The translations under genes and the position numbers were made by a program. Source: a cyanobacterium PCC 7702 (GTDB lineage: Bacteria > Cyanobacteriota > Cyanobacteriia > Cyanobacteriales > Nostocaceae). Taken from it: 64,000 bases of DNA. Shown one piece after another: positions 1-64,000 of the stretch (within the stretch, counting starts at the first letter, position 1; the number at the start of each line of letters is the position of its first letter). The notes below the pieces were generated by a model. The model was not told where the DNA came from. It ran no database searches and saw nothing but the letters and a program-made list of their open reading frames with translations. The stretch lies in assembly GCA_000332255.1 (NCBI GenBank), contig KB235926.1:2918153-2982152 (forward strand), in the 5' to 3' direction.

Positions 1-51
1 CTATCTCAAACCTTCATAACTGCGTTTTTGCAAAAATATCAAAGTTTTGCC

Positions 52-1986
52 TCAAAGCTTTGAACACGCTGGCTTTGGAGTTTTCGGACAGGTCTCTTTG
101 ACTGCTTTTTCCATAAATTCGTGCCAAGTATAGGCTGCAGTGCTACTGCTACCCCAAGTTTTGCTGTTGTCATCGTTACCCAGCCATACACCTGCAACTA
201 ATTGAGGTATGTAGCCGATAAACCACAAATCGCGAGCATCGTCGGTAGTACCTGTTTTGCCAGCAACAGGTCTGTCACTCAATTGCGCAGCAGTTCCAGT
301 ACCTGCATTAACTACATTGCGCAGCATCCAAGTCACGATCGCGGCTGTTTCGGCATCCAAAGCTCGCTTCGGTCTGAAATCAGCTGACCAAATTACCTTT
401 CCCTGACGGTTGAGAATGCGGCTAATACCGTGTGGTTCTACGTGCAATCCTTGGGTGGCGAAGGAACCGTAAGCACTAGTTAACTCTAGCAGGTTGACTT
501 CGTTTGAACCTAAAGCTAGGGAATAAAAGGGTTTGAGTTCTGATTTAATTCCCATGTCGCGGGCAAGTTTGATGGTAGGTTCAAATCCCACATCTATCAA
601 GACTTTGACGGCAATAATATTGATAGACTTTGTCAGAGCATCGATCATGTTCATCGAACCGTGAAATTTCTTGCTGAAATTTTTTGGTTCGTAGCCGTCT
701 ACAATCAGAGGCCCGTCTACATAGTTGCTATAAGGATTTTTGCCAGCAGCGATAGCAGCTGCGTAAACAAATCCCTTAAATGTCGAACCTGGCTGTCGTT
801 GTGCTTGAGTGACGCGATTAAATTTATTTTTGTCAAAGTCTTTTCCCCCCACCATAACTTTAATTTCACCGTTGCGGGGGTCTATAGCTACTAAAGCTGC
901 TTGTTTAAAATTTTCCCAGCGCCCCTGATAGCGTAAAGTTTTATCAACTGCCTTTTCTGCTGTTTTTTGCCAAGTTGGATTTAATGTTGTTTCTACTGTT
1001 AAACCACCTGCATTTAATACCTGAGGAGAAATATATTTAGGCAATTCTTGCTGAATGTAGCTGATAAAGTAAGGTGCTTCTACTTGCCAGCGTTTGGGTG
1101 GACTGGGTTTGGTGGTTAACTGTTCAGCCATGGCTGCTTGTTTTTCTGCGGCGGTGATATATCCATCTTCAAACATCCGCTGCAAGACGAGATTTCGCCG
1201 CTGCTTGGCTGCTTCCGGGTTAGTTTGGGGCGAAAAACGATTGGGAGCTGGAGGTAAACCGGCTATGGTTGCCATCTCTCCCAAAGTTAAGTCCTTTACT
1301 GATTTACTAAAGTACACCTGTGCCGCATCTGCAACACCGTAAGCTCCAGAACCCAGATAAACAAGATTGAGATAGCGCTCTAAAATCTCGTTTTTGCTCA
1401 ACCGCTGTTCCATTTTTTGTGCCAGGCGCGCTTCTTTGAGCTTTCGCCACATTGTCCGTTCTTGTTTAAGAAATAGAATTCGCGCCAGCTGCTGCGTGAT
1501 AGTACTACCGCCTTCCACTACGTTTTGCGAGCGCACGTTATTCAAAACTGCTCTGATAATTCCTTGCGTATCGACGCCGTGGTGGTGGTAAAACCTTCTA
1601 TCTTCCGAAGCAATAAAAGCTTTTTGCAGTTTATCTGGTATTTCATCCAGCTTTAATTGCTCTCTGGTCGCCTCTCCTTGTTGTTGCAAAATTGTGCCGT
1701 CTGCTGCTTTGATAGTCAGTGTTTGTTCCCGAACAACGGCATTTAGTTCTGTTTTATCCGGCAACGTGCGGTCTATTGACCACACACCATAGCCGACAGC
1801 AGCAACTCCACCGCTGATAGCTAAGCTAGCCCAAAATCCATATCGACGATATAGCGGTTTTTTTTGATGGGTAAGTCCTTCTTTTTCTGATTTCTGGGGT
1901 GATTTGTTAGAAATGCTTTCGGATGTGTCTTGAGTGTTTCTCGACCTAATCGTTCTTTCTTTCAACCAGGAGGTAAACTTTACCAC
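52..1986 (-). CDS. Class A penicillin-binding protein (transglycosylase/transpeptidase)
   Basis: Bifunctional peptidoglycan synthase that polymerises lipid II into glycan strands and cross-links the stem peptides on the outer face of the inner membrane. A basic cytoplasmic tail of about 48 residues precedes one membrane anchor (about 50-70). The GT51 domain follows, with the catalytic-Glu motif EDRRFYHHHGVD and the GGSTITQQLA motif. The transpeptidase domain has the active-site serine motif STFK, then SIN and KTGTT. At 644 residues it is a normal length for the family. Translation starts at GTG with a GAGG ribosome site seven bases upstream. It is divergent from folK, about 160 bp away. Family assignment is firm; which paralogue (PBP1a or 1b type) cannot be told. 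Confidence 0.95.
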   Translation of the reverse strand: MVKFTSWLKERTIRSRNTQDTSESISNKSPQKSEKEGLTHQKKPLYRRYGFWASLAISGGVAAVGYGVWSIDRTLPDKTELNAVVREQTLTIKAADGTILQQQGEATREQLKLDEIPDKLQKAFIASEDRRFYHHHGVDTQGIIRAVLNNVRSQNVVEGGSTITQQLARILFLKQERTMWRKLKEARLAQKMEQRLSKNEILERYLNLVYLGSGAYGVADAAQVYFSKSVKDLTLGEMATIAGLPPAPNRFSPQTNPEAAKQRRNLVLQRMFEDGYITAAEKQAAMAEQLTTKPSPPKRWQVEAPYFISYIQQELPKYISPQVLNAGGLTVETTLNPTWQKTAEKAVDKTLRYQGRWENFKQAALVAIDPRNGEIKVMVGGKDFDKNKFNRVTQAQRQPGSTFKGFVYAAAIAAGKNPYSNYVDGPLIVDGYEPKNFSKKFHGSMNMIDALTKSINIIAVKVLIDVGFEPTIKLARDMGIKSELKPFYSLALGSNEVNLLELTSAYGSFATQGLHVEPHGISRILNRQGKVIWSADFRPKRALDAETAAIVTWMLRNVVNAGTGTAAQLSDRPVAGKTGTTDDARDLWFIGYIPQLVAGVWLGNDDNSKTWGSSSTAAYTWHEFMEKAVKETCPKTPKPACSKL

Positions 1987-2149
1987 GTCAGTGCCTCGCT
2001 TTTAGCAGTTTTAACCTTGCTTGTTAAAAATTTTTCTCACTTAGCAGCCAGGTTTGTGTTATTATTTAAACTTGTAGATCTTCACTAAGGGCTTTTTTTG
2101 ATTCTTTCAGTAAATTTCTTTAAAATCAATATAAAATTCCTAAATCAAG

Positions 2150-2719
2150 TTGTATATCGGAGATAGCAAACTATTGAATGTATATGCAAGGCAAACAGCC
2201 CATCTTCAAGCCACAGAAAACAAAGCAAACCCAGAGAAAGGGATAGACAGTGCTGTTGCTCTTGGTAGCAATCTCGGTGATTCTCGCGCTCTTTTAGAAG
2301 CAGCAGTAGAAGCCCTGGCTCAGACACCAGGAATTATTTTGAAAGCCAAATCTAGCTGGTACAAAACTAAAGCTGTAGGACCACCCCAACCAGATTATTT
2401 GAATGGTTGTGTGATACTTCAAGTTAACATGGTACCACAGTTATTACTAGAAACTTTGCTAGAAATTGAAAAAAAATTTGGACGCGTACGCCAAAAACGG
2501 TGGGAAGCACGGTTGTTAGATTTGGATTTGTTGTTATATGATGACTTAATTGTGAATACCCCCAACCTTCAAATTCCTCATCCTCGAATGCGGGAGCGAG
2601 CTTTTGTATTGGTTCCTCTAGCAGAAATAGCTCCAGATTGGGTCGAACCAATTTCCAAACGCAGTATTAAACAGTTGGTGAAAGAGGTAGACTGTTGTGA
2701 GGTAAGTCTTTATGGCTGA
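2150..2719 (+). CDS. folK: 2-amino-4-hydroxy-6-hydroxymethyldihydropteridine pyrophosphokinase (HPPK)
   Basis: Transfers pyrophosphate from ATP to 6-hydroxymethyl-dihydropterin, the step before dihydropteroate synthase in folate synthesis; cytoplasmic. Visible signatures are ALGSNLGD near the start, the catalytic loop ending in RWEARLLDLDLLLYDD that binds Mg-ATP, and IPHPRMRERAFVLVPLAEIAP. The reading frame opens with TTG at 2150, and another in-frame TTG follows near 2174. No in-frame ATG precedes the ALGSN motif and there is no strong ribosome site, so the start is uncertain by up to about 30 residues. It is followed almost at once by the NUDIX gene in the same direction, probably co-transcribed. 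It lies near two more pterin-related genes in the first 10 kb. Confidence 0.92.
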   Translation: MYIGDSKLLNVYARQTAHLQATENKANPEKGIDSAVALGSNLGDSRALLEAAVEALAQTPGIILKAKSSWYKTKAVGPPQPDYLNGCVILQVNMVPQLLLETLLEIEKKFGRVRQKRWEARLLDLDLLLYDDLIVNTPNLQIPHPRMRERAFVLVPLAEIAPDWVEPISKRSIKQLVKEVDCCEVSLYG

Positions 2720-2797
2720 TATTTGATTTTGCCCGACCTTAAGCACAGAACAATAGCTCAAATTGTTTTGTGTTTGTTTTCACCAAAAAACTTGATT

Positions 2798-3364
2798 ATG
2801 CCATTAGGTAGAGAATTACCCCAACTGCTACGACAACGCTTATATTATAAAGGACGCAAGTTTGATTTTGAAGTGAATCGCTTGCGCTTGCCCAATCAGG
2901 CTGAAGGAGACTGGGAGTGTATTCGTCACCCGGGAGGTGCTTTAGCAGTACCCATAACATTAGAGGGGAAACTGATACTCATACGTCAGTACCGTTTTTC
3001 GGTTGGGGGACGAGTGCTGGAATTTCCCGCCGGAACCGTGGAAGCAAATGAAGATCCTTTGCAAACCATTCAACGCGAAATTGAGGAAGAAACTGGTTAC
3101 CGTGCTCACAAATGGAAAAAACTGGGAGAATTGATTGTTGCTCCTGGTTATTCTGATGAAATTATTCATGCTTACTTAGCACAAGATCTAGAAAAGCTAC
3201 AAAGTCCTCCTGGAAAAGAAGAAGACGAGGATATCGAACCAGTTTTATTCTCTCTAGAAGAATTAGAAAATGCTATTTCGCAAGGAGAGGTAGTAGATAG
3301 CAAATCTATTTCCAGTTTTTTTCTAGCTCGTCAATACATTATTAGTGCCACACAAACTTCATAA
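2798..3364 (+). CDS. NUDIX hydrolase, ADP-ribose pyrophosphatase type
   Basis: Probably cleaves ADP-ribose or a related nucleoside diphosphate-sugar to AMP plus a sugar phosphate, a housekeeping clean-up role in the cytoplasm. The NUDIX box is complete: the glycine of FPAGTVEANEDP, then REIEEETGY, which carries the metal-binding glutamates. The preceding sequence RQYRFSVGGRVLEFPAG is typical of the ADP-ribose branch. The frame is open from a TTG at 2723, but ATG at 2798 gives a 188-residue protein that begins where family members usually begin, so it is preferred. It lies about 80 bp after folK on the same strand. The substrate is inferred from the family, not visible in the sequence. Confidence 0.85.
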   Translation: MPLGRELPQLLRQRLYYKGRKFDFEVNRLRLPNQAEGDWECIRHPGGALAVPITLEGKLILIRQYRFSVGGRVLEFPAGTVEANEDPLQTIQREIEEETGYRAHKWKKLGELIVAPGYSDEIIHAYLAQDLEKLQSPPGKEEDEDIEPVLFSLEELENAISQGEVVDSKSISSFFLARQYIISATQTS

Positions 3365-3454
3365 ATAAATAGAAAAAGTAGAAAAAGACTGCTTCTTTGG
3401 AAGATTGTTATTTGCATCGGTCTATTTAACAGTGCGAGTGTGCTATACTGAACC

Positions 3455-3740
3455 ACAGAGCCAAACCATAAAAGGTAGCTAACTCTCCTTTTTTGAGACT
3501 AAGACCGCTCAGGCAACAAGGAGGTGATGCCCATGGTAGATAGTAGTAAACCCATGGGTCATCAGGTTGCTGAATATCGGCTGTGTGCCGGAGCTGTTCT
3601 CTAACGGCAGACTGCAAGTCTAGTTAAGGCTAGGTGACTCGAAGCAGAAAAAGTTTGGAGTTCCTTCCGGCAGTCAGATAGCAATCTGAAGACCCGCTAG
3701 ACCGCTCTTACCTAGATAACTTAATCTAAAGTAAGAGCGG
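3455..3740 (+). ncRNA. Candidate structured non-coding RNA
   Basis: No convincing protein is encoded here, yet the stretch is rich in base-paired arms. A -10-like TATACT sits at 3444-3449. A long imperfect hairpin pairs CAGGCAAC...GATGCCCATGG (about 3510-3535) with CCCATGGGTCATC...GTTGCTG (3551-3573). A small hairpin TCAGAT-AGCA-ATCTGA follows (about 3674-3689). The element ends in a perfect 10-bp stem at 3702-3740. The segment AGACCGCTC occurs twice (3502-3510 and 3700-3708), so the final GAGCGG could pair with either copy. I looked for RNase P, tmRNA, SRP, 6S and intron hallmarks and found no clear match. A cyanobacterial 6S-like or regulatory RNA, or a long leader of the dehydratase gene, remain possible. 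Confidence 0.45.
3702..3740 (+). terminator. Strong hairpin, possible terminator of the candidate RNA
   Basis: CCGCTCTTAC at 3702-3711 pairs perfectly with GTAAGAGCGG at 3731-3740. The loop itself contains TAGAT/ATCTA. The following tract (ATAGTTATTT) is only moderately T-rich, so termination efficiency is uncertain and the stem may instead be part of the RNA fold. Confidence 0.5.
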
Positions 3741-3952
3741 ATAGTTATTTGTGAGACCTTGACTAAAAGGGAACTAAATAGGAAAAATAGCGTCAGCTTG
3801 CTGAGTGAGCGTTCAAAAGCTCGCCGCTACAGAACAGGAATTATTTTTGGTAGAAATTTTCAAAAGCTAAAATTCTTACTTTAGGCTCTGGAGGTAGATG
3901 GCTTTTCCTTATCTCAACGCATAGCTGTTTTGGAAGTAAGGATGTACTGATT

Positions 3953-4234
3953 ATGGCACAGTTGCTGACTCAGGAAGAAATTCAAAAACAACTTAGCGAT
4001 CTTGCTGGTTGGACAAAAGAAGGTTCGAAGTTGGAGTGCACTCGGAAATTTAAAGATTTTGTGCAAGCAGTGGAGTTTGTCAACAAACTTGTGGAACCAG
4101 CAGAAGCAGCGGGACATCACCCTGATATAGAGATTTCTTATAACAAAGTCAAAATCTCTTTGACAACGCATGATGCGGGTGGTCTGACCCAGAAAGACTT
4201 TGATTTGGCAAAGGTAATTTCCCAGATTAGCTAG
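3953..4234 (+). CDS. phhB: 4a-hydroxytetrahydrobiopterin dehydratase (pterin-4a-carbinolamine dehydratase)
   Basis: Dehydrates 4a-hydroxy-tetrahydropterins, regenerating the quinonoid dihydropterin; cytoplasmic. The 93-residue protein is full length for the family and carries its signature in full: AGHHPDIEISYN with the paired catalytic histidines, then TTHDAGGLTQKD. ATG at 3953 is the natural start. It stands alone downstream of the candidate RNA. Some cyanobacteria make glycosylated tetrahydropterins, and homologues also occur where no pterin hydroxylase is known, so the physiological substrate here is open. Confidence 0.93.
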   Translation: MAQLLTQEEIQKQLSDLAGWTKEGSKLECTRKFKDFVQAVEFVNKLVEPAEAAGHHPDIEISYNKVKISLTTHDAGGLTQKDFDLAKVISQIS

Positions 4235-4376
4235 TAATTAACTTGTGCAAGCTCCAAGTATCAATTTTGGGGAATTTGCAAACGGAGAAAACAAGAAGTT
4301 TGCTTGCGATCGCTAACTCAGCAGAAAGTTATTTATCATCTTCCGTGTGACAGTTGTGTTTGCGAACGCCTGTGGG

Positions 4377-4404
4377 TTGCTATCTCAAGGAGATGTTTTA
4401 TAAT
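4377..4404 (+). promoter_or_regulatory. Candidate sigma-70 promoter of the porin gene
   Basis: TTGCTA at 4377-4382 and TATAAT at 4399-4404 are separated by 16 bp, close to a housekeeping promoter. The predicted start near 4411 leaves a leader of about 200 nt before the chosen ATG at 4611. The rest of 4235-4610 shows no gene. Confidence 0.45.
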
Positions 4405-4610
4405 GACAAACTATAAAGATGTGTTTTTGCATAAGTTAATTAGATAAAACTTTTACCCCAACTTAATCAATTGTTAGCTTAGCAAAAACTAAAATTAGCT
4501 TTAGAAGGGCTAATATGCCTCGTCCACAGGTTTCAACAAGAAGTCGGATTTTCAACAATAGTTGCAGCAAATCTTATTTACCCATGAAGACAAGGTGTGA
4601 GGAGAAGAGA

Positions 4611-6419
4611 ATGAGGAGATCTAGTATCTTGTGGAAATCTTTGGTGGTCAGTCCAGCAATTTTAGGAGCAACGTTGTTGGTATCAGCAACGGCGATCGCG
4701 GCTCCAAACAGTACCACCTCGGAAACAGTCCCCACAAAATGGTCATCTGCTGAGAAAAATACTTCTGCACAGACTCAATTTACAGCTGTGTCGGAGATTG
4801 CCAAGCAGCCAAAGATTGTGGCTGATGCAGCGCAGTCCCAGCAGACTGATATCCTGCAACAAGTAAGCCAATACAGCAATTCAGGAAAAGGAAATTCTCA
4901 GTCCCAAGTTACCTCGGTTTCACAATTTTCTGACGTTCAGCCGACGGATTGGGCATTTCAAGCATTGCAGTCCTTAGTTGAACGTTATGGCTGTATAGCT
5001 GGTTATCCAAACGGTACCTTCCGTGGTAACCGAGCTTTGACTCGTTATGAATTTGCAGCAGGTTTAAATGCTTGTTTGGATCGAGTCAATGAATTGATAG
5101 CAACAGCAACAGCTGACTTGGTGACAAAAGAAGACTTGGCAACTTTACAACGGTTGCAAGAAGAATTTTCCGCAGAACTTGCTACCCTGCGTGGTCGGGT
5201 AGATGCGTTAGAAGCACGGACTGCAGAGCTGGAAGCACACCAATTCTCAACCACCACCAAACTGTTTGGGGAAGCAATCTTTGCTCTGAGCGATGCTTTT
5301 GGCGACACTGCTGGGAAGAGAAATAATACCGTATTCCAAGACAGGATACGTTTAGATTTACAAACCAGTTTCACGGGCAGAGATGTTTTACACACCCGTT
5401 TATCGACTGGTAATGCCAATAGATTTGATATAGGTACAACAACAGTAGGTGGCGTACCTTCGGGAGAAGGTCTGCAAACCTTTAACATTAGTGGTAATGC
5501 ATCTAACAACAATGGTGTTAATCTAGACTGGTTGTCATATTATTTCCCAGTAGGTGATGCGGCTCGGGTTTATATTGCAGCTACCGGCGGCATTTGGAGT
5601 GACGTTGCTTCTACCGTTAACCCGTACTTTGAAGATTATGACGGTGGTAACGGTGCTTTGTCTACTTTTGCTTCTGAAAACCCCATTTTCCGGATTGGTG
5701 GTGGTGCTGGTGCGGCGATAAACTTTGGCTTTGGCAACAAGCGTACCTTCTTGCTACCTAGCTCAGTGACGATTGGTTACCTGGGGTCTGAACCAAACAA
5801 TCCTGGTTTAGGTTCGGGTATCTTCAACGGTAACTACGCAGCTTTAGGACAGTTAAACTTTAATTTAGGCGATCGCATTGCATTAGCTGCGACCTATGTC
5901 CACGGCTATCACGGTGCAGGTAGTGCTTTGTTTGATGCAGGCGGGACCCTAGGTGCAAATGTTCCCGTAGTAGGTACCTCGCAAGCTAATGCTTTGGGTT
6001 TAAACACTACAACAGGCGATCGCAGTCCATCTTCCAGTAACTCCTACGGCTTATCAGCTGCCTTTAGACCAAGTGACAAATTATCTATCAGTGGCTTTGT
6101 TTCCTACCATAATGTGAAAGGCTTTGGTTCTAACGATGATTATGAAGCTTGGAGTTACGGAGCAGGAGTTGCCTTCCCCGACCTAGGAAAGAAAGGTAAT
6201 GTACTGGGTATATTTGGTGGTGCTGAGCCTTATGCTTTGAACAGAATTCCAGGTGTTAAGGATGGTAGTATACCTTGGCACATTGAGGGTTTCTATAAAT
6301 ATCGTGTCACCGATAATATTTCCATCACTCCTGGAGTAATTTACTTGCTCAATCCCGGTCAAAATAGCAATAACGATGATGTAATTATTGGTACGCTCAG
6401 AACAACCTTTACTTTCTAG
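4611..6419 (+). CDS. SLH-domain outer-membrane porin (OprB family, cyanobacterial iron-uptake porin type)
   Basis: Major outer-membrane porin allowing passage of small solutes, possibly inorganic ions. After an N-terminal hydrophobic signal ending in ATAIAA there is a Ser/Gln-rich linker. Then comes one SLH domain (from about VSQFSDVQPTDWAFQAL to LTRYEFAAGLNACLDRV) that anchors to peptidoglycan. A coiled-coil stretch (EELAT/LEAR pattern) leads into a long Gly/Asn-rich beta-barrel ending in the phenylalanine typical of outer-membrane proteins. The frame is open from 4515, but ATG 4611 has GGAG six bases upstream and directly precedes a good signal peptide, so that start is used (602 residues). 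An excellent terminator follows, so it is a one-gene unit. The iron role is taken from family naming and not shown here. Confidence 0.9.
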   Translation: MRRSSILWKSLVVSPAILGATLLVSATAIAAPNSTTSETVPTKWSSAEKNTSAQTQFTAVSEIAKQPKIVADAAQSQQTDILQQVSQYSNSGKGNSQSQVTSVSQFSDVQPTDWAFQALQSLVERYGCIAGYPNGTFRGNRALTRYEFAAGLNACLDRVNELIATATADLVTKEDLATLQRLQEEFSAELATLRGRVDALEARTAELEAHQFSTTTKLFGEAIFALSDAFGDTAGKRNNTVFQDRIRLDLQTSFTGRDVLHTRLSTGNANRFDIGTTTVGGVPSGEGLQTFNISGNASNNNGVNLDWLSYYFPVGDAARVYIAATGGIWSDVASTVNPYFEDYDGGNGALSTFASENPIFRIGGGAGAAINFGFGNKRTFLLPSSVTIGYLGSEPNNPGLGSGIFNGNYAALGQLNFNLGDRIALAATYVHGYHGAGSALFDAGGTLGANVPVVGTSQANALGLNTTTGDRSPSSSNSYGLSAAFRPSDKLSISGFVSYHNVKGFGSNDDYEAWSYGAGVAFPDLGKKGNVLGIFGGAEPYALNRIPGVKDGSIPWHIEGFYKYRVTDNISITPGVIYLLNPGQNSNNDDVIIGTLRTTFTF

Positions 6420-6449
6420 TTAATTAGATAGAAGTTCTGATATATATTT

Positions 6450-6477
6450 CTCCCTACTACTTGTAGGGAGATTTTTT
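6450..6477 (+). terminator. Intrinsic terminator of the porin gene
   Basis: CTCCCTAC at 6450-6457 pairs perfectly with GTAGGGAG at 6463-6470 over a 5-nt loop, followed by A and six Ts. It lies 30 bp after the porin stop codon. Confidence 0.9.
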
Positions 6478-6587
6478 GTTGGCACTACAAAAAATAACAA
6501 ACCCCACTGGTGAACCGGAGTATACTGGAAAGAAGGAAGAAAAATAAAAATTCTCTTTCTTTAGTTGTCAATACCAATACTTCTTTA

Positions 6588-7037
6588 ATGTTGCCTGTGG
6601 AACTATCGTGTAAATCAGAATACGCAATTCTTGCTTTATTAGAACTAGCGATTCATTATCAAAACGGAGAACCGCTGCAAATTCGCCAAATTGCAGCACT
6701 GCAGAATATTCCTGACCGCTACTTAGAACAACTGCTAGCTACCTTAAGACGCGGAGGTTTAGTGAAAAGTCAGCGTGGTTCAAAGGGTGGTTATCTGTTG
6801 GCGCGAGAACCTTGGAAAATAACTATTTTTGAGGTTCTGGGATGTGTGGAAGGCTTAGATAAGGTGCAAAGCTGTGAAGAAGACCCCAGACCTAGAACCG
6901 TAGACAGTGATGTTGTAGAAGAAATCTGGCAAGAAGCACGCCAGGCGGCAAACTCCGTTTTACAAAAATACACACTCGCCGATCTTTGCGAAAAACGAGA
7001 ATCGCGGCGACAGCTGAACATCATGTATTACATTTAG
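6588..7037 (+). CDS. Rrf2 family transcriptional regulator
   Basis: DNA-binding repressor/activator of the Rrf2 (IscR/CymR/NsrR) family. The core begins ELSCKSEYAILALLELA and includes the winged-helix segment with IRQIAALQNIPDRYLEQLLATLRRGGLVKSQRGSKGGYLLAR. The frame is open from 6510, but ATG 6588 puts the start where cyanobacterial homologues begin and gives 149 residues. In the loop that binds an Fe-S cluster in IscR only two cysteines are seen (LGCVEGL and QSCEED), so a cluster is uncertain. The next gene, 115 bp downstream on the same strand, is cysteine synthase. This suggests a CymR-like role in sulfur or cysteine control, but that is inference. Confidence 0.88.
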   Translation: MLPVELSCKSEYAILALLELAIHYQNGEPLQIRQIAALQNIPDRYLEQLLATLRRGGLVKSQRGSKGGYLLAREPWKITIFEVLGCVEGLDKVQSCEEDPRPRTVDSDVVEEIWQEARQAANSVLQKYTLADLCEKRESRRQLNIMYYI

Positions 7038-7072
7038 TGAGAGGAAGAACTTACAGGATTTGGCGTACAAGG

Positions 7073-7099
7073 GGAAGTAGGTTGGAAACTCTAACTTCC
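7073..7099. promoter_or_regulatory. Inverted repeat between rrf2 and cysK, candidate operator
   Basis: GGAAGTAG at 7073-7080 is mirrored by CTAACTTCC at 7091-7099, with one mismatch in the outer nine bases and a 10-nt centre. It sits about 54 bp before the cysK start codon, a plausible place for a dimeric regulator such as the adjacent Rrf2 protein. It could equally be a transcript hairpin. Confidence 0.35.
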
Positions 7100-7152
7100 A
7101 CCAGCTGCCTCGATTTTATTTAATTGTTTAGCACTAACTAAGGAAAAAAAGA

Positions 7153-8115
7153 ATGCGAATTGCTCGTGACATTACAGAACTTATCGGCCGTACACCTTTA
7201 GTACAATTGAACCGCATTCCACAAGCGGAAGGCTGTGTCGCCCAGATTGTGGTGAAATTGGAAAGCATGAATCCTGCATCCTCAGTGAAAGATCGCATCG
7301 GTGCGAGCATGATTAGCGCCGCGGAAAAGGAAGGGTTAATAGCTCCTGGTAAAACTGTGTTGGTGGAACCTACTTCTGGAAATACTGGTATTGCCTTGGC
7401 AATGGTCGCGGCGGCTAAAGGGTATCATCTTATACTTACTATGCCGGAAACGATGAGTGCCGAACGACGGGCGATGTTACGAGCTTATGGTGCGGAACTG
7501 GAATTGACGCCGGGAATAGAGGGTATGAGTGGTGCAATTCGACGCGCTCAAGAGATTGTAGAGACAACACCAAACGCATATATGCTGCAACAATTTCGTA
7601 ACCCTGCCAATCCCCAGATTCACAAAGAAACAACAGCAGAGGAAATTTGGGAAGATACAGATGGCAAGGTGGATGCGATCGTTGCAGGCGTGGGTACCGG
7701 CGGTACTATTACTGGTGTTGCAGAGGTAATTAAAGCACGGAAAACAACTTTTAAAGCGATCGCCGTCGAACCAGCTAACAGTCCAGTATTATCGGGAGGA
7801 AAACCAGGTCCCCACAAAATTCAAGGTATTGGTGCTGGGTTTATTCCCCAAGTTTTGAAACTAGAATTAATTGATGAAGTGATTACCGTTACTGACGAGG
7901 AAGCGATCGCCTATGGTAGACGTTTGGCAAAAGAAGAAGGACTTTTATCCGGTATTTCTAGCGGCGCCGCCTTATGTGCAGCAATTCGTGTGGCTCAACG
8001 TCCAGAAAATGAAGGGCGTTTAATTGTAATGATTCAACCTAGTTTTGGAGAAAGGTATCTCAGTACACCATTATTCCAAGATTTAGACCCGAGGGTAGCA
8101 GCTAACATCAGCTAA
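7153..8115 (+). CDS. cysK: Cysteine synthase A (O-acetylserine sulfhydrylase)
   Basis: PLP enzyme making cysteine from O-acetylserine and sulfide, the last step of sulfate assimilation, in the cytoplasm. The PLP lysine is in [11 protein letters not shown], the substrate loop is TSGNTG, the phosphate-binding glycine loop is GTGGTITG, and GISSGAA lies near the C-terminus. The length of 320 residues is normal. ATG 7153 is preceded by a purine-rich AAGGAAAAAAAG. It follows an Rrf2 regulator and is followed after 2 bp by a J-domain gene, so the two are very likely one transcript. Confidence 0.95.
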
Positions 8116-8117
8116 CA

Positions 8118-8831
8118 ATGCTAAATACCAACTATTACGAAACTTTGAAAGTCAGCCCTAACGCTAGCCAAGCCGAGATTAAACAAGCTTACCGTCGCTT
8201 GGTAAAGCAATACCATCCTGACAGTAATCAACAAATAGCAGACCGAGAGCATATCATCCGTATTAATGCGGCTTATGAAGTATTAAGCGATACTAAAAGC
8301 CGTCAGGATTACGACCGACAGCTGCACAACCAGCACTCTCAAAACTCTCATTTCAACAGACAGCAGCGTAGTGCTGCTGCTGGACAGCGGTATCAAGCAA
8401 CACGACAAACGGGACGGGAAACCGATGCGGAAATTGCCCAATGGCTGCGTTTGGTCTATCAACCGGTAAATCGTTTTTTGCGCGATATCCTTAACTCTTT
8501 GAGCACACAAATAGAGAATTTAGCAGCCGATCCCTTCGACAACGAATTATTACACCAATTTCAGGAATATCTAAACATCTGCAAAAATAACCTCAAGCAA
8601 GCGCAAATCACTTTTCGCTCTCTACCAAATCCTCCTAGTTTAGCAGCAGCTGCGGCTTACCTTTACTATTGCCTGAATCAAATCAGTGATGGACTGGAGG
8701 AATTAGAATATTTCCCTCTCAACTACGATGAAAGTTATTTACATACAGGACAAGAAATGTTCCGGATTGCCAAGAGATTGTACTGGGAAGCACAAGATTC
8801 CCTCAAGGGCGTACGTTTAAAAATCACTTAG
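8118..8831 (+). CDS. J-domain (DnaJ-like) co-chaperone
   Basis: A type III J-protein, expected to stimulate an Hsp70 ATPase. The J domain occupies about residues 1-68, with the HPD tripeptide in KQYHPDSN and the closing YEVLSDTKSRQDYD. The remaining 170 residues lack the Gly/Phe-rich linker, the Cys-rich zinc domain and the DnaJ C-terminal domain. That part is helical, with no recognisable family beyond conservation expected in cyanobacteria. It starts 2 bp after the cysK stop codon, so translation is probably coupled. The client protein and the reason for linkage to cysteine synthase are unknown. Confidence 0.88.
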   Translation: MLNTNYYETLKVSPNASQAEIKQAYRRLVKQYHPDSNQQIADREHIIRINAAYEVLSDTKSRQDYDRQLHNQHSQNSHFNRQQRSAAAGQRYQATRQTGRETDAEIAQWLRLVYQPVNRFLRDILNSLSTQIENLAADPFDNELLHQFQEYLNICKNNLKQAQITFRSLPNPPSLAAAAAYLYYCLNQISDGLEELEYFPLNYDESYLHTGQEMFRIAKRLYWEAQDSLKGVRLKIT

Positions 8832-9088
8832 CAGGAAAACAAGGTCTGTAACTGATATGGAAGCTGAAGATATACGCTTCCAAATTAGTTAAATTCTTTA
8901 GCAATAAGGGGCTGGATGAACAAACATAGAAAAGCCACTTCCAAACCAGTCAAAGGTCATCACGCCATTCACCTAGTAGTGTAGAAATAGTAAACAGCTG
9001 GTGCAGCAGGTATGTAAATCGAGCAGTTTAATTACCGCTGGAAAGGTTAAAATATTAAGAAATATTAAATGAAATTACCAGCGTACTC

Positions 9089-9964
9089 ATGCAATGCATT
9101 GTCAATCGTCGCGCTCAGTTTTCGGCAAGTCACCGTTATTGGTTACCAGAATGGAGCGAAGCCGAAAATATTGAGAAATTCGGTGCTTGCTCTCGCTTTC
9201 CCGGACACGGTCATAATTACGTTTTATTTGTCTCCCTGATAGGGAAATTAGACAAATATGGCATGGTGCTGAACTTGTCAGATGTGAAGCAAATAATTCA
9301 GCGAGAAGTCATCAGTCAACTAGACTTTTCTCATCTTAACGACGTATGGGTAGAATTTCGACAAACTCTACCAACAACAGAGAATATTGCGCGGGTGATT
9401 TGGCAGCGTCTAGCACCTTACTTACCTTTGGTGCGCGTACAGCTATTTGAAAGTTCTGAACTTTGGTCAGATTATATGGGAAATGGAATGGAAGCTTATC
9501 TTACTATTAGTACTCACTTTAGCGCTGCTCATCGGCTGGCGCATCCCGATCTGAGTGAGGAAAAGAACTTTGAAGTTTACGGAAAATGTGCGCGTCCTCA
9601 CGGTCACGGGCATAATTACCATCTAGAGGTGACAGTAAAAGGGGAAATTGATTCCCGTACTGGTATGATAGTAGACTTAGGTGCACTGAAGCAAGCGATC
9701 GCAGATTATGTTGTGGAGCCATTTGACCACACCTTCCTAAATAAAGATATTCCTTATTTTGCAGAAGTTGTTCCTACGGCTGAGAATATTGCGCTTCACA
9801 TTAGTAATTTATTGCGATCGCCCATTCAAAAACTCGGAGCTGAGCTTTACAAAGTCAAATTAATTGAAAGTCCCAATAATTCTTGTGAAATCTATTGTAC
9901 AGAATCCCAGTTCAATTTAGACACAGCTACCGAGAATCAGCCAGTTTTAACAAGTCTTCTCTAA
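9089..9964 (+). CDS. Tandem-domain 6-pyruvoyl-tetrahydropterin / 6-carboxytetrahydropterin synthase homologue
   Basis: Two PTPS/QueD domains in one 291-residue chain; single-domain members are about 120-140 residues. Domain 1 (about 1-130) has the zinc histidines in FSASHRY and GHGHNY, with Cys34 in ACSRFPGHGHN. Domain 2 (about 135-275) repeats the layout with FSAAHRL, Cys167 and HGHGHNY. Both domains therefore keep the metal ligands and a cysteine at the catalytic position. The second also has the glutamate-bearing terminus KLIESPNN. The reaction is either dihydroneopterin triphosphate to 6-pyruvoyl-tetrahydropterin or to 6-carboxytetrahydropterin (queuosine path); sequence alone does not decide. 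It is a single gene with no obvious partner. Confidence 0.87.
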   Translation: MQCIVNRRAQFSASHRYWLPEWSEAENIEKFGACSRFPGHGHNYVLFVSLIGKLDKYGMVLNLSDVKQIIQREVISQLDFSHLNDVWVEFRQTLPTTENIARVIWQRLAPYLPLVRVQLFESSELWSDYMGNGMEAYLTISTHFSAAHRLAHPDLSEEKNFEVYGKCARPHGHGHNYHLEVTVKGEIDSRTGMIVDLGALKQAIADYVVEPFDHTFLNKDIPYFAEVVPTAENIALHISNLLRSPIQKLGAELYKVKLIESPNNSCEIYCTESQFNLDTATENQPVLTSLL

Positions 9965-10248
9965 AAGAAGATTATTGGCAAACGCAAGTGACAAAATCTC
10001 AGAAATTTTGGGGAAAAACTCTCCCGCATAAAAAGTGGGTCTAGGTTTTTCCTCATTTTCGTCATTTTTTTGTCTAATTATACTGTTTCTGCAAAAATAG
10101 CTACAATTGTTCGCAGCTTGTAGCAAGTACTTAAATACTTACTGCAAACAGTGAGGCATTGCAGACGAGTTAATTAAAATATAAACACCAAATGTGTGCC
10201 GGGGCAAAGCGTGCTTGTGTTTGACACCAAAGACTTTATTTCGGTGAA

Positions 10249-11229
10249 CTATTTTCGTAACTGACGGCGTGCTAAATTTCGCAGATAGCAGTATATTTTC
10301 CATGCTATTAGTGCAAAAATCAAATTAAGCAGGAAACGACTAAATAAAAACCACAAAGCCTTACGGTTGAAAAGCTGTGACGGCTCTAAAAAAATAATAC
10401 TTCTTAGCAAAAGAAATAATCCCAAAATTGCATTGCCACCCAGCACGAGGATAAAAAATACTAAACCTCGCTTCCACATCCTTTGTAGGAATGTACGACC
10501 AAAGATAACAACGGTAGGTACTTCTCTATTTACTTTTCGCAATAACTGTTCTAGTCGCCAAAACATCCATAACAAAAATGGAAACAAAGCGTAGCTGAGA
10601 AAAAAAATTGGTGCTGGATAACGCCATGCGTTAGATAAAATATTTACCAAGGCGTGACAAATTACAGAATTAAACCATGCTGGCAAAATTTTTGGGCTAG
10701 ATCGACGGAATAGAGTGCTGGTGGCGCCTGCAGTCATAGCTAAAGCATAGCCCCAGGGTGCTGAGAACAGTGTATGTACTGGGGTACCGATGGCGCGGTC
10801 AAAAAAAGATGCGGTACCGTAGAAAAGATAAATCCAGTTTTCTTCAGCGGTAAATCCAAGTGTAACGGCGACGGTGAAAAGAAAAATCGTACTGGAGCGC
10901 AATCGATACCTGCGTTGAAAATACCAGCTGGGAATCAGAACGGCTATGAACTTACAACCTTCTTCGATAGGACCTACCTCCAGCAGTTGGCGCAGGGCGA
11001 TACCTGCAAGAGTACGTTTTATTGCTCTCCAAGCTGCTAAAGAGTTCAATTGCGTTTCCACAATTCCTTCTACAGTCAGGGCAAAAAAACCCGATATCGC
11101 TCCGCAAAAGAAGAATAAAAGTAGCCGCAGCAAGGAGGGAGTCCAACAAAAGCGCCAATAATAGTAAATTAGAAGTGTAAGGGGAGGTGTTGCTGCTGCT
11201 ATTGCCAGCGGTAAGGAGAAATTAATCAC
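10249..11229 (-). CDS. PrsW-family intramembrane glutamic protease
   Basis: Multi-pass membrane protein of 326 residues with about eight hydrophobic segments. It carries the three PrsW motif sets: GPIEEGCKF (paired glutamates plus lysine), GFTAEEN, and the histidine helices beginning PVHTLFSAPWGYALA and CHALVNIL. Members of this family cleave membrane-bound anti-sigma factors or act as CAAX-like proteases. The target here is unknown and no anti-sigma gene lies nearby. Its start codon overlaps the end of the upstream methyltransferase gene by 8 bp, so both are probably translated from one mRNA. The weak hairpin near 10021-10045 lies downstream. Confidence 0.8.
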   Translation of the reverse strand: MINFSLPLAIAAATPPLTLLIYYYWRFCWTPSLLRLLLFFFCGAISGFFALTVEGIVETQLNSLAAWRAIKRTLAGIALRQLLEVGPIEEGCKFIAVLIPSWYFQRRYRLRSSTIFLFTVAVTLGFTAEENWIYLFYGTASFFDRAIGTPVHTLFSAPWGYALAMTAGATSTLFRRSSPKILPAWFNSVICHALVNILSNAWRYPAPIFFLSYALFPFLLWMFWRLEQLLRKVNREVPTVVIFGRTFLQRMWKRGLVFFILVLGGNAILGLFLLLRSIIFLEPSQLFNRKALWFLFSRFLLNLIFALIAWKIYCYLRNLARRQLRK

Positions 11230-12142
11230 TTACTCGCGCAACGATTGTACGGTGACGGGGACTGTTACAGGCGATAGTGGCAATTTGGAAACCTGTATCT
11301 TTAAGGGTCTGCTCGATATCCAAACTGAAATATTCGTCTAGGTAGGGTTCTGTGCTTTTGAGCAGCGTTAAAACGTAAGCAGGCATTTTTTTGTAAACTT
11401 CTGATTTAGGATTCATATCCATGATTCCCAAATAGCCACCCGGACGTAGCAAACGCCTTACTTCTGCAAAAATCTGACGGGTTGCAGATTGAGGCAATTC
11501 GTGGCACATGAGAAAAATAGAGACTAAGTCAAAGCAGGCGTCTGGTAATCCAGTTGCTTCTGCTGCTGTGTGAAGCCAGTTGATATTTTGGTGATGTTGT
11601 TGGGAGCGATAGCTAGCAACAGCTAGGAAGTAGGGAGATAAATCTGCACCTGTGATTTGGGCGTGGGGGTAAACTTGTTGTAGGGCAAAAGTACTCATAC
11701 CGACACTGCAGCCCAAGTCTAGGATATCTTGCGGTGGTGGAGAAACGTGTTGTTTGAGGATGTGGTGATAGCTTTGACGCAATTTGAGATCGCCTTGTGC
11801 TCCAGCATCAGGCCAGATACCAGCATGAACGGCGTAAGCTGCAACTTCGACTTCAAAGGCTGCATCCCAGCTGAGATTTCCTTTTTCGTAGGCGTGGAAT
11901 GAGGTGAGGTAGTAGTCTGGGTAGCAAAGCTGGGGATTTTGTACCTTTGCTAGTTCGCTTTCCCAATCGTGCGATCGCAGCGCTTGTACTTGTTTTCTCC
12001 AGGGTACCCCTATTTTCTCTGCGCGTGCGATCATCATTTGACGGGCTTGATGTCTGGCGAGGTTATAAAGTGGTTTCACGGCCAGTATCCCGTTTATCAA
12101 GTGCGATGCCAATGTGGAAGTGTGATTCCAAGCCGTATTCAT
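11222..12142 (-). CDS. Class I SAM-dependent methyltransferase
   Basis: Cytoplasmic methyltransferase of unknown substrate, 306 residues. The N-terminal 130 residues are an extra domain. The Rossmann core then shows motif I ILDLGCSVGMSTFAL, the acidic end of strand 2 (TGADLS), a post-I region (DLVSIFLMCHELP) and LLRPGGYLGIMDMNP. The sequence around HELPQSATRQIFAEVRRLL is typical of UbiE/MT11-like enzymes. It is the upstream partner of the PrsW gene with an 8-bp overlap. The divergent gap to the aminopeptidase gene (12143-12550) must hold its promoter. No particular small-molecule pathway is indicated by the neighbours. Confidence 0.85.
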   Translation of the reverse strand: MNTAWNHTSTLASHLINGILAVKPLYNLARHQARQMMIARAEKIGVPWRKQVQALRSHDWESELAKVQNPQLCYPDYYLTSFHAYEKGNLSWDAAFEVEVAAYAVHAGIWPDAGAQGDLKLRQSYHHILKQHVSPPPQDILDLGCSVGMSTFALQQVYPHAQITGADLSPYFLAVASYRSQQHHQNINWLHTAAEATGLPDACFDLVSIFLMCHELPQSATRQIFAEVRRLLRPGGYLGIMDMNPKSEVYKKMPAYVLTLLKSTEPYLDEYFSLDIEQTLKDTGFQIATIACNSPRHRTIVARVSD

Positions 12143-12550
12143 GAGTAAAGTTGCTCTGGTAGTTTGCCTGCTTTTGCCATAAAGACCTGTTTATTTGAAT
12201 AATAATGCTTTCTGGGAGCGATTTTTGTCAGTTTAGCAATTGCTGGTTGTTTCAAACTGTTGCAGCTTCAGAAAGGCGATCGCTTACCCCTGTCCCTGCC
12301 GTGATACTAACAATAAAAATTCTAAAAAAACCACAACTTGGAAAAGTTTTTCTTCAAAAATATTTTATATGAGCAAAATGGCAATCTATCCTCACAGATA
12401 GTAAAAAGCACTCTTTTTGGAAAGATATGTATCAAATCATGCATCAACACAACCGTTAAGGATAGACAAAAAAACAGGTGTGATGCAGTAATATGTTAGG
12501 TTTTTCCTTAACTAAAATTTTTTTCAAGTTATCAGGATCAGAAGGTAAGA
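12143..12550. other. Divergent intergenic region, no gene seen
   Basis: 408 bp between the minus-strand methyltransferase and the plus-strand aminopeptidase. It is AT-rich with one HIP1 octamer near 12277. It must contain both promoters, but I see no convincing -35/-10 pair or operator. Confidence 0.6.
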
Positions 12551-15154
12551 ATGTCTCGTTATTCTCTAGATACAGAAAACAACCGCTACAAATCTTTTGT
12601 ACTGCCAGGTGCGAAACCGCACTACAACCCGGATCGTCCCGGACAGGTCAAGCACATTTTTCTCGATCTCAACTTAGATATTCCAAATCAAAGTCTCTGG
12701 GGTAAATGCACCATCACTTTATTACCAATCCGTAATGGTATTGATCGTTTAACGCTGGATGCTGTGAATTTAAATATTCAGTCAGTAGAGGTGGATGGGG
12801 AAGGGCAAAAATTTGAATGCGATGGAGAAAAACTTTCGATCCAACTGAGTTCACCTTCCCAAGCAGACAAGTTGATGACGATCGCGATCGCCTACTCGGT
12901 GGAAAAACCGCAGCGGGGAATTTATTTTATTCAACCAGATAAATACTATCCCAACAAACCCACCCAAGTTTGGACGCAGGGAGAAGACGAAGATTCGCGC
13001 TTTTGGTTTCCTTGTTTTGACTACCCGGGACAGCTGTCCACTTCCGAAATTCGCGTCCGCGTTCCCAAACCTTTAATGGCTATTTCCAACGGCGAACTGA
13101 TTGCCACTGAAGAAGAAGACAATCACAAAGTATATCACTGGTTGCAACAGCAAGTTCATCCTACCTACTTAATGACACTGGCAGTAGGTGATTTTGCGGA
13201 GATCCGCGAGGAATGGAACGGCAAACCCGTACTGTATTACGTACAAAAAGGAAGGGAAGCAGACGCCAGGCGAAGTATGGGTAAAACCCCGCGCATGATG
13301 GCATTTCTCAGTGAAAAATATGGCTATCCCTATGCGTATCCAAAGTACGCGCAAGTATGCGTAGATGACTTTATCTTTGGTGGGATGGAAAATACCTCCA
13401 CCACACTACTGACCGATAGATGTCTATTAGATGAAAAAGCAGCACTAGACAATCGCAATACAGAAAGTTTAGTTGTCCACGAATTAGCACACCAGTGGTT
13501 TGGCGATTTGGTGGTAATTAAACATTGGTCTCATGCTTGGATCAAAGAAGGAATGGCTTCCTATTCAGAAGTGATGTGGACGGAACACGAATACGGTGCA
13601 GATGAAGCAGCTTACTACCGCTTGCTGGAAGCTCGCAGTTACATAGCAGAAGATAGCAATCGCTATCGTCGCCCCATGGTCACCCACGTTTACCGAGAAG
13701 CTATAGAGCTTTATGACCGTCATATCTACGAAAAAGGATCTTGCGTTTATCACATGATCCGCGCCGAATTGGGGGAAGAATTGTTTTGGAAAGCAGTGCA
13801 GACATTTGTGCGGGATAATGCCCACAACACCGTAGAAACCGTAGACTTGCTGCGAGCGATCGAAAAAGCAACCGGGCGCAATTTGCTATTTCTGTTCGAC
13901 CAGTACGTTTATCGTGGTGGTCACCCCGATTTGAAAGTAGCTTATTGTTGGGATGGAGATGCTAACCTGGCAAAGGTAACTGTGACTCAAACTCAAGCGA
14001 AATCGGATGGAAATAGCAGTGACAATTATTTATTTGACTTGCGAATTCCCATTGGTTTTGGCTATACCAACCAGGGATCGACAAACAAGTCTGATTTGAA
14101 AATTTTCAAAGTGCGCCTTTGCGAACGGGAACAAAGTTTTTACTTTCCTTTAGAAGCAAAACCACACTTTGTCAGCTTTGATGTTGGGAATAATTTTTTG
14201 AAAACTGTTTGTTTGGAATATCCAATACCAGAGTTGAAAGCACAGCTGGAGTTTGACCCCGACCCGATATCGCGTATTTACGCTGCGGAAGCTTTGGCGA
14301 AAAAAGGAAGTTTAGAAGCTCTCAAAGCATTAGCAACGGCGTTGCAAAAAGACAGTTTTTGGGGCGTGCGGGTGGAAGTAGCAAAGCAACTGGCAGAAAT
14401 TAAGTTGGATATGGCCTTTGATGCTTTGATAGCAGGATTGAAGGATGAAAATTCCTATGTACGGCGAGCTACAGTCCAAGCGCTAGGGAAAATAAAAACC
14501 GATGCTAGCTATGAAGCTGTTAAAGGAATTGTCCAAAAAGGAGATGCCAGCTATTATGTAGAAGCAGAAGCCGCCAGTGCTGTTGGGAGCATAGTTGCTG
14601 TTAATGTGGAAGAAAAATGCAAACAAGACGAAGCGGTAAAACTGCTACAAACTGTTTTAGAACAAAAAGCTGGTTGGAATGAAGTGGTGCGCAGTGGCGC
14701 GATCGCCGGTTTAGCAGAACTGAAAACGAATCAAGCAGCTTTAAATGTCATTTTGGAATACACTCGATTGGGTATACCGCAGCCTTTGCGTCTGACGGCT
14801 ATTCGTGCTTTAGGTAAAATATCTGTAGGGCAAAATCCGGCCAATTTAGAGGTCATTTTAGAACGTTTAAGCGAAGTTGCTAAGGAAACGTTCTTTTTAG
14901 CCCAAATGGCAGTAGTTGCAGCTTTAGGGCAAATGGAAACACCCAAGGCGATCGCTATTTTGCAGTCTGTTAGGGATCGAACCTCTGACGGACGTGTCCG
15001 TCGCTATGCAGAAGAAGAAATCGCCAAAGTGCAAAAAAACATTGGCACGGAAAACGCAGTTAAACAATTGCGCGACGAACTCGAGCAACTCAAACAGCAA
15101 AACCAAGAACTCAAAAGCCGTCTGGAAAGTTTAGAAGCAAAATCGACCAAGTAG
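12551..15154 (+). CDS. M1 family aminopeptidase with C-terminal HEAT repeats
   Basis: Zinc aminopeptidase removing N-terminal residues from peptides. The N-terminal beta domain is followed by the exopeptidase motif GGMEN (from about residue 277) and the zinc motif HELAH at 310-314. The third ligand lies in WIKEGMASYSEVMW. From about residue 570 the chain becomes a series of HEAT/PBS-lyase-like repeats (DPISRIYAAEALAKKG, KDENSYVRRATVQALGKI and similar). It ends in a charged coiled coil rich in LEQLKQQNQELKSRLE. At 867 residues it resembles a bacterial TAF2/aminopeptidase-N relative. ATG 12551 has an AAGG ribosome site. There is no signal peptide, so a cytoplasmic location is likely. Monocistronic. 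Confidence 0.93.
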   Translation: MSRYSLDTENNRYKSFVLPGAKPHYNPDRPGQVKHIFLDLNLDIPNQSLWGKCTITLLPIRNGIDRLTLDAVNLNIQSVEVDGEGQKFECDGEKLSIQLSSPSQADKLMTIAIAYSVEKPQRGIYFIQPDKYYPNKPTQVWTQGEDEDSRFWFPCFDYPGQLSTSEIRVRVPKPLMAISNGELIATEEEDNHKVYHWLQQQVHPTYLMTLAVGDFAEIREEWNGKPVLYYVQKGREADARRSMGKTPRMMAFLSEKYGYPYAYPKYAQVCVDDFIFGGMENTSTTLLTDRCLLDEKAALDNRNTESLVVHELAHQWFGDLVVIKHWSHAWIKEGMASYSEVMWTEHEYGADEAAYYRLLEARSYIAEDSNRYRRPMVTHVYREAIELYDRHIYEKGSCVYHMIRAELGEELFWKAVQTFVRDNAHNTVETVDLLRAIEKATGRNLLFLFDQYVYRGGHPDLKVAYCWDGDANLAKVTVTQTQAKSDGNSSDNYLFDLRIPIGFGYTNQGSTNKSDLKIFKVRLCEREQSFYFPLEAKPHFVSFDVGNNFLKTVCLEYPIPELKAQLEFDPDPISRIYAAEALAKKGSLEALKALATALQKDSFWGVRVEVAKQLAEIKLDMAFDALIAGLKDENSYVRRATVQALGKIKTDASYEAVKGIVQKGDASYYVEAEAASAVGSIVAVNVEEKCKQDEAVKLLQTVLEQKAGWNEVVRSGAIAGLAELKTNQAALNVILEYTRLGIPQPLRLTAIRALGKISVGQNPANLEVILERLSEVAKETFFLAQMAVVAALGQMETPKAIAILQSVRDRTSDGRVRRYAEEEIAKVQKNIGTENAVKQLRDELEQLKQQNQELKSRLESLEAKSTK

Positions 15155-15180
15155 TAAGCAAGGAAGGGGATTACTGCTAA

Positions 15181-15612
15181 TTATCCCCTCACCAATTGCA
15201 TCAATTGCTCAATTATGGCTCGATATTGCTCAACGCCACCACTAGCGCGGACAATCAAAATTCCACCCTCTAAAACTGAGAAGATCAATTTAGCCATTGC
15301 TTCCACATCACCAGGAAACCAAAATACTCCTGCATTGCGACCTTCGTTGAGAATTATGACTAATTTTTCTTCTCTACGAGAAGCCGCCCAAAGGGCGTCT
15401 ACGTTGTCACGTTAGAATGCTACCACGCGTTCTACTAATGGATTTTTCAGGGTTGCCAGCTCCGCACCAAGCATTCCGCACATACAAGCTTTGTCGTGAT
15501 TGCCACCATTGAGGGTTGCTTCAAAAACTCCGCAATAAAGACGCAGTTTCTCATCTGCTGAAACAGGCACAGCAATAATATTGTCCACCGATGTAATACT
15601 AACTTGCGGTCA
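15181..15612 (-). pseudogene. TetR/AcrR family regulator, ligand-domain remnant
   Basis: Reading the minus strand gives the C-terminal part of a TetR-type regulator (VSADEKLRLYCGVFEATL, then CMCGMLGAELATLKNPLVER), interrupted by a TAA codon directly after ERVVAF (about 15405). The same frame resumes with RDNVDALWAASRREEKLV and ends at a normal stop. A TGA lies just upstream of the remnant and no helix-turn-helix domain can be found, so the DNA-binding half is lost. The gene is dead or a fragment. It lies between the aminopeptidase and a dehydrogenase it may once have controlled; that last point is a guess. Confidence 0.7.
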
Positions 15613-15856
15613 GATAGGATGCCAAGCACAGCAATTGCCAAACATGAGCCAAGTCAACAATCAAAGGGCATAATTTTTCTGAAAAAATAGCTAACAGCTA
15701 CTTGATAAGAATTCAAGGGAAGAATTTCTCAAAATTCCTAGGTTATTACCTCAAGTCTTAATCACAAGCTGGAATTTTTGGCCATGGGAAGCAGTGGTGG
15801 AAGTTTAGCTGCTGGTTTGCTAACATTTTCTGGATGGCTAGTGGCTAGCTTTGAGT

Positions 15857-16813
15857 ATGAGAGGACTGTGGTTGGAAAATAAACAGCTGCGATTGCTCAG
15901 CGAGCTTCCCGTTCCCGAACCACCACCAGGGGAAGCCTCGATTAGGGTTTTGCGTGCTGGTATTTGCAATACTGACTTGGAACTGCTGCGAGGTTATTAC
16001 CCCTACACTGGTATTTTAGGTCACGAATTTGTCGGCGTTGTCGAACAAGGGCCGGAGCATCTGATCCATCGACGGGTAGTTGGAGAAATTAATGCTGTAT
16101 GCGGACGGTGTCGTTTTTGTCGCCGCGGTAACTCTACTCACTGTGAAAACCGCACGGTTCTTGGCATTGTCAATCGTCACGGGGCTTTTGCCGAATATCT
16201 TTGTTTGCCCATTGAGAATCTGCATGTTGTACCCGATCGCCTGCCTCTGGAAGTAGCAACTTTTACCGAGCCGTTGGCGGCCGCACTGGAAATTCAGCAG
16301 CAAGTAAAGTTACATGCAGATGATAGGGTAATTGTAGTTGGAGATGGAAAATTAGGTCAATTAGTGGCACAAACCCTTGCCTTGGTTGGTTGCGACCTTT
16401 TAGTGGTGGGGCGTCATGCTAGGAAACTAGCTCGTTTGGAGGAGCGGGGTATAAAAACTGGTTTTGCGGATCTGGTAACAGAAAAAACTTTCGATATTTC
16501 CGTAGAATGCACGGGCAACCCCGAGGGATTTGCGATCGCTCGCCGTGCCTTGCGCCCTCGCGGTACACTAGTGCTCAAAAGCACCTATGCCGGGTACCTT
16601 ACTTTAGATGCTTCTTCACTGGTGGTAGATGAAATTACCTTGATTGGTTCTCGTTGCGGTCCATTTTTACCAGTGCTGGAACTGCTGACACAAGGGAAAG
16701 TAGAGGTGCAGTCCTTAGTTGATGCTACCTATCCTCTCGAGGAGGGAGTAGCAGCTTTTACCCACGCTCAAACTAAGGGCGCGTTAAAGGTTTTGTTAGA
16801 AATTAGTAATTAG
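15857..16813 (+). CDS. Zinc-type medium-chain dehydrogenase (alcohol dehydrogenase-like)
   Basis: NAD(P)-dependent oxidoreductase of the MDR superfamily, 318 residues. The catalytic zinc site shows Cys in RAGICNTDLE and GHEFVGVV. The structural zinc lobe is intact, with four cysteines in CGRCRFCRRGNSTHC. The nucleotide-binding fold carries VVGDGKLGQLVAQ. The resemblance is to sorbitol/threonine dehydrogenase-like cyanobacterial proteins, but the substrate is unknown. A TTG at 15851 also opens the frame; ATG 15857 (MRGLWLENK) is the better start. The gene stands alone next to a broken TetR gene. Confidence 0.85.
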   Translation: MRGLWLENKQLRLLSELPVPEPPPGEASIRVLRAGICNTDLELLRGYYPYTGILGHEFVGVVEQGPEHLIHRRVVGEINAVCGRCRFCRRGNSTHCENRTVLGIVNRHGAFAEYLCLPIENLHVVPDRLPLEVATFTEPLAAALEIQQQVKLHADDRVIVVGDGKLGQLVAQTLALVGCDLLVVGRHARKLARLEERGIKTGFADLVTEKTFDISVECTGNPEGFAIARRALRPRGTLVLKSTYAGYLTLDASSLVVDEITLIGSRCGPFLPVLELLTQGKVEVQSLVDATYPLEEGVAAFTHAQTKGALKVLLEISN

Positions 16814-16860
16814 TGGCAACCCATCAATTGCACTTTTGCCACCTGCTTTTTGGCACTCAG

Positions 16861-17142
16861 CTAATAAAACATGCTATTTGTTTTCGCTTGATAATCCAAA
16901 CAATGTATTGCTGCTTCTGTATTAGCAATGTAAGGATGGACAGTGCATTTAAGATGAGGATTGGCAGTAAAATACTGGCAGCCAGGACAGGGAATTTGAT
17001 GCATTTGCTTTGCTGTTTTGACACTATCACGTGCTGCGGACCACAGGCTCCAAGCGAAGAGGATAGTTAATATCCAGGCGCTGAAAAAGCAAAGAGGAAC
17101 TAAAAATTGTGGCATTGCATGCAACAGTGGTATGTAAGACAC
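16861..17142 (-). CDS. Small membrane protein with cysteine motif, unknown function
   Basis: A 93-residue protein with one N-terminal hydrophobic segment (about 10-35) and then a short soluble tail with four cysteines in the pattern PCPGCQYF, LKCTVHP and HCLDY. The Cys/His arrangement suggests a metal or disulfide site. It resembles a short cyanobacteria-only family (I believe DUF6464) but I cannot confirm that. ATG at 17142 opens the frame. It lies upstream of the 55-bp tandem duplication and chlG on the same strand orientation as chlG. Confidence 0.6.
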   Translation of the reverse strand: MSYIPLLHAMPQFLVPLCFFSAWILTILFAWSLWSAARDSVKTAKQMHQIPCPGCQYFTANPHLKCTVHPYIANTEAAIHCLDYQAKTNSMFY

Positions 17143-17209
17143 GGTAATTATTTTACAAATTTATCCAAAATTTGAGTGAGGAATGAGAAATTATGAAGCA
17201 GGTTACTCC

Positions 17210-17319
17210 GATTCAAACTACTTGGAATTTCCCTTCCTCACTTTTTGATCGTAGGAGTATTGATGATTCAAACTACTTGGAATTTCCCTTCCTCACTTTT
17301 TGATCGTAGGAGTATTGAT
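17210..17319. repeat. Perfect 55-bp tandem duplication abutting the chlG stop codon
   Basis: The 55-bp unit at 17210-17264 is repeated without a mismatch at 17265-17319. Each copy starts GATTCAAACTACTTGG and ends GTAGGAGTATTGAT. The second copy ends on the first base of the chlG stop codon (17319-17321, minus strand). Identical copies indicate a recent duplication. An assembly artefact is possible. Confidence 0.9.
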
Positions 17320-18386
17320 TAAATACCAGCATGACCAATTGCTAAACCGGTAACAAGCATTCCCAAGACCAAAAAAGGTTGGGCGCTAGCTTGGTATTTA
17401 ACGTCATTTTTGAGGGGATCGCGTAGAAAATACATATCCTGGAAAGTGATTTGGGGGAGGATCAGCAGTGCGAGAATTGCGGCGTACAAATTTTCATGAA
17501 TGTAAATTAAATAAGCAACGATCGCCGCTTGAAATACATCAATCATAATGACACAGATCCAGGCGGCGGTGGTAACACCAAACATTACGGGTAGTGATTT
17601 TAATCCGAGTTTGCGATCGCCTTCTATACTTTTAAAGTCATTGACAACAGCAATTCCCAATCCAGCCAAGCTGTAAATCATAGTTAGAACTACTATTTTC
17701 CAATTTAGTTCTCCAAATAAAGCATGACCGGTACACCAAGGTAAGGCGATGTAGCTAGCTCCCAAAGCGTAGTTACCCAGCCAACCGTTTTGTTTGAGTT
17801 TTATAGGAGGTGCGGAATAAATATATGCCATCAAGGAACCAAATACAGCAAGTGTGGTAATTGTTGGAAATTGATGGTTTGCCCAAATGTCTAAAGCGAA
17901 TGCCAAAAGAATGCCACTAACAAGTAGTACTGCTATTTGTGTAATTACTTGGGGAATAGAAATAGCTCCGGAAGGGATGGGGCGGTAGGGTTCGTTAATG
18001 GCATCAATTTCGCGATCGTAGTAGTCGTTGAGGGTTTGGGTATAGCCTGTCATCAACGGTCCTGCTAACAACATGCATGCTGCCAGCTTCAATATATTTT
18101 CCAGTGTCCAGGTAAAGTGACCGGAAGAAGCTGCACCACAGATAACACCCCACATCAGAGGAATCCAGGTAATGGGTTTCATCAGTTGTAGGCGAATTTT
18201 CCAAATAGATGTTTCTCCAGCTGCTGCACCTTTCATACCCAAAATTTGCCTGGTTTTAGCATTCCGATCCAAAGCGACTTTTGCTTCGGAAGTGGGGGTT
18301 GGTGAGGAAGTAATCTCAGGAGGTGTATCGGAATTGGGCCTAATGGGAGTTAAATCAGACATAGGACGTATTTTTTGCAGATTCAC
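17319..18386 (-). CDS. chlG: Chlorophyll synthase
   Basis: Thylakoid-membrane prenyltransferase that esterifies chlorophyllide a with phytyl or geranylgeranyl diphosphate, the last step of chlorophyll a synthesis. It belongs to the UbiA fold with about nine membrane helices. The first aspartate-rich motif is in NDYYDREIDAINEPYRPIPSG and the second in VNDFKSIEGDRKLGLKSL. The N-terminal 50 residues are a Pro/Thr/Ser-rich cytoplasmic extension ahead of MKGAAAGETSIWKIRLQ. The length of 355 is typical. ATG at 18386 is used. Get3d follows upstream on the same strand, 60 bp away, so the pair may share a transcript. Confidence 0.96.
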   Translation of the reverse strand: MNLQKIRPMSDLTPIRPNSDTPPEITSSPTPTSEAKVALDRNAKTRQILGMKGAAAGETSIWKIRLQLMKPITWIPLMWGVICGAASSGHFTWTLENILKLAACMLLAGPLMTGYTQTLNDYYDREIDAINEPYRPIPSGAISIPQVITQIAVLLVSGILLAFALDIWANHQFPTITTLAVFGSLMAYIYSAPPIKLKQNGWLGNYALGASYIALPWCTGHALFGELNWKIVVLTMIYSLAGLGIAVVNDFKSIEGDRKLGLKSLPVMFGVTTAAWICVIMIDVFQAAIVAYLIYIHENLYAAILALLILPQITFQDMYFLRDPLKNDVKYQASAQPFLVLGMLVTGLAIGHAGI

Positions 18387-18387
18387 A

Positions 18388-18442
18388 GCTAATGGTTAAT
18401 CGCTAATCGCACGGCTAGCAATTAGCTATTAGCCATTAGCCT
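18388..18442. repeat. Degenerate heptamer repeats (GCTAATN type)
   Basis: On the minus strand the gap between get3d and chlG reads GCTAATG GCTAATA GCTAATT and then diverged units ending in ATTAGC. This is the short tandemly repeated heptamer type known from filamentous cyanobacteria. It occupies most of the intergenic space directly before chlG. Confidence 0.6.
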
Positions 18443-18446
18443 AGTT

Positions 18447-19547
18447 TTAAAATGAGATAATGAGATAATTATTTTGAAACTTAGCTCCGGCAACAGGTTT
18501 GCCACTTAAGGCAGGAGGAAGAAATATGTTTCTTCTTTGGTCTCCTGCTTCGACTGTGACTTCTGGTCCATACTGGGTAAGCTTGACTTGTTTTTTGTCA
18601 AATCCAGGTAAAAATAAGCGGACTTTTTGTTCATGAACGTCAATTTCAATTGGTTTGGGAGCTTGTAGTGCTTGTGCAACAAAGTTGGGTAAAGAATCAA
18701 TCAGGGTTTGCCACTCATCAGTTTTGACGTGGGGAACGATGCTTACAGGTAAGGGAGTAAATTCCTCTGATAAGTTCAGACTGGTGCCAGAAGATACATG
18801 AATCACGCCACCTACGGTTAAACCTACTTGTTGAGCACTCCCCCAAAGGTAACGAGCGGAGGCGATTTCAACCGGGTCTGCTGTTGTGACTAAAAAAGCA
18901 GCTACGTGTCTGGGATCGGCAATGGCTGCTTTTCCTTTATCTAAGAAGTTATTCAGTTGGTTTGTAGGTTGAGCAAAATTATCTGCGGTCCAGTTGACAT
19001 TGAAAAAAGTGCTAACAAGCGGTTGAATAAAGGGTGATTCGGAAATTGCTTTTCCTAGTTCGGAGTTGACAAATAATTGTCGAAATCGTCGTACGTACCA
19101 GCTAAGACATTCTGGCATCCCGAACATTCGCAAAGTGGAAGTGTCGCCACTGCCATCGTAGACGATCGCATCGTAGTTGCCGCTTTCGTAGTATTCGCGA
19201 ATAGCGTTCAAAATCAGGGCGCTGTCCATTCCTGGTAAAACGGATAGTTCTTGTCCGTAAATTTCTTTGAGGATGGGAGTTCGCAGATATTGAGCTTCTA
19301 GTTTTTTGATGTCTTCCCAGCTTCGTTCTAGGAGTACGGATGCTTGTAACTGTACGACTTGCAAATTAGCAGCAATTTCCTGGGGTTCGGTACCGATGGG
19401 GATACCCAAGAGAATTTGTAATGCTGGTTCTGCGCTTCCAGCCAAAAGTACGCGCTTTCCTTGGCTTGCCATTAGCTTGGCAGCGGCGATCGCTACTTGA
19501 GTGCGAACAGTGCTGCCTTTGCCCAAAAATGTCAATATCAGGGCCAT
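18447..19547 (-). CDS. Get3d: ArsA/Get3-fold ATPase with C-terminal alpha-crystallin (Hsp20-like) domain
   Basis: A Get3/ArsA-family P-loop protein of the type found in cyanobacteria and chloroplasts, thought to handle membrane proteins; its client is not established. The N-terminal P-loop reads FLGKGSTVRT at residues 7-16. The signature lysine (Lys10) of the deviant Walker A motif is kept, but the second Gly-Lys pair is Val-Arg. Later come DAIVYDGSGD (Walker B-like) and LVTTADP. The last 90 residues (from IEIDVHEQKVRLFLPGF to NNYLIISF) are the small heat-shock-like domain that defines this branch. Length 366 is normal. It sits between petP and chlG, all on the minus strand. Confidence 0.88.
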   Translation of the reverse strand: MALILTFLGKGSTVRTQVAIAAAKLMASQGKRVLLAGSAEPALQILLGIPIGTEPQEIAANLQVVQLQASVLLERSWEDIKKLEAQYLRTPILKEIYGQELSVLPGMDSALILNAIREYYESGNYDAIVYDGSGDTSTLRMFGMPECLSWYVRRFRQLFVNSELGKAISESPFIQPLVSTFFNVNWTADNFAQPTNQLNNFLDKGKAAIADPRHVAAFLVTTADPVEIASARYLWGSAQQVGLTVGGVIHVSSGTSLNLSEEFTPLPVSIVPHVKTDEWQTLIDSLPNFVAQALQAPKPIEIDVHEQKVRLFLPGFDKKQVKLTQYGPEVTVEAGDQRRNIFLPPALSGKPVAGAKFQNNYLIISF

Positions 19548-19672
19548 TACTTGATTCCTAATTTATCTCCGCTGATTTTTTTTCAACTCCAACTTAGCAT
19601 TCAGCTTTTTTGTTGACTTGTGTTTAGAGGTGGAGCAATCAGCGGACAGTGCCGCCGATGACTTCTTTTTCC

Positions 19673-19867
19673 TTACTGTACTACTTTGAGTTCGTCTTCA
19701 AAAAACCAGGTGGCAAAATTATCATCAAACTTTACCACTACACCAACGCCGCTACCATCGGTCATTTTGTAGCCTTCGACGATACCGACTTGTCCTAGTC
19801 TTTGAGCTATGAAATGGGGTACGCGATCGCGCAAACGATAAACTTTAACTTTTTGTCCGATTTCCAT
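19673..19867 (-). CDS. petP: Cytochrome b6f complex subunit PetP
   Basis: Small peripheral subunit of the cytochrome b6f complex in cyanobacteria and red algae, on the cytoplasmic face of the thylakoid; reported to influence electron flow. The 64-residue SH3-like protein begins MEIGQKVKVYRLRDRV. It keeps the family core EGYKMTDGSGVGVVVKFDD and ends WFFEDELKVV. No membrane segment is expected. The start ATG at 19867 is unambiguous. It is upstream of get3d and chlG on the same strand with a 125-bp gap. Confidence 0.9.
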   Translation of the reverse strand: MEIGQKVKVYRLRDRVPHFIAQRLGQVGIVEGYKMTDGSGVGVVVKFDDNFATWFFEDELKVVQ

Positions 19868-20061
19868 GCCTAATTACAATGCAATCATCCAAAACTCAGT
19901 GTACCGGAATCCGGAGCCTAGGGGGAGGTGGGTTAATTCAAGATACAGGGAAAAACAATAACAAGATTTTCTCACAAACTCCCATGGCAATCACGCCGAC
20001 AGCGAACAAGCGATCGCAACATTTGGCAGAGTCGATCGAATTACCAACCAACCCTTCTTAT

Positions 20062-21312
20062 TCAGAAATTTTCCTTTGGTCTATAAATTTTATTTTTTGC
20101 CCATGGCAGTTCAATTAAGTAGTAACTTATAGATGCTAATACTATGGAAGTCAATAAAGTTGCTGTTAGTCTTTGATAAAATGCCTCCACAGGAATTGGA
20201 GATGTAAATATAGGAGTAAACTTCTCAATAATTGGAACGTGCCAAATATATATACCATAGGATAAATTCCCGAATATTTCTAAAATCCTTAGAGGATTTT
20301 TCAGAATAGCATGGAACGATAATTTTTCATTTTTTATCCAAGTATGATATTCACAATATTCCCAGGCAAAAATCAAAAATGAAACAACCATTGCCGTCAC
20401 TACAGGCAAAATAAAAATAGTTGTAGTTGTCCGAAAACCCTTGCCCAATCTTTCTGGGGAATTAAATAATTCTTGATAGTATAAGTGATGTGCTGTGAAT
20501 AAATAAAGTAGAAAAATTAAAATTAAGGCAATTTTTTTAATTATTTTCCAATTCCAATCTTCTTGGTAATCCGTATTTTTATACTTTAGCAATGCATTGA
20601 CCAAAAAACCGCATAAAAATAAATCTAAGTTATTCCAAATAGGAGCGTACCAGTATTTAAAAGCATAGTAAAAAATGTTAGTAATCTCGTTTTGAAAAGC
20701 TAGCCAGCATATGCCACGAAGAATAGATACAAGCAAAAACATGAGAAAAAAAGCCCAAAAGACTTGCCTCTTTTTGCCTAAATGATGTTGAAAGCAGTTA
20801 TAAATAAAAGGTACTAGTAGGTAAAATTGAACTTCTGTTGAAAGTGACCACAAAGCACCATTAAAATTCAATTTTGACTGCAGTGGAGGAGAACCATGGT
20901 AGGTAAACGTGCATACCCTAATTAAGTATCCCCAATTTTCAATTTTAAGTAACTCTGGATAAACAAATACAGTTAAAAATAACACAGCAAAATAGTAAAG
21001 GGGAAAAATTCTCAAAGCACGATTGTGCCAGAAGTTAATCGCTCCTGATATATCATTTGTATAGCGCTCGGTATAAAAAGCTTTTCCCATTAAATATCCA
21101 GATAAAACAAAAAAAATCCAAACAGCTACCAATCCGTGACTAAAAAATATCCAGCTAAAATCATAACCGCGATAAAAAATTGCATTTCGGGGAGGAGCGC
21201 AATGAAACACCACTACCATAAAACAGGCAAATCCACGCAGAGCAAGCAATGGATCCAAATAGTTACGATGGCCAACTGATGGCTGAAAAGAAACAGATAA
21301 CCGATTACCCAT
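20062..21312 (-). CDS. Acyltransferase 3 family membrane protein (OafA-like)
   Basis: Integral membrane O-acyltransferase that probably acetylates sugars of a surface polysaccharide. The 416-residue chain has about ten hydrophobic helices. The family opening is present: LALRGFACFMVVVFHC holds the conserved Arg and the catalytic His. Later helices contain WSLSTEVQFYLLVPF and LSYGIYIWHVPI. No C-terminal SGNH domain is present. It is divergent from and immediately upstream of the ABC-exporter polysaccharide genes, which fits a decorating role, but the acceptor sugar is not known. Confidence 0.85.
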   Translation of the reverse strand: MGNRLSVSFQPSVGHRNYLDPLLALRGFACFMVVVFHCAPPRNAIFYRGYDFSWIFFSHGLVAVWIFFVLSGYLMGKAFYTERYTNDISGAINFWHNRALRIFPLYYFAVLFLTVFVYPELLKIENWGYLIRVCTFTYHGSPPLQSKLNFNGALWSLSTEVQFYLLVPFIYNCFQHHLGKKRQVFWAFFLMFLLVSILRGICWLAFQNEITNIFYYAFKYWYAPIWNNLDLFLCGFLVNALLKYKNTDYQEDWNWKIIKKIALILIFLLYLFTAHHLYYQELFNSPERLGKGFRTTTTIFILPVVTAMVVSFLIFAWEYCEYHTWIKNEKLSFHAILKNPLRILEIFGNLSYGIYIWHVPIIEKFTPIFTSPIPVEAFYQRLTATLLTSIVLASISYYLIELPWAKNKIYRPKENF

Positions 21313-21752
21313 CGATAATTTCTATCTGCGTTGCTGTGAGTTTTATTTTATACTAAAAATTTGGGCGCTAAAGAGAGGAACGGCGAAATTTTAGTTCTTT
21401 AGTATACAAAATCTCAAAAGAGCACAAACTTACTGGGTAAGGTTTTGGTATTTTTCTTCCATTAACACCAAGTAAAATGACGTGAGAATAAATCACATCT
21501 AAAGTTTTCTTTTTAATTTTCAACTCCAACACGACAGAGCACTCCCTCAAGAGAGGGCAAGATATAAGGCTGGGAGTATAAATATTTGCAAGGTCTGTAC
21601 CAAGTTAAGACAGTTAGCTGCTGATTTATTGTATAATGCCGGAAATAAATTTTATGAATTTATGAAACTCTTTTCCTTAGGCGTTAATTTTAGCAAACTA
21701 AGGAACTTCTTTACCAAGTCAGCTTTGATTGCAGAAATTGCCAGTGTAGGTT
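21313..21752 (+). promoter_or_regulatory. Upstream region of the polysaccharide export genes
   Basis: 440 bp of AT-rich non-coding DNA. A -10-like TATAAT in extended form (TGTATAATG) lies at 21632-21637, with a poor -35. A small CCCTC-AAGA-GAGGG hairpin lies near 21544-21557. No gene is supported. It probably drives the plus-strand operon beginning at 21753 and also holds the acyltransferase promoter. Confidence 0.35.
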
Positions 21753-22628
21753 GTGAGAGAGGAAACAAAAATTGTGCGATCAATACAAGGAGTGCTCCGT
21801 ACAACAAGTAGGTTAACGCGTTACTTACCAATCAAGCAGCAGTGGCGAGCAAAATTCGATTTGCTAAGAACCCTTGTACGGCGAGATTTGGAGGCGCGTT
21901 ACAAAGGTTCGGTACTGGGTAATTTCTGGCCTTTATTAAATCAGTTGTCACAGCTGTTAATTTTCACTTACGTTTTTTCAATAGTTTTAAAGGTAAAACT
22001 GAGTCTAAAGAACTTACCAGAAAATAATTTTATCTTTGGTTTGTGGCTGTTTGCTGGATTGCTACCTTGGATTGCATTTAGCAGCGGTTTAATTCAAGCC
22101 GCAAATTCAGTGGTAGCACAGCCGAATTTAGTCAAAAAAGTAGTATTTCCCCTGGCCTTGTTGCCTCTGGTGCCCATTTTATCAACTTTTATTGAAAGTT
22201 CTTTTGGTTTAATGGCGTTGATTTTTTTTGTCGCCGTTACTTCCCATACTTTACATCCAACCTTGGCTCTTTTACCGTTAGTGTGGCTAACGCAACTACT
22301 TTTTACTTCTGGACTGGGATATTTAGCAGCAGGATTAACGGTCTTTTTACGAGATATTCCGCAAACACTAGCTGTTATCTTAAACATTTGGTTATACTTA
22401 GCACCTATTGTTTACCCAGCATCGGCGATTCCAGAAACTTGGCGAGGTTGGGTATTTTGGTTGCATCCTATAGGTACGATCGCTGAAGTTTATCGCGACA
22501 TAATTTTAGAAGGACAAGTAAAGCATTGGGGCGAATGGGGAGTTACTTTACTAGTATCCACAATTATTTTTTATTGTGGTTTTTGGGTATACAAGCGTTT
22601 GCGTCCAGCTTTTGCTGATGTTTTATAA
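21753..22628 (+). CDS. Polysaccharide ABC exporter, permease subunit (Wzm/ABC-2 type)
   Basis: Inner-membrane channel that, with the ATPase encoded next, moves a lipid-linked polysaccharide to the periplasm. It has 291 residues with six hydrophobic helices. The cytoplasmic lead-in LVRRDLEARYKGSVLGNFWPL is the classic start of this family, and the last loop includes WLHPIGTIAEVYRDII. GTG 21753 opens the frame. GTG 21774 with AGGA upstream is an alternative start, so the first seven residues are uncertain. The ATPase gene starts 31 bp later. Confidence 0.9.
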   Translation: MREETKIVRSIQGVLRTTSRLTRYLPIKQQWRAKFDLLRTLVRRDLEARYKGSVLGNFWPLLNQLSQLLIFTYVFSIVLKVKLSLKNLPENNFIFGLWLFAGLLPWIAFSSGLIQAANSVVAQPNLVKKVVFPLALLPLVPILSTFIESSFGLMALIFFVAVTSHTLHPTLALLPLVWLTQLLFTSGLGYLAAGLTVFLRDIPQTLAVILNIWLYLAPIVYPASAIPETWRGWVFWLHPIGTIAEVYRDIILEGQVKHWGEWGVTLLVSTIIFYCGFWVYKRLRPAFADVL

Positions 22629-22659
22629 GTAGTGTGAAATAGTGTGAAAGTGTGGTGGT

Positions 22660-24018
22660 ATGGGCGAGATAGCAATTTCACTCCAGAATATCTCAAAATG
22701 CTACAGGCGTTATGCTCACCCAGCGGACAGACTTAAGGAAATTTTACTACCTGGAAAAAGCCGAGCGCAGGAGTTTTGGGCATTGCGAGATATTAATCTT
22801 GAGATTGCCAAAGGAGAAACCGTAGGAATTATTGGTCAAAACGGTTCTGGCAAAAGTACGTTACTGCAAATTATAGCAGGAACTCTGACACCAACTACAG
22901 GTCAGGTGCATGTTAACGGTCGGGTGTCAGCGTTGCTAGAACTGGGTAGTGGGTTTAATCCAGAATTTACAGGACGGCAAAATGTATTTTTTAACGGGCA
23001 AATTTTAGGTCTAAGCAGAGAAGAAATAGAAGCTAAGTTTAATGAGATAGCCAGTTTTGCTGAAATTGGCAGTTTTATTGACGAGCCTGTTAAAACCTAT
23101 TCTAGCGGCATGTTTGTGCGCTTGGCATTTTCAGTGGCAATTAATGTTGATCCGGAGATTTTAATTGTAGATGAATCTTTGGCGGTAGGAGATGGCGTTT
23201 TCGTACATCGCTGTATGGCAAAAATTAGAGATTTTCAGGACGCTGGTGGGACAATTTTATTTGTTTCTCATGATGTAGGAGCAGTTTCTCGTCTTTGTTC
23301 TGAAGCAATTTGGATTAATCAAGGTCTGATTGTAGATCGTGGAAAACCTGCTGAGGTGTGCAAACATTATCAAGCTTGGATTCACGAAGAAGTAAATAAA
23401 AGAACTGCTGCGCACATCAATAGAGCGGAGTATGTTTCGCCGCATTTAAATGAAGAAAAAATAGATGTTAGTCAAATTACTATTAAAGAAATAAATCCTT
23501 TTACTAACAAACCGTACATGGCGTTTTCTGGATATGAAAGATTTGGTACGGGTCGTGCAGAAATTGAATCTGTATGTTTGGTTGGAGCAGATGAAAAGCC
23601 AATTGCTTTGGTTTATCCAGGCGATATCGTCAAAGTCAGAATTACTACATTCAGACATGATAAAGTTAGAAAACCCAACGTTGGTATCGCTCTTCTTGAT
23701 AGATTGCGTACTGTTTTATCAGGATGGAGTACAGAAAGGATAGACAAGAATTTTGCTAGTTATTGGCTGTCGAAATCAGAAATAGGAAGAGCAACTGTAG
23801 AATTTGAGTTTATTTGGCCTTATTTAGCAGGAGGAAATTATGCCTTTGATATAGCATTTGGTGATGGTCCTCACGAAAATTTAGAAATGCTGGATTGGAT
23901 ACAAAATGCAATTAGTATACAAGCTGCAGTGAATGATTTGGTAGATGGATTGTTTCAAGTTTCTGGTAGAAAGGTAACCCTGATCGAGAGTGAAGATGCA
24001 GTATGTTTAAAGTCTTAA
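22660..24018 (+). CDS. Polysaccharide ABC exporter, ATPase subunit with Wzt C-terminal domain
   Basis: Energises export of the finished glycan. The nucleotide-binding half has Walker A GQNGSGKST, signature YSSGMFVRLAFSVA, Walker B ILIVDESLAVGD and the switch histidine in SHDVGAV. A linker leads to a C-terminal beta-sandwich (about residues 280-440), the Wzt_C module. In O-antigen exporters that module binds the chemical cap at the end of the sugar chain. Its presence (452 residues in total) argues that this polysaccharide is terminally modified. The next gene overlaps its last 16 bp. Confidence 0.92.
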   Translation: MGEIAISLQNISKCYRRYAHPADRLKEILLPGKSRAQEFWALRDINLEIAKGETVGIIGQNGSGKSTLLQIIAGTLTPTTGQVHVNGRVSALLELGSGFNPEFTGRQNVFFNGQILGLSREEIEAKFNEIASFAEIGSFIDEPVKTYSSGMFVRLAFSVAINVDPEILIVDESLAVGDGVFVHRCMAKIRDFQDAGGTILFVSHDVGAVSRLCSEAIWINQGLIVDRGKPAEVCKHYQAWIHEEVNKRTAAHINRAEYVSPHLNEEKIDVSQITIKEINPFTNKPYMAFSGYERFGTGRAEIESVCLVGADEKPIALVYPGDIVKVRITTFRHDKVRKPNVGIALLDRLRTVLSGWSTERIDKNFASYWLSKSEIGRATVEFEFIWPYLAGGNYAFDIAFGDGPHENLEMLDWIQNAISIQAAVNDLVDGLFQVSGRKVTLIESEDAVCLKS

Positions 24019-24530
24019 AAAGCTATTTCAAAAATCAATTGAAAGCAGGAATAAATTGGTATATAGACAAACATTTAAGCCCATATATAAAGGAATATAT
24101 ATCTCAAAAATATTTACACGAGCAGATCAAAAACGTAGTTCTCAATCAATATCTAGTTTTTGGAGATCCCAATCGGCTCCAATTATCAAAAACTTGCGTT
24201 GTCAATAATGCTTTGTTTAATTTATCTTCTGGAAACATATATATTGGGGAATATGTATTTTTTGGTCATAATGTTAGTTTGATAACAGGTAGCCACGATT
24301 ATCATAAATTTGGTAAGGAGAGAATGGTTGGTTTCCCAAAGGAAGGAAATGACATTATCGTTGAGGAAGGTGCATGGATAGCAAGTAATGTAACAGTTCT
24401 CGGTCCGTGTAAAATTGGGAAACATTCCGTAGTAGCTGCTGGTGCAGTTGTTAAAAATGATGTTCCTAGCTATCATGTGGTAGCTGGTGTTCCAGCTAAA
24501 ACTGTAAAAAAGATAGAAAGTAACAAATGA
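24003..24530 (+). CDS. Left-handed beta-helix O-acetyltransferase (hexapeptide repeat)
   Basis: Probable acetyl-CoA-dependent acetyltransferase of the CAT/NodL group acting on a sugar. Its 175 residues include several hexapeptide turns, for example IYIGEYVFFGHNVSL, IIVEEGAWIASNVTVLG and IGKHSVVAAGAVV. The catalytic histidine is in GSHDYHKFG. The C-terminal VAGVPAKTVKKI is the usual end of these enzymes. The start overlaps the ATPase gene by 16 bp and the end overlaps the methyltransferase gene by 4 bp, so translation is coupled. Confidence 0.87.
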   Translation: MFKVLKSYFKNQLKAGINWYIDKHLSPYIKEYISQKYLHEQIKNVVLNQYLVFGDPNRLQLSKTCVVNNALFNLSSGNIYIGEYVFFGHNVSLITGSHDYHKFGKERMVGFPKEGNDIIVEEGAWIASNVTVLGPCKIGKHSVVAAGAVVKNDVPSYHVVAGVPAKTVKKIESNK

Positions 24531-26047
24531 TGGAATCAAATCAACCAGAAATTAATGTTGATGAATTAATGCAGAAAATAAGAGAGGATGTAATTAAACG
24601 CCAAAATCAAACTTATCAAACAGAAGTTACTAATTCTAATATTGATACCCCGAAAATCAATTGGAGCTTGAACCTAATTGAAGGATTGCTCAAAAATGCA
24701 GAGTCTCGAGCTATTGTCCGAACTAAATGGCCTGATAATTTGAATAGATTTCCTTTTAATTTGAGTCGGGGATTGCAAAAACTTCTGCTGAAAATATTAA
24801 ATTTGATATTTAAAGACCAGCGAGAAGTAAACTTCAATGTTATCAATGCCTTAAAAGAATCTGTAGCACTGAATCGAGTATTAATTGCGCAGGTAGAAAC
24901 CTTGCGATCGCAGCTGGATGAGTATAGAAGTGTTGCAGAAACTCAGATGCAAAAACTAAACGAGCATCTAAATATTACGGACACTCAGCTGCAAAGACTA
25001 TATGAGCGTTTGAGTAATTTAGATGAATACAAAAGTGCTATCGATCGCCGCGTGGAAGAGCTACACGAACGCTTTGGTCTTGTCAACAACAACATCCAAG
25101 AAGTAGAGGCTAAATTTAATAACATCGCTGCTGAAACAAATAACTCGATCGTTACCGTCAAAGAGAGCGTGAATGCGATCGCCAATCAAACGCGAAAACT
25201 AGATGAGCGTGCTTTAAAAGAAGACAGTTATCTTAAAAACGATCTCATCCAGCAGAAACGCTTAATAAGTTTGTTTTTGGAACAAGTACAACAAAGGTTA
25301 CCTGAATCTTTTAATCAACAACAGTTACAAACTTTTGTTCAAGAAGAACAACATTCTCTAGATGCATTGTACGCTGCATTTGAAGAGGAATTTCGAGGTA
25401 GTCGAGAGCTGATCCTCAACAGATTAAAAGTTTACCTACCCTTAATTGCTCAAGCCAAAATTGGTACATCCGATACACCTATTTTAGATGTCGGGTGCGG
25501 ACGTGGCGAATGGCTAGAATTGCTACGGGAATTTGGTTATACAGCGCGAGGTATAGATATTAACAGAGTGATGCTAGAACAATGTCGCATCAAAGGACTA
25601 GAAGTGATAGAAGCAGATGCAATTACATATTTACAATCTTTACCAGATGTCAGTTTAGGAGGAGTTACTGGCTTTCATATTATTGAGCATTTACCGTTTG
25701 AAGCATTAATAAAATTATTGGTTGAAACAGCAAGAGCAATCAAGCCAGGTGGATTAGTAATTTTTGAAACTCCAAATCCGGAAAATATTATCGTAGGTTC
25801 ATGTAATTTTTATTCCGATCCAACTCATCGAAATCCCTTGTTTCCACCAACTGTTAAATTTCTCATGGAAGAACATGGTTTTGTCAATGTGGAAATTTGG
25901 CGTTTGCGTGAATTTCGCATAGAAGATAACTTGAAATTCCTGGAAGCAGATCACCTGTTGGCGCCAACGCTTAACCCGATATTAGAAATAATTAAATCTA
26001 GTTTTTTTGCAGCACCAGATTTTGCAGTTATCGGTTACAAAGCTTAA
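24527..26047 (+). CDS. Methyltransferase with long N-terminal coiled coil
   Basis: A 506-residue cytoplasmic protein. It opens with INVDELMQKIREDVIKRQ, a short segment shared by several sugar-locus methyltransferases. About residues 108-300 are heptad-rich coiled coil (LRSQLDEY, LQRLYERLSNLDEY, VEELHERF). The class I methyltransferase domain follows: ILDVGCGRGEWLELL, GIDINRVMLEQC, FHIIEHLPFEALIKLL and KPGGLVIFETPNPENI. It may cap the growing polysaccharide, in the way the methyltransferase/kinase WbdD does, with the coil setting chain length. In WbdD, however, the coil is C-terminal and a kinase is present, so this is a hypothesis. The stop overlaps the next start. Confidence 0.85.
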   Translation: MMESNQPEINVDELMQKIREDVIKRQNQTYQTEVTNSNIDTPKINWSLNLIEGLLKNAESRAIVRTKWPDNLNRFPFNLSRGLQKLLLKILNLIFKDQREVNFNVINALKESVALNRVLIAQVETLRSQLDEYRSVAETQMQKLNEHLNITDTQLQRLYERLSNLDEYKSAIDRRVEELHERFGLVNNNIQEVEAKFNNIAAETNNSIVTVKESVNAIANQTRKLDERALKEDSYLKNDLIQQKRLISLFLEQVQQRLPESFNQQQLQTFVQEEQHSLDALYAAFEEEFRGSRELILNRLKVYLPLIAQAKIGTSDTPILDVGCGRGEWLELLREFGYTARGIDINRVMLEQCRIKGLEVIEADAITYLQSLPDVSLGGVTGFHIIEHLPFEALIKLLVETARAIKPGGLVIFETPNPENIIVGSCNFYSDPTHRNPLFPPTVKFLMEEHGFVNVEIWRLREFRIEDNLKFLEADHLLAPTLNPILEIIKSSFFAAPDFAVIGYKA

Positions 26048-27258
26048 TGGAAAATATTCCAATTATATTCGTAACTCCTTGGTATGGTTATTTTGCAGGA
26101 GGAGCAGAAGTAGCGGCTAGATCGCTGGCGGAACAATTAGCAAAAAGAGGCTTTTCTGTCCAGATTTTAACAACATGTTGCCGCTCTCCGTTCGAAAATT
26201 GGTGGTACAATACATTGCCTGCAGGCGTTGAAGAAATTAATGGTGCGATCGTGCGACGTTTTCCTGTCAACGAACAGGGAGAAAACCTTTATCATGAAGC
26301 TAATTATCGAGTAATTAACAAAATGGAGGTAGGAGAAAAATATCAGCGTCAATTCGTTCAATACAGCATTAATAGCCAAGCTTTAATTGATTATGCTTCT
26401 ACCTGTACCAAAGAACATTTAGTAATTGCTATACCTTACATTCATGGTTTGACTTATTCTTTGGTAAAAGCATTAGGTGGCCAAGCAAGTATTATACCGT
26501 GCTTTCATAATGAACCTCAGATCCAATGGATCACCACAGCAGAAATGATGGCTTTAAGCCGACAGATTTTCTTTTTAACTGAAGCAGAAAAAACACTAGC
26601 CATTAGGCAATTTGGTCGCTTAATTGGTCGCAGAATTGTAGAAAGTAATGTCATGGGAGTCGGAGTGGAATTACCTGCTAAAATTCAAAAGTTAATAGAC
26701 CAAAAAAATGACGAATTACCTAAAAATACGAAATTAAAGTATCACCTGCCAGAGAAATTCTTTGTATATGTTGGTCGGAAAGATATTGGCAAAAATATCT
26801 TGACTTTAATCAATTACTTTCAGGAGTATTTGGTCAATGGGGGGGAAGCAAGCCTGGTATTTTTAGGAGGAGGTGATTCTCAGCTTTTACCTGCAAGTAA
26901 GGAATTTATTGACTTGGGATTTTTGCCGGATGAAGATAAATACTTAATTATTTCCCAAGCGCAGGGTTTGATTAATTTATCTTTGAATGAAAGTTTTTCA
27001 CTGGTACTTATGGAAGCATGGCTTTGCGAAGTACCGGTAATTGTTCATCGGGGGTGTGAAGTAACTACTGAACACTGTTTAAATAGTCAAGGAGGTATAC
27101 CAATTTCATCTAAAGAAGAATTTCAAGTAGCTTTGAAAATACTGAGTAACGAAAATACGAATAAAATTTTAGCCAAACGTGGTAAACGTTACGTGCAATC
27201 AAATTATTCTTGGGATGCTGTCATTGATCGTTTTTTGAGGAGTGCGTATCAAGAATGA
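26047..27258 (+). CDS. Glycosyltransferase family 4
   Basis: Retaining GT-B glycosyltransferase expected to add one sugar to the repeat unit on the cytoplasmic side. The N-terminal acceptor lobe opens IIFVTPWYGYFAGGAEVAAR with the usual glycine-rich loop. The donor lobe shows YVGRKDIGKNILTLI and the E-x7-E-like segment SLNESFSLVLMEAWLCEVPVIV. Length 403 residues. It starts inside the stop codon of the methyltransferase gene and its stop overlaps the next gene by 4 bp. Donor and linkage cannot be read from sequence. Confidence 0.9.
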   Translation: MENIPIIFVTPWYGYFAGGAEVAARSLAEQLAKRGFSVQILTTCCRSPFENWWYNTLPAGVEEINGAIVRRFPVNEQGENLYHEANYRVINKMEVGEKYQRQFVQYSINSQALIDYASTCTKEHLVIAIPYIHGLTYSLVKALGGQASIIPCFHNEPQIQWITTAEMMALSRQIFFLTEAEKTLAIRQFGRLIGRRIVESNVMGVGVELPAKIQKLIDQKNDELPKNTKLKYHLPEKFFVYVGRKDIGKNILTLINYFQEYLVNGGEASLVFLGGGDSQLLPASKEFIDLGFLPDEDKYLIISQAQGLINLSLNESFSLVLMEAWLCEVPVIVHRGCEVTTEHCLNSQGGIPISSKEEFQVALKILSNENTNKILAKRGKRYVQSNYSWDAVIDRFLRSAYQE

Positions 27259-29642
27259 GATTTTTAATTGATGGTCAAACCTTATCGACACCAGAAATTA
27301 GTCGCGGTATTGGTGTAGTTTTTAAGCGGATATGTGAAGAATTAGTACTCAAAGATATTAGCAAAGAATGGTTTATTACTGTCCGCGATCGCTCCGATTT
27401 AAAACATTTTAGTCAGTCAGTACAAAAACGGTTAATACCTATTACAATCGCCGCATCTTTGCAGCAAGATGGATATGCTAACCAAACAAAACATTACAGT
27501 CAATTATTAAATCAAGTAGTCACTGAATTCAAAATCGACGCTTACTGGGTTCCTAACCCGTTAATGTTAAATATTATTTTACCTACACAATTAAAGAATA
27601 CAACCATATTTGCAACCATACACGATCTGATTCCCTTGGTGATGGCTCAAGAGTATATTTGCAAATGGCCACAACATCTGCGAGCAGAGTATGAACACCG
27701 GATCGCTACGCTTCCAGGTTGGGTAGAAAAATTAATATTTGTTTCTGAAAGTACAAAAAATGATTTTGCCAAAATCGATTCTCGTATTGTCTCTAAATCA
27801 ATAGTTATTCCTTCAGCTGTGGAGCATACAAAGTTTTGGTCCTACATTTCACCTACGGATAAATCTCGAGAACCTTATATTTTATTTACAGGAGGCTTCG
27901 ATCCCAGAAAAAATATGCATGCAGCGCTGGAAGCTTTTTCGTATTTGCTGCAAGATAACGATCTGGAATTTAAAAATCTGAAACTTTACGTAGTCTGTGC
28001 TTACAGCGAGTATGAAAAACAAAATTATGAAAATTTGGCAGCTAAACTAGGTGTTTTAGATAACCTCGTTCTCCCGGGGTATGTGGAGGAGGACGAGCTA
28101 GTTACCCTTTATCGCCAAGCTAGTGTTTTTTTCTTTCCTTCCCGCTACGAAGGTTTTGGACTACCCTTACTAGAAGCTTTGGCGTGTGGATTACCAGTTG
28201 TAACTACTAAAGTTTCCTCAATTCCAGAAATCGTCGGAGATTTAGCTTACTATTGTTCGCCAGACGATCCCAAGGATATGGCTATTGCTTTGAAGAAAGC
28301 TCTCAGCGATCGCGCTCGCAATCGTGTCAGGAAGCAAGATTATATCCAACATGCAAGAAAATTTACCTGGGCTAAAACTGGCGCCAGTTACTTTAAATTG
28401 TTTACTAACACCTTGGTTGACTTAAGCGTCTCAGAAAAGTTAAATTACTGCACAATTGCTTATGTATCTCCTTGGCCTCCCCAACGCTCAGGTATAGCAA
28501 ACTATAGTTACGAAATTGTCCGCTATTTAAAAGAAGATGTAGACATTACTCTTTATGCAGATATCGAACCAGAGTCTAACATGGATAGCTTGGGATTACC
28601 GCTCAAGCGTATTTCTGCATTACCAAAAGACATAGAAAAGTATGACTGTATTGTCTATCATATCGGTAACAATACTAAATTTCATAAAGAAATTTACCGA
28701 ATGGCATGGCAGTATCCCGGTATTGTTGTACTTCATGAATTAAATATTCATCCTTTTCTAGCAGATGCATTTTTAAATACTGAAGATGAATATTTATATG
28801 CAGATGCTTTAAAAGAGGGTTATGGAAAATCAGGAGCATCTAGCTACGAAAATTTCAAATCTAAAAAAATTCACCCAGATATCTGGGAATTTCCTTTATG
28901 CCATGCTTTAATTAAGCGAAGTATTGCTACTATAGTCCACAGTCAGTGGGTAAAAAAACAATTACAAGGAATTAATAACGTTTTTGTCGTTCCCCTTGGT
29001 TCCAAAAATAAAAGTAATATAACAGTTAATAATTTTGATAACTATTTCCCAAAACGCTTGAAAATTTCCGAAGAGAAATTTACAATTGCCACTTTTGGTT
29101 TTGTTAACAGACTTAAGCGGATTCCGGAAATCTTACAAGCCATAAAGATTCTGGTTGAAAAAGGCTATCCCCTACAGTTGATTATAGCAGGTGAAATCCT
29201 CGATCCGTCACTCAAAATACAAGAAAAAATTAACTCCCTGGGAATTTCGGAAAATACCATTGTCACTGGCTATCTTCCTGACGAAGATTATGAAAGACTT
29301 TTACAATTAAGCGATATTGTTTTAAATTTACGATACCCAAGCCTAGGAGAATCTTCAGCTGCTTTAATGACGGCTTTAGGACAAGGTAAAGCTTGTATTG
29401 TTAGTAATTATCAGCAATTTTCAGAACTTCCAGATTCTGTCTGCTGGAAAGTGGATATTGGTGATTTAGAAATACCGCTATTAGTAGCTTATTTGGAAGA
29501 ATTAATGCGTAACCCAGCAGCGAGAAAACAGCTGGGTAAAAACGCAGCTTTTTTTGCTGCTAATTATTCTTCTTATGAAGTTGCAGCTAAATTGTACAGT
29601 CTAGCGATTAGTAAAGTAATACAAAGCAATCGCGTAGCTTGA
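27255..29642 (+). CDS. Bifunctional protein with two glycosyltransferase family 4 domains
   Basis: A 795-residue fusion of two GT4 enzymes. The first (about 1-390) has the donor-lobe signs TGGFDPRKNMHAALEAF and SRYEGFGLPLLEALACGLPV, close to mannosyltransferases of O-antigen loci. The second (about 395-790) begins afresh with IAYVSPWPPQRSGIANYSYE and has FGFVNRLKRIPEILQAI. Its weaker acidic motif is YPSLGESSAALMTALGQGK. The fusion probably adds two successive sugars of the repeat. Translation is coupled to the preceding GT4 gene by a 4-bp overlap. A 95-bp gap follows before the GT2 gene. Confidence 0.9.
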   Translation: MRFLIDGQTLSTPEISRGIGVVFKRICEELVLKDISKEWFITVRDRSDLKHFSQSVQKRLIPITIAASLQQDGYANQTKHYSQLLNQVVTEFKIDAYWVPNPLMLNIILPTQLKNTTIFATIHDLIPLVMAQEYICKWPQHLRAEYEHRIATLPGWVEKLIFVSESTKNDFAKIDSRIVSKSIVIPSAVEHTKFWSYISPTDKSREPYILFTGGFDPRKNMHAALEAFSYLLQDNDLEFKNLKLYVVCAYSEYEKQNYENLAAKLGVLDNLVLPGYVEEDELVTLYRQASVFFFPSRYEGFGLPLLEALACGLPVVTTKVSSIPEIVGDLAYYCSPDDPKDMAIALKKALSDRARNRVRKQDYIQHARKFTWAKTGASYFKLFTNTLVDLSVSEKLNYCTIAYVSPWPPQRSGIANYSYEIVRYLKEDVDITLYADIEPESNMDSLGLPLKRISALPKDIEKYDCIVYHIGNNTKFHKEIYRMAWQYPGIVVLHELNIHPFLADAFLNTEDEYLYADALKEGYGKSGASSYENFKSKKIHPDIWEFPLCHALIKRSIATIVHSQWVKKQLQGINNVFVVPLGSKNKSNITVNNFDNYFPKRLKISEEKFTIATFGFVNRLKRIPEILQAIKILVEKGYPLQLIIAGEILDPSLKIQEKINSLGISENTIVTGYLPDEDYERLLQLSDIVLNLRYPSLGESSAALMTALGQGKACIVSNYQQFSELPDSVCWKVDIGDLEIPLLVAYLEELMRNPAARKQLGKNAAFFAANYSSYEVAAKLYSLAISKVIQSNRVA

Positions 29643-29737
29643 TTAATATTGGCGATTAATCAAGAAATGTTATCAACTGTAAACAGTAAAATTTTTTGAT
29701 TTTAATATTTCTACCTGGTGGTGTAGGAGATTGAAAA

Positions 29738-30430
29738 ATGAAACTATCTGTAGTTATACCCTGCTATAACGAAATAGGAACTATTGGTCAAGTGGTGGAA
29801 GCAGTCAAAGCATCGCCCGTGAAAAATTGTGAAATCATCATAGTAGATGACTGCTCAACAGATGGTACGCGAGAATTACTCAAAACCAAAATAGAATCGC
29901 AAGTAGATGTAGTTATTTATCATCCTAAAAACCGAGGTAAAGGTGCTGCTTTGCGAACAGGATTTGCTGCTGCTACTGGCGATATTGTTATTATTCAAGA
30001 TGCTGATTTAGAGTACGATCCTCAAGAATATCCAATTATGATTCAACCTATTTTAGACAATAAAGCTGATGTGGTTTTTGGTTCTCGCTTTCAAGGCGGT
30101 AGACCTCATCGAGTAGTCTACTATTGGCATAGAGTAGGAAACGGATTCCTAACAATGCTGTCTAATATGTTCACAAATATAAATCTAACAGACATGGAAA
30201 CATGTTACAAGGCTTTTAGAAGAGAGATTATTCAATCTATCAAAATACAAGAAAATAGATTTGGATTTGAACCGGAAATAACTGCAAAAGTTGCGAAAAT
30301 GAAATGTCGAATTTATGAGGTAGGAATATCTTATTATGGTCGTACTTATAAAGAAGGCAAAAAAATACACTGGAAAGATGGAATTAGAGCCATATATTGT
30401 ATTATAAAGTATAATTTATTTTCTAAATAA
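29738..30430 (+). CDS. Glycosyltransferase family 2, polyprenyl-phosphate sugar synthase type
   Basis: Resembles dolichol-phosphate mannose synthase: it would move a sugar from its nucleotide to a polyprenyl phosphate on the cytoplasmic face. The GT-A core shows [41 protein letters not shown] and the metal-binding DADLEYDP. Its 230 residues contain no C-terminal membrane anchor, as in the short Dpm1 type. Together with the large membrane protein and EamA half-transporter that follow, it suggests a lipid-sugar decoration route. ATG 29738 follows a GGAGATTG ribosome-site-like stretch. Confidence 0.9.
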
Positions 30431-30498
30431 ATTTAAATAACGCTAAAACAAGCCGCCCGATAAAATTGGTAAATAATATCCAAGTATAACTCTCGAAA

Positions 30499-32655
30499 AT
30501 GGAAAAAAACAAAATCGGTATACGTACCCTTGCGGAAGTGGTACTGATATTTATTATATGCATTATAGTTTATCTTTCTAATCAAGACCCAATAAGTTCT
30601 GGAGATACAGTTCCAAATACATTATTAGTCTTTAATTTACTTGAAAATCATACCCTGCATCTAGACGCCTTTAGAGCTAGCTATTTTGTAGATAAGGGTA
30701 TGTTTTACTCTTTTGCAGAAGCAAATAACGGTCATTTAAGTTCTACATATCCAATCGGACCCGCTTTAGTTACTTTGCCTTTATATATTATTTTTTATGC
30801 TTATTTAAAGCTCAAATCAGTACCGGTGGATTTGGTATCTGTAAATTTTGAAGTATACAGACTGCTTTTTGAAAGGTTAGCTGCCGCAATCACCACAGCA
30901 ATTTCAGTGGTTATATTTTATTTATCTTCTCGGCTAAAATTTAATCGAGGTATATCTTTAGTTTCCACTTTGATATTTGCATTTGCCACGAATACATGGA
31001 TCACAAGCTCCCAGGCTTTGTGGCAACATGGAATATCAAATTTAGTACTAGTCAGCGCTATATTTTGTTTTTGGAAAGCAAATCGTACTTGCCAAAAAAC
31101 TCAAAAAATTTGGTTAATATTAGCTGGAATTGCTTGTGGACTTTTCCCTGGTATTCGTCCTACAAGTACACTTTTTCTATTCACAGCTGCTATCTATTCA
31201 GCCTTTACTTATCGTTGGCAATCAATTTTCTTTTTCTTTGGTTTGGTTTCAGGATTGCCGAGTATTGCTTGGAATCTTTACTACTTTGGAAATTTCACAG
31301 GTGGTTACTCGAAAATGTTTCCAGAATCGCCATACATATTCACCTGGAATAATTTTAAAACTGCATCTTTAGGAACCCTGATAAGTCCTGGTCGAGGTCT
31401 ATTTTTTTATTCTCCTATAGTTTTGTTTTCTTTAGTTGGTGCTAATCAGGTTTGGAAACTTAGATTTGGCAAAGATGAAAAACTGATGGGATGTATTGCT
31501 ATTGCTTCCGTGATTTTAATTAGTAGTTATTGCTTTTATAAAGTTTGGTGGGCTGGTCATTGCTATGGTCCGAGATTTATGACTGATGTTATGCCTGTAG
31601 CTTGCTATCTAATTAGTTATTTCTGTGTAAGTTTGGGCGATCGCCAAGAAAAATTATTCTGGATCTGGGCTTTTATTCTAGCTATTATCTATTCCACAGT
31701 GACTCAATTTGTCGGTATTTTTGGTGCTAACCCAGGAATTTTATGGAATACAAATCCTCTCAATATTGACTATCATCAGTATAGATTGTGGGAAATTAGA
31801 GATAATCCCGTTCAAAGAAACACCAACGCCTTCCTCCACAACAGAATTATAAAAATACCTAAATACCCAGCAGTATACATTCAAAACTTAAATGGTTTAA
31901 TTACAAAAATTGTCGATGAAAAAAATCAAGATCTCAACTCTTTATTTGCAGTGAAATTAGGCGATGAAAAATTTTTGAAAGCTGAGCTGGAAAATACTGG
32001 TATATCAAGATGGTATGGCTATGATTTTGCCCTCAAACAAGGCGAAACACGTGTCAGAGGTAGATTCTTTGACAAGAATAACCAACTAGTTAAGGAAGTA
32101 AGGTTGTATGTTTCCGGTGCACCTAAACAACACCAAACAGCACATGCAATTGGCTCAATTTCATTTCCAGAAGAACCAGGTACGTATAAGTTAATATTTG
32201 ATTTGGTAGCTGAGGGAATCACCGAATTTCCCAAAAATGCTGTCAATTCCTCCCATCAGTTCATTGTAATTGTGCAGGATAACCGTCAATTTTACCAAGA
32301 AATAAAACTTCTCCAATCATTACAATTCGGTCGGGTGGGCGAGGTGATTAAAATTCCGGTGCTTGTCAAAAATACTAGTAATTTTTCCTGGAAAAACAAG
32401 GGTGCTAATCCTGTCAATCTTTCTTATCATTGGGTAGGAGCTAACGGTGAGGTGATTGTTTTTGACGGTGAACGCACTCATTTACCCGGAACTTTACCTG
32501 TAAATGGCTTAATTCAATTGAACGCAACTGTAAAATTTCCTGCTCGCCCGGGTAAATATACCTTGGTTTTGACAATGGTAAAAGAGGGTGTTACTTGGTT
32601 TAACACTTACCCTCTAGAAATTCCCGTAGAGGTTATTTCCCACTCACTTTTTTGA
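30499..32655 (+). CDS. Large multi-pass membrane protein, probable GT-C type glycosyltransferase
   Basis: A 718-residue protein with about eleven hydrophobic helices in the first 440 residues and a soluble C-terminal half. An acidic residue sits in the first periplasmic loop (NQDPISSGDTVPNT), as in GT-C enzymes that use polyprenyl-phosphate sugars. The soluble part (about 500-718) reads as beta-strands, with two similar segments near EEPGTYKLIFDLVAEGITEF and ARPGKYTLVLTMVKEGVTWF, probably a duplicated Ig-like module. The context between a Dpm1-like synthase and an EamA flippase supports transfer of a sugar on the periplasmic side. No named family is recognised with certainty. Confidence 0.65.
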   Translation: MEKNKIGIRTLAEVVLIFIICIIVYLSNQDPISSGDTVPNTLLVFNLLENHTLHLDAFRASYFVDKGMFYSFAEANNGHLSSTYPIGPALVTLPLYIIFYAYLKLKSVPVDLVSVNFEVYRLLFERLAAAITTAISVVIFYLSSRLKFNRGISLVSTLIFAFATNTWITSSQALWQHGISNLVLVSAIFCFWKANRTCQKTQKIWLILAGIACGLFPGIRPTSTLFLFTAAIYSAFTYRWQSIFFFFGLVSGLPSIAWNLYYFGNFTGGYSKMFPESPYIFTWNNFKTASLGTLISPGRGLFFYSPIVLFSLVGANQVWKLRFGKDEKLMGCIAIASVILISSYCFYKVWWAGHCYGPRFMTDVMPVACYLISYFCVSLGDRQEKLFWIWAFILAIIYSTVTQFVGIFGANPGILWNTNPLNIDYHQYRLWEIRDNPVQRNTNAFLHNRIIKIPKYPAVYIQNLNGLITKIVDEKNQDLNSLFAVKLGDEKFLKAELENTGISRWYGYDFALKQGETRVRGRFFDKNNQLVKEVRLYVSGAPKQHQTAHAIGSISFPEEPGTYKLIFDLVAEGITEFPKNAVNSSHQFIVIVQDNRQFYQEIKLLQSLQFGRVGEVIKIPVLVKNTSNFSWKNKGANPVNLSYHWVGANGEVIVFDGERTHLPGTLPVNGLIQLNATVKFPARPGKYTLVLTMVKEGVTWFNTYPLEIPVEVISHSLF

Positions 32656-32786
32656 CATGTTTTCACAGACGAGGAGTTGTTGTTAAAACTATAAAACCTC
32701 TAGCTAAATTCTTTCTGCTCGGCTGATTGAATAAAAGTAATTATTTAGATATCCTCTAAGAGGAAATAGCTTGAAAGGATATTTCT

Positions 32787-33155
32787 GTGACACCACAAGA
32801 ATTTTTTTTATTGCTGATGTCAGTCTTGACTAGTGTAGCAGGGCAGTTTTTTTTAAAAGCAGGCGCGCTAAAGTTAGGTAGAGTTAGTTTGGCTAATGCC
32901 TTTGACCATATTCTTAGTATAGTGGTAACGCCGGAACTGTTACTAGGTTTAACCTGCTACGGTCTGGGCGCTTTAGCCTATATACTTCTTCTTACTAGAG
33001 TTAATTTGAGTGTCGCTGGTCCCTCGGTATCCCTAGTTTACGTTTTCTCTGTCTTGATGGGTTACTTTATTTTTAGGGAAACTATACCTCCGATGCGTCT
33101 TGCAGGTTTAAGCTTTATCGTTGTAGGAGTGATCTTGGTTGTATGGCAAAAATAA
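32787..33155 (+). CDS. EamA/SMR-type half transporter, possible polyprenyl-phosphate-sugar flippase
   Basis: A 122-residue protein with four membrane helices, the size of ArnE/ArnF or small multidrug resistance proteins. Motifs include SVAGQFFLKAGALKLG in helix 1, VNLSVAGPSVSLVYVFSVLMGYFIFRE and the final VVGVILVVWQK. ArnE/F flip aminoarabinose-phosphoundecaprenol, and the adjacent Dpm1-like enzyme suggests a comparable job. Only one subunit is seen, so it would act as a homodimer or with a partner elsewhere. A general export role cannot be excluded. Last gene of the polysaccharide array. Confidence 0.78.
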   Translation: MTPQEFFLLLMSVLTSVAGQFFLKAGALKLGRVSLANAFDHILSIVVTPELLLGLTCYGLGALAYILLLTRVNLSVAGPSVSLVYVFSVLMGYFIFRETIPPMRLAGLSFIVVGVILVVWQK

Positions 33156-33240
33156 TCATTTCAGTGTAGCTATTACTTGCTTTGATGCTATCTGCTAACT
33201 TAGTAGCTATTGCTTGCTGCGACGACCTATAATCTACTCA

Positions 33241-34599
33241 ATGTTGGCATTGAGAGATGAAGCTGTGGATGCAATTTTAGAACGAACGCACGTACTTAAG
33301 CAAGCGCTGCTTGATTTTGTCCTGGATGCAGATGGCAAACTGGCAAAAGCATTGGAAACCTATGCAGCTGCTCAATTACGTAACGGTTCGGGAGATCCTG
33401 TCCGCCAACAGTTAACTATTGATTCTTTCCTGATTGAAGGTAGAGTCCAAGATCAATCTCCACTAGAGTTATTTATCCAAACTCAACCTGATTTGTCAGA
33501 CAGCGATCGCCAACTGCTTAGTCGTTGGCGTTATAGTTTTACTGGCTTATTTGCGATCGTTAAAATTCTACCTGATGGTTTTGAGTTAATGAACTGGCTC
33601 ACAGCCAAACATTACATTGTCAAACCTAACAATACCAAAACCCAACAGGAAATGTCTCGCCTCCAGCCAGGAGAAATTATACTTGCTCGCATTTGTCCCG
33701 TTACCGACTCCTATTGGACATTTTCTGGTCCCTACACACAAATGGGGAAATTAGGCAAACCCAAATTAGCAGTTGCTATTGGTAATTTCAAAGAAAACTA
33801 CAAAAACCAACTTTATAGCGATGCTCCCGAGTTATTAGAAGAAGCTTGGCAATCGGTAGCCAAATACCACCAGCAATTTGTAGAATTTTTTGGCGGTGAT
33901 GAAGTGACCATGCCTGGTTACCAGCTTAACAAAAAAATTGCAGAACTTCAAGAAATAATCACAAAGCAAAGCTTGGAACAAGCAGGTATTGATTCTTCTA
34001 AATCACTTGCACAAATAGCTCAAGAAGCTGGAGTTGATGAAGAAGAAATTAAAGCTGCAGCAGCAGAATTGGGCGCTGATGCCAAAGCAGTATCGCAATT
34101 ATTTAATAATAAAAACACTACCGCCAAAATGGTAGCACCAAAGGTTGAATTACCTGCGGAACTGAAGAAAGCAGAACAAGTAACAGTGCTTTCTCATCCC
34201 CGTTGGGGACAGATGTTTTTACCAACCTACAGTAAGTTAAAAGCAATTTTAGCAGCATCAGATTGGCAAAGTATAGACGGTGCTGAGAAATTAATTCGCC
34301 ACTACCTGGAAGATGAAAAAATAAATGCCTTTGTGTGGCGTCGTTTAGCAGCAGAGTATCCCGCACCTTTAGAAAAGATTTTGCAAACAGTTTTGCAGCG
34401 TCCTGAATTTCGTCTAGAAACTGACTTAGATGCGGTTTTACAAGAGTTTAACAAACCCTTAGAACCAGAATTACCGGAAACCGCCAGCGTACCTCTACAT
34501 TTACATAACTTATTTCAAGAAGCTATTACAGAAGTGCACAAAACTAAATCTAAAGAAAAAGGACAAAAAAAACCTGCCAAAGGTTTTCAAAAATTATAA
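33241..34599 (+). CDS. Uncharacterised helical protein
   Basis: 452 residues, not recognised. The frame is open from TTG 33214, but ATG 33241 (MLALRDEAVDAILERT) is preferred. It is mostly helical, with no signal peptide or membrane segment. The middle region GEIILARICPVTDSYWTFSGPYTQMGK looks beta-rich. A short run EEIKAAAAELGADAKAV follows. The C-terminus is Lys-rich (KTKSKEKGQKKPAKGF), which could bind nucleic acid. Codon use and length are those of a normal gene. Neighbours give no functional clue; it converges on psiE with a 13-bp gap. Confidence 0.75.
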   Translation: MLALRDEAVDAILERTHVLKQALLDFVLDADGKLAKALETYAAAQLRNGSGDPVRQQLTIDSFLIEGRVQDQSPLELFIQTQPDLSDSDRQLLSRWRYSFTGLFAIVKILPDGFELMNWLTAKHYIVKPNNTKTQQEMSRLQPGEIILARICPVTDSYWTFSGPYTQMGKLGKPKLAVAIGNFKENYKNQLYSDAPELLEEAWQSVAKYHQQFVEFFGGDEVTMPGYQLNKKIAELQEIITKQSLEQAGIDSSKSLAQIAQEAGVDEEEIKAAAAELGADAKAVSQLFNNKNTTAKMVAPKVELPAELKKAEQVTVLSHPRWGQMFLPTYSKLKAILAASDWQSIDGAEKLIRHYLEDEKINAFVWRRLAAEYPAPLEKILQTVLQRPEFRLETDLDAVLQEFNKPLEPELPETASVPLHLHNLFQEAITEVHKTKSKEKGQKKPAKGFQKL

Positions 34600-34612
34600 C
34601 TTCTTGTTTCTA

Positions 34613-35161
34613 CTAAAAAGGATATTGTTCGACGGAAGATAAACGATTTGGTTGAGAACTGCGATCGCGAAGCGCGCCGGATGGCATATCGCTTGCAAGC
34701 TCTTGATGTCTTCTTTGCGTAATCATATCAAAACGTTGAAACATCCAAACGCGCAAGAATAACAATCCTCCTAAGGTAATCAAAAGTGCACAAACTCCTA
34801 ACAATTGATAAAGGGGTATTTCTAACACACCCTGTAAAATCACTTCTCGCAATGTAGAAACCAGCGAAACTTCAACAGCTGCTCCGATGGAAATTCGCTG
34901 TTCTTTCAAATAAATAATTAATAGGCGAAAGATTTCTACCAAAATCAGAACAAACAGAATATCTGCTGTTATAGATTGAAAATTGATCGGTTTTAGCAAG
35001 GAAAGAAACATCTCGCCCAACCGAATCAGCATCACACAAAATAAGCCAATGCATAAGGAAACTACAATAAAATTCTGAAAAACCTCCAAATTGTGCACAA
35101 TGGTTTCTCGCTGAAACCAGGATTTCCAGAATCGATGGTGTGAAGATGGAGCTCTCATCAT
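34613..35161 (-). CDS. psiE: PsiE-family membrane protein
   Basis: A 182-residue protein with four hydrophobic helices that matches the phosphate-starvation-inducible PsiE family. The core reads NLEVFQNFIVVSLCIGLFCVM, followed by ILFVLILVEIFRLLIIYLKEQRIS and an acid-starting helix in AAVEVSLVSTLREVIL. The function of the family is unknown; phosphate induction is described in enterobacteria only. The pst operon lies about 8 kb away and no shared regulatory site was seen. The last 30 residues are soluble and variable. Confidence 0.82.
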   Translation of the reverse strand: MMRAPSSHHRFWKSWFQRETIVHNLEVFQNFIVVSLCIGLFCVMLIRLGEMFLSLLKPINFQSITADILFVLILVEIFRLLIIYLKEQRISIGAAVEVSLVSTLREVILQGVLEIPLYQLLGVCALLITLGGLLFLRVWMFQRFDMITQRRHQELASDMPSGALRDRSSQPNRLSSVEQYPF

Positions 35162-35265
35162 AAAATTTTTCTGTTTGAGAAGCTAAAATCTATGATTTGC
35201 AATTTGGCACCAATCTCCAACAATTGCAAGTGCAAGCGGTAAATGCAACTTCTGTACGGCAAGCG

Positions 35266-35505
35266 CTACAGTCGCGAGGCGATCGCTCGTCCCAACCACA
35301 ACAAAATACTTAAACCAATACTCAGTAAAAGACCGGTCGTCAACGGAAAATAAAAGGTAAAATGCTCATTTTGCACTAAAATATCTCCCGGTAAGCGACC
35401 AATGGGAAAGTTTTTGAGAGTTCCGCTACTTAGCCAAAGCAAGCTTCCCAATAATAAAATCCCTGCACCAATTGCTACAAAAGTTTTGCCGATTTCTGCG
35501 AGCAT
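35266..35505 (-). CDS. DUF2905 small membrane protein
   Basis: 79 residues with two membrane helices separated by the family hallmark FPIGRLPGDILVQNEHFTFY and followed by FPLTTGLLLSIGLSILL. The frame is open from an ATG at 35520, but that codon sits in GGAGG, which is itself the ribosome site for ATG 35505 (MLAEIGKTF). The later start is therefore chosen. Function unknown. It lies about 100 bp upstream of psiE on the same strand. Confidence 0.82.
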   Translation of the reverse strand: MLAEIGKTFVAIGAGILLLGSLLWLSSGTLKNFPIGRLPGDILVQNEHFTFYFPLTTGLLLSIGLSILLWLGRAIASRL

Positions 35506-35520
35506 TGCCAGTCCTCCCAT

Positions 35521-35993
35521 TCATTATTAGTGTTTTTTTATACTAAAAATGCAAGGTTTAATACTGTTGGTAGCGGATGAGCGAAAAGCCTTTCCTTGCA
35601 ACAAGATAGTAATACACCAAACTATAAACGCAAAGAATGTTTTGATTTCCCAGCTCGTTGCTTTACTAGAAGGCGCTCCTCCAGCAATGTCCAGCCCTCC
35701 TACCCTTATTTATCTTAAATGTTTGCCCTTATAACTGTGGCGAATTTCACATTCAATTATTAATGTTGCATGCTTGGCATACAAGTCCAGTTCTAACTGA
35801 GTTATGTATTAGGTTCCATCACTACTGTAGCACCATTGCTATTTTTCCTGAAAAGGAAAACTCGAAAGCAGAATCTAGCTCACCTGATAAGGACTTGTTT
35901 GAGCGATAGGAATCAGAAAAACAGTAGGAGAAATTAGTAAGAATTTGAACACAATACCTAGAGATTGTTTATTTCCAAAAAAAACTAAGGACT
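35521..35993. other. Intergenic region without recognisable gene
   Basis: 473 bp. A 61-codon frame on each strand near 35550-35735 has no ribosome site or family resemblance. The minus-strand frame reads GGLDIAGGAPSSKATS and then hydrophobic residues, possibly a worn gene fragment. Nothing firm is seen. Confidence 0.5.
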
Positions 35994-36503
35994 CTAGCAA
36001 AGTGCCAATCTGTCAATAATTAATAAAAAATCGCCGATAATTGAGGATAAATTTTCTCCAGTCAAAATAGGAACGTGGACAAAGATACAAGGAATTTTAA
36101 GTTGGGCTTGTCGCAGGTAAGCGAGCACAGAATAATATAGACCTTCGCAGACAAACTTACCGCAGTCGTAACCGATCTCAACCCCTGTCGCCGCCACCAG
36201 TTGCTGTAAATCCACCGTTGTCTCCAACACGCTTTCTCCCCAAACAGCACGAGATTCTACAGTTAATACAGTTCGCTTTTCAGCCATACCGCAACAGATA
36301 ATCGCATCTGGTTGGAGTTCGGCAATTTTTGCAATTACTTGAGCACTAGCCAAAGCCACATCCACAGGTAACTTTCGCAAAAAAATTAAAGTATGAGATA
36401 TTGAATCAATTTTGGCAAGTTCAATCAATAAATCATCAGAGGAATTTGACTGTTGATGAGGTAGCCAAGTGTCAAAGGAAGTTAATAGGAAACTTCTCTT
36501 CAT
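35994..36503 (-). CDS. Pyroglutamyl-peptidase I-like (peptidase C15) protein
   Basis: Resembles Pcp, a cytoplasmic cysteine peptidase removing N-terminal pyroglutamate. Its 169 residues are shorter than the usual 200-215. The catalytic triad can be placed: Glu in TVESRAVWG, Cys in GKFVCEGLYYSVL (family GRYVCN) and His in IPCIFVHVP. The opening ILLTSFxxW-like segment (FLLTSFDTWLPHQQSNSS) matches the family start. The shortening comes from tighter loops, not from a visible frameshift. It may be a diverged, perhaps non-proteolytic, cyanobacterial version. Divergent from hisH. Confidence 0.75.
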   Translation of the reverse strand: MKRSFLLTSFDTWLPHQQSNSSDDLLIELAKIDSISHTLIFLRKLPVDVALASAQVIAKIAELQPDAIICCGMAEKRTVLTVESRAVWGESVLETTVDLQQLVAATGVEIGYDCGKFVCEGLYYSVLAYLRQAQLKIPCIFVHVPILTGENLSSIIGDFLLIIDRLALC

Positions 36504-36561
36504 AACGAATATTATTTAAAATATAAATACCCTCCAAATTAAATTTACAGGGAACAGGTAA

Positions 36562-37197
36562 ATGGCAGTAATTGCAGTCATAGATTACGATATGGGGAAT
36601 TTGCACTCAGTCTGTAAAGGTTTGGAAAAAGCTGGGGCAAATCCTAAGGTGACGGATGCCTCAAAAGACTTGGAAAAAGCGGATGCAATTGTTTTGCCAG
36701 GAGTTGGTGCATTCGATCCAGCAGTACAACATTTGCGATCGCGGGGCTTAGAAGAACCAATCAAAGCAGCAATCAAATCTGGCAAACTCTTTTTAGGTAT
36801 TTGTTTGGGACTGCAAATTTTGTTTGAGTCCAGTGAAGAAGGCCTAGAACCAGGACTGGGAATAATCAAAGGAAAAGTACGAAGATTTCGCCCCGAACCT
36901 GGCATTACAATTCCCCATATGGGCTGGAATCAACTGCAATTAACTCAGCCAAAATGCCTTTTGTGGGAATATTTATCACCTCAACCTTGGGTGTATTTTG
37001 TCCATTCCTACTACGTCGAACCAGCGGAGGCGCAAATTTGTGCTGCTACCGTTACCCACGGAAGCCAAACCGTAACTGCTGCTATTGCTTGCGAAAATTT
37101 AATGGCAGTGCAATTTCACCCGGAAAAATCTTCTAATGTAGGATTGCAAATTTTATCTAATTTCGTTGCTCAAGTACGCGAACGAGTAGCTGCTTAA
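36562..37197 (+). CDS. hisH: Imidazole glycerol phosphate synthase, glutamine amidotransferase subunit
   Basis: Provides ammonia from glutamine to HisF for the fifth step of histidine synthesis and the branch to purines. The class I amidotransferase triad is visible: Cys in GICLGLQILFE, then His and Glu in QFHPEKSS. The N-terminal VIDYDMGNLHSV and LPGVGAFDPAV are diagnostic of HisH. Length 211 residues. HisF is not in the window, as is common where cyanobacterial his genes are scattered. rsmD follows 50 bp later. Confidence 0.96.
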   Translation: MAVIAVIDYDMGNLHSVCKGLEKAGANPKVTDASKDLEKADAIVLPGVGAFDPAVQHLRSRGLEEPIKAAIKSGKLFLGICLGLQILFESSEEGLEPGLGIIKGKVRRFRPEPGITIPHMGWNQLQLTQPKCLLWEYLSPQPWVYFVHSYYVEPAEAQICAATVTHGSQTVTAAIACENLMAVQFHPEKSSNVGLQILSNFVAQVRERVAA

Positions 37198-37247
37198 AAT
37201 CGCTCGAGATAAGTTATATTTCGTACAAATACTCTCCCGTTGCCACC

Positions 37248-37793
37248 ATGGCTGTTAGAATTTCTGGCCATCGTCAGTTAAAAACTTTACCAGGCAAAGA
37301 AACCAGACCCACCAGCGCGCGGGTTAGGGAAGCAATTTTTAATATTTGGCAAGGAACTATAGAAGGTTGTCGTTGGCTGGATTTGTGTGCCGGTTCTGGC
37401 TCGATGGGTGCAGAGGCTTTGTGTCAGGGAGCCTCCGTTGTCATTGGTATCGAATTATCAAGTCGCGCCTGTAGAATTATTGAGGGAAATTGGCAGCGGG
37501 TAGCTGCTGGCGACCAACAATGGCAAGTATTGCGGGGAGATGTAGTACAGTGGTTGCCAAAACTTTCTGGACAGCAATTTGACAGAATTTACTTCGATCC
37601 ACCCTACAGTAGCGGATTATATCAGCCAGTTTTGGAGGCGATCGCTACCCACAAACTTTTAGACTCTGGCGGCGAGATCGCAGTGGAACACAATCTGCAA
37701 ACTTGGAAGCCATTACAGATTTTCGGCTTGCAAATTCATCGCCAGAAAGCTTACGGAAGTACTTTTGTTACATTTTACACAAATGCAACCTAG
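37248..37793 (+). CDS. rsmD: 16S rRNA (guanine-966-N2)-methyltransferase
   Basis: Methylates G966 of 16S rRNA in the 30S subunit. The 181-residue protein shows the family start RISGHRQLKTLPGKETRPTS and REAIFNIW. The SAM motif is WLDLCAGSGSMGAEAL, and the catalytic tetrapeptide is DPPY in FDRIYFDPPYSSG. Follows hisH on the same strand. Downstream lies the decay region, and its last codons are intact. Confidence 0.93.
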   Translation: MAVRISGHRQLKTLPGKETRPTSARVREAIFNIWQGTIEGCRWLDLCAGSGSMGAEALCQGASVVIGIELSSRACRIIEGNWQRVAAGDQQWQVLRGDVVQWLPKLSGQQFDRIYFDPPYSSGLYQPVLEAIATHKLLDSGGEIAVEHNLQTWKPLQIFGLQIHRQKAYGSTFVTFYTNAT

Positions 37794-37829
37794 ATAAATA
37801 TCATTGCCTGGAAAGGGTAGATGGTACAG

Positions 37830-38172
37830 ACCAGTCTGTAATCACCATGGGCTTTTCACAAAGTACCTGCACTCCTGCGTTTGCAGCTTTAACAGTTACT
37901 CGCAGTGGAGGTGATTGGGTAAAGCTATATAAACTGCATCAGCTGCACCACTTCTGAGAAAAGCTTTGTATTCTTCATAAGTAAAAGCAGGAACTCCGTA
38001 TTGTTGGCTGAGTTCTTTGCGCTTGATTTCGTCTTCGGAAAACAATGCTACCAATTGAGAGTTTTCTGTGTGGGCAAAAGCTGGTAAAACTACTTCCTGG
38101 GCAATCCAAGCCCAGTTCTACCACCCCATAACGAACTTTGCTGTGACCGTTAGTTTGGTTCAAACTTGCCAT
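37830..38172 (-). pseudogene. Gfo/Idh/MocA-family oxidoreductase, N-terminal remnant
   Basis: The minus strand starts with an intact ATG (38172) and reads MASLNQTNGHSKVRYGVVELG. It then shifts frame into WIAQEVVLPAFAHTENSQL and DADAVYIALPNHLHCE-like sequence (here GAADAVYIALPNHLHCE). A TAA follows, and it shifts once more into VKAANAGVQVLCEKPMVITD. These are the NAD-binding half and the EKP motif of glucose-fructose-oxidoreductase-like enzymes. At least two frameshifts are present and the C-terminal half is missing. It lies directly downstream of the broken transketolase, so both may once have been one operon. Confidence 0.8.
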
Positions 38173-38219
38173 CTTCTTTACCTCTGTCTTGAGAATTACA
38201 GAACTGCAATTTTTGGTTT

Positions 38220-39549
38220 TCAAGCTGATGTTCTTGCTGGTTGCTTTAGCAGTGATTTCACTGCTGCTACAATGGCGTCGGTATCTATTTTGGCCGCGTG
38301 TAGCAATTCTTCCGGTTTGCCTGACCCTGGCATTTCCCGTAGGCACTAGAAATGGCCGCCATGGGAATAAAATCGCAAGCATGAGTGAAAAAGGCCGCAA
38401 AATTAGAAGCGAAAGGCTTGTATTTCCGTACTTACAAACCAACTGCCGCCGCTACCATTTGCTGTTCGGCAATGTACATTTCAAAGTAGCGGTCCCGATA
38501 AGCTTCGGCAAAATCCTCGGCGTAAGTGGAATTACTGACTTCCCTGTCAATCGCAACTACATCCGGTCTGGCTGCTCCCAATGCTCTGAGTGCTTCGCCG
38601 TGCGGGTACCTATAGCGTCAACAACTTTGTAAGTTGGCAGCTGTAATGGTTGCAATTTGACAAAAGAGGTTGGTTTGGCTGGAGGTTCGGGCTTTTCAAT
38701 TTCGATCGTGACGTGACGTTCGCCACCTAGTTCCGCGATCGCTTTTTTGGCTTCTTCTTCTGATAATGCTTTACCATCCCAACCACCAATATCCTCAACA
38801 GCTGCTACTCCCTTACCTTTGACCGTTCGCGCAATAATTGCCTCAGACAAACACTGTCACTAATAGCCTGGTTATATGCTTCGTCAATTTCTGTGAAATT
38901 GTGTCCGTTAATTTCAATTACATTCCAACCAAAAGCTTCGGCGCAATCGCAATACGCTTGGGTATTCCACCCTCACATTGTCTGTCCCCGCTGTCCCAAC
39001 CAATTCACGTCTACAATGGCAATTAAACTCTCCAGTTTGTAGTTTCCTGTTAGTTCAAAAGCCTCCCAAACAGAACCCTCGGCCATTTCGCTATCACCCA
39101 GCAGCACCCAAATCCGGTAAGGAAGTTTGTCAAGATATTCTTCTCCTAAACCAATGCCAATACCAATAGGCAATCCTTGAACTAGAGAACCAGTCGCCAC
39201 ATCCACCCAAGGTAAAACCGGAATGGGATGTCCTTCCAAAGGATTACCAAATTGGCGCAGTGACATCAACTGTGCATCTGAAATTACTCCTGCTGCTTTA
39301 GACAAAGTGTATGGCAAGGGGGAAGCATGTCCTTTGGAAAACATCAAGCGATCGTTGTTGGGAGGATCAGGATTGCTGAAGTCATAACGCAAATAGTTAG
39401 ACAACGGTTACTGCCATCAGGTCCGCAGCAGACATTGAAGAAGTCGGATGTCCCGAACCAGCAGAAGTAGTGGCGCGAATGCTATCCACGCCCAGCTGTT
39501 GCGCCAATTTATGCCATGCTTGCAATTGCTCAGCTAGCTGTAGCCATAA
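38220..39549 (-). pseudogene. Transketolase, multiply frameshifted
   Basis: Successive minus-strand segments in different frames rebuild a transketolase. First comes an N-terminal piece with DSIRATTSAGSGHPTSSMSAADL (39549-39408). Then the thiamine-diphosphate domain with RLMFSKGHASPLPYTL and WVLLGDSEMAEGSVWEAFEL (39404-38973), WNTQAYCDCAEAFGWNVIEING, and KGKGVAAVEDIGGWDGKAL. Next is the pyrimidine domain with ALGAARPDVVAIDREVSNST, and last a C-terminal piece LLHAAKIDTDAIVAAVKSLL. At least four frame changes and several stops were counted, so it cannot be functional. A working transketolase must exist elsewhere in the genome. Confidence 0.88.
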
Positions 39550-40157
39550 CGAGAATGTCCTTAATCAGGAACTATGAAGTTGGTGTGGGTTGTATCAATA
39601 ATTCGGTCAAAAAAAAACAGCCATGGGTAAACATAAGATAAAAAACTTCTCAGGGCAAATAATCGTTGACTCTTACCGCATGCCAAACATTAACAGTTTC
39701 AATAGGAGATTTGTTTGCCAATGCCTGGCAATTTAATTTCTTTAATTACTTAGTTTTCCTTCGCGACCTAACTCTTTTTTCAGATTAGATACCTATCAAC
39801 TCAGCTCCATCCTCCCGACGACTGAGAAGATTATGCATTTTTGAAAAAGATTTTTATTTTTACAGGTAGTTTAAATAATTTCTTCTTTGCAAGCTCAAAA
39901 ATCAATCTCAAAATAATTTCAGTCAAAATCACATAAATTTCATTTTCTCAAAGAAAAGTCATCATGCCCAAGATAGAGCACATTTACAGTTAGAATTTTG
40001 CCTATTCTTCTGGCAGGAAATCTTCCTACAGCGTAGCACTGTTTCCCCAAAATGCTGCTCGTAGCAAGCGCAAAGCATGCTTAAGTTGTTCCTGTGTCAG
40101 CACTAAAGTACTCGCTACAAACTTTGCTGCTGGTATTTGCACCAACTTAACTCTTGT
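39550..40157. other. Intergenic region, no intact gene
   Basis: 608 bp. Most is AT-rich with no supported reading frame. At about 40020-40150 the minus strand gives VQIPAAKFVASTLVLTQEQLKH-like residues ending in a stop (split here as KLVQIPAAKFVAS and TQEQLKHALRLLRAAFWG). This may be a worn C-terminal gene piece of unknown family. Confidence 0.4.
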
Positions 40158-40826
40158 TTAAGTAGCACTGGAACGCCGGTGTTGCAAAAACCATTCATAC
40201 AAAGCAATATTGTTGTAAGTTTGCGTCCAACAATCGTGGTCAGCTTCCGGATACACTGTAAACTTTACGTTGCCACCGTATTTTTTCAGTGCTTGTACCA
40301 TTTCTTCAGACTCACTTAATGGTACGACTTTATCCCGCGCACCATGAAACACCCATACAGGAAGATTTTTTAATTTGTGAGCTTCTTTTGGATTTCCGCC
40401 ACCACAAACTGGTGCAATAGCTGCAAAGCGATGCGGTTGTTCTAAGGCTAGATACCATGTACCATAGCCACCCATACTTAAGCCAGTTAGGTACACTCGC
40501 TCCCTGTCAATGCGGTAAGATGCTAACGCTTCGTCTATAAGAGCACTTAACAGCTGCACTGACCAGTTTTGATGAGACGGACACTGGGGAGAAATGACAA
40601 GAAATGGGAAATTTGGTTGTTCCTCCACGACTTTAGCAACGCCGTGTCTTTTGACGTGCTCTAAATTGGATCCCCGTTCTCCTGAACCGTGTAAAAACAG
40701 AATCATGGGAACAGACTTTTCAGTTTCGTAGTTTTGGGGTAAAAACAACAAGTAGTCGTAGCTACTTGTACCAATAACTTGTTGTTGTCTCGACGGCATA
40801 AATTTACTATCGTCTGCGAACAGCAA
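40158..40826 (-). CDS. Alpha/beta hydrolase, esterase/phospholipase type
   Basis: A 222-residue cytoplasmic esterase-like enzyme. The oxyanion segment is MILFLHGSGERGSN, the nucleophile serine sits in GLSMGGYGTW, the acid in HGARDKVVPLSES and the histidine in EADHDCWTQTY, so the catalytic triad is complete. It resembles the predicted peptidase/feruloyl-esterase group that often acts on extracellular substrates, though no signal peptide is seen. Its start overlaps the end of the upstream gene by 20 bp, which implies one transcript. Substrate unknown. Confidence 0.85.
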   Translation of the reverse strand: MLFADDSKFMPSRQQQVIGTSSYDYLLFLPQNYETEKSVPMILFLHGSGERGSNLEHVKRHGVAKVVEEQPNFPFLVISPQCPSHQNWSVQLLSALIDEALASYRIDRERVYLTGLSMGGYGTWYLALEQPHRFAAIAPVCGGGNPKEAHKLKNLPVWVFHGARDKVVPLSESEEMVQALKKYGGNVKFTVYPEADHDCWTQTYNNIALYEWFLQHRRSSAT

Positions 40827-41535
40827 TTGTATAACTCGGTCGCTGTGACGGTTCTCTTTGAGTTTTTACTAACCGCAAGTCACGATCTATATATAAATGC
40901 TCTAGCAGTGGAGTTGCCAAGTAGGTTTTTTCAAATTTCTTAATAGTGGCTTTGTCAAGATTTTCTAACTTGAATATTTTTGGCGATCCTTGAGCTTGTT
41001 TGATTTTGGTGTTTACCACGTCGGTAAACCAATTGTCCGCATCGTCGATGCTTAGAGGAATGTCTCTATTTCTCAAAGCCTGAAAAATTCCTACGTTTTG
41101 AATGCGCCATTGGCGATCGCAAACTTCGTACTTTTGCATCACCATTAAATCACAGGCGGGTAACTTGGATGTGAAATTTTTCCAAAAAGAAGACTGCTGT
41201 CCTGGTGCAAAACGAGCAATGTTAGCATAAAAACCATCGTCATGAAAAATTTGGTAGGACTGTTCGCGTATCCGCCCCGGTAAAATGTCATGAAAAGGTA
41301 TGGTAGACCACACTGGCGTCCAAACGCCAACTACAATTGGTAGTTGCTCTTCAGCTGCGGGATATGGGTTGCGCCGCATCAATTCTTCAAAATAAGGTCG
41401 CAGTTGCTGGTTATAGAAATTGACTTTGCTCCTTAGAGGTTCAGTGTCTTTGTCCTTCACCAATTCCAACAGTTCTTTTTTGAGTTCCGGCGTGCTCAAA
41501 TAGTTAAGTCTATCCGCAACTGTAGTGTTAACCAT
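40807..41535 (-). CDS. Unassigned protein, possibly PAP/fibrillin-like
   Basis: 242 residues, no membrane segment. The stretch VVGVWTPVWSTIPFHDILPG and the following YQIFHDDGFYANIARF resemble the lipid-binding lipocalin-like plastoglobulin (PAP/fibrillin) proteins of cyanobacteria and plastids. The first 60 residues are helical, and the C-terminus is basic (QREPSQRPSYTIAVRRR). Family placement is tentative. It overlaps the esterase gene, so the two may work together, perhaps on membrane lipids; that is inference. Confidence 0.6.
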   Translation of the reverse strand: MVNTTVADRLNYLSTPELKKELLELVKDKDTEPLRSKVNFYNQQLRPYFEELMRRNPYPAAEEQLPIVVGVWTPVWSTIPFHDILPGRIREQSYQIFHDDGFYANIARFAPGQQSSFWKNFTSKLPACDLMVMQKYEVCDRQWRIQNVGIFQALRNRDIPLSIDDADNWFTDVVNTKIKQAQGSPKIFKLENLDKATIKKFEKTYLATPLLEHLYIDRDLRLVKTQREPSQRPSYTIAVRRR

Positions 41536-41662
41536 AATTTTTGATCATCTCCCTTAGGGAAATAAAATAATTTGCTCTCCACAATAAATATCGAGGCTTG
41601 CTTCCACGTTATCAAATCAAATCTAGCAATTAAGCAAGCCTCCTTTCACCTACAACTTTGGT

Positions 41663-41980
41663 TTACCACCAAATACGATTTCCTTTTTCATCAACTCGCG
41701 CTTGTCGTATAACATCAGAAATTTCTTTGGCATCTTTGACATGGTGCAGTGCTTTTTTCTCGCCGTTGGGATATTCAACAATAAAGTAGGTAGGAACCTT
41801 AATCCAGTCCCCCGTAATATCGGGAGAGTCTACAGCTACTTGCTGAGCCTTTTCTTCCACGCTTTGAGGTCTCTCGGCAATTCTGTCTCCTGGATTGGCT
41901 GTTAAGTTTCTTTCCTTAACGGTAGGTTTTTCTTGGGAATGCCAATCTTCAGTTGCTGGTTGGTTAATTTGACTGTCCAT
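41663..41980 (-). CDS. Small hydrophilic protein, unknown function
   Basis: 105 residues. The N-terminal half is polar and probably disordered. The C-terminal half (GDWIKVPTYFIVEYPNGEKKALHHVKDAKEISDVIRQAR, given here only as its outer parts: GDWIKVPTYFIVEYPNG and AKEISDVIRQAR) looks folded, and the chain ends in aromatic IWW. Not recognised. It is a stand-alone gene 127 bp upstream of the fibrillin-like gene on the same strand. Confidence 0.65.
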   Translation of the reverse strand: MDSQINQPATEDWHSQEKPTVKERNLTANPGDRIAERPQSVEEKAQQVAVDSPDITGDWIKVPTYFIVEYPNGEKKALHHVKDAKEISDVIRQARVDEKGNRIWW

Positions 41981-42352
41981 CTGACTGCTTCCTAAAACTA
42001 TTTCTGCTTTGATAATTGAGGCATTGCTAACCTCACTCTAAATAATCAAAGAGTGGATTTGCTCTTTCGTCAGATGGAGTTTCTTGGGAATTATTTCTAC
42101 CACACGATTAATTAATTATAACGTCATTAAAATCTAAATATGGACTCAATTAAATGACACACATTTCAAACCAAAATTTATTCTTGGGATGCATTTCCAA
42201 ACTAGAATTACTTCCCTACCAGTGAAAGAGGCGGAATTAGAAAATCTGAAGTATAATACGTGCAATTATAACGACAATAAAAAATCACTTTGGTTCGAGT
42301 TGAAACATGCAACCTAAGGGCAACAAGTATTGACTTTTTGCTGGCAAAACCT

Positions 42353-43207
42353 ATGAAGGCAAGTCAGGGAAAACTTAATCTCGGCTGTACAGACGTGAAT
42401 ATACCCCCATCTTTGAACCGACCGTGTATTTTCTCATGGCAGGCGGTTTTTTCGCAGCTAATGTTTATTTTTATGTACTTACCAATTGTGGTTCTTGCCT
42501 TTTACAGCTTTAACAAGTCGTCTTACAGCGCTGCATGGGAAGGATTTACCCTAGATTGGTATCGCAGCTTGTTCAACGATGAGCGCATTCTATCAGCTTT
42601 ACGAAATAGTTTGGTAGTAGCGTTCACTGCTGTGGGAATTTCGTCAGTGTTGGGAACTTTAGTGGCGGTAGGGTTGGCGCGGTACCAATTTCCAGGGAAA
42701 TCACTGTATCGCGGTATACTTTATTTACCGTTAATTATTCCCGATATTGCATTGGCAGTAGCTACCCTGATTTTTTTAGCAGCTTTTACCATTCCCTTGA
42801 GTATATGGACAATTGTCGCCGCCCATGTAGTATTTTGTCTTGCTTACATTGCTTTGGTTGTCTCTTCCAGATTGACTAACTTAGATCCCCATCTAGAAGA
42901 AGCAGCACTGGATTTGGGTGCTACACCCGCGCAGGCTTTTTTGAAAGTTTTGTTACCTCAGTTAATGCCTGCAATTGTTGCTGGTTGTTTGTTAGCCTTT
43001 GTTCTTAGCTTGGATGACTTTCTCATTGCTAGCTTTACAGCTGGTAGCGGTTCCAATACTCTACCTATGGAAATCTTCAGCCGCATTCGCACTGGAGTCA
43101 AACCTGACATTAACGCTCTGAGCTTTATCTTAATTTTGGTATCTGCGATCGCCGCTTTCATAGCAGAATTAATTCGTGCTTCTTCGGGAGCTAGACAAAC
43201 TAGATGA
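42353..43207 (+). CDS. Spermidine/putrescine-type ABC transporter permease (PotC-like)
   Basis: Inner-membrane permease of a binding-protein-dependent importer. It has six helices, with the permease motif EEAALDLGATPAQAFLKVLLP that contacts the ATPase. The opening LPIVVLAFYSFNKSSYSAAWEGFTLDWY is typical of PotC. The frame is open from 42290, but ATG 42353 gives a normal 284-residue protein. No potA, potB or potD lies beside it: flanking genes are an unknown protein and the pst operon. It is either a displaced subunit or works with partners encoded elsewhere. The upstream 41981-42352 shows only a CACTCT/AGAGTG hairpin at 42034-42055. Confidence 0.85.
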   Translation: MKASQGKLNLGCTDVNIPPSLNRPCIFSWQAVFSQLMFIFMYLPIVVLAFYSFNKSSYSAAWEGFTLDWYRSLFNDERILSALRNSLVVAFTAVGISSVLGTLVAVGLARYQFPGKSLYRGILYLPLIIPDIALAVATLIFLAAFTIPLSIWTIVAAHVVFCLAYIALVVSSRLTNLDPHLEEAALDLGATPAQAFLKVLLPQLMPAIVAGCLLAFVLSLDDFLIASFTAGSGSNTLPMEIFSRIRTGVKPDINALSFILILVSAIAAFIAELIRASSGARQTR

Positions 43208-43304
43208 GTAATTAGTAGTTGATACTGCAGCGATCGCAGCTGTGTGTACGGATCCAGACATTTTCAGGCTGGGAAAACAACAGCTAGTTAAGCGAGGAAC
43301 AATT

Positions 43305-44132
43305 TTAACCAAAGCGTCCGCTAATATACTCCTCAGCTTCTTTGGTGGTAGGAGAACTAAACATTTGTTCTGTCGGACTGAATTCGACTAATTTACCGCG
43401 ACGTTTACCGTGTTCGTCGATTTCTGTATTAAAAAAAGCCGTCCAATCTGCAATCCTGGAAGCTTGCTGCATGTTGTGAGTCACCATAATAATGGTGTAT
43501 TGCTCTTTTAGTTCTAAGCAAAGCTCTTCAACTTGACGGGTAGAAATAGGGTCAAGAGCAGAGCAGGGTTCGTCCATTAATAACACGTCTGGCTTCATGG
43601 CGATCGCTCGCGCAATGCAAAGTCGTTGTTGCTGTCCACCTGATAATGCAGTACCTTTTGCCTTCAGTTTGTCTTTAACTTCATCCCAAATTGCAGCGCG
43701 TCTGAGAGAATCTTCCACCAATTCATCCATATTACCTTTATAACCGTTAGCACGCGGCCCAAAGGCAATATTTTCGTATATCGACTTAGGAAAAGGATTG
43801 GGTCTTTGAAAAACCATTCCTACTTGTCGCCGCAATTTCACAGAATTGATTTTGGGATCGTAAATATTGCGATCGCGATAATACAATCTACCCTCTACCT
43901 TTGCTTTGGGAATTAAATCATTCATCCGGTTAAAACAGCGCAGCAGGGTACTTTTACCGCATCCCGAAGGACCGATAAAAGCAGTAATTTGTTTTTCCGG
44001 AATTTTGAGATAAACATCCAAAAGAGCTAAAAAACCATCATAATAAACCTTCACACCTTCCACATCAAACACAACATTATTGTGTTGCTCTGCTTTAGTA
44101 TCTAATCTATTTTTACTGTGGTAATAAGCCAT
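43305..44132 (-). CDS. pstB: Phosphate ABC transporter ATPase
   Basis: ATPase of the high-affinity phosphate importer, on the cytoplasmic face. Walker A is [20 protein letters not shown], the signature [14 protein letters not shown], Walker [14 protein letters not shown], and the switch His lies in [18 protein letters not shown]. The last motif is specific to PstB. Length 275 residues. It is the last gene of the operon pstS-pstC-pstA-pstB, 30 bp after pstA. No phoU gene follows. Confidence 0.96.
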
Positions 44133-44162
44133 AGAAATTTTTCTCCCTATCAGCCTTTTCTC

Positions 44163-45059
44163 TTAATAATAGAAGCGTTGGCGAATATAAATCGCCATTC
44201 CATTTAAAGCCAAAACCAAAATTATTAAGACAATAATTGTCGCCGCTGCGGCGTTGGCAAAACCCGGTTCTGGACGAGTGATATAACTGTATATTTGAAT
44301 AGGTAATGCCATAAATCTATTGAACAAACCAGGATTAAAAGTTAAGAAAGCTACAGCACCTACCACAATTAAAGATGCGGCGTCACCAATAGCACGAGAT
44401 ACGGAAATAATCACTCCTGTCAAGATACCGGGAACAGCATAGGGTATGACATGATGGCTAATAGTTTGCCATTTCGTCACGCCTAAACCGTAAGAAGCGT
44501 ATCTTAGGGAATCCGGAACCGCACGAATTGCTTCTCTTGCTGTCACAATAATCACTGGTAAAGACAACAAAGATAAAGTCAAAGCTCCAGAAATCAAAGT
44601 AGGACCAAACCCAAGTAAATAATTGAAAACTCCCAAACCTAGCAATCCATAAACAATAGAAGGAACTCCTGCTAAATTGCTGATATTAATCTCAATAATT
44701 GCTGTCCACCAAGTTTTGGGAGCGTATTCTTCCAGATATAAAGCAGCTCCCACACCGATTGGTACAGTAGTCAAGATGACGATGATTCCTAAAAGAATGC
44801 TACTAACAATTGCAGGACGAATACCACCTCGGTCGGGGAAACGAGAAGGAGTTTCAGTCAAAAAACCCGGCATTAAAAATCTACCTAATCCATCCCTCAA
44901 AACATCAAAAAGTAGCAGTGCGAGGACAAATAAACCCAGAAGCAAACCTAATAAAAAAAGTATTTCAAATACTTTTCCTATTTTTTCTCTTTTTTCTACA
45001 TTCTCAGTAAATTCTGCTGCAGATTTGGGATAGTTATCTCTTTGCTCAATAGTAGTCAT
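44163..45059 (-). CDS. pstA: Phosphate ABC transporter permease PstA
   Basis: One of the two membrane channels of the phosphate importer. Its 298 residues have a cytoplasmic N-terminus and six helices. Family marks include GFLTETPSRFPDRGGIRPAI, NISNLAGVPSIVYGLLGLGVF and the coupling loop region SLRYASYGLGVTKWQTISHH. It is 6 bp downstream of pstC, so tightly coupled. Confidence 0.95.
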   Translation of the reverse strand: MTTIEQRDNYPKSAAEFTENVEKREKIGKVFEILFLLGLLLGLFVLALLLFDVLRDGLGRFLMPGFLTETPSRFPDRGGIRPAIVSSILLGIIVILTTVPIGVGAALYLEEYAPKTWWTAIIEINISNLAGVPSIVYGLLGLGVFNYLLGFGPTLISGALTLSLLSLPVIIVTAREAIRAVPDSLRYASYGLGVTKWQTISHHVIPYAVPGILTGVIISVSRAIGDAASLIVVGAVAFLTFNPGLFNRFMALPIQIYSYITRPEPGFANAAAATIIVLIILVLALNGMAIYIRQRFYY

Positions 45060-45065
45060 ATTTGT

Positions 45066-46007
45066 TTATTCGTATTTTTCTTTAAAACGATTAGAAACCC
45101 AATGACTAATAATATTCAAACCTAGGGTGATTAAAAACAAAACAGCGCCTACAGCATACAAAGTTTGGAAATTGAGACTTCCCCGGGGACTATCTCCACC
45201 AGAAATTTGCGCCATATAAGCTGTCATAGTTTCTACCGATTCTGCAAAATTCACGGTTAATTTTGGCTGTTGTCCAGCAGCAATTAAAACAGTCATGGTT
45301 TCGCCAACAGCACGGGAAATACCCAAAACGATCGCAGCTGTAATTCCTGAAAGAGCAGCAGGAAGAACAACTTTAAAAATAGCTTCCAGTTTAGTTATTC
45401 CCAACGCGTAAGCTCCTTCTCGCAAAGAAGGGGGAACGGAACGAATCGCATCCAAGCTAATGGAACCAACTGTAGGAGTAATCATAACTCCCATCATCAA
45501 GCCTGCACTTAATGCATTAAAGATTTCTAAGGGAATAATATTGCGCAGCAATGGTGTCACGAACAACAAGGCAAAATAACCATAGACAACTGTGGGTATT
45601 CCTGCTAAAAGTTCCACTGCTGGACGTAAAGTTGCTGCTAGCTGAGGGGGAGCGTATTCACTTAAATAAATAGCAGAAGATAATCCCAAAGGAATGGCAA
45701 CCATCATGGCAATAGTTGTAGTTAAAAAAGTGCCGTTAATTAATGGCCAAATACCAAAATGCTGTTCGGCAAATAAAGGTGTCCACTTGGTATCAAGAAA
45801 GAATTGAGCTAGGGAAATTTTTTGAAAAAACTCAAATGTGACCTGAAAAATAATTAAGACAATACCGAAGGTAGTCAGGACAGAAACTAAAGCACAAGCA
45901 AATAAAATTATCCTCACAATTGTGTCTGGGAGATCTTCAGATGGATGTTTTTCTAATGAGGTTATCGAGTTGGATAAAAAAATGTTTTCCGGATTAATAT
46001 TGGTCAT
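45066..46007 (-). CDS. pstC: Phosphate ABC transporter permease PstC
   Basis: Second membrane channel of the phosphate importer, 313 residues and six helices. Typical segments are FGIWPLINGTFLTTTIAMMVAIP, YLSEYAPPQLAATLRPAVELLAGIPTVVYGY (outer parts quoted: YLSEYAPPQ and LLAGIPTVVYGY), and the coupling loop SLREGAYALGITKLEAIFK. It lies 35 bp after pstS in the operon. Confidence 0.95.
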   Translation of the reverse strand: MTNINPENIFLSNSITSLEKHPSEDLPDTIVRIILFACALVSVLTTFGIVLIIFQVTFEFFQKISLAQFFLDTKWTPLFAEQHFGIWPLINGTFLTTTIAMMVAIPLGLSSAIYLSEYAPPQLAATLRPAVELLAGIPTVVYGYFALLFVTPLLRNIIPLEIFNALSAGLMMGVMITPTVGSISLDAIRSVPPSLREGAYALGITKLEAIFKVVLPAALSGITAAIVLGISRAVGETMTVLIAAGQQPKLTVNFAESVETMTAYMAQISGGDSPRGSLNFQTLYAVGAVLFLITLGLNIISHWVSNRFKEKYE

Positions 46008-46042
46008 AATTTTTACGCTTTCTACCTTCTGTTTTTGGGATT

Positions 46043-47035
46043 TTAAATAAAGTTTGTAATTGGCTCTCCAGGTTTTGCTTTTTTAAATTTAGTTCCAGTT
46101 TTACCAGCAGCAAACTTTTGTTTGGTTTTGACGTAAGCTTCGTCAGGTAGTGCTACATAACCAACGCTATCTACCCACTTCCAAGAATTTTCTAGATAAA
46201 AATTCACAAATTCTTTGACTGCTGGTTTGGTGTCTGCGGATTTTTTGCTCACATAGATAAAAAGGGGGCGAGATAGTGGCGTGTAGATATTCTTGACAAC
46301 ATTATCTACTGGCACTGGTTTCTCACACTTTCCTGTGGGACCTTTGACAGCAACTAAATTTAGTTTGTCTTGATTTTGAATGTAGTAAGAAATCCCGACA
46401 TATCCTAAAGCTGAAGGTTCACCTGCTACTCCTTGAACAAGCAGGTTTTGATTGTGACTGGGAGTGTAATCTGTGCGACCGTTTTTGGCTTTTTTGGTGA
46501 TAGCTTGGGTAAAATAATCAAACGTTCCTGTATCAGAAGCAGGAGCATAAAGTTTTAGAGGTTTGTTAGGAAATTTAGGATTAACTTGATGCCAACTTAA
46601 TACCTTGCTATCTGATTTAGCATTCCAAATTTTATCCAGTTCTTTAATGGTGAGACATTTAGCAAAGTTATTTTGACGATTGGTAATGACAGCAATTCCA
46701 TCTAAAGCGATCGGTAATTCAATAAAGTCGATATTTTTACTTTTACACCTGGCAATTTCTTCATCTTTAATGGTACGAGAAGCACCAACGATATCTATAT
46801 CACCTGCACAAAACTTGCTAATTCCGCCTCCAGTACCGCTAGAAGCAACACTTACATTTGCTTTTGGGTTCATCTTTTCATATTCTTCTGCAACTGCTAG
46901 AGAAATCGGAAACCCCACTGCTGCACCATCAATACTAACTTGGCTTTTTTCTTCCTGAGCGCGATCGCATCCAGTGACACTGTAGCTAACCAGCATTAAA
47001 AATGTTAGAAAAAACCTACGATTCCAAAGGTTCAT
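46043..47035 (-). CDS. pstS: Phosphate-binding lipoprotein PstS
   Basis: Periplasmic phosphate receptor of the importer. The signal peptide ends in a lipobox (SYSVTGC, lipidated Cys23), so it is membrane anchored. Binding-site features are IDGAAVGFPISLAVAEEY, SSGTGGGISKFCAGDIDIVGAS and SDTGTFDYFTQAI. Length 330 residues. It leads the pst operon. The gap to the broken sulfate-binding gene upstream is only 37 bp, so transcripts starting at sbpA may run into pst. I did not find a convincing Pho box in that gap. Confidence 0.95.
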   Translation of the reverse strand: MNLWNRRFFLTFLMLVSYSVTGCDRAQEEKSQVSIDGAAVGFPISLAVAEEYEKMNPKANVSVASSGTGGGISKFCAGDIDIVGASRTIKDEEIARCKSKNIDFIELPIALDGIAVITNRQNNFAKCLTIKELDKIWNAKSDSKVLSWHQVNPKFPNKPLKLYAPASDTGTFDYFTQAITKKAKNGRTDYTPSHNQNLLVQGVAGEPSALGYVGISYYIQNQDKLNLVAVKGPTGKCEKPVPVDNVVKNIYTPLSRPLFIYVSKKSADTKPAVKEFVNFYLENSWKWVDSVGYVALPDEAYVKTKQKFAAGKTGTKFKKAKPGEPITNFI

Positions 47036-47072
47036 AGCCTTTATATAATTACCTAAAAATATTTACACCCTC

Positions 47073-48231
47073 TTATGCTTTCTTAGCAGCTTGAACTCTC
47101 TCAAAAATTCCCCCTTCTCCAAAAAACTTTTTCTGAATTTGTTCCCAACCCCCTAAATCTATAGCTGTAAATAAAGTTTTAATCGTAGGAAATTGTTTTG
47201 CCACTTCTTGACTTACTGTGGGATTAACCGGACGGTATCCTAACAAAGCAAATTCCCGTTGTGCTTCTGTAGAGTAAAGGAAATCAACAAATGCTTCTGC
47301 AACTTCTCTGGTACCGTGCTGATCGACATATTTATCAACTACAGCAACGGCGTTGTCTATGGAAATATTTACTTGCGGTATGACATAAGGTAATTTTGAC
47401 CTCTTTTGCTGCGCTAATCTAATTTCATTTTCGTAGTTGATTAAGGCATCTCCCTGACCTTTTTGGAAAAATAAATCGCTAGCTTCTCGGGCGTCTTTTG
47501 CGAGTATGGATGCGTTTTGATATACCTTAGTAAGAAAATTTAATGCTGCTGTTTCTTCTCCTTGTGTTTTGAGTTACTGAACCCCACAAAGCCAAGACTT
47601 CCCAAATACCGATTCCAGAAGTTTTTGGGTTAGCAAGTATCATTTTGACGTTATTTTTTGCTAAATCTTCCCAAGTTTTGATTCCTTTGGGATTTCCTTC
47701 CCGGGTGACAATTGCAGCTACGGATCTGGTAACAACTCCATTTCTAGGAGCTTTGTTTTCCCAACCCGGTTTGATTAATCCTGCTTGCTGAATTTTAGTG
47801 ATATCTAAAGGCAATGCTAAGTGCACTATATCTGCTTGCTGGGAACCAGAAATCACAGCTAGTGCTTGCGCGCCAGAACCGCCGTAACTCTGTTCAAAAA
47901 TAATGTTTTGATTGTGTTGTTTTTTCCACTTTTCTACAAATTTCGGAATAATTCGGTCGTGAGCAGCTTTGGTTACAGAGTAGGAAACGAGTCTGAGCTT
48001 GACATCAGATTTGTTAGCTGAACTGCTCCCCGAACAAGCAGCGATCGCTACACTGAAAATAATACCTGCTAAAAACAAACATACATACCTTTGCCTGGAA
48101 CTTCCTTTGCACCAACTTGCCAAGATTTGTTGATACTTTCGTTGCACAAAGGACAAAGCTTTAGCTATACGGGTTTGTATTCGCTCAATTAATTTGATTT
48201 TTAGTCGTGCTAGATTTTCAGACTTGGCCAT
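47073..48231 (-). pseudogene. sbpA: Sulfate-binding protein, single frameshift
   Basis: Periplasmic sulfate receptor of an ABC importer. The first 212 codons run in one frame (lipobox AIAACSGSS; EQSYGGSGAQALAVISG; WEDLAKNNVKMILANPKTSG). An extra A in a run of four (TTTT on the plus strand at 47567-47570) shifts the frame after LWGSVTQ and brings a stop at 47527. The other frame continues perfectly: GEETAALNFLTKVYQNAS, LFFQKGQGDALINYENE and VNPTVSQEVAKQFPTIKTLF, to a stop at 47073. One homopolymer change is the only lesion, so sequencing error is possible. An unusual basic extension of about 45 residues precedes the signal peptide. Confidence 0.85.
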
Positions 48232-48250
48232 TAAAACTGACTCCTTATAC

Positions 48251-48276
48251 TACGGTATCTTGAGCAAAATACCGTA
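48251..48276 (-). promoter_or_regulatory. Perfect palindrome in the sbpA leader, candidate operator
   Basis: TACGGTAT at 48251-48258 is the exact reverse complement of ATACCGTA at 48269-48276, with a 10-nt centre. Just upstream on the minus strand are a TATAAT -10 (48287-48292) and a TTTAAA -35-like box (48310-48315, 17-bp spacer). The palindrome would cover about +4 to +29, a good place for repression. Confidence 0.5.
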
Positions 48277-48538
48277 ACTTGTGAGTATTATAGGATAATA
48301 AAGCAGTACTTTAAACACGCTTTTATGTTTTTTTACTAAATTAAAGGAATAAAATTAATCTACTGGTTACTGTACATAAGGTCCCTATTTTGTCTGTATC
48401 TTTGATAACTATAAATTGTCAATCAACAAATTTATAGCAAGGCTGGGAATTGCAAATAAAAAATAATAGCAAAACGCAAATATCTGCAATTTCTCTTTAG
48501 GAATTTATCCACGGAAACAAAAAGTAGCAAAAGTAAAA

Positions 48539-48562
48539 GCTAGTGGATATAGCACCACTAGC
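48539..48562 (-). terminator. Hairpin with T-rich tail on the minus strand
   Basis: GCTAGTGG pairs perfectly with CCACTAGC over an 8-nt loop. On the minus strand it is followed by TTTTACTTTT, like a terminator. It would stop antisense transcription heading from the O-methyltransferase gene toward the sbpA promoter. The rest of 48310-48865 shows no gene. Confidence 0.5.
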
Positions 48563-48865
48563 CGAGAGTAAGACTATGGGTGAAATCATTTAGATCGCAA
48601 CTAGATTAGATAATTTCAAACATGTAAAACCTTGTAAAGGTACGTGCAATTTTTGTGCAACAGTTGGGGGAGTATGGCGATTGCAAAAAAGTATTTAACC
48701 CAAATCAAAGTAGCAAAGAACACAAACTCCACCTACTTCCATCGTCCTTTTATGGTTGAAACAGGGGATGGGTTTGCACCGAGCTGCATTTATCTGGACT
48801 GTGTGTCTGTCAAGCTACTATTTAGGCTAGATTTTTATATGAACAATCGTAGGCGATCGCCCTTT

Positions 48866-49528
48866 ATGGCAACAAAAACTCTTGGATTAGACGAACGTCT
48901 ATATCAGTATTTGCTTTCTGTATCTTTGCGAGAACCAGAAATCTTAACACAATTGCGCCAAGAAACAGCGCGACTTCCTGCGGCTAACATGCAAATTGCA
49001 CCAGAACAAGGGCAATTTTTAGCGTTGTTAGTAAAATTGCTTAAAGCCAAGAAAACTTTAGATATCGGTGTATTTACAGGCTATAGTTCCCTAGTGGTAG
49101 CACTAGCTCTACCGTCAGATGGTAAAGTTATAGCCTGCGATGTTAGTGAAGAATACACGTCTATTGCTCGCCGCTACTGGCAGCAAGCGGGTGTGATAGA
49201 TAAAATTGACCTGCGTATTGCTCCTGCTTTAGTCACTCTAGAGCAATTGCTAGCAGCCAAAGAAGCAGGAACCTTTGATTTTATCTTCATTGACGCCGAT
49301 AAAAGCAACTATGACAATTATTACGAACTAGCTTTGCAATTAGTACGTCCGGGAGGATTGATCGCGATCGATAACGTGCTGTGGTCGGGTCAGGTTGCCG
49401 ATCCCCAAGTGCAGGATAACAGAACCAACGCTATTCGCGCTTTGAATGAGAAGTTGCATCAAGACCAACGAGTGACTATCAGTATGTTAGCGATCGCAGA
49501 TGGTTTAACTTTAGCCATGAAAAACTAA
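48866..49528 (+). CDS. SAM-dependent O-methyltransferase, caffeoyl-CoA type
   Basis: Class I methyltransferase of the catechol/caffeoyl-CoA O-methyltransferase family, metal dependent. The 220 residues show [35 protein letters not shown] (SAM motif part: [12 protein letters not shown]), the metal-binding aspartates in [16 protein letters not shown], and [16 protein letters not shown]. The frame stays open from 48644, but the added N-terminus has no family resemblance, so ATG 48866 ([16 protein letters not shown]) is used. It is convergent with trhO. The substrate is unknown. Confidence 0.88.
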
Positions 49529-49541
49529 GTCCGCTACACAC

Positions 49542-50447
49542 CTAGGTTTGAGTTTTCATCTTAAATAATTGTAATTGACGCCGCTTTTGCTGCTGGCGCT
49601 TCCTTTTTTCCTCTGTTAAGCTATCAAAACAGTAAGGACAAGAAATCCCCTCTTCATACTTGGGAGAAGTCTTATCAACTTCTGAGATAGGATGTCCGCA
49701 GCTAGCGCACATTTGGTGACTACCCGATTCCAACCCGTGACTTACTGCTACCCGTTCGTCAAAAACAAAACACTCTCCCTCCCATAAACTTTCTTGTTTT
49801 GGGACTTCTTCTAAATATTTGAGAATGCCTCCTTTGAGGTGATAAACTTGTTCAAATCCTTGCGAGAGCATGAAAGCTGAAGCTTTTTCACAACGAATTC
49901 CCCCTGTGCAAAATAGCGCTACTTTCTTGTGCTTGCTAGGATCTAGCTGCTTGCGAACATAATCGGGAAATTGCCGAAATGAAGCTGTGTTGGGATTTTG
50001 TGCTCCTTTAAATGTACCGATGCTGACCTCGTAATTATTACGGGTATCGATTACTGTCACTTGGGGATCGGAAATGATAGCATTCCAATCTTTGGGACTA
50101 ACGTAAGTCCCGACTTTTTGACTCGGATCGACTTCAGGTAGTCCAATGGTCACAATTTCTTCTTTCAAACGTACCTTCATGCGCTGAAATGGAGGCGAGT
50201 CAGTTAAAGCTTCCTTGTGTTCCAAATCTGCAAGGTGAGGATCGGAACGCAAATAAGATAATACTGAATTGATGCTGTGACGCGAACCCGCGATCGTACC
50301 GTTAACACCTTCTTGTGCTAGCAGAATCGTTCCTTTAATACCTTGTGCTTGACAATAAGACAATAAAGGTTGCTGCTTCTCAGCAAAATCTGGCAACTTA
50401 ACAAATTTATAAAATGTAGCAACAACTACCCTCATCTTTTTCGGCAA
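49542..50447 (-). CDS. trhO: tRNA uridine-34 hydroxylase TrhO (rhodanese-like)
   Basis: Installs 5-hydroxyuridine at the wobble position of certain tRNAs using oxygen. The N-terminal domain reads VVATFYKFVKLPDF and GTILLAQEGVNGTIAGS. The rhodanese domain has VIDTRNNYEVSIGTF and the catalytic cysteine loop FCTGGIRCEKASAFML. A C-terminal zinc-ribbon-like part has CASCGHPI and CPYCFDSL. The chain ends in a basic Gln/Arg-rich tail. Length 301 residues matches the cyanobacterial form. The 137-residue gene lies just upstream on the same strand. Confidence 0.92.
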   Translation of the reverse strand: MPKKMRVVVATFYKFVKLPDFAEKQQPLLSYCQAQGIKGTILLAQEGVNGTIAGSRHSINSVLSYLRSDPHLADLEHKEALTDSPPFQRMKVRLKEEIVTIGLPEVDPSQKVGTYVSPKDWNAIISDPQVTVIDTRNNYEVSIGTFKGAQNPNTASFRQFPDYVRKQLDPSKHKKVALFCTGGIRCEKASAFMLSQGFEQVYHLKGGILKYLEEVPKQESLWEGECFVFDERVAVSHGLESGSHQMCASCGHPISEVDKTSPKYEEGISCPYCFDSLTEEKRKRQQQKRRQLQLFKMKTQT

Positions 50448-50473
50448 ATATCGAGCAATACTTAATATTATCT

Positions 50474-50887
50474 TTATTGTGAACTTTGGGGGGACTCAAT
50501 CCCAGCTGGTAAAGCACCTGCTAATTTCACTAATTCCTGCTGCGTCGAACGAGTTTGCAGTTGTGCTGTGAACAATTCTCCACTGCGTCGCGCTTCCCAA
50601 GGACCAAAATGAAGTTTATCGATTTTCCACTCTCCCCGCATGTAATTTTCATCTTCAAAGATGATGCCGTTGTATTTTACCGGAGTCCTAGAGGTAGTCA
50701 AATAGCGTTTGGTAAAGCTGATGCGACGACCGATCGCTTCACCGTTTAAGTGTGCTTCTCCTAAAAAGCTATCATCTAGAATATTACCACTCAAACTATT
50801 GCCAGTTTGGATTAAAACAGCTTCAAAACGAGTCGGGATTCCTTGTTGCCAGTAGGTACCAAGCCAAGTTCCGCTCAGATTTGCCAT
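50474..50887 (-). CDS. Small lipocalin-like protein, unknown function
   Basis: 137 residues, no signal peptide. It opens with MANLSGTWLGTYWQQGIPTR and continues with alternating polar/hydrophobic strands (FEAVLIQTGNSLSGNI, NYMRGEWKIDKLHFGPWEAR), consistent with a small beta-barrel. The last 25 residues are Gln/Ser-rich. I do not recognise a family. It lies 26 bp upstream of trhO on the same strand, so co-transcription is likely. Confidence 0.7.
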   Translation of the reverse strand: MANLSGTWLGTYWQQGIPTRFEAVLIQTGNSLSGNILDDSFLGEAHLNGEAIGRRISFTKRYLTTSRTPVKYNGIIFEDENYMRGEWKIDKLHFGPWEARRSGELFTAQLQTRSTQQELVKLAGALPAGIESPQSSQ

Positions 50888-51063
50888 GATAACTTTCCCT
50901 TGCTTGTTTTTGTGTAGGAGAGTCTTCCCACAGAAGAATAATTGTAGCTATGGAAATGAATGCTCTAGAAATGTTTTCCTATAGTAGTTGTCGTGGCAAA
51001 AGCAAGCTAGTGATGAAGCTCTCTAAAATTATAACTTGCTAGACGAAGCGATTGTTCGTTTTT

Positions 51064-51153
51064 GTGAAATGGTTTTTTGCCCTGGGTGCACTTGTGGGAG
51101 CGAGCTACCTACTGAGGGCAGCGATCGCCTCGAAAAGACTACACAAAAATTAA
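51064..51153 (+). CDS. Possible 29-residue membrane microprotein
   Basis: GTG-started frame MKWFFALGALVGASYLLRAA then IASKRLHKN: one membrane helix plus a basic tail, similar in shape to small photosystem or cytochrome subunits. No good ribosome site is seen and no family is recognised, so it may be chance. It lies in the otherwise empty stretch 50888-51253. Confidence 0.2.
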   Translation: MKWFFALGALVGASYLLRAAIASKRLHKN

Positions 51154-51253
51154 TTAGGAAAAATCAACAAGGCAAATTTTCTAGAAATGCTACAAAATAA
51201 TTGTAGATAAGACTGGCTGATAAAACTTTATTTTGATATTCAATGCCCCTTTT

Positions 51254-51661
51254 ATGACCAGGTGTTTTCAACAACCTAATTTCCCATCCCCAGCAATCAA
51301 AGGCGGCATAAAGGCGTTTACCGATGCAGAAGTGATTGAAGCTGCAAAAAATCATATCTTGGAAACGTACAAAGATTACGCCTATCCTGTTGTTCCGACG
51401 AATGAATACGACCATCCTGTTATTCCCTACGAACCGGAGCAGGTTCCTTGGGTTGTTTGCAAATACATCCGAGTCAAGGACGGACGTATCACCAGCAGGT
51501 GGGATGAGCAATGGGAAGTTATTGTTGGCGTTGAGTGGTACTGGGTGAGCGAAAACTTTAAGGACGAGGAAGAAAAAGATGTATTGCTGTCTTTAGTTGT
51601 TTTTGCCAAAGAAGGACAACTGTTTTGTAGCGAAATCGAACGGGTATGGTCAAATATTTGA
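51254..51661 (+). CDS. Uncharacterised protein of about 135 residues
   Basis: Soluble acidic protein with a Trp-rich beta-like centre: PWVVCKYIRVKDGRI, then WEVIVGVEWYWVSENF. It has no signal peptide or membrane segment. The frame is open from TTG 51233, but ATG 51254 (MTRCFQQPNFPSPAIKGG) is a better start. The central segment looks like a conserved fold, but the family is unknown. It is followed directly by dispersed repeats. Confidence 0.5.
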   Translation: MTRCFQQPNFPSPAIKGGIKAFTDAEVIEAAKNHILETYKDYAYPVVPTNEYDHPVIPYEPEQVPWVVCKYIRVKDGRITSRWDEQWEVIVGVEWYWVSENFKDEEEKDVLLSLVVFAKEGQLFCSEIERVWSNI

Positions 51662-51679
51662 CACTTCTACGGGTACACT

Positions 51680-51810
51680 TCCCTACGGGAAGCCGCTGCG
51701 CGTCTACGCTAAACCCGTGGGATTCTTGCGTCTAGCTCAGTATGAGGTACGATTGAACAGGCCCTTGAACTGCATTCATCCCTACGGGAAGCCGCGCGAG
51801 CGCGTCTACA
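51680..51810. repeat. Two copies of a dispersed CCCTACGGGAAGCCGC repeat
   Basis: Copies at about 51680-51709 and 51779-51810 share TCCCTACGGGAAGCCGC and GCGCGTCTAC. This GC-rich element is common in filamentous cyanobacterial genomes. Both copies contain internal inverted arms (CCC...GGG; GCGCGAGCGCG in the second). Confidence 0.75.
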
Positions 51811-51891
51811 AGCGATACCCCGCTACTGGAGTTGACAAAGTATGGCTAGACCAAAAAACAATCTTTCCAGTAGTATTTGTCAACATGAGAT

Positions 51892-52155
51892 TTGAACTCT
51901 TTGCGAATCAATCTGCTTCCTGGAGGTAAAGCTAGAACCTGGGGAACTCCAACCACTTGTACAATCCTTTGGAAACAAGGTAAATGGTGTGCCTCAATTA
52001 CTGTAAATTGTGAACCAAAAAGAGAAACAAATACTGGTGCTATACATATCAAGGCAGGGGAAAGATTGACGGATGCTTCAGCATCCGAGTCGAAATTTAT
52101 CCGACCCCTACAAGAGGATTGGCAATATTCTGCAACAAATCTAGCTTTTGGGTAA
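51892..52155 (+). pseudogene. TnpB (IS200/IS605 OrfB) remnant
   Basis: The frame includes WGTPTTCTILWKQGKWCASI and KRETNTGAIHI followed by LTDASASESKFIRPLQ. This matches the pattern of TnpB proteins in which a beta-strand block (P-TCTI...G-W-ASI) is followed by the RuvC-I segment GIDLG and an 'SDG'-like stretch. Here the catalytic aspartate position reads HIKAG, so the motif is lost, and both flanks of the gene are gone. Only about 85 residues remain. No matching TnpA or IS end was seen. Assignment rests on motif order, not a search. Confidence 0.45.
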
Positions 52156-52194
52156 AGCGGCAATCAGCTATTTACTGAGTGCCGGTTTTTGTAG

Positions 52195-53991
52195 TTAACT
52201 GCTAACTGAGCGCAAGTTTGTCAAAGACCCGCCTAGGTAGCCAAAAAAGTTCTGTTGTTGAATAGCAGAAGGATTGTCTACGGGTTGCAACAAATATTTA
52301 CTAGGGCGGGGAAAAGCAAGGGTGACTGGATAAATACGAAGTTCTTCGTGGTGAAAAACAGCGACTGAGATCGTATCATTTGGTTGGTAATCCTTGAGGC
52401 GATCGCTAAATTGATTGGCATTTACCTTAATACCGTCAATTGCTAGCAATTCGTCACCAGCATCAATACCGGCTAGCTGCGCGGGTGAGTTCGCCTCAAC
52501 AAATTTAATGATTTCTCGTCCGTTTTCGCTACTTACTCTGATACCCAAGTACGGTTCTTGTTCTGTTTCTGCTACTATTTGCAAGCCGAAAGGTTCTAAG
52601 TATTCCTGAAAAGGCAATTCCTCTGTACCATCAATGTAGCGTTTGAAAAAATCAGATAAATCTGTTTCTGCCACAGACTCAATTACTTGCTGTAACTGTT
52701 GGGGAGTGTAGCCAATTTCCTCTTTCCCGAATTTGCGCCACATCACCAGCATCACATCATCGAGCGATCGCTTGTTGTCATGGCGAGAACGAATCAGTAA
52801 ATCCAGCAGTAACGATACCATTTCTCCTTTCAAATAGTAGGAAATTTGGGAATTGCCGCTGTTGGCGTCCGGACGGTACAGTTTGATCCAAGCATCAAAA
52901 CTTGACTCAGAAAGGGATTGTACCCTACGTCCCGGTGTTGTCAAATATCTGGTAATTTCCTTACCCCAGTTATTCAGGAAGGATTTGATGTCGTAGATTC
53001 CCGCACGTAAGGGAATAAGTAGGTCGTAGTAGCTTGTTGTTCCCTCACAAAACCACAGACAGCGGGTATAGTTTTCTCGATCGTAGTCAAAAACTTCCAA
53101 CTCCTGAGGACGAATGCGCTTGACATTCCACAGGTGAAAGAATTCGTGTGCTACCAATTGCATAAAGCGATCGTATTTCTCGCGATCGCGAAATCCAAAC
53201 CGCTGGTAAATCAGCGAACAGCTGTTCTTGTGCTCTAAGCCACCATAAGCTTGAGCAAATAGATGCAACACAAATACGTACCTTTCGTACGGCAAACCGC
53301 CAAATATCCGCGCTTCTACTTCGATAATTTTTTTGATATCGGCAATTATCTGTGGCGCTCGAAAATTTCCCCGTCCCCAAATTGCCAACTCATGAGGTTT
53401 GCCCAACACATCAAAGTGATACAACTGATGAGAGCCAATTTCAAAGGGACTATCCACCAGGGTATCAAAATCTGCAGCAAAGAAAGTGTTAACTTTTTCT
53501 GGAACTGATGGTAATGCTGTGGTCACCACCCATTCTGGACGTGGGGGAATAATAGTTATATAAATTGGTTGCCTCTCGAGTCCTGGTATTCTAAAAAACA
53601 GCGCCGCACCATTAAAATAACCGTGAGTTCCGTCTAAATGGTTTGTTCGCACACTCAATTCGTTCGCAAATATACTGTAATTTATAGTAATTTCTGAAAC
53701 ATCAACCGTCTCCACTTGCCAGTGATTCTTACTCACTTTTCGCCACGGTAAGGGTTTTTTGTGAGCAAAAGCGGCAAAATCCTGTAGATGCTTTGCGTAT
53801 TCCCGCACTAAGTAGGAACCGGGAGTCCACACTGGCATTTTTAAATCTAAAGTAGAGCCTTGGTAGCCTCCCAGACGCAGAGTTACCTCAAATAGATGAG
53901 TTTCTGGTCGGGACATGGCCACCTGGTAATGAATTGACGGTACTTTTTCCTGTGGGCGGGTATCGGTACAAGGTGCTATTGTTTCCTTCAT
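52195..53991 (-). CDS. M61 family metallopeptidase with PDZ domain
   Basis: Zinc peptidase related to glycyl aminopeptidase, 598 residues. The N-terminal beta domain reads YQVAMSRPETHLFEVTL and WTPGSYLVREYAKHLQDF. The zinc motif is HEFFH in QLVAHEFFHLWNVKRIRP, with the third ligand in LWFCEGTTSYYDLL. A C-terminal PDZ domain (about 490-575) has PYLGIRVSS and SPAQLAGIDAGDELLAIDG. No signal peptide is seen. It is upstream of nothing obviously related: the next minus-strand gene, 109 bp away, is a Crp-family regulator whose transcription would run into it. Confidence 0.92.
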   Translation of the reverse strand: MKETIAPCTDTRPQEKVPSIHYQVAMSRPETHLFEVTLRLGGYQGSTLDLKMPVWTPGSYLVREYAKHLQDFAAFAHKKPLPWRKVSKNHWQVETVDVSEITINYSIFANELSVRTNHLDGTHGYFNGAALFFRIPGLERQPIYITIIPPRPEWVVTTALPSVPEKVNTFFAADFDTLVDSPFEIGSHQLYHFDVLGKPHELAIWGRGNFRAPQIIADIKKIIEVEARIFGGLPYERYVFVLHLFAQAYGGLEHKNSCSLIYQRFGFRDREKYDRFMQLVAHEFFHLWNVKRIRPQELEVFDYDRENYTRCLWFCEGTTSYYDLLIPLRAGIYDIKSFLNNWGKEITRYLTTPGRRVQSLSESSFDAWIKLYRPDANSGNSQISYYLKGEMVSLLLDLLIRSRHDNKRSLDDVMLVMWRKFGKEEIGYTPQQLQQVIESVAETDLSDFFKRYIDGTEELPFQEYLEPFGLQIVAETEQEPYLGIRVSSENGREIIKFVEANSPAQLAGIDAGDELLAIDGIKVNANQFSDRLKDYQPNDTISVAVFHHEELRIYPVTLAFPRPSKYLLQPVDNPSAIQQQNFFGYLGGSLTNLRSVSS

Positions 53992-54099
53992 CTGCAGTCC
54001 AGAGTAAACATTGGGGAGACTTGAGTTAAAAGATTAACTTAACTCCTAGCTCCTAACTCACAACTCCTATACGGACAAACGACTTGAAAGCCCATACTA

Positions 54100-54783
54100 T
54101 TAAACTTTACCAGCCAAATTAGTTAATTGTCGGAAATTGACGAGAAAAATTGCCTGATTTGTAGCGTCTATATCGATCCAGCCTTTTTCATGTAGTTTTT
54201 CCATGATTTTGGTAGTTTCTTCCACTCCAATTTCCGTCACCTCGGCTAAGTCTTTGAAGGGAATATAAAAAATTTCCTTTCCTTTGGGTGTTTCCTGACC
54301 GTAGTTTTCTGCCAAACTCACAAGAGTATGAGCAAGTTTCACAGCAGGGGGACTAGAATGCATCTGCAAGCGCACATTAGCATAACGCAATCGCCGCACC
54401 ATCAACTGCAGCATGCGATGGTGTAACTGTGGGTCTTTGAACAATATCTGAATGAATCTTTCTCTGGAAATACTCAGTAGCTTAACCGATGAAAGAGCAA
54501 CTACATCTGTGGAACGGGGAGATTCATCCAAAATTGCCATTTCTCCAAAAAAATCGCCTCGACCCAAAATCGCTAAAGCTACAGAAGTTTCTCCCACCGT
54601 GCGCCGAACTTTTACCCAGCCAGAAACTACAAAATAAACTGCATTACCCCAAGCATCCTCCATCAAAACAGCTCGCCCCGCAGGATATTCGTGTTCTACA
54701 GCTACCGATAGCAACCACTCCAGAACTTGTGGATTGGCTGTACTCATCAAGGGGAAGAGTTCGCTAAAAACCTCTGTATTCAT
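54100..54783 (-). CDS. Crp/Fnr family transcriptional regulator with cyclic-nucleotide pocket
   Basis: 227 residues. The N-terminal cNMP-binding domain keeps the phosphate-binding cassette: GDFFGEMAILDESPRSTDVV has the conserved Gly-Glu and Arg-Ser/Thr that bind cAMP. A long dimer helix (LMVRRLRYANVRLQMH) leads to the winged helix FKDLAEVTEIGVEETTKIME with the recognition helix near the C-terminus. The Gly/Glu/Arg/Ser set suggests real cyclic-nucleotide binding. It is not NtcA by its recognition helix. Targets are unknown. Confidence 0.88.
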   Translation of the reverse strand: MNTEVFSELFPLMSTANPQVLEWLLSVAVEHEYPAGRAVLMEDAWGNAVYFVVSGWVKVRRTVGETSVALAILGRGDFFGEMAILDESPRSTDVVALSSVKLLSISRERFIQILFKDPQLHHRMLQLMVRRLRYANVRLQMHSSPPAVKLAHTLVSLAENYGQETPKGKEIFYIPFKDLAEVTEIGVEETTKIMEKLHEKGWIDIDATNQAIFLVNFRQLTNLAGKV

Positions 54784-55359
54784 GAAGTATTTACTAAAAA
54801 ATAATTTCAGAGTAAAGTGATGATTTACAATTTACTGATACAGAATATTTCAGACCGCAATTCTACTAAAGTTATGGTGAAAAATCTGGCATACATTTAA
54901 CTTATGTCTTACTGCCCGGTGGGTCTAGAGTCCATTACACCATAACAACTGCGGGATCGAAATCAGCGGTTATACCGAAAAAGAAATAAATAAAAAAAAG
55001 ACAAATTGAAGTTGCCTGCAGACCAAAAATCTTGACAAACTACTAAATCTTAACTATTCTTGTAGGTTGTGAATATTGTTATTCTCAATTTTTATATCAA
55101 TTCTGCAAAAAACTGCACGCTATCTCACCCAAATTGGAAAAGCTCTGGTGAATTTATCTGTTTTGCAACTTGTGGCGCAGAAAAGCTTATATGCTCAAAA
55201 TTCCTTTGGGAATAAATCACGTGTTTTTGGCAAGAATTGCTATTACTAATTGCTTTCTACTCATTGTAGACATTTGAGTGCACCCGGGGCGAGTATTCCC
55301 TAGTTAAGGAAAGCTTGCACGAACAAGCTGGGAAGAACTAACTGACCAATTTTCATTTC
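54784..55359. other. Intergenic region upstream of the Crp-family gene
   Basis: 576 bp without a supported gene. It holds the promoter of the Crp-family gene and the 3' end of the hetZ-related transcript. I see no strong terminator hairpin or operator. Confidence 0.5.
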
Positions 55360-56538
55360 TTACTGTTGGCTTCTTAAAGCTTGAGCAGTGAGGTAAATTT
55401 TAGTCCATTCGCCCATGACTTGATGAGTTTTGAGTTTTAATTTTTGGGCAATTTCTTCTATGGTGTGACCAGCTCGTCGCCATTGCAGAATTTCTCGACC
55501 TGTGGAAGTCAAATTTTTCTCTAATTGCTGAAGTTGGTTCGGTGTCAGTCCGAAATTGTGTTCTTGTAAAGAAGTTCCTAACCAGTTTTCCACTAATTCT
55601 GGTTTGTCTTTGAGAGCAAAAACGCGTACAGCGTGGTAACTAACCTTTTCTCGCAGCCTATATATTTCTTTGATCGGCTTGTTTAATTTTTTGGCGATCG
55701 CGTCTTGGGATTTACCTTGCAGATACATCCGCAACCATTCTACTGCTTCTTGACCTAGATTTGCTTGTAAATAATTTTCAAATTCTTGCTTGACTGCTTC
55801 TCGCAGTGCTTGTTGTTCTTCTATTTCTTGTGCTTTTTGGTATTCTCCTACTGCTTGGCTATCTACCAAGCTAACGCGATTGTCATTCTCATCGCTAAGA
55901 ATTTCTTCTGAAACTAGTCGGACTACATCGCTACTGGGTACTTGGGTTAAACCACCACGTTGAATTCGGCGCAGGTAATTGACAAAACGATAGGCTAATA
56001 GGGGTTGGTTGCGTACTGGTCGCAAACAATACTCTTCTATATTGGCAAACAGCAGTGCATTTCGCAAGCGCGAATCGGCTGTTAGTTGGGAAATGCAAGC
56101 CATTTGTTCTTGTATGTAACTATCGCTTTGTAACAGTTCTTGAATAACTTCTTGCAATACATCCAGTACCGTTCGCTGGCGATCGCGACTCAGAGCAATC
56201 CATGTCTGAATTTTATGTCGCAATAGTACTAAACTCCCCAAACGAGTAATTAAATTGCGGTAAGCTGTTTCTCTTCCTTTTCCCAAGTAGCGCTGATGTA
56301 AAATTTTCCAGCGATATTCCATTGCTTGTTTGGCGACATCCAGTTCCTTGGGGTCCAACTGTTCAAATCGCTCTTGGCGACTTCCTAAAAGCCAGGAAAC
56401 TACGCTTTCTCTGTTTGCTACAGACTCCTCTGGACACTCTGCAGCTAAACGCTGGCGCCAATAATGCGCTAGCTTTTCTGCTTCTGAAGAAGCAGTGGTG
56501 AAATTGAGCTCCTCAAAACCCTGTTTTAAAGTTTGCAT
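55360..56538 (-). CDS. HetZ-related protein (probably the 'HetZ-related protein 2' group)
   Basis: 392 residues, all-helical. It resembles the cyanobacterial HetZ-related family, whose founding member HetZ acts early in heterocyst differentiation. Segments include SVVSWLLGSRQERFEQLDPKEL-like (quoted in parts), ITRLGSLVLLRHKIQTWIAL and QRTVLDVLQEVIQELLQSD. Two sigma-factor-like helix-turn-helix segments lie in the C-terminal half (YLQGKSQDAIAKKLNKPIKE; RAGHTIEEIAQKLKLKTHQ), so DNA binding is likely. ATG at 56538 has GGAGG five bases upstream; the earlier ATG at 56550 lies within that ribosome site. It is downstream of ccmK3-ccmK4 on the same strand. Its role here is inferred. Confidence 0.7.
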   Translation of the reverse strand: MQTLKQGFEELNFTTASSEAEKLAHYWRQRLAAECPEESVANRESVVSWLLGSRQERFEQLDPKELDVAKQAMEYRWKILHQRYLGKGRETAYRNLITRLGSLVLLRHKIQTWIALSRDRQRTVLDVLQEVIQELLQSDSYIQEQMACISQLTADSRLRNALLFANIEEYCLRPVRNQPLLAYRFVNYLRRIQRGGLTQVPSSDVVRLVSEEILSDENDNRVSLVDSQAVGEYQKAQEIEEQQALREAVKQEFENYLQANLGQEAVEWLRMYLQGKSQDAIAKKLNKPIKEIYRLREKVSYHAVRVFALKDKPELVENWLGTSLQEHNFGLTPNQLQQLEKNLTSTGREILQWRRAGHTIEEIAQKLKLKTHQVMGEWTKIYLTAQALRSQQ

Positions 56539-57052
56539 CACAACCTCCATGTGTTGTCCTACTTGAGTCTTGGACCAACAGTCTATTTGTTCACTCCTAA
56601 TTACCTAATGATGTCCCCCTTGGCCATCTGTATGTAATCTCACTTTGATTACGTTTTAACTCGCTAGTTTTATGCAGATATTTTCCCATCTTGATAAAAT
56701 CTTTACAGTTTCTCTCCTTTCCTACCTACCTCTCCATTAAAAACAGCCCTACACTACACTTCCTTGAAGTGTGAAAAGCCTAATATTTTACCTTTCTTGC
56801 ATTGGTCAATTCAGCTTTGCCACAAAAAGACGCTATTTGTGTTATTTAAGTTTCCCTGCTTAGTGTTTATTTTTTTTACCTTCGGCTTTTACTTACTCTT
56901 TGCAGGGATAAAATTTTTCCAAAACTTTGGTTAGACTTTCTCATTAGGTACATTCTTTTCCTAAGGCGGATTCCTACAGGGGAAACCGCCACAGCAAAAT
57001 AAGGTTATGACAACTCCCGGCAAGATTTTAATGATTTTTGCTCTTTACAAAG
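56539..57052. other. Intergenic region between ccmK4 and the HetZ-related gene, with inverted repeat
   Basis: 514 bp, pyrimidine-rich. At 56965-56990 GGCGG and CCGCC close a hairpin with an inner CCTACAGG-type arm. It lies about 60 bp after the ccmK4 stop and could terminate or process the ccmK transcript. No T-run follows on the minus strand. No gene is seen. Confidence 0.45.
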
Positions 57053-57403
57053 TTAGCGACTGCTGGATCTGGGTACTACGGGATTTTCTACTGCTTGTCT
57101 GTAGGTTTCAACTTCATCTGTAAAACCAATCGGTAAAACCGCTTCCACGTTTTCGTGGGGACGAGGAATGATTACCCAGGTTTCGACGACCCCACCGTAA
57201 ACTTGTTCTGCTGCTGCAACACCAGCAGCGACAGCAGTTTTTACTTCTTGGATATCACCCCGTACGTTAACTGTAAAACGAGCGCTACCTGCTCTGATGT
57301 AACCTACGAGGGTGACTCGACCAGCTTTCACCATCGCATCTGCTGCTGCTAATACAGCTGGAAAACCCTTAGTCTCAATTGATCCAACTGCCTGTAGTGG
57401 CAT
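57053..57403 (-). CDS. ccmK4: Carboxysome shell protein CcmK4 type (BMC-H)
   Basis: Hexamer-forming shell subunit of the beta-carboxysome. 116 residues: AVGSIETKGFPAVLAAADAMVKAGRVTLVGY is the BMC fold (quoted in parts: SIETKGFPAVLAAADAM and KAGRVTLVGY). The pore loop is IRAGSARFTV, and ENVEAVLPIGFTDE closes the domain. The pore Arg-Ala-Gly-Ser and the C-terminal extension (from about 100) fit CcmK4 and not CcmK2. It lies 132 bp after the ccmK3-type gene, the usual satellite pair away from the main ccm operon. Confidence 0.9.
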   Translation of the reverse strand: MPLQAVGSIETKGFPAVLAAADAMVKAGRVTLVGYIRAGSARFTVNVRGDIQEVKTAVAAGVAAAEQVYGGVVETWVIIPRPHENVEAVLPIGFTDEVETYRQAVENPVVPRSSSR

Positions 57404-57535
57404 TGGTTATCTCCTATATATAAATAAAAGTATGTGGCGCTACCAAGAAATTGTACGAAGGTTCCTACACCTAATTTTTATATATACTATTATTTTGCAG
57501 CAATTTACTTTTGCAGAAAGTAAATGCTATTGGCT

Positions 57536-57853
57536 TTAGAAGATGCGGAACGGTTCTGATTTTTTTGTAAAATGTATGGGGAGGACACTCTCAACGTTTT
57601 CTGGGGGATTGGGAATAATGTAGTAAGTGATAACTTTGCCACCCTCGCCTTGAGCTTGATTACCCGCTTCAATACCTGCTTGGACTGCGGTTTTCACTTC
57701 TGCAACTTGTCCTCGTACTGCGACTATAAAACGAGCCGCTTCTGCTAAACCATAGTATACAAGGGTGACTTCAGCAGCTTTCACCATTGCATCCGCTGCT
57801 GCTAACACAGGGGGAAAACCTAAAGTTTCTATTACTCCAACTGCTAATGGCAT
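57536..57853 (-). CDS. ccmK3: Carboxysome shell protein CcmK3 type (BMC-H)
   Basis: 105-residue BMC-domain shell protein. The fold start is MPLAVGVIETLGFPPVLAAA, and the pore loop is YYGLAEAARFIVAV, which lacks the Gly-Ser seen in CcmK1/2/4. That absence is the mark of CcmK3, which is known to assemble with CcmK4 into mixed hexamers that change shell permeability. The C-terminus ends soon after ENVESVLPIHFTKK. First gene of the pair. Confidence 0.88.
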   Translation of the reverse strand: MPLAVGVIETLGFPPVLAAADAMVKAAEVTLVYYGLAEAARFIVAVRGQVAEVKTAVQAGIEAGNQAQGEGGKVITYYIIPNPPENVESVLPIHFTKKSEPFRIF

Positions 57854-58189
57854 GGTACTAGCTCCTTTTCCAGAAGAAGTAATATTTATTGTACGCGTCC
57901 GAATGACAGATTGGGACTTGCAAGTAAGTGAATGCTAAAGCATGGTGTAGTTTTTTTGTTGAGAGCATTTTTGGCGCTTTTGTTTACCATGGCTGGGAAT
58001 TTCTCCATAAAATTCCAAAGCTATTACGTTGGTAGATTTGAGTGCTTGTCGCCTCTTCTGCAATCATTTACATTAAGATAGAATTGTTAAGGCTTATTTA
58101 CAGAGTTTGCTGTTTTTGCCAAATTCTGTTAGACCAACTTACCCCAAGATAGATAAAATTTCCTAGAAAGTACCGGAACGCGCTTAATT
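57854..58189. promoter_or_regulatory. Divergent region between ccmK3 and typA
   Basis: 336 bp holding the promoters of the minus-strand ccmK3-ccmK4 pair and plus-strand typA. It is AT-rich. I found no NtcA-type GTA-N8-TAC site in the stretch; GTA and TAC near 57872-57895 are spaced wrongly. Confidence 0.4.
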
Positions 58190-59980
58190 ATGACGCTCCC
58201 TATCCGTAACGTTGCCATTATTGCTCACGTCGACCACGGTAAAACAACCCTTGTTGACGCTCTCCTCAAACAATCCGGAATTTTCCGTGAAGGTGAAGAC
58301 GTTCCGGAGTGCGTGATGGACTCCAACGTCCTGGAACGGGAGCGGGGAATTACGATCTTGGCAAAGAATACAGCTGTTAAATATAAAGATACGCTGATTA
58401 ATATTGTCGATACTCCTGGGCACGCTGACTTTGGCGGCGAAGTAGAACGGGTACTGGGTATGGTAGATGGTTGTCTTTTGATTGTAGATGCAAATGAAGG
58501 TCCCATGCCCCAAACTCGCTTCGTGTTGAAGAAAGCACTAGAAAAAGGATTGCGTCCTATAGTTGTGGTCAATAAAATCGATCGTCCCCAAGCAGACCCC
58601 TACGGAGCGATCGATAAGGTATTGGACTTGTTCCTGGAATTAGGAGCTGATGAAGACCAGTGTGATTTCCCTTATTTATTCGCTTCTGGTTTATCAGGTT
58701 ACGCCAAAGTCAACTTGGACGACGAACCAAGGGATATGCAACCGCTATTCGACGCGATTTTGCGCTACGTACCGCCACCAGTAGGCGATCCCCACAAGCC
58801 ATTGCAATTGCAGATTACAACTCTAGATTATTCTGAATATTTAGGGCGAATTGCCATTGGTAGAATTCATAACGGCACCATTCGTACAGGACAACAAGTG
58901 GCTTTGGTGAAAGACAAAGGTGAAATTATCAAAGCCAAAGTTACGAAGCTGATGGGTTTTGAAGGTTTGAAACGGGTAGATTTGCAAGAAGCGAGTGCGG
59001 GTTATATAGTGGCTGTAGCTGGTTTTGCCGATGCTAATATTGGCGAAACAATTACCGATCCTAACGAACCTCACGCTTTACCGCTAATTAAAGTGGATGA
59101 ACCAACTTTGCAGATGACCTTTTGGGTAAACGATTCGCCCTTTGCCGGTCAAGAAGGTAAGATGGTCACATCTAGACAGCTGCGCGATCGCCTCTGGCGC
59201 GAATTAGAAACCAACGTTGCTTTGCGCGTGGAAGAAACCGACTCTCCAGATAAGTTTTTAGTTTCCGGTCGCGGCGAACTGCATCTCGGTATTTTAATCG
59301 AAACCATGCGTCGTGAGGGCTACGAATTCCAAGTATCTCAACCCCAAGTTATTTACCGGGAAGTAAACGGACAACCTTGCGAACCCTACGAACTTTTGGT
59401 CTTGGATGTACCTGAAGAAGCTGTTGGTAGTTGCATGGAACGTCTGGGACAACGTCGTGGCGAAATGCAAGATATGCAAGTAGGTGGTAACGGACGTACG
59501 CAACTGGAGTTTATCATTCCTGCTCGCGGATTAATTGGTTTCCGGGGTGAATTCCTGCGCATGACGGGAGGCGAAGGTATAATGAATCACAGTTTCTTAG
59601 ATTATCGCCCGCTTGCCGGCAATGTGGAAGTCCGCAGCAAAGGAGTTTTGATTGCTTGTGAAGAAGGTGTGGCTACCTTCTACGCTCTCAAGAATGCGGA
59701 AGATAGAGGTGTATTTTTTATAACTCCGGGAACGAGAGTCTACAAGGGTATGATTGTCGGCGAACACAACCGTCCCCAAGACTTGGAACTAAATGTCTGC
59801 AAAACCAAGCAACTTACCAATCACCGAGCAGCTAGCGCTGAGGAACTAGTACAATTACAAGCACCAATAGAAATGAGCTTGGAGCGAGCTTTGGAGTACA
59901 TAGGTCCCGATGAGTTGGTAGAAGTAACTCCCAAATCAATTCGGTTGCGGAAGATGACAAAAAAATTGGCGAAACGATAA
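58190..59980 (+). CDS. typA: Ribosome-associated GTPase TypA/BipA
   Basis: Translational GTPase that binds the ribosome, involved in 50S assembly and stress growth. The G domain has [40 protein letters not shown] and [10 protein letters not shown]. It is followed by an EF-Tu-like domain 2 and EF-G-like domains ([29 protein letters not shown]). The BipA-specific C-terminus is represented by [17 protein letters not shown] and [16 protein letters not shown]. The length of 596 residues is normal. It converges on the WD40 gene with a 9-bp gap. Confidence 0.97.
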
Positions 59981-59989
59981 GGTTTGCAC

Positions 59990-62335
59990 TTAAGCTACCT
60001 GCCAAATTTTAATTGTGCGATCGGAACTGCCACTAGCAATAAATTTACCATCAGGACTCACGGCAATAGCATTGACCGTACCTGTATGTTCGGTAAGGGT
60101 TTGTAGCAATTCTCCTGACTGCAAACACCAAATTCTGACTGTATTATCTGCGCCGCCACTAAACAGAACACATCCATCCGGACTAAGGGCAATGGACTTT
60201 ACTTCCTCTACATGTCCGGTAAAAGTGTGCAGCAGTTTACCGCTATCTAGTTCCCACATTTTGATGGTGCGATCGCCACCACCGCTCAAGAGAGTATCGC
60301 CATTGGGACTAATAGCAACACAATAGACATCGCCTTTGTGTCCGCTCAGGGTGCGTAAAGGTTCGCCGGTACGGGGATTCCACAATCTAATTTTGCCGTC
60401 ACTGCTAGCGCTGGCTAAAATTGTACCATCGGAACTGATAGCAGCAGCGTGGACTGCAAAGGCGTGCCAAAGAGTACAAATGCGATCGCCTTTGTGTAGG
60501 TTCCAAATTTTGATTTTATTGCTACCGCTAGCCAGAATCTTGCCATCGGGGCTAATAATAACGAAATTAACTGGTTTTTGATGTCCTAGTAAGGTATGCA
60601 ATAATTTCCCTGTTGCAAGCTCCCAGACTTTGACGTTACCTTTGGGATGTTCACAGCTACCAATAGCAAGAAGATTGCCATCAGGACTAATGGCAACCGA
60701 GGAAACTTCTCCTATATTTTCACTTAAAGTACGAATTGCTTTGCCACTTTTTAAATCCCACACCTGAATGGTTTTATCCGTACAACCACTAACTAAAATC
60801 TTTCCATCCGGACTAATCGCTAGAGATTTAATTTTCCCTGCATGTCCTGTCAGGGTACGAGTAAGATAGACATGAATTTTTTGACATTTTGTTTTGAGAT
60901 GAGCGATCGCGTACAAAATTTCCTCAACTTCAGTCATGCTCTTGCTATCGCCAATAGCAGCAAAATATTCTCTCAATTTTTGGAAATATTCCCTATCTTC
61001 TACCCGAACTGCTGATTTTATAGTTTGCAGCAGGTTATTTCCTTGCTGGTGTCCTACTTGACGCAGTTCTAACCAAGTTTGAAGCGAGTATTCTACCTGT
61101 TGATTGGCCAGGGAGCGATCGCTAAGCTGTTTGAAACTGTGAGCTAATTGCAATGCTAGTTCTGGAATCCAATCCCGACGCTTGCTTTTGAGAGCCTGAT
61201 AAACTTGTTGGTAACCTGAGGCGATCGCTTGTAGAGACTGCAAATCTACTGGAGTGTTAATTAAACTTGGCAACAAATCTGGTAACAAGGGAGCTACATC
61301 ATAATGAATTAAGTGATACACATCTGCTACCCACCCTACAACTAAACAATGACAAGTAATCAATACTTGACAAAGTCTTTCAAAATCCTGACGATTTACT
61401 TGATATGGCAGTGATAACTTCTCAACATCTATTCCCTTAGCTTGCCATTTTTCTTCCTTTTCCAACAAAGCTAAATTAATAGCATTTTCTCTTCCCAAGC
61501 ACTCAATTTCCTCTATACTTTCCCCCAAAGCTATCAACTCATCTCTGATTTTTCTCCATTCTCTAGCCCGATTTTTAGCTGACTCTTCCACAATTTTTTT
61601 GTAAGGTATCCGAGAAATAGTTTTATAGTAATAATTTTCTTGTTCAATTCCCCAATAAGCTATGCGGAAATTTAAATGATCTCCATCAGCTTCCGATTCT
61701 AAAATTAAAACCGGCTCCGCTTGCAACATCCCAAAAAGAGCCTTAATACTCGATTCACTGTGAAAACGTTTGCTCTCCCAAGCACCTGCTAAAAACTCTG
61801 TCGGTCTCACAGGATTTTGTAAAGAGTAATGTTTGCTAATAAAATCCCGCAATCCCTCTGCTAACTTTAACTCCATATTTATGGAAACTTCTTCCTGAGA
61901 ATTATCAAAATTATCAAATTTTACTTTCGCAGGAGCAAGGAAAATCTTTAAAGGCTTGCGTTCGTGAGAAAAAGTAGGAGATGCTAAGATTTGCGAAGGA
62001 TATAAACGCAAAGGCCAGCTATCAAATAGCTTTTGCACCTCTGGTAATTTCAAAGCTGTTTCTTGTTCTTGAGTTGCTATTTGCAATTGTGTCTGGCGAT
62101 AAAAAACTGCCAACTGCTGTTGCTCTATTTTCTGAGTTTTTTCTTGTTCTAATTCTCCTAAAATGCTCAATTTTTGACTAGCACTATTTACAGTTTGAAT
62201 GATTTCTTGAATGTGTCTGGGGTACTCATCTTTGTTTGTTTCCTGACGTACTTCACTGCTTTTTTGTACCAAACTTGCAATTACAGGTGCAAATTCTAGT
62301 ACTAGTTGAAGTAGTAATCTTAAGCCTTGCTCCAT
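59990..62335 (-). CDS. WD40 beta-propeller protein with unfamiliar N-terminal half
   Basis: 781 residues. Seven WD40 repeats fill about residues 497-781 (for example GHAGKIKSLAISPDGKILVS, HKGDVYCVAISPNGDTLLSG and HTGTVNAIAVSPDGKFIASG), enough for one closed seven-blade propeller. The first 490 residues match no family I know. They start with a hydrophobic helix (LRLLLQLVLEFAPVIASLV), then a coiled-coil segment, a mixed alpha/beta region with FLAGAWESKRFHSESSIKAL, LILESEADGDHLNFRIAYWG, and a long helical part. No nucleotide-binding motif was seen. It converges on typA. The partner bound by the propeller is unknown; a scaffolding role is inference. Confidence 0.82.
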   Translation of the reverse strand: MEQGLRLLLQLVLEFAPVIASLVQKSSEVRQETNKDEYPRHIQEIIQTVNSASQKLSILGELEQEKTQKIEQQQLAVFYRQTQLQIATQEQETALKLPEVQKLFDSWPLRLYPSQILASPTFSHERKPLKIFLAPAKVKFDNFDNSQEEVSINMELKLAEGLRDFISKHYSLQNPVRPTEFLAGAWESKRFHSESSIKALFGMLQAEPVLILESEADGDHLNFRIAYWGIEQENYYYKTISRIPYKKIVEESAKNRAREWRKIRDELIALGESIEEIECLGRENAINLALLEKEEKWQAKGIDVEKLSLPYQVNRQDFERLCQVLITCHCLVVGWVADVYHLIHYDVAPLLPDLLPSLINTPVDLQSLQAIASGYQQVYQALKSKRRDWIPELALQLAHSFKQLSDRSLANQQVEYSLQTWLELRQVGHQQGNNLLQTIKSAVRVEDREYFQKLREYFAAIGDSKSMTEVEEILYAIAHLKTKCQKIHVYLTRTLTGHAGKIKSLAISPDGKILVSGCTDKTIQVWDLKSGKAIRTLSENIGEVSSVAISPDGNLLAIGSCEHPKGNVKVWELATGKLLHTLLGHQKPVNFVIISPDGKILASGSNKIKIWNLHKGDRICTLWHAFAVHAAAISSDGTILASASSDGKIRLWNPRTGEPLRTLSGHKGDVYCVAISPNGDTLLSGGGDRTIKMWELDSGKLLHTFTGHVEEVKSIALSPDGCVLFSGGADNTVRIWCLQSGELLQTLTEHTGTVNAIAVSPDGKFIASGSSDRTIKIWQVA

Positions 62336-63074
62336 ACAGAGATGCCTGTTAAATAAATAACTTTAATAGTTTCGGTATTTGTAATGCTATGACTCAATAG
62401 AGGCATTACTGCCATTCAATAACGCTTCTACCTATGCCGATCCTACTACTGCAGTAGAACTGTTGTGGAGTTGAATTTTAAAAATGAGAAGAAATTATCA
62501 AAAAGTTTGGTTATGAAGAAGAAATAATCTACTACTGCCAAAAATTGTCTGAAATTGCCTCAAAACTTTGCCATAACCTTCTAGATATTTGGCAAATTAT
62601 TTTCTTCCTCTAGGAAGAATTATTGATAACAAGTAACCTCATACTTTGTTTTCAGACTTCTTTCCTAATTTCCACAAAGTCAAGATACTGCGCGCTATTA
62701 TTATCCTGTAGATACCTATTTTCGCTCCCTATAACCTATTTTGTATGAACCTAATTCCCAATTATCAGTTAATACCGCGAACAAAGTAGCAGTTGTGACC
62801 AACATTAAAAAAATTGTCGCTGGTATTTGTTTCAACTCCACCACAGTCAGAATCATAATTCTTTCTGGTGTATGGCGAAACTACTGGAAAATTTAGGAAT
62901 TAATTCACGACCCCCATTGAAAGCTCTTCCCCAGCATCAGTAACATTTTCATCGTAGCTAACTGCACAAACCCAGTAAATTTGATAGTGTTTTGATTTTT
63001 CAGCTATGGTCCAAGCTTGACAGTGAACCTTGTGGTTATTGTTACAGATTTTACTGTACTTGGGTGCCGGTCGT
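62336..63074. other. Intergenic region with gene debris
   Basis: About 740 bp with no intact gene. On the minus strand, about 62929-63065, a 45-codon open frame without a start (HCQAWTIAEKSKHYQIYWVC and YDENVTDAGEELSMGVVN) looks protein-like. It begins where the aldehyde dehydrogenase fragment breaks off, so it is probably debris of a second gene. Confidence 0.4.
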
Positions 63075-63405
63075 ATTCTATCGCTCGGCGCATCTCGCCT
63101 TTTGATTCTGCGAGAGTTTTACCACACTCCTGAGTAATTATCGGTGCTAAGTGCTCCAAATGCTCTTATAGCAAGTTCTTAAGTTTGAATAAATATTGCA
63201 CTCGTTCTGCAGGCGGCGTGCTACACCACCTCACAAAAGTTTCCGACGCAGCTTCCACTACTTGGTTAACCTCAGATGCAGGTGAAAGGGGAACTTTTGC
63301 CAATATTTTTGCTGTTGCTGGGTTGGTAACGTCCAACAATTCTGTAGCAGCAAATACACACTACTGACCGTTAATGTAGTTGGGTAGGGTAGGAATGGCA
63401 TTCAT
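63075..63405 (-). pseudogene. Methylmalonate-semialdehyde dehydrogenase-type aldehyde dehydrogenase, N-terminal fragment
   Basis: The minus strand starts with ATG (63405) and reads MNAIPTLPNYINGQ, a stop (TAG, replacing the Trp expected in INGQW), then TELLDVTNPATAKILAKVPL, FVRWCSTPPAERVQYLFKLK, a second stop (TAA) and LAPIITQECGKTLAESKGEM. This is the opening of a CoA-acylating aldehyde dehydrogenase (mmsA/iolA type). It then loses similarity after about 105 codons; the catalytic region is gone. Two point nonsense changes plus truncation show it is dead. Confidence 0.8.
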
Positions 63406-63815
63406 AAGCTTTGGATGCACAAAAGTTTCATGCAGTGATACGACTAATCTTAATCCCTACCGTAAATATACTATTTTCTTTACAAAGACTAAGCAAAATT
63501 AGCCATAAAATTACGGTTTTCAGTACAATAACTGCGGATTAAATTTATGTTAAAGGCAATTTTTTTCTCAAATCACAGCTGTTTTTCACAATTAGTTGTC
63601 CAACTGATTTTTTAGCTCGTAATATCTTTTAAGTTTATTATTTTTATTATTTACTTTTTGTCCTTAAAAAAAATTAAAATAAAAGCATGAAAATAACTGT
63701 ATTTTTTTGTTAGAATATATAAAAATGATTAAATAATCAATTCATTGTAAATCTACTAATAATCATTTGCTTTCTTGTTCAAATTTTCAGAAAACAACTT
63801 GCACAATAAGCAGCT

Positions 63816-63988
63816 ATGTCAAAGAAAATTCGAGAACTAAAACAAATGTTGCGTCAAGCTGGTTATACAGAACTTCCAGGGAAGGGAAATCATACTAATT
63901 GGGACATCCCTTTTATGCTGGAAAATTAACTATTTCTGGCAAAGATGGAGCAGAGGTTAAACGTTATCAAGAACAAGAATTTCAATAA
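63816..63988 (+). pseudogene. hicA: HicA-type mRNA interferase toxin, frameshifted
   Basis: ATG 63816 gives MSKKIRELKQMLRQAGYTEL and PGKGNHTNW, the opening of a HicA toxin with the catalytic histidine of the G-[SN]-H motif. One missing base after Trp shifts the frame, and the original frame stops at LEN. The +1 frame continues HPFYAGKLTISGKDGAEVKR and YQEQEFQ, then stops at 63988. No upstream antitoxin is seen, and HicB would lie beyond the window end. The upstream 63406-63815 is AT-rich without a gene. Confidence 0.75.
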
Positions 63989-64000
63989 TTTGTTGCTCAA

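Follow-up and report, generated by a model that had tools for sequence, protein, structure and literature searches.

A conserved mini-ORF pairs with the 3' half of a Sye_sRNA1-type cyanobacterial RNA, suggesting a possibly ribosome-operated molecule

Introduction

Sye_sRNA1 is an abundant sRNA of Synechococcus elongatus UTEX 2973, ranking as the top-abundance sRNA under two conditions, measuring about 200 nt on a blot and reported, together with its homologues, among the most abundant transcripts in several cyanobacteria (PMC6091082). Homologues, confirmed in Anabaena 7120, S. elongatus 7942 and Synechocystis 6803 and 6714, conserve the structure and lie mostly downstream of psbD or cobB, and the level of the RNA falls transiently in high light, while in darkness it rises by sequencing and drops on the blot (PMC6091082). 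The accessible text of that paper calls the molecule an sRNA, states no function for it and nowhere mentions an ORF.

Another cyanobacterial structured RNA with a short ORF, Yfr6 (Downstream-peptide RNA, RF01704), is described as conserved in the 5' UTR ahead of its ORF, and was likened to RNAIII by its authors. RNAIII of Staphylococcus aureus and the SgrS-type RNAs are dual-function RNAs, which are likewise structured and carry a very short ORF, a resemblance that does not imply homology.

Here we analyze an element in a 64,000-nucleotide stretch of the cyanobacterium PCC 7702 (the window). In contrast to the description of Sye_sRNA1, it carries a mini-ORF; unlike in Yfr6, this ORF itself forms the structure. 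Because this RNA belongs to an already published family, the element in itself offers little that is new, and what we have not found described is the ORF, the rod in its detail and the deep distribution; searches of a largely open-access literature, read mostly at the level of listings, yielded no account of an ORF in an RNA of this type.

Results

The window element is a copy of Sye_sRNA1

The published start sites of Sye_sRNA1 (1,559,116) and tmRNA (2,274,728), both on the plus strand, lie 715,612 nt apart (PMC6091082). In an S. elongatus-type genome of 2,696,255 bp (G089), the element starts at 2,611,701 and the tmRNA at 631,076, again both on the plus strand and 715,630 nt apart going forward round the circle. 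A single covariance model covers the window copy (9.8e-56) and the G089 copy (3.1e-29), and among 117 element loci the upstream genes include clusters of 33 psbD and 7 cobB proteins. On this synteny, and on a map position agreeing to within 18 nt, we take it as established that the window element is the PCC 7702 copy of Sye_sRNA1, although it differs from the described homologues in having a NUDIX gene upstream.

Judged by its -10 box and terminator, the window RNA is a free-standing, terminated transcript with a predicted length of about 290 nt and a putative start near 3456 (Table 1). The -10-like box and the perfect 10-bp terminal stem of the original prediction were both recovered. A simple pattern search recovered a TGTG(C/T)TAT-like box upstream of 73 of 116 homologues and not of the other 43. 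The element folds at -103.3 kcal/mol, better than all 200 shuffles (mean -79.8, sd 5.0; z -4.7). The terminal stem is followed by TTATTT, and a stem plus T-tract occurs after 120 of 130 homologues, compared with 12 of 130 shuffled stretches, identifying it as an intrinsic terminator. Combined with the homologues themselves, the covariation described below and the homologue transcripts already reported (PMC6091082), this supports a structured, independently transcribed RNA, as had been proposed.

Table 1. Features of the element in the window
Feature	Position	Strand	Basis
Extended -10 promoter box TGTGCTATACT, hexamer TATACT at 3444-3449	3439-3449	+	sequence
Conserved 5' motif GACCGCTCAGG, consensus ACCGYTTAGG	3503-3513	+	alignments
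Shine-Dalgarno run AAGGAGGTGAT, full 11 nt, complementary to the 16S 3' end	3518-3528	+	genome scan, 16S 3' end
Mini-ORF, 23 codons plus TAA: MVDSSKPMGHQVAEYRLCAGAVL	3533-3604	+	frame conserved in homologues
Rod 5' strand, ORF codons 8-23	3556-3601	+	covariation, folding
Apical part of rod, variable	3605-3657	+	alignments
Rod 3' strand, complementary to ORF	3658-3695	+	covariation, folding
Intrinsic terminator, stem 3702-3711/3731-3740 and T-rich tail	3702-3750	+	terminator count in homologues

The element had been matched to no known RNA family, and this held in our searches: no Rfam family reached its gathering threshold and none matched over the element by E-value, the four matches of E 1.6-4.1 all falling upstream of it. 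ARAGORN detected no tRNA or tmRNA gene in the window, and the element had no match in phages and plasmids. The suggestion of a 6S-like RNA was abandoned: 6S is also a rod-like bacterial RNA, but RF00013 does not match over the element, and the same genome holds its own 6S at a separate locus (G000:C1:2244467-2244650). RF01704 likewise gave no match to the element, making Yfr6 a similar idea in a different RNA.

The family spans the Cyanobacteriia

Using window positions 3440-3760 as a BLAST query, we found the element in 57 of 60 relatives, at one site per genome and in five cases split into two pieces. A covariance model built from these 57 sequences (R1) matched 293 of 388 Cyanobacteriia genomes, in 138 of 160 genera, and 95 of 292 genomes in a phylum sample. 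The sole R1 match outside the class (L108, E 1.5e-4) was rejected as a true homologue, as it looks more like the beginning of an ordinary gene preceded by a strong Shine-Dalgarno sequence. Deep members were found in four families (f41, f32, f39 and f53) whose placing is presumably deep. The named scan gave, among the matches listed, at least 117 stretches; the 80 records listed were all cyanobacterial and include Thermosynechococcus, Acaryochloris, Leptolyngbya, Fischerella and Nostoc.

One further family, f29, was matched by R1 weakly at best (L283, E 0.015). A BLAST search with the L283 element recovered 72 of 121 genomes of this family (54 of the 76 of good quality), and a consensus rod with the base GGGUC and GACCC is common to 30 of the recovered loci, with few compensatory changes inside the family. 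At these 30 loci the ORF opens with ATG 17 times and with GTG 13 times; five of them have psbD upstream and two have OprB downstream. This work thus extends the family to deep branches and to f29, and provides a covariance model for a family absent from Rfam.

Two observations concern unusual copies. One genome (G111, L292) carries, 5 kb from its first match, a second and diverged one (C1:2023847-2024006, E 9.1e-15), possibly a tandem copy. Among the small genomes of family f50, two weak matches (L281 and L282) keep the 5' motif, the Shine-Dalgarno run, the start and the DSSK codons, the remaining rod being unrecognisable or much altered.

The mini-ORF pairs with the 3' half in a covarying rod

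Applying RNAalifold to a sequence-only alignment of the 57 sequences (A1), we obtained a rod that joins ORF codons 8-23 to the 3' half of the RNA by base pairing, with changes on both sides at 21 of 40 pairs; it superseded the helix set assumed initially. Of the 35 rod pairs taken alone, 21 change on both sides, with 97.6% of cells paired and 115 compensatory cells compared to 27.1 in shuffles, and none of 500 shuffles reached any of five rod measures. One pair occurs as CG, AU, GC, UA and GU. Versions of the rod slid along the alignment pair at most 52.8% of cells, a control biased towards the rod, which was itself obtained from this alignment. A second alignment (A2) has 96 rows, including L108, and was built on the model, which biases it towards the structure; in it 95.8% of cells are paired and 32 of 40 pairs change on both sides. 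In a noisy all-against-all covariation analysis of 70 sequences, three of the best six pairs were rod pairs, several other top pairs being non-helical and in a gap-rich stretch.

Several local structures compete with the rod or neighbour it. A long hairpin had been predicted; a local hairpin is indeed present (about 3513-3577), but it competes with the longer rod, which reaches the 3' half. Computed for the window sequence, the partition function gives the rod base GGGUC/GACCC pair probabilities of 0.93-0.98, as opposed to 0.07-0.18 for an alternative with the start region. A start-region hairpin, which could close the ribosome landing site, is present in nearly all 57 sequences, with no both-sides changes among them; a version with shifting registers was discarded, since beyond CCC/GGG it was just slightly better than shuffled codons, and across 68 distinct regions the extension had a mean z of -0.28, with 68% below zero (Wilcoxon p 0.004, uncorrected for relatedness). 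An alternation between this hairpin and the rod is a possible other two-state arrangement. Within the ORF, a CCGGC/GCCGG hairpin may be a passing alternative, as it shares bases with the rod and is 96.8% paired, with both-side changes at one pair. The 5' motif possibly forms a 2-bp CC/GG mini-hairpin (pairs 5-13 and 6-12 of A2, 94.1% paired).

The original prediction centred on a switch in which GAGCGG at 3735-3740 would pair with either of two copies of AGACCGCTC at the ends of the element. Both copies are present in the window. Among 130 homologues, however, the window's is the one that has the 5' copy, while 69 carry the 3' copy; two competing partners are therefore not a conserved feature, and the switch is not supported. 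Moreover, relatives with another terminator (L058 and L061) still keep the 5' ACCG..AGG motif. The observation behind the original prediction as a whole was confirmed in part, and its interpretation is partly supported.

Start codon and frame are conserved, and selection on the peptide is undetected

The very strong covariation of the rod would suit a purely noncoding structured RNA, in which the rod is the working part, as a scaffold or a base-pairing sRNA, and the frame and Shine-Dalgarno-like run either arise as by-products of a conserved RNA sequence or bind a protein; the published name is that of an sRNA (PMC6091082). The region had also been described as having no supported gene, and here the homologues speak otherwise. 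We examined 130 homologues (116 from the first sets and 14 deep ones, leaving out L108, the weak L281-L286, duplicate loci, named loci and the f29 loci). Every one of the 130 has a start codon behind a GGAG(G) run, at a distance of 13 nt from the first base of that run in 126 cases; 129 of these codons are ATG and one (L145) is GTG. The ORF has 23 codons in 105 homologues, 24 in 18 and 17 in six, where it stops at codon 18, and is frameshifted in one (L056), such that 129 of 130 hold an in-frame ORF of 17-24 codons. At L104-L106 and L145 the frame can also be read from an ATG further upstream; the start used in these counts gives 17, 17, 17 and 23 codons, respectively. The genome of the sole frameshifted ORF is 86% complete, and the frameshift may represent decay or a sequencing error. 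In two S. elongatus-type loci (L097 and L327) codon 18 is TGA, after which the frame continues as AGTVL and a stop, so that a single recent change may account for the shortened ORF.

In the window genome, AAGGAGGTGAT with an ATG 2-6 nt downstream was found at this site only. In 111 of the 130 homologues, start and anchor are 44 or 47 nt apart; of the other 19, seven lack the anchor by pattern and twelve scored other distances, some inspected by eye. Among the 101 homologues with a recognised motif, six different lengths of the 5' spacer occur (27-31 and 33 nt). Where the usual stop is lost (L036, L109 and L136), a replacement stop occurs one codon later. These re-made stops, the retention of start codon and frame in 129 of 130, and the full-length Shine-Dalgarno run at translation-type spacing all argue against the noncoding explanation, which the lack of detected amino-acid selection described next in turn favours, and which we consider unlikely.

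The same conservation of frame, start and Shine-Dalgarno run, together with size changes that remain in frame (e.g. L055, L132, L142 and L271), would suit an mRNA for a functional micropeptide whose translation is tuned by the rod. However, among 100 distinct ORFs, 23 of 88 single-step codon variants were synonymous, compared with 19.7 expected, which reveals no selection on amino acids, and the third-position excess was weak (p 0.05 for codons 16-23; p 0.14 for codons 2-23). The peptide is cut to 17 residues in some lineages, differs in its N-terminal half in f41 and matched no protein family. No in-frame stops were seen across 25 effective sequences where 4.65 were expected, a result that is no more than supportive because the tested ORFs had already been chosen as open. 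Overall, the start and frame look selected and the amino acids do not, from which we infer that the main product is unlikely to be the peptide; a functional micropeptide appears distinctly improbable.

A model for ribosome operation

The element contains a conserved translatable ORF within a structured RNA, one of the traits of dual-function RNAs. We tentatively propose, at a probability of about 0.45, that it is a ribosome-operated RNA, possibly with a dual function. According to this model, a 30S subunit would land on the leader, which is exposed, and the ribosome would have to unzip the rod as it translates. The RNA would thereby alternate between the closed rod and an open form that carries the ribosome and exposes its 3' strand, a strand that may then have a function of its own. 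The proposal draws on the class-wide conservation, the rod covariation, the start and frame conserved across 129 of 130 homologues, the sole full Shine-Dalgarno/ATG combination, the start-to-anchor distance that is kept while the 5' spacer varies, and the abundance of the published transcript. Against it stand the undetected amino-acid selection, the six ORFs stopping at codon 18, the single frameshift and the weak support for closure of the start region. With a conserved mini-ORF and a covarying rod between ORF and tail, the function of this abundant RNA becomes directly testable.

A more specific version, which taken as a whole we regard as speculative and rather improbable, would make the RNA a translation-capacity device. 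Here a very abundant RNA, dating to the common ancestor of living cyanobacteria, would capture 30S subunits with the strongest Shine-Dalgarno sequence of the genome, and ribosomes reading the mini-ORF would unzip the rod, whose other strand is complementary to it, such that ribosome supply would set the shape and activity of the RNA.

The gene neighbourhood varies

The genes flanking the element in the window were correctly predicted as encoding a NUDIX protein and a pterin-4a-carbinolamine dehydratase. In the window (2150-3361) and four relatives (L002, L003, L005 and L006), folK and the NUDIX gene lie upstream, where most relatives have psbD, which is a local rearrangement. The pterin dehydratase (a cluster of 55 proteins) and an SLH-OprB porin (66 proteins) are frequent neighbours, in most cases on the same strand and downstream, and could suggest a cis-acting attenuator or riboswitch for one of them, as in the attenuator envisaged originally, but this is highly improbable because the next gene, hundreds of bases away, changes between lineages, a terminator intervenes after 120 of 130 homologues, the AGACCGCTC repeat required for the switch is not conserved, and no single regulated gene consistently has the element in its leader. 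Attenuation through serine codons, tied to a nearby cysK, would be a further conceivable arrangement.

A side observation concerns the porin itself. The Anabaena OprB-like porin Alr4550 has been named as a target of the sRNA Yfr1 (PMC6974561). In the window (4594-4613), GGTGTGAGGAG lies right before an in-frame ATG at 4611 of the SLH-OprB porin gene. We presume that this stretch fits the Yfr1 target type, and the true start of the porin is probably at 4611 rather than at 4515.
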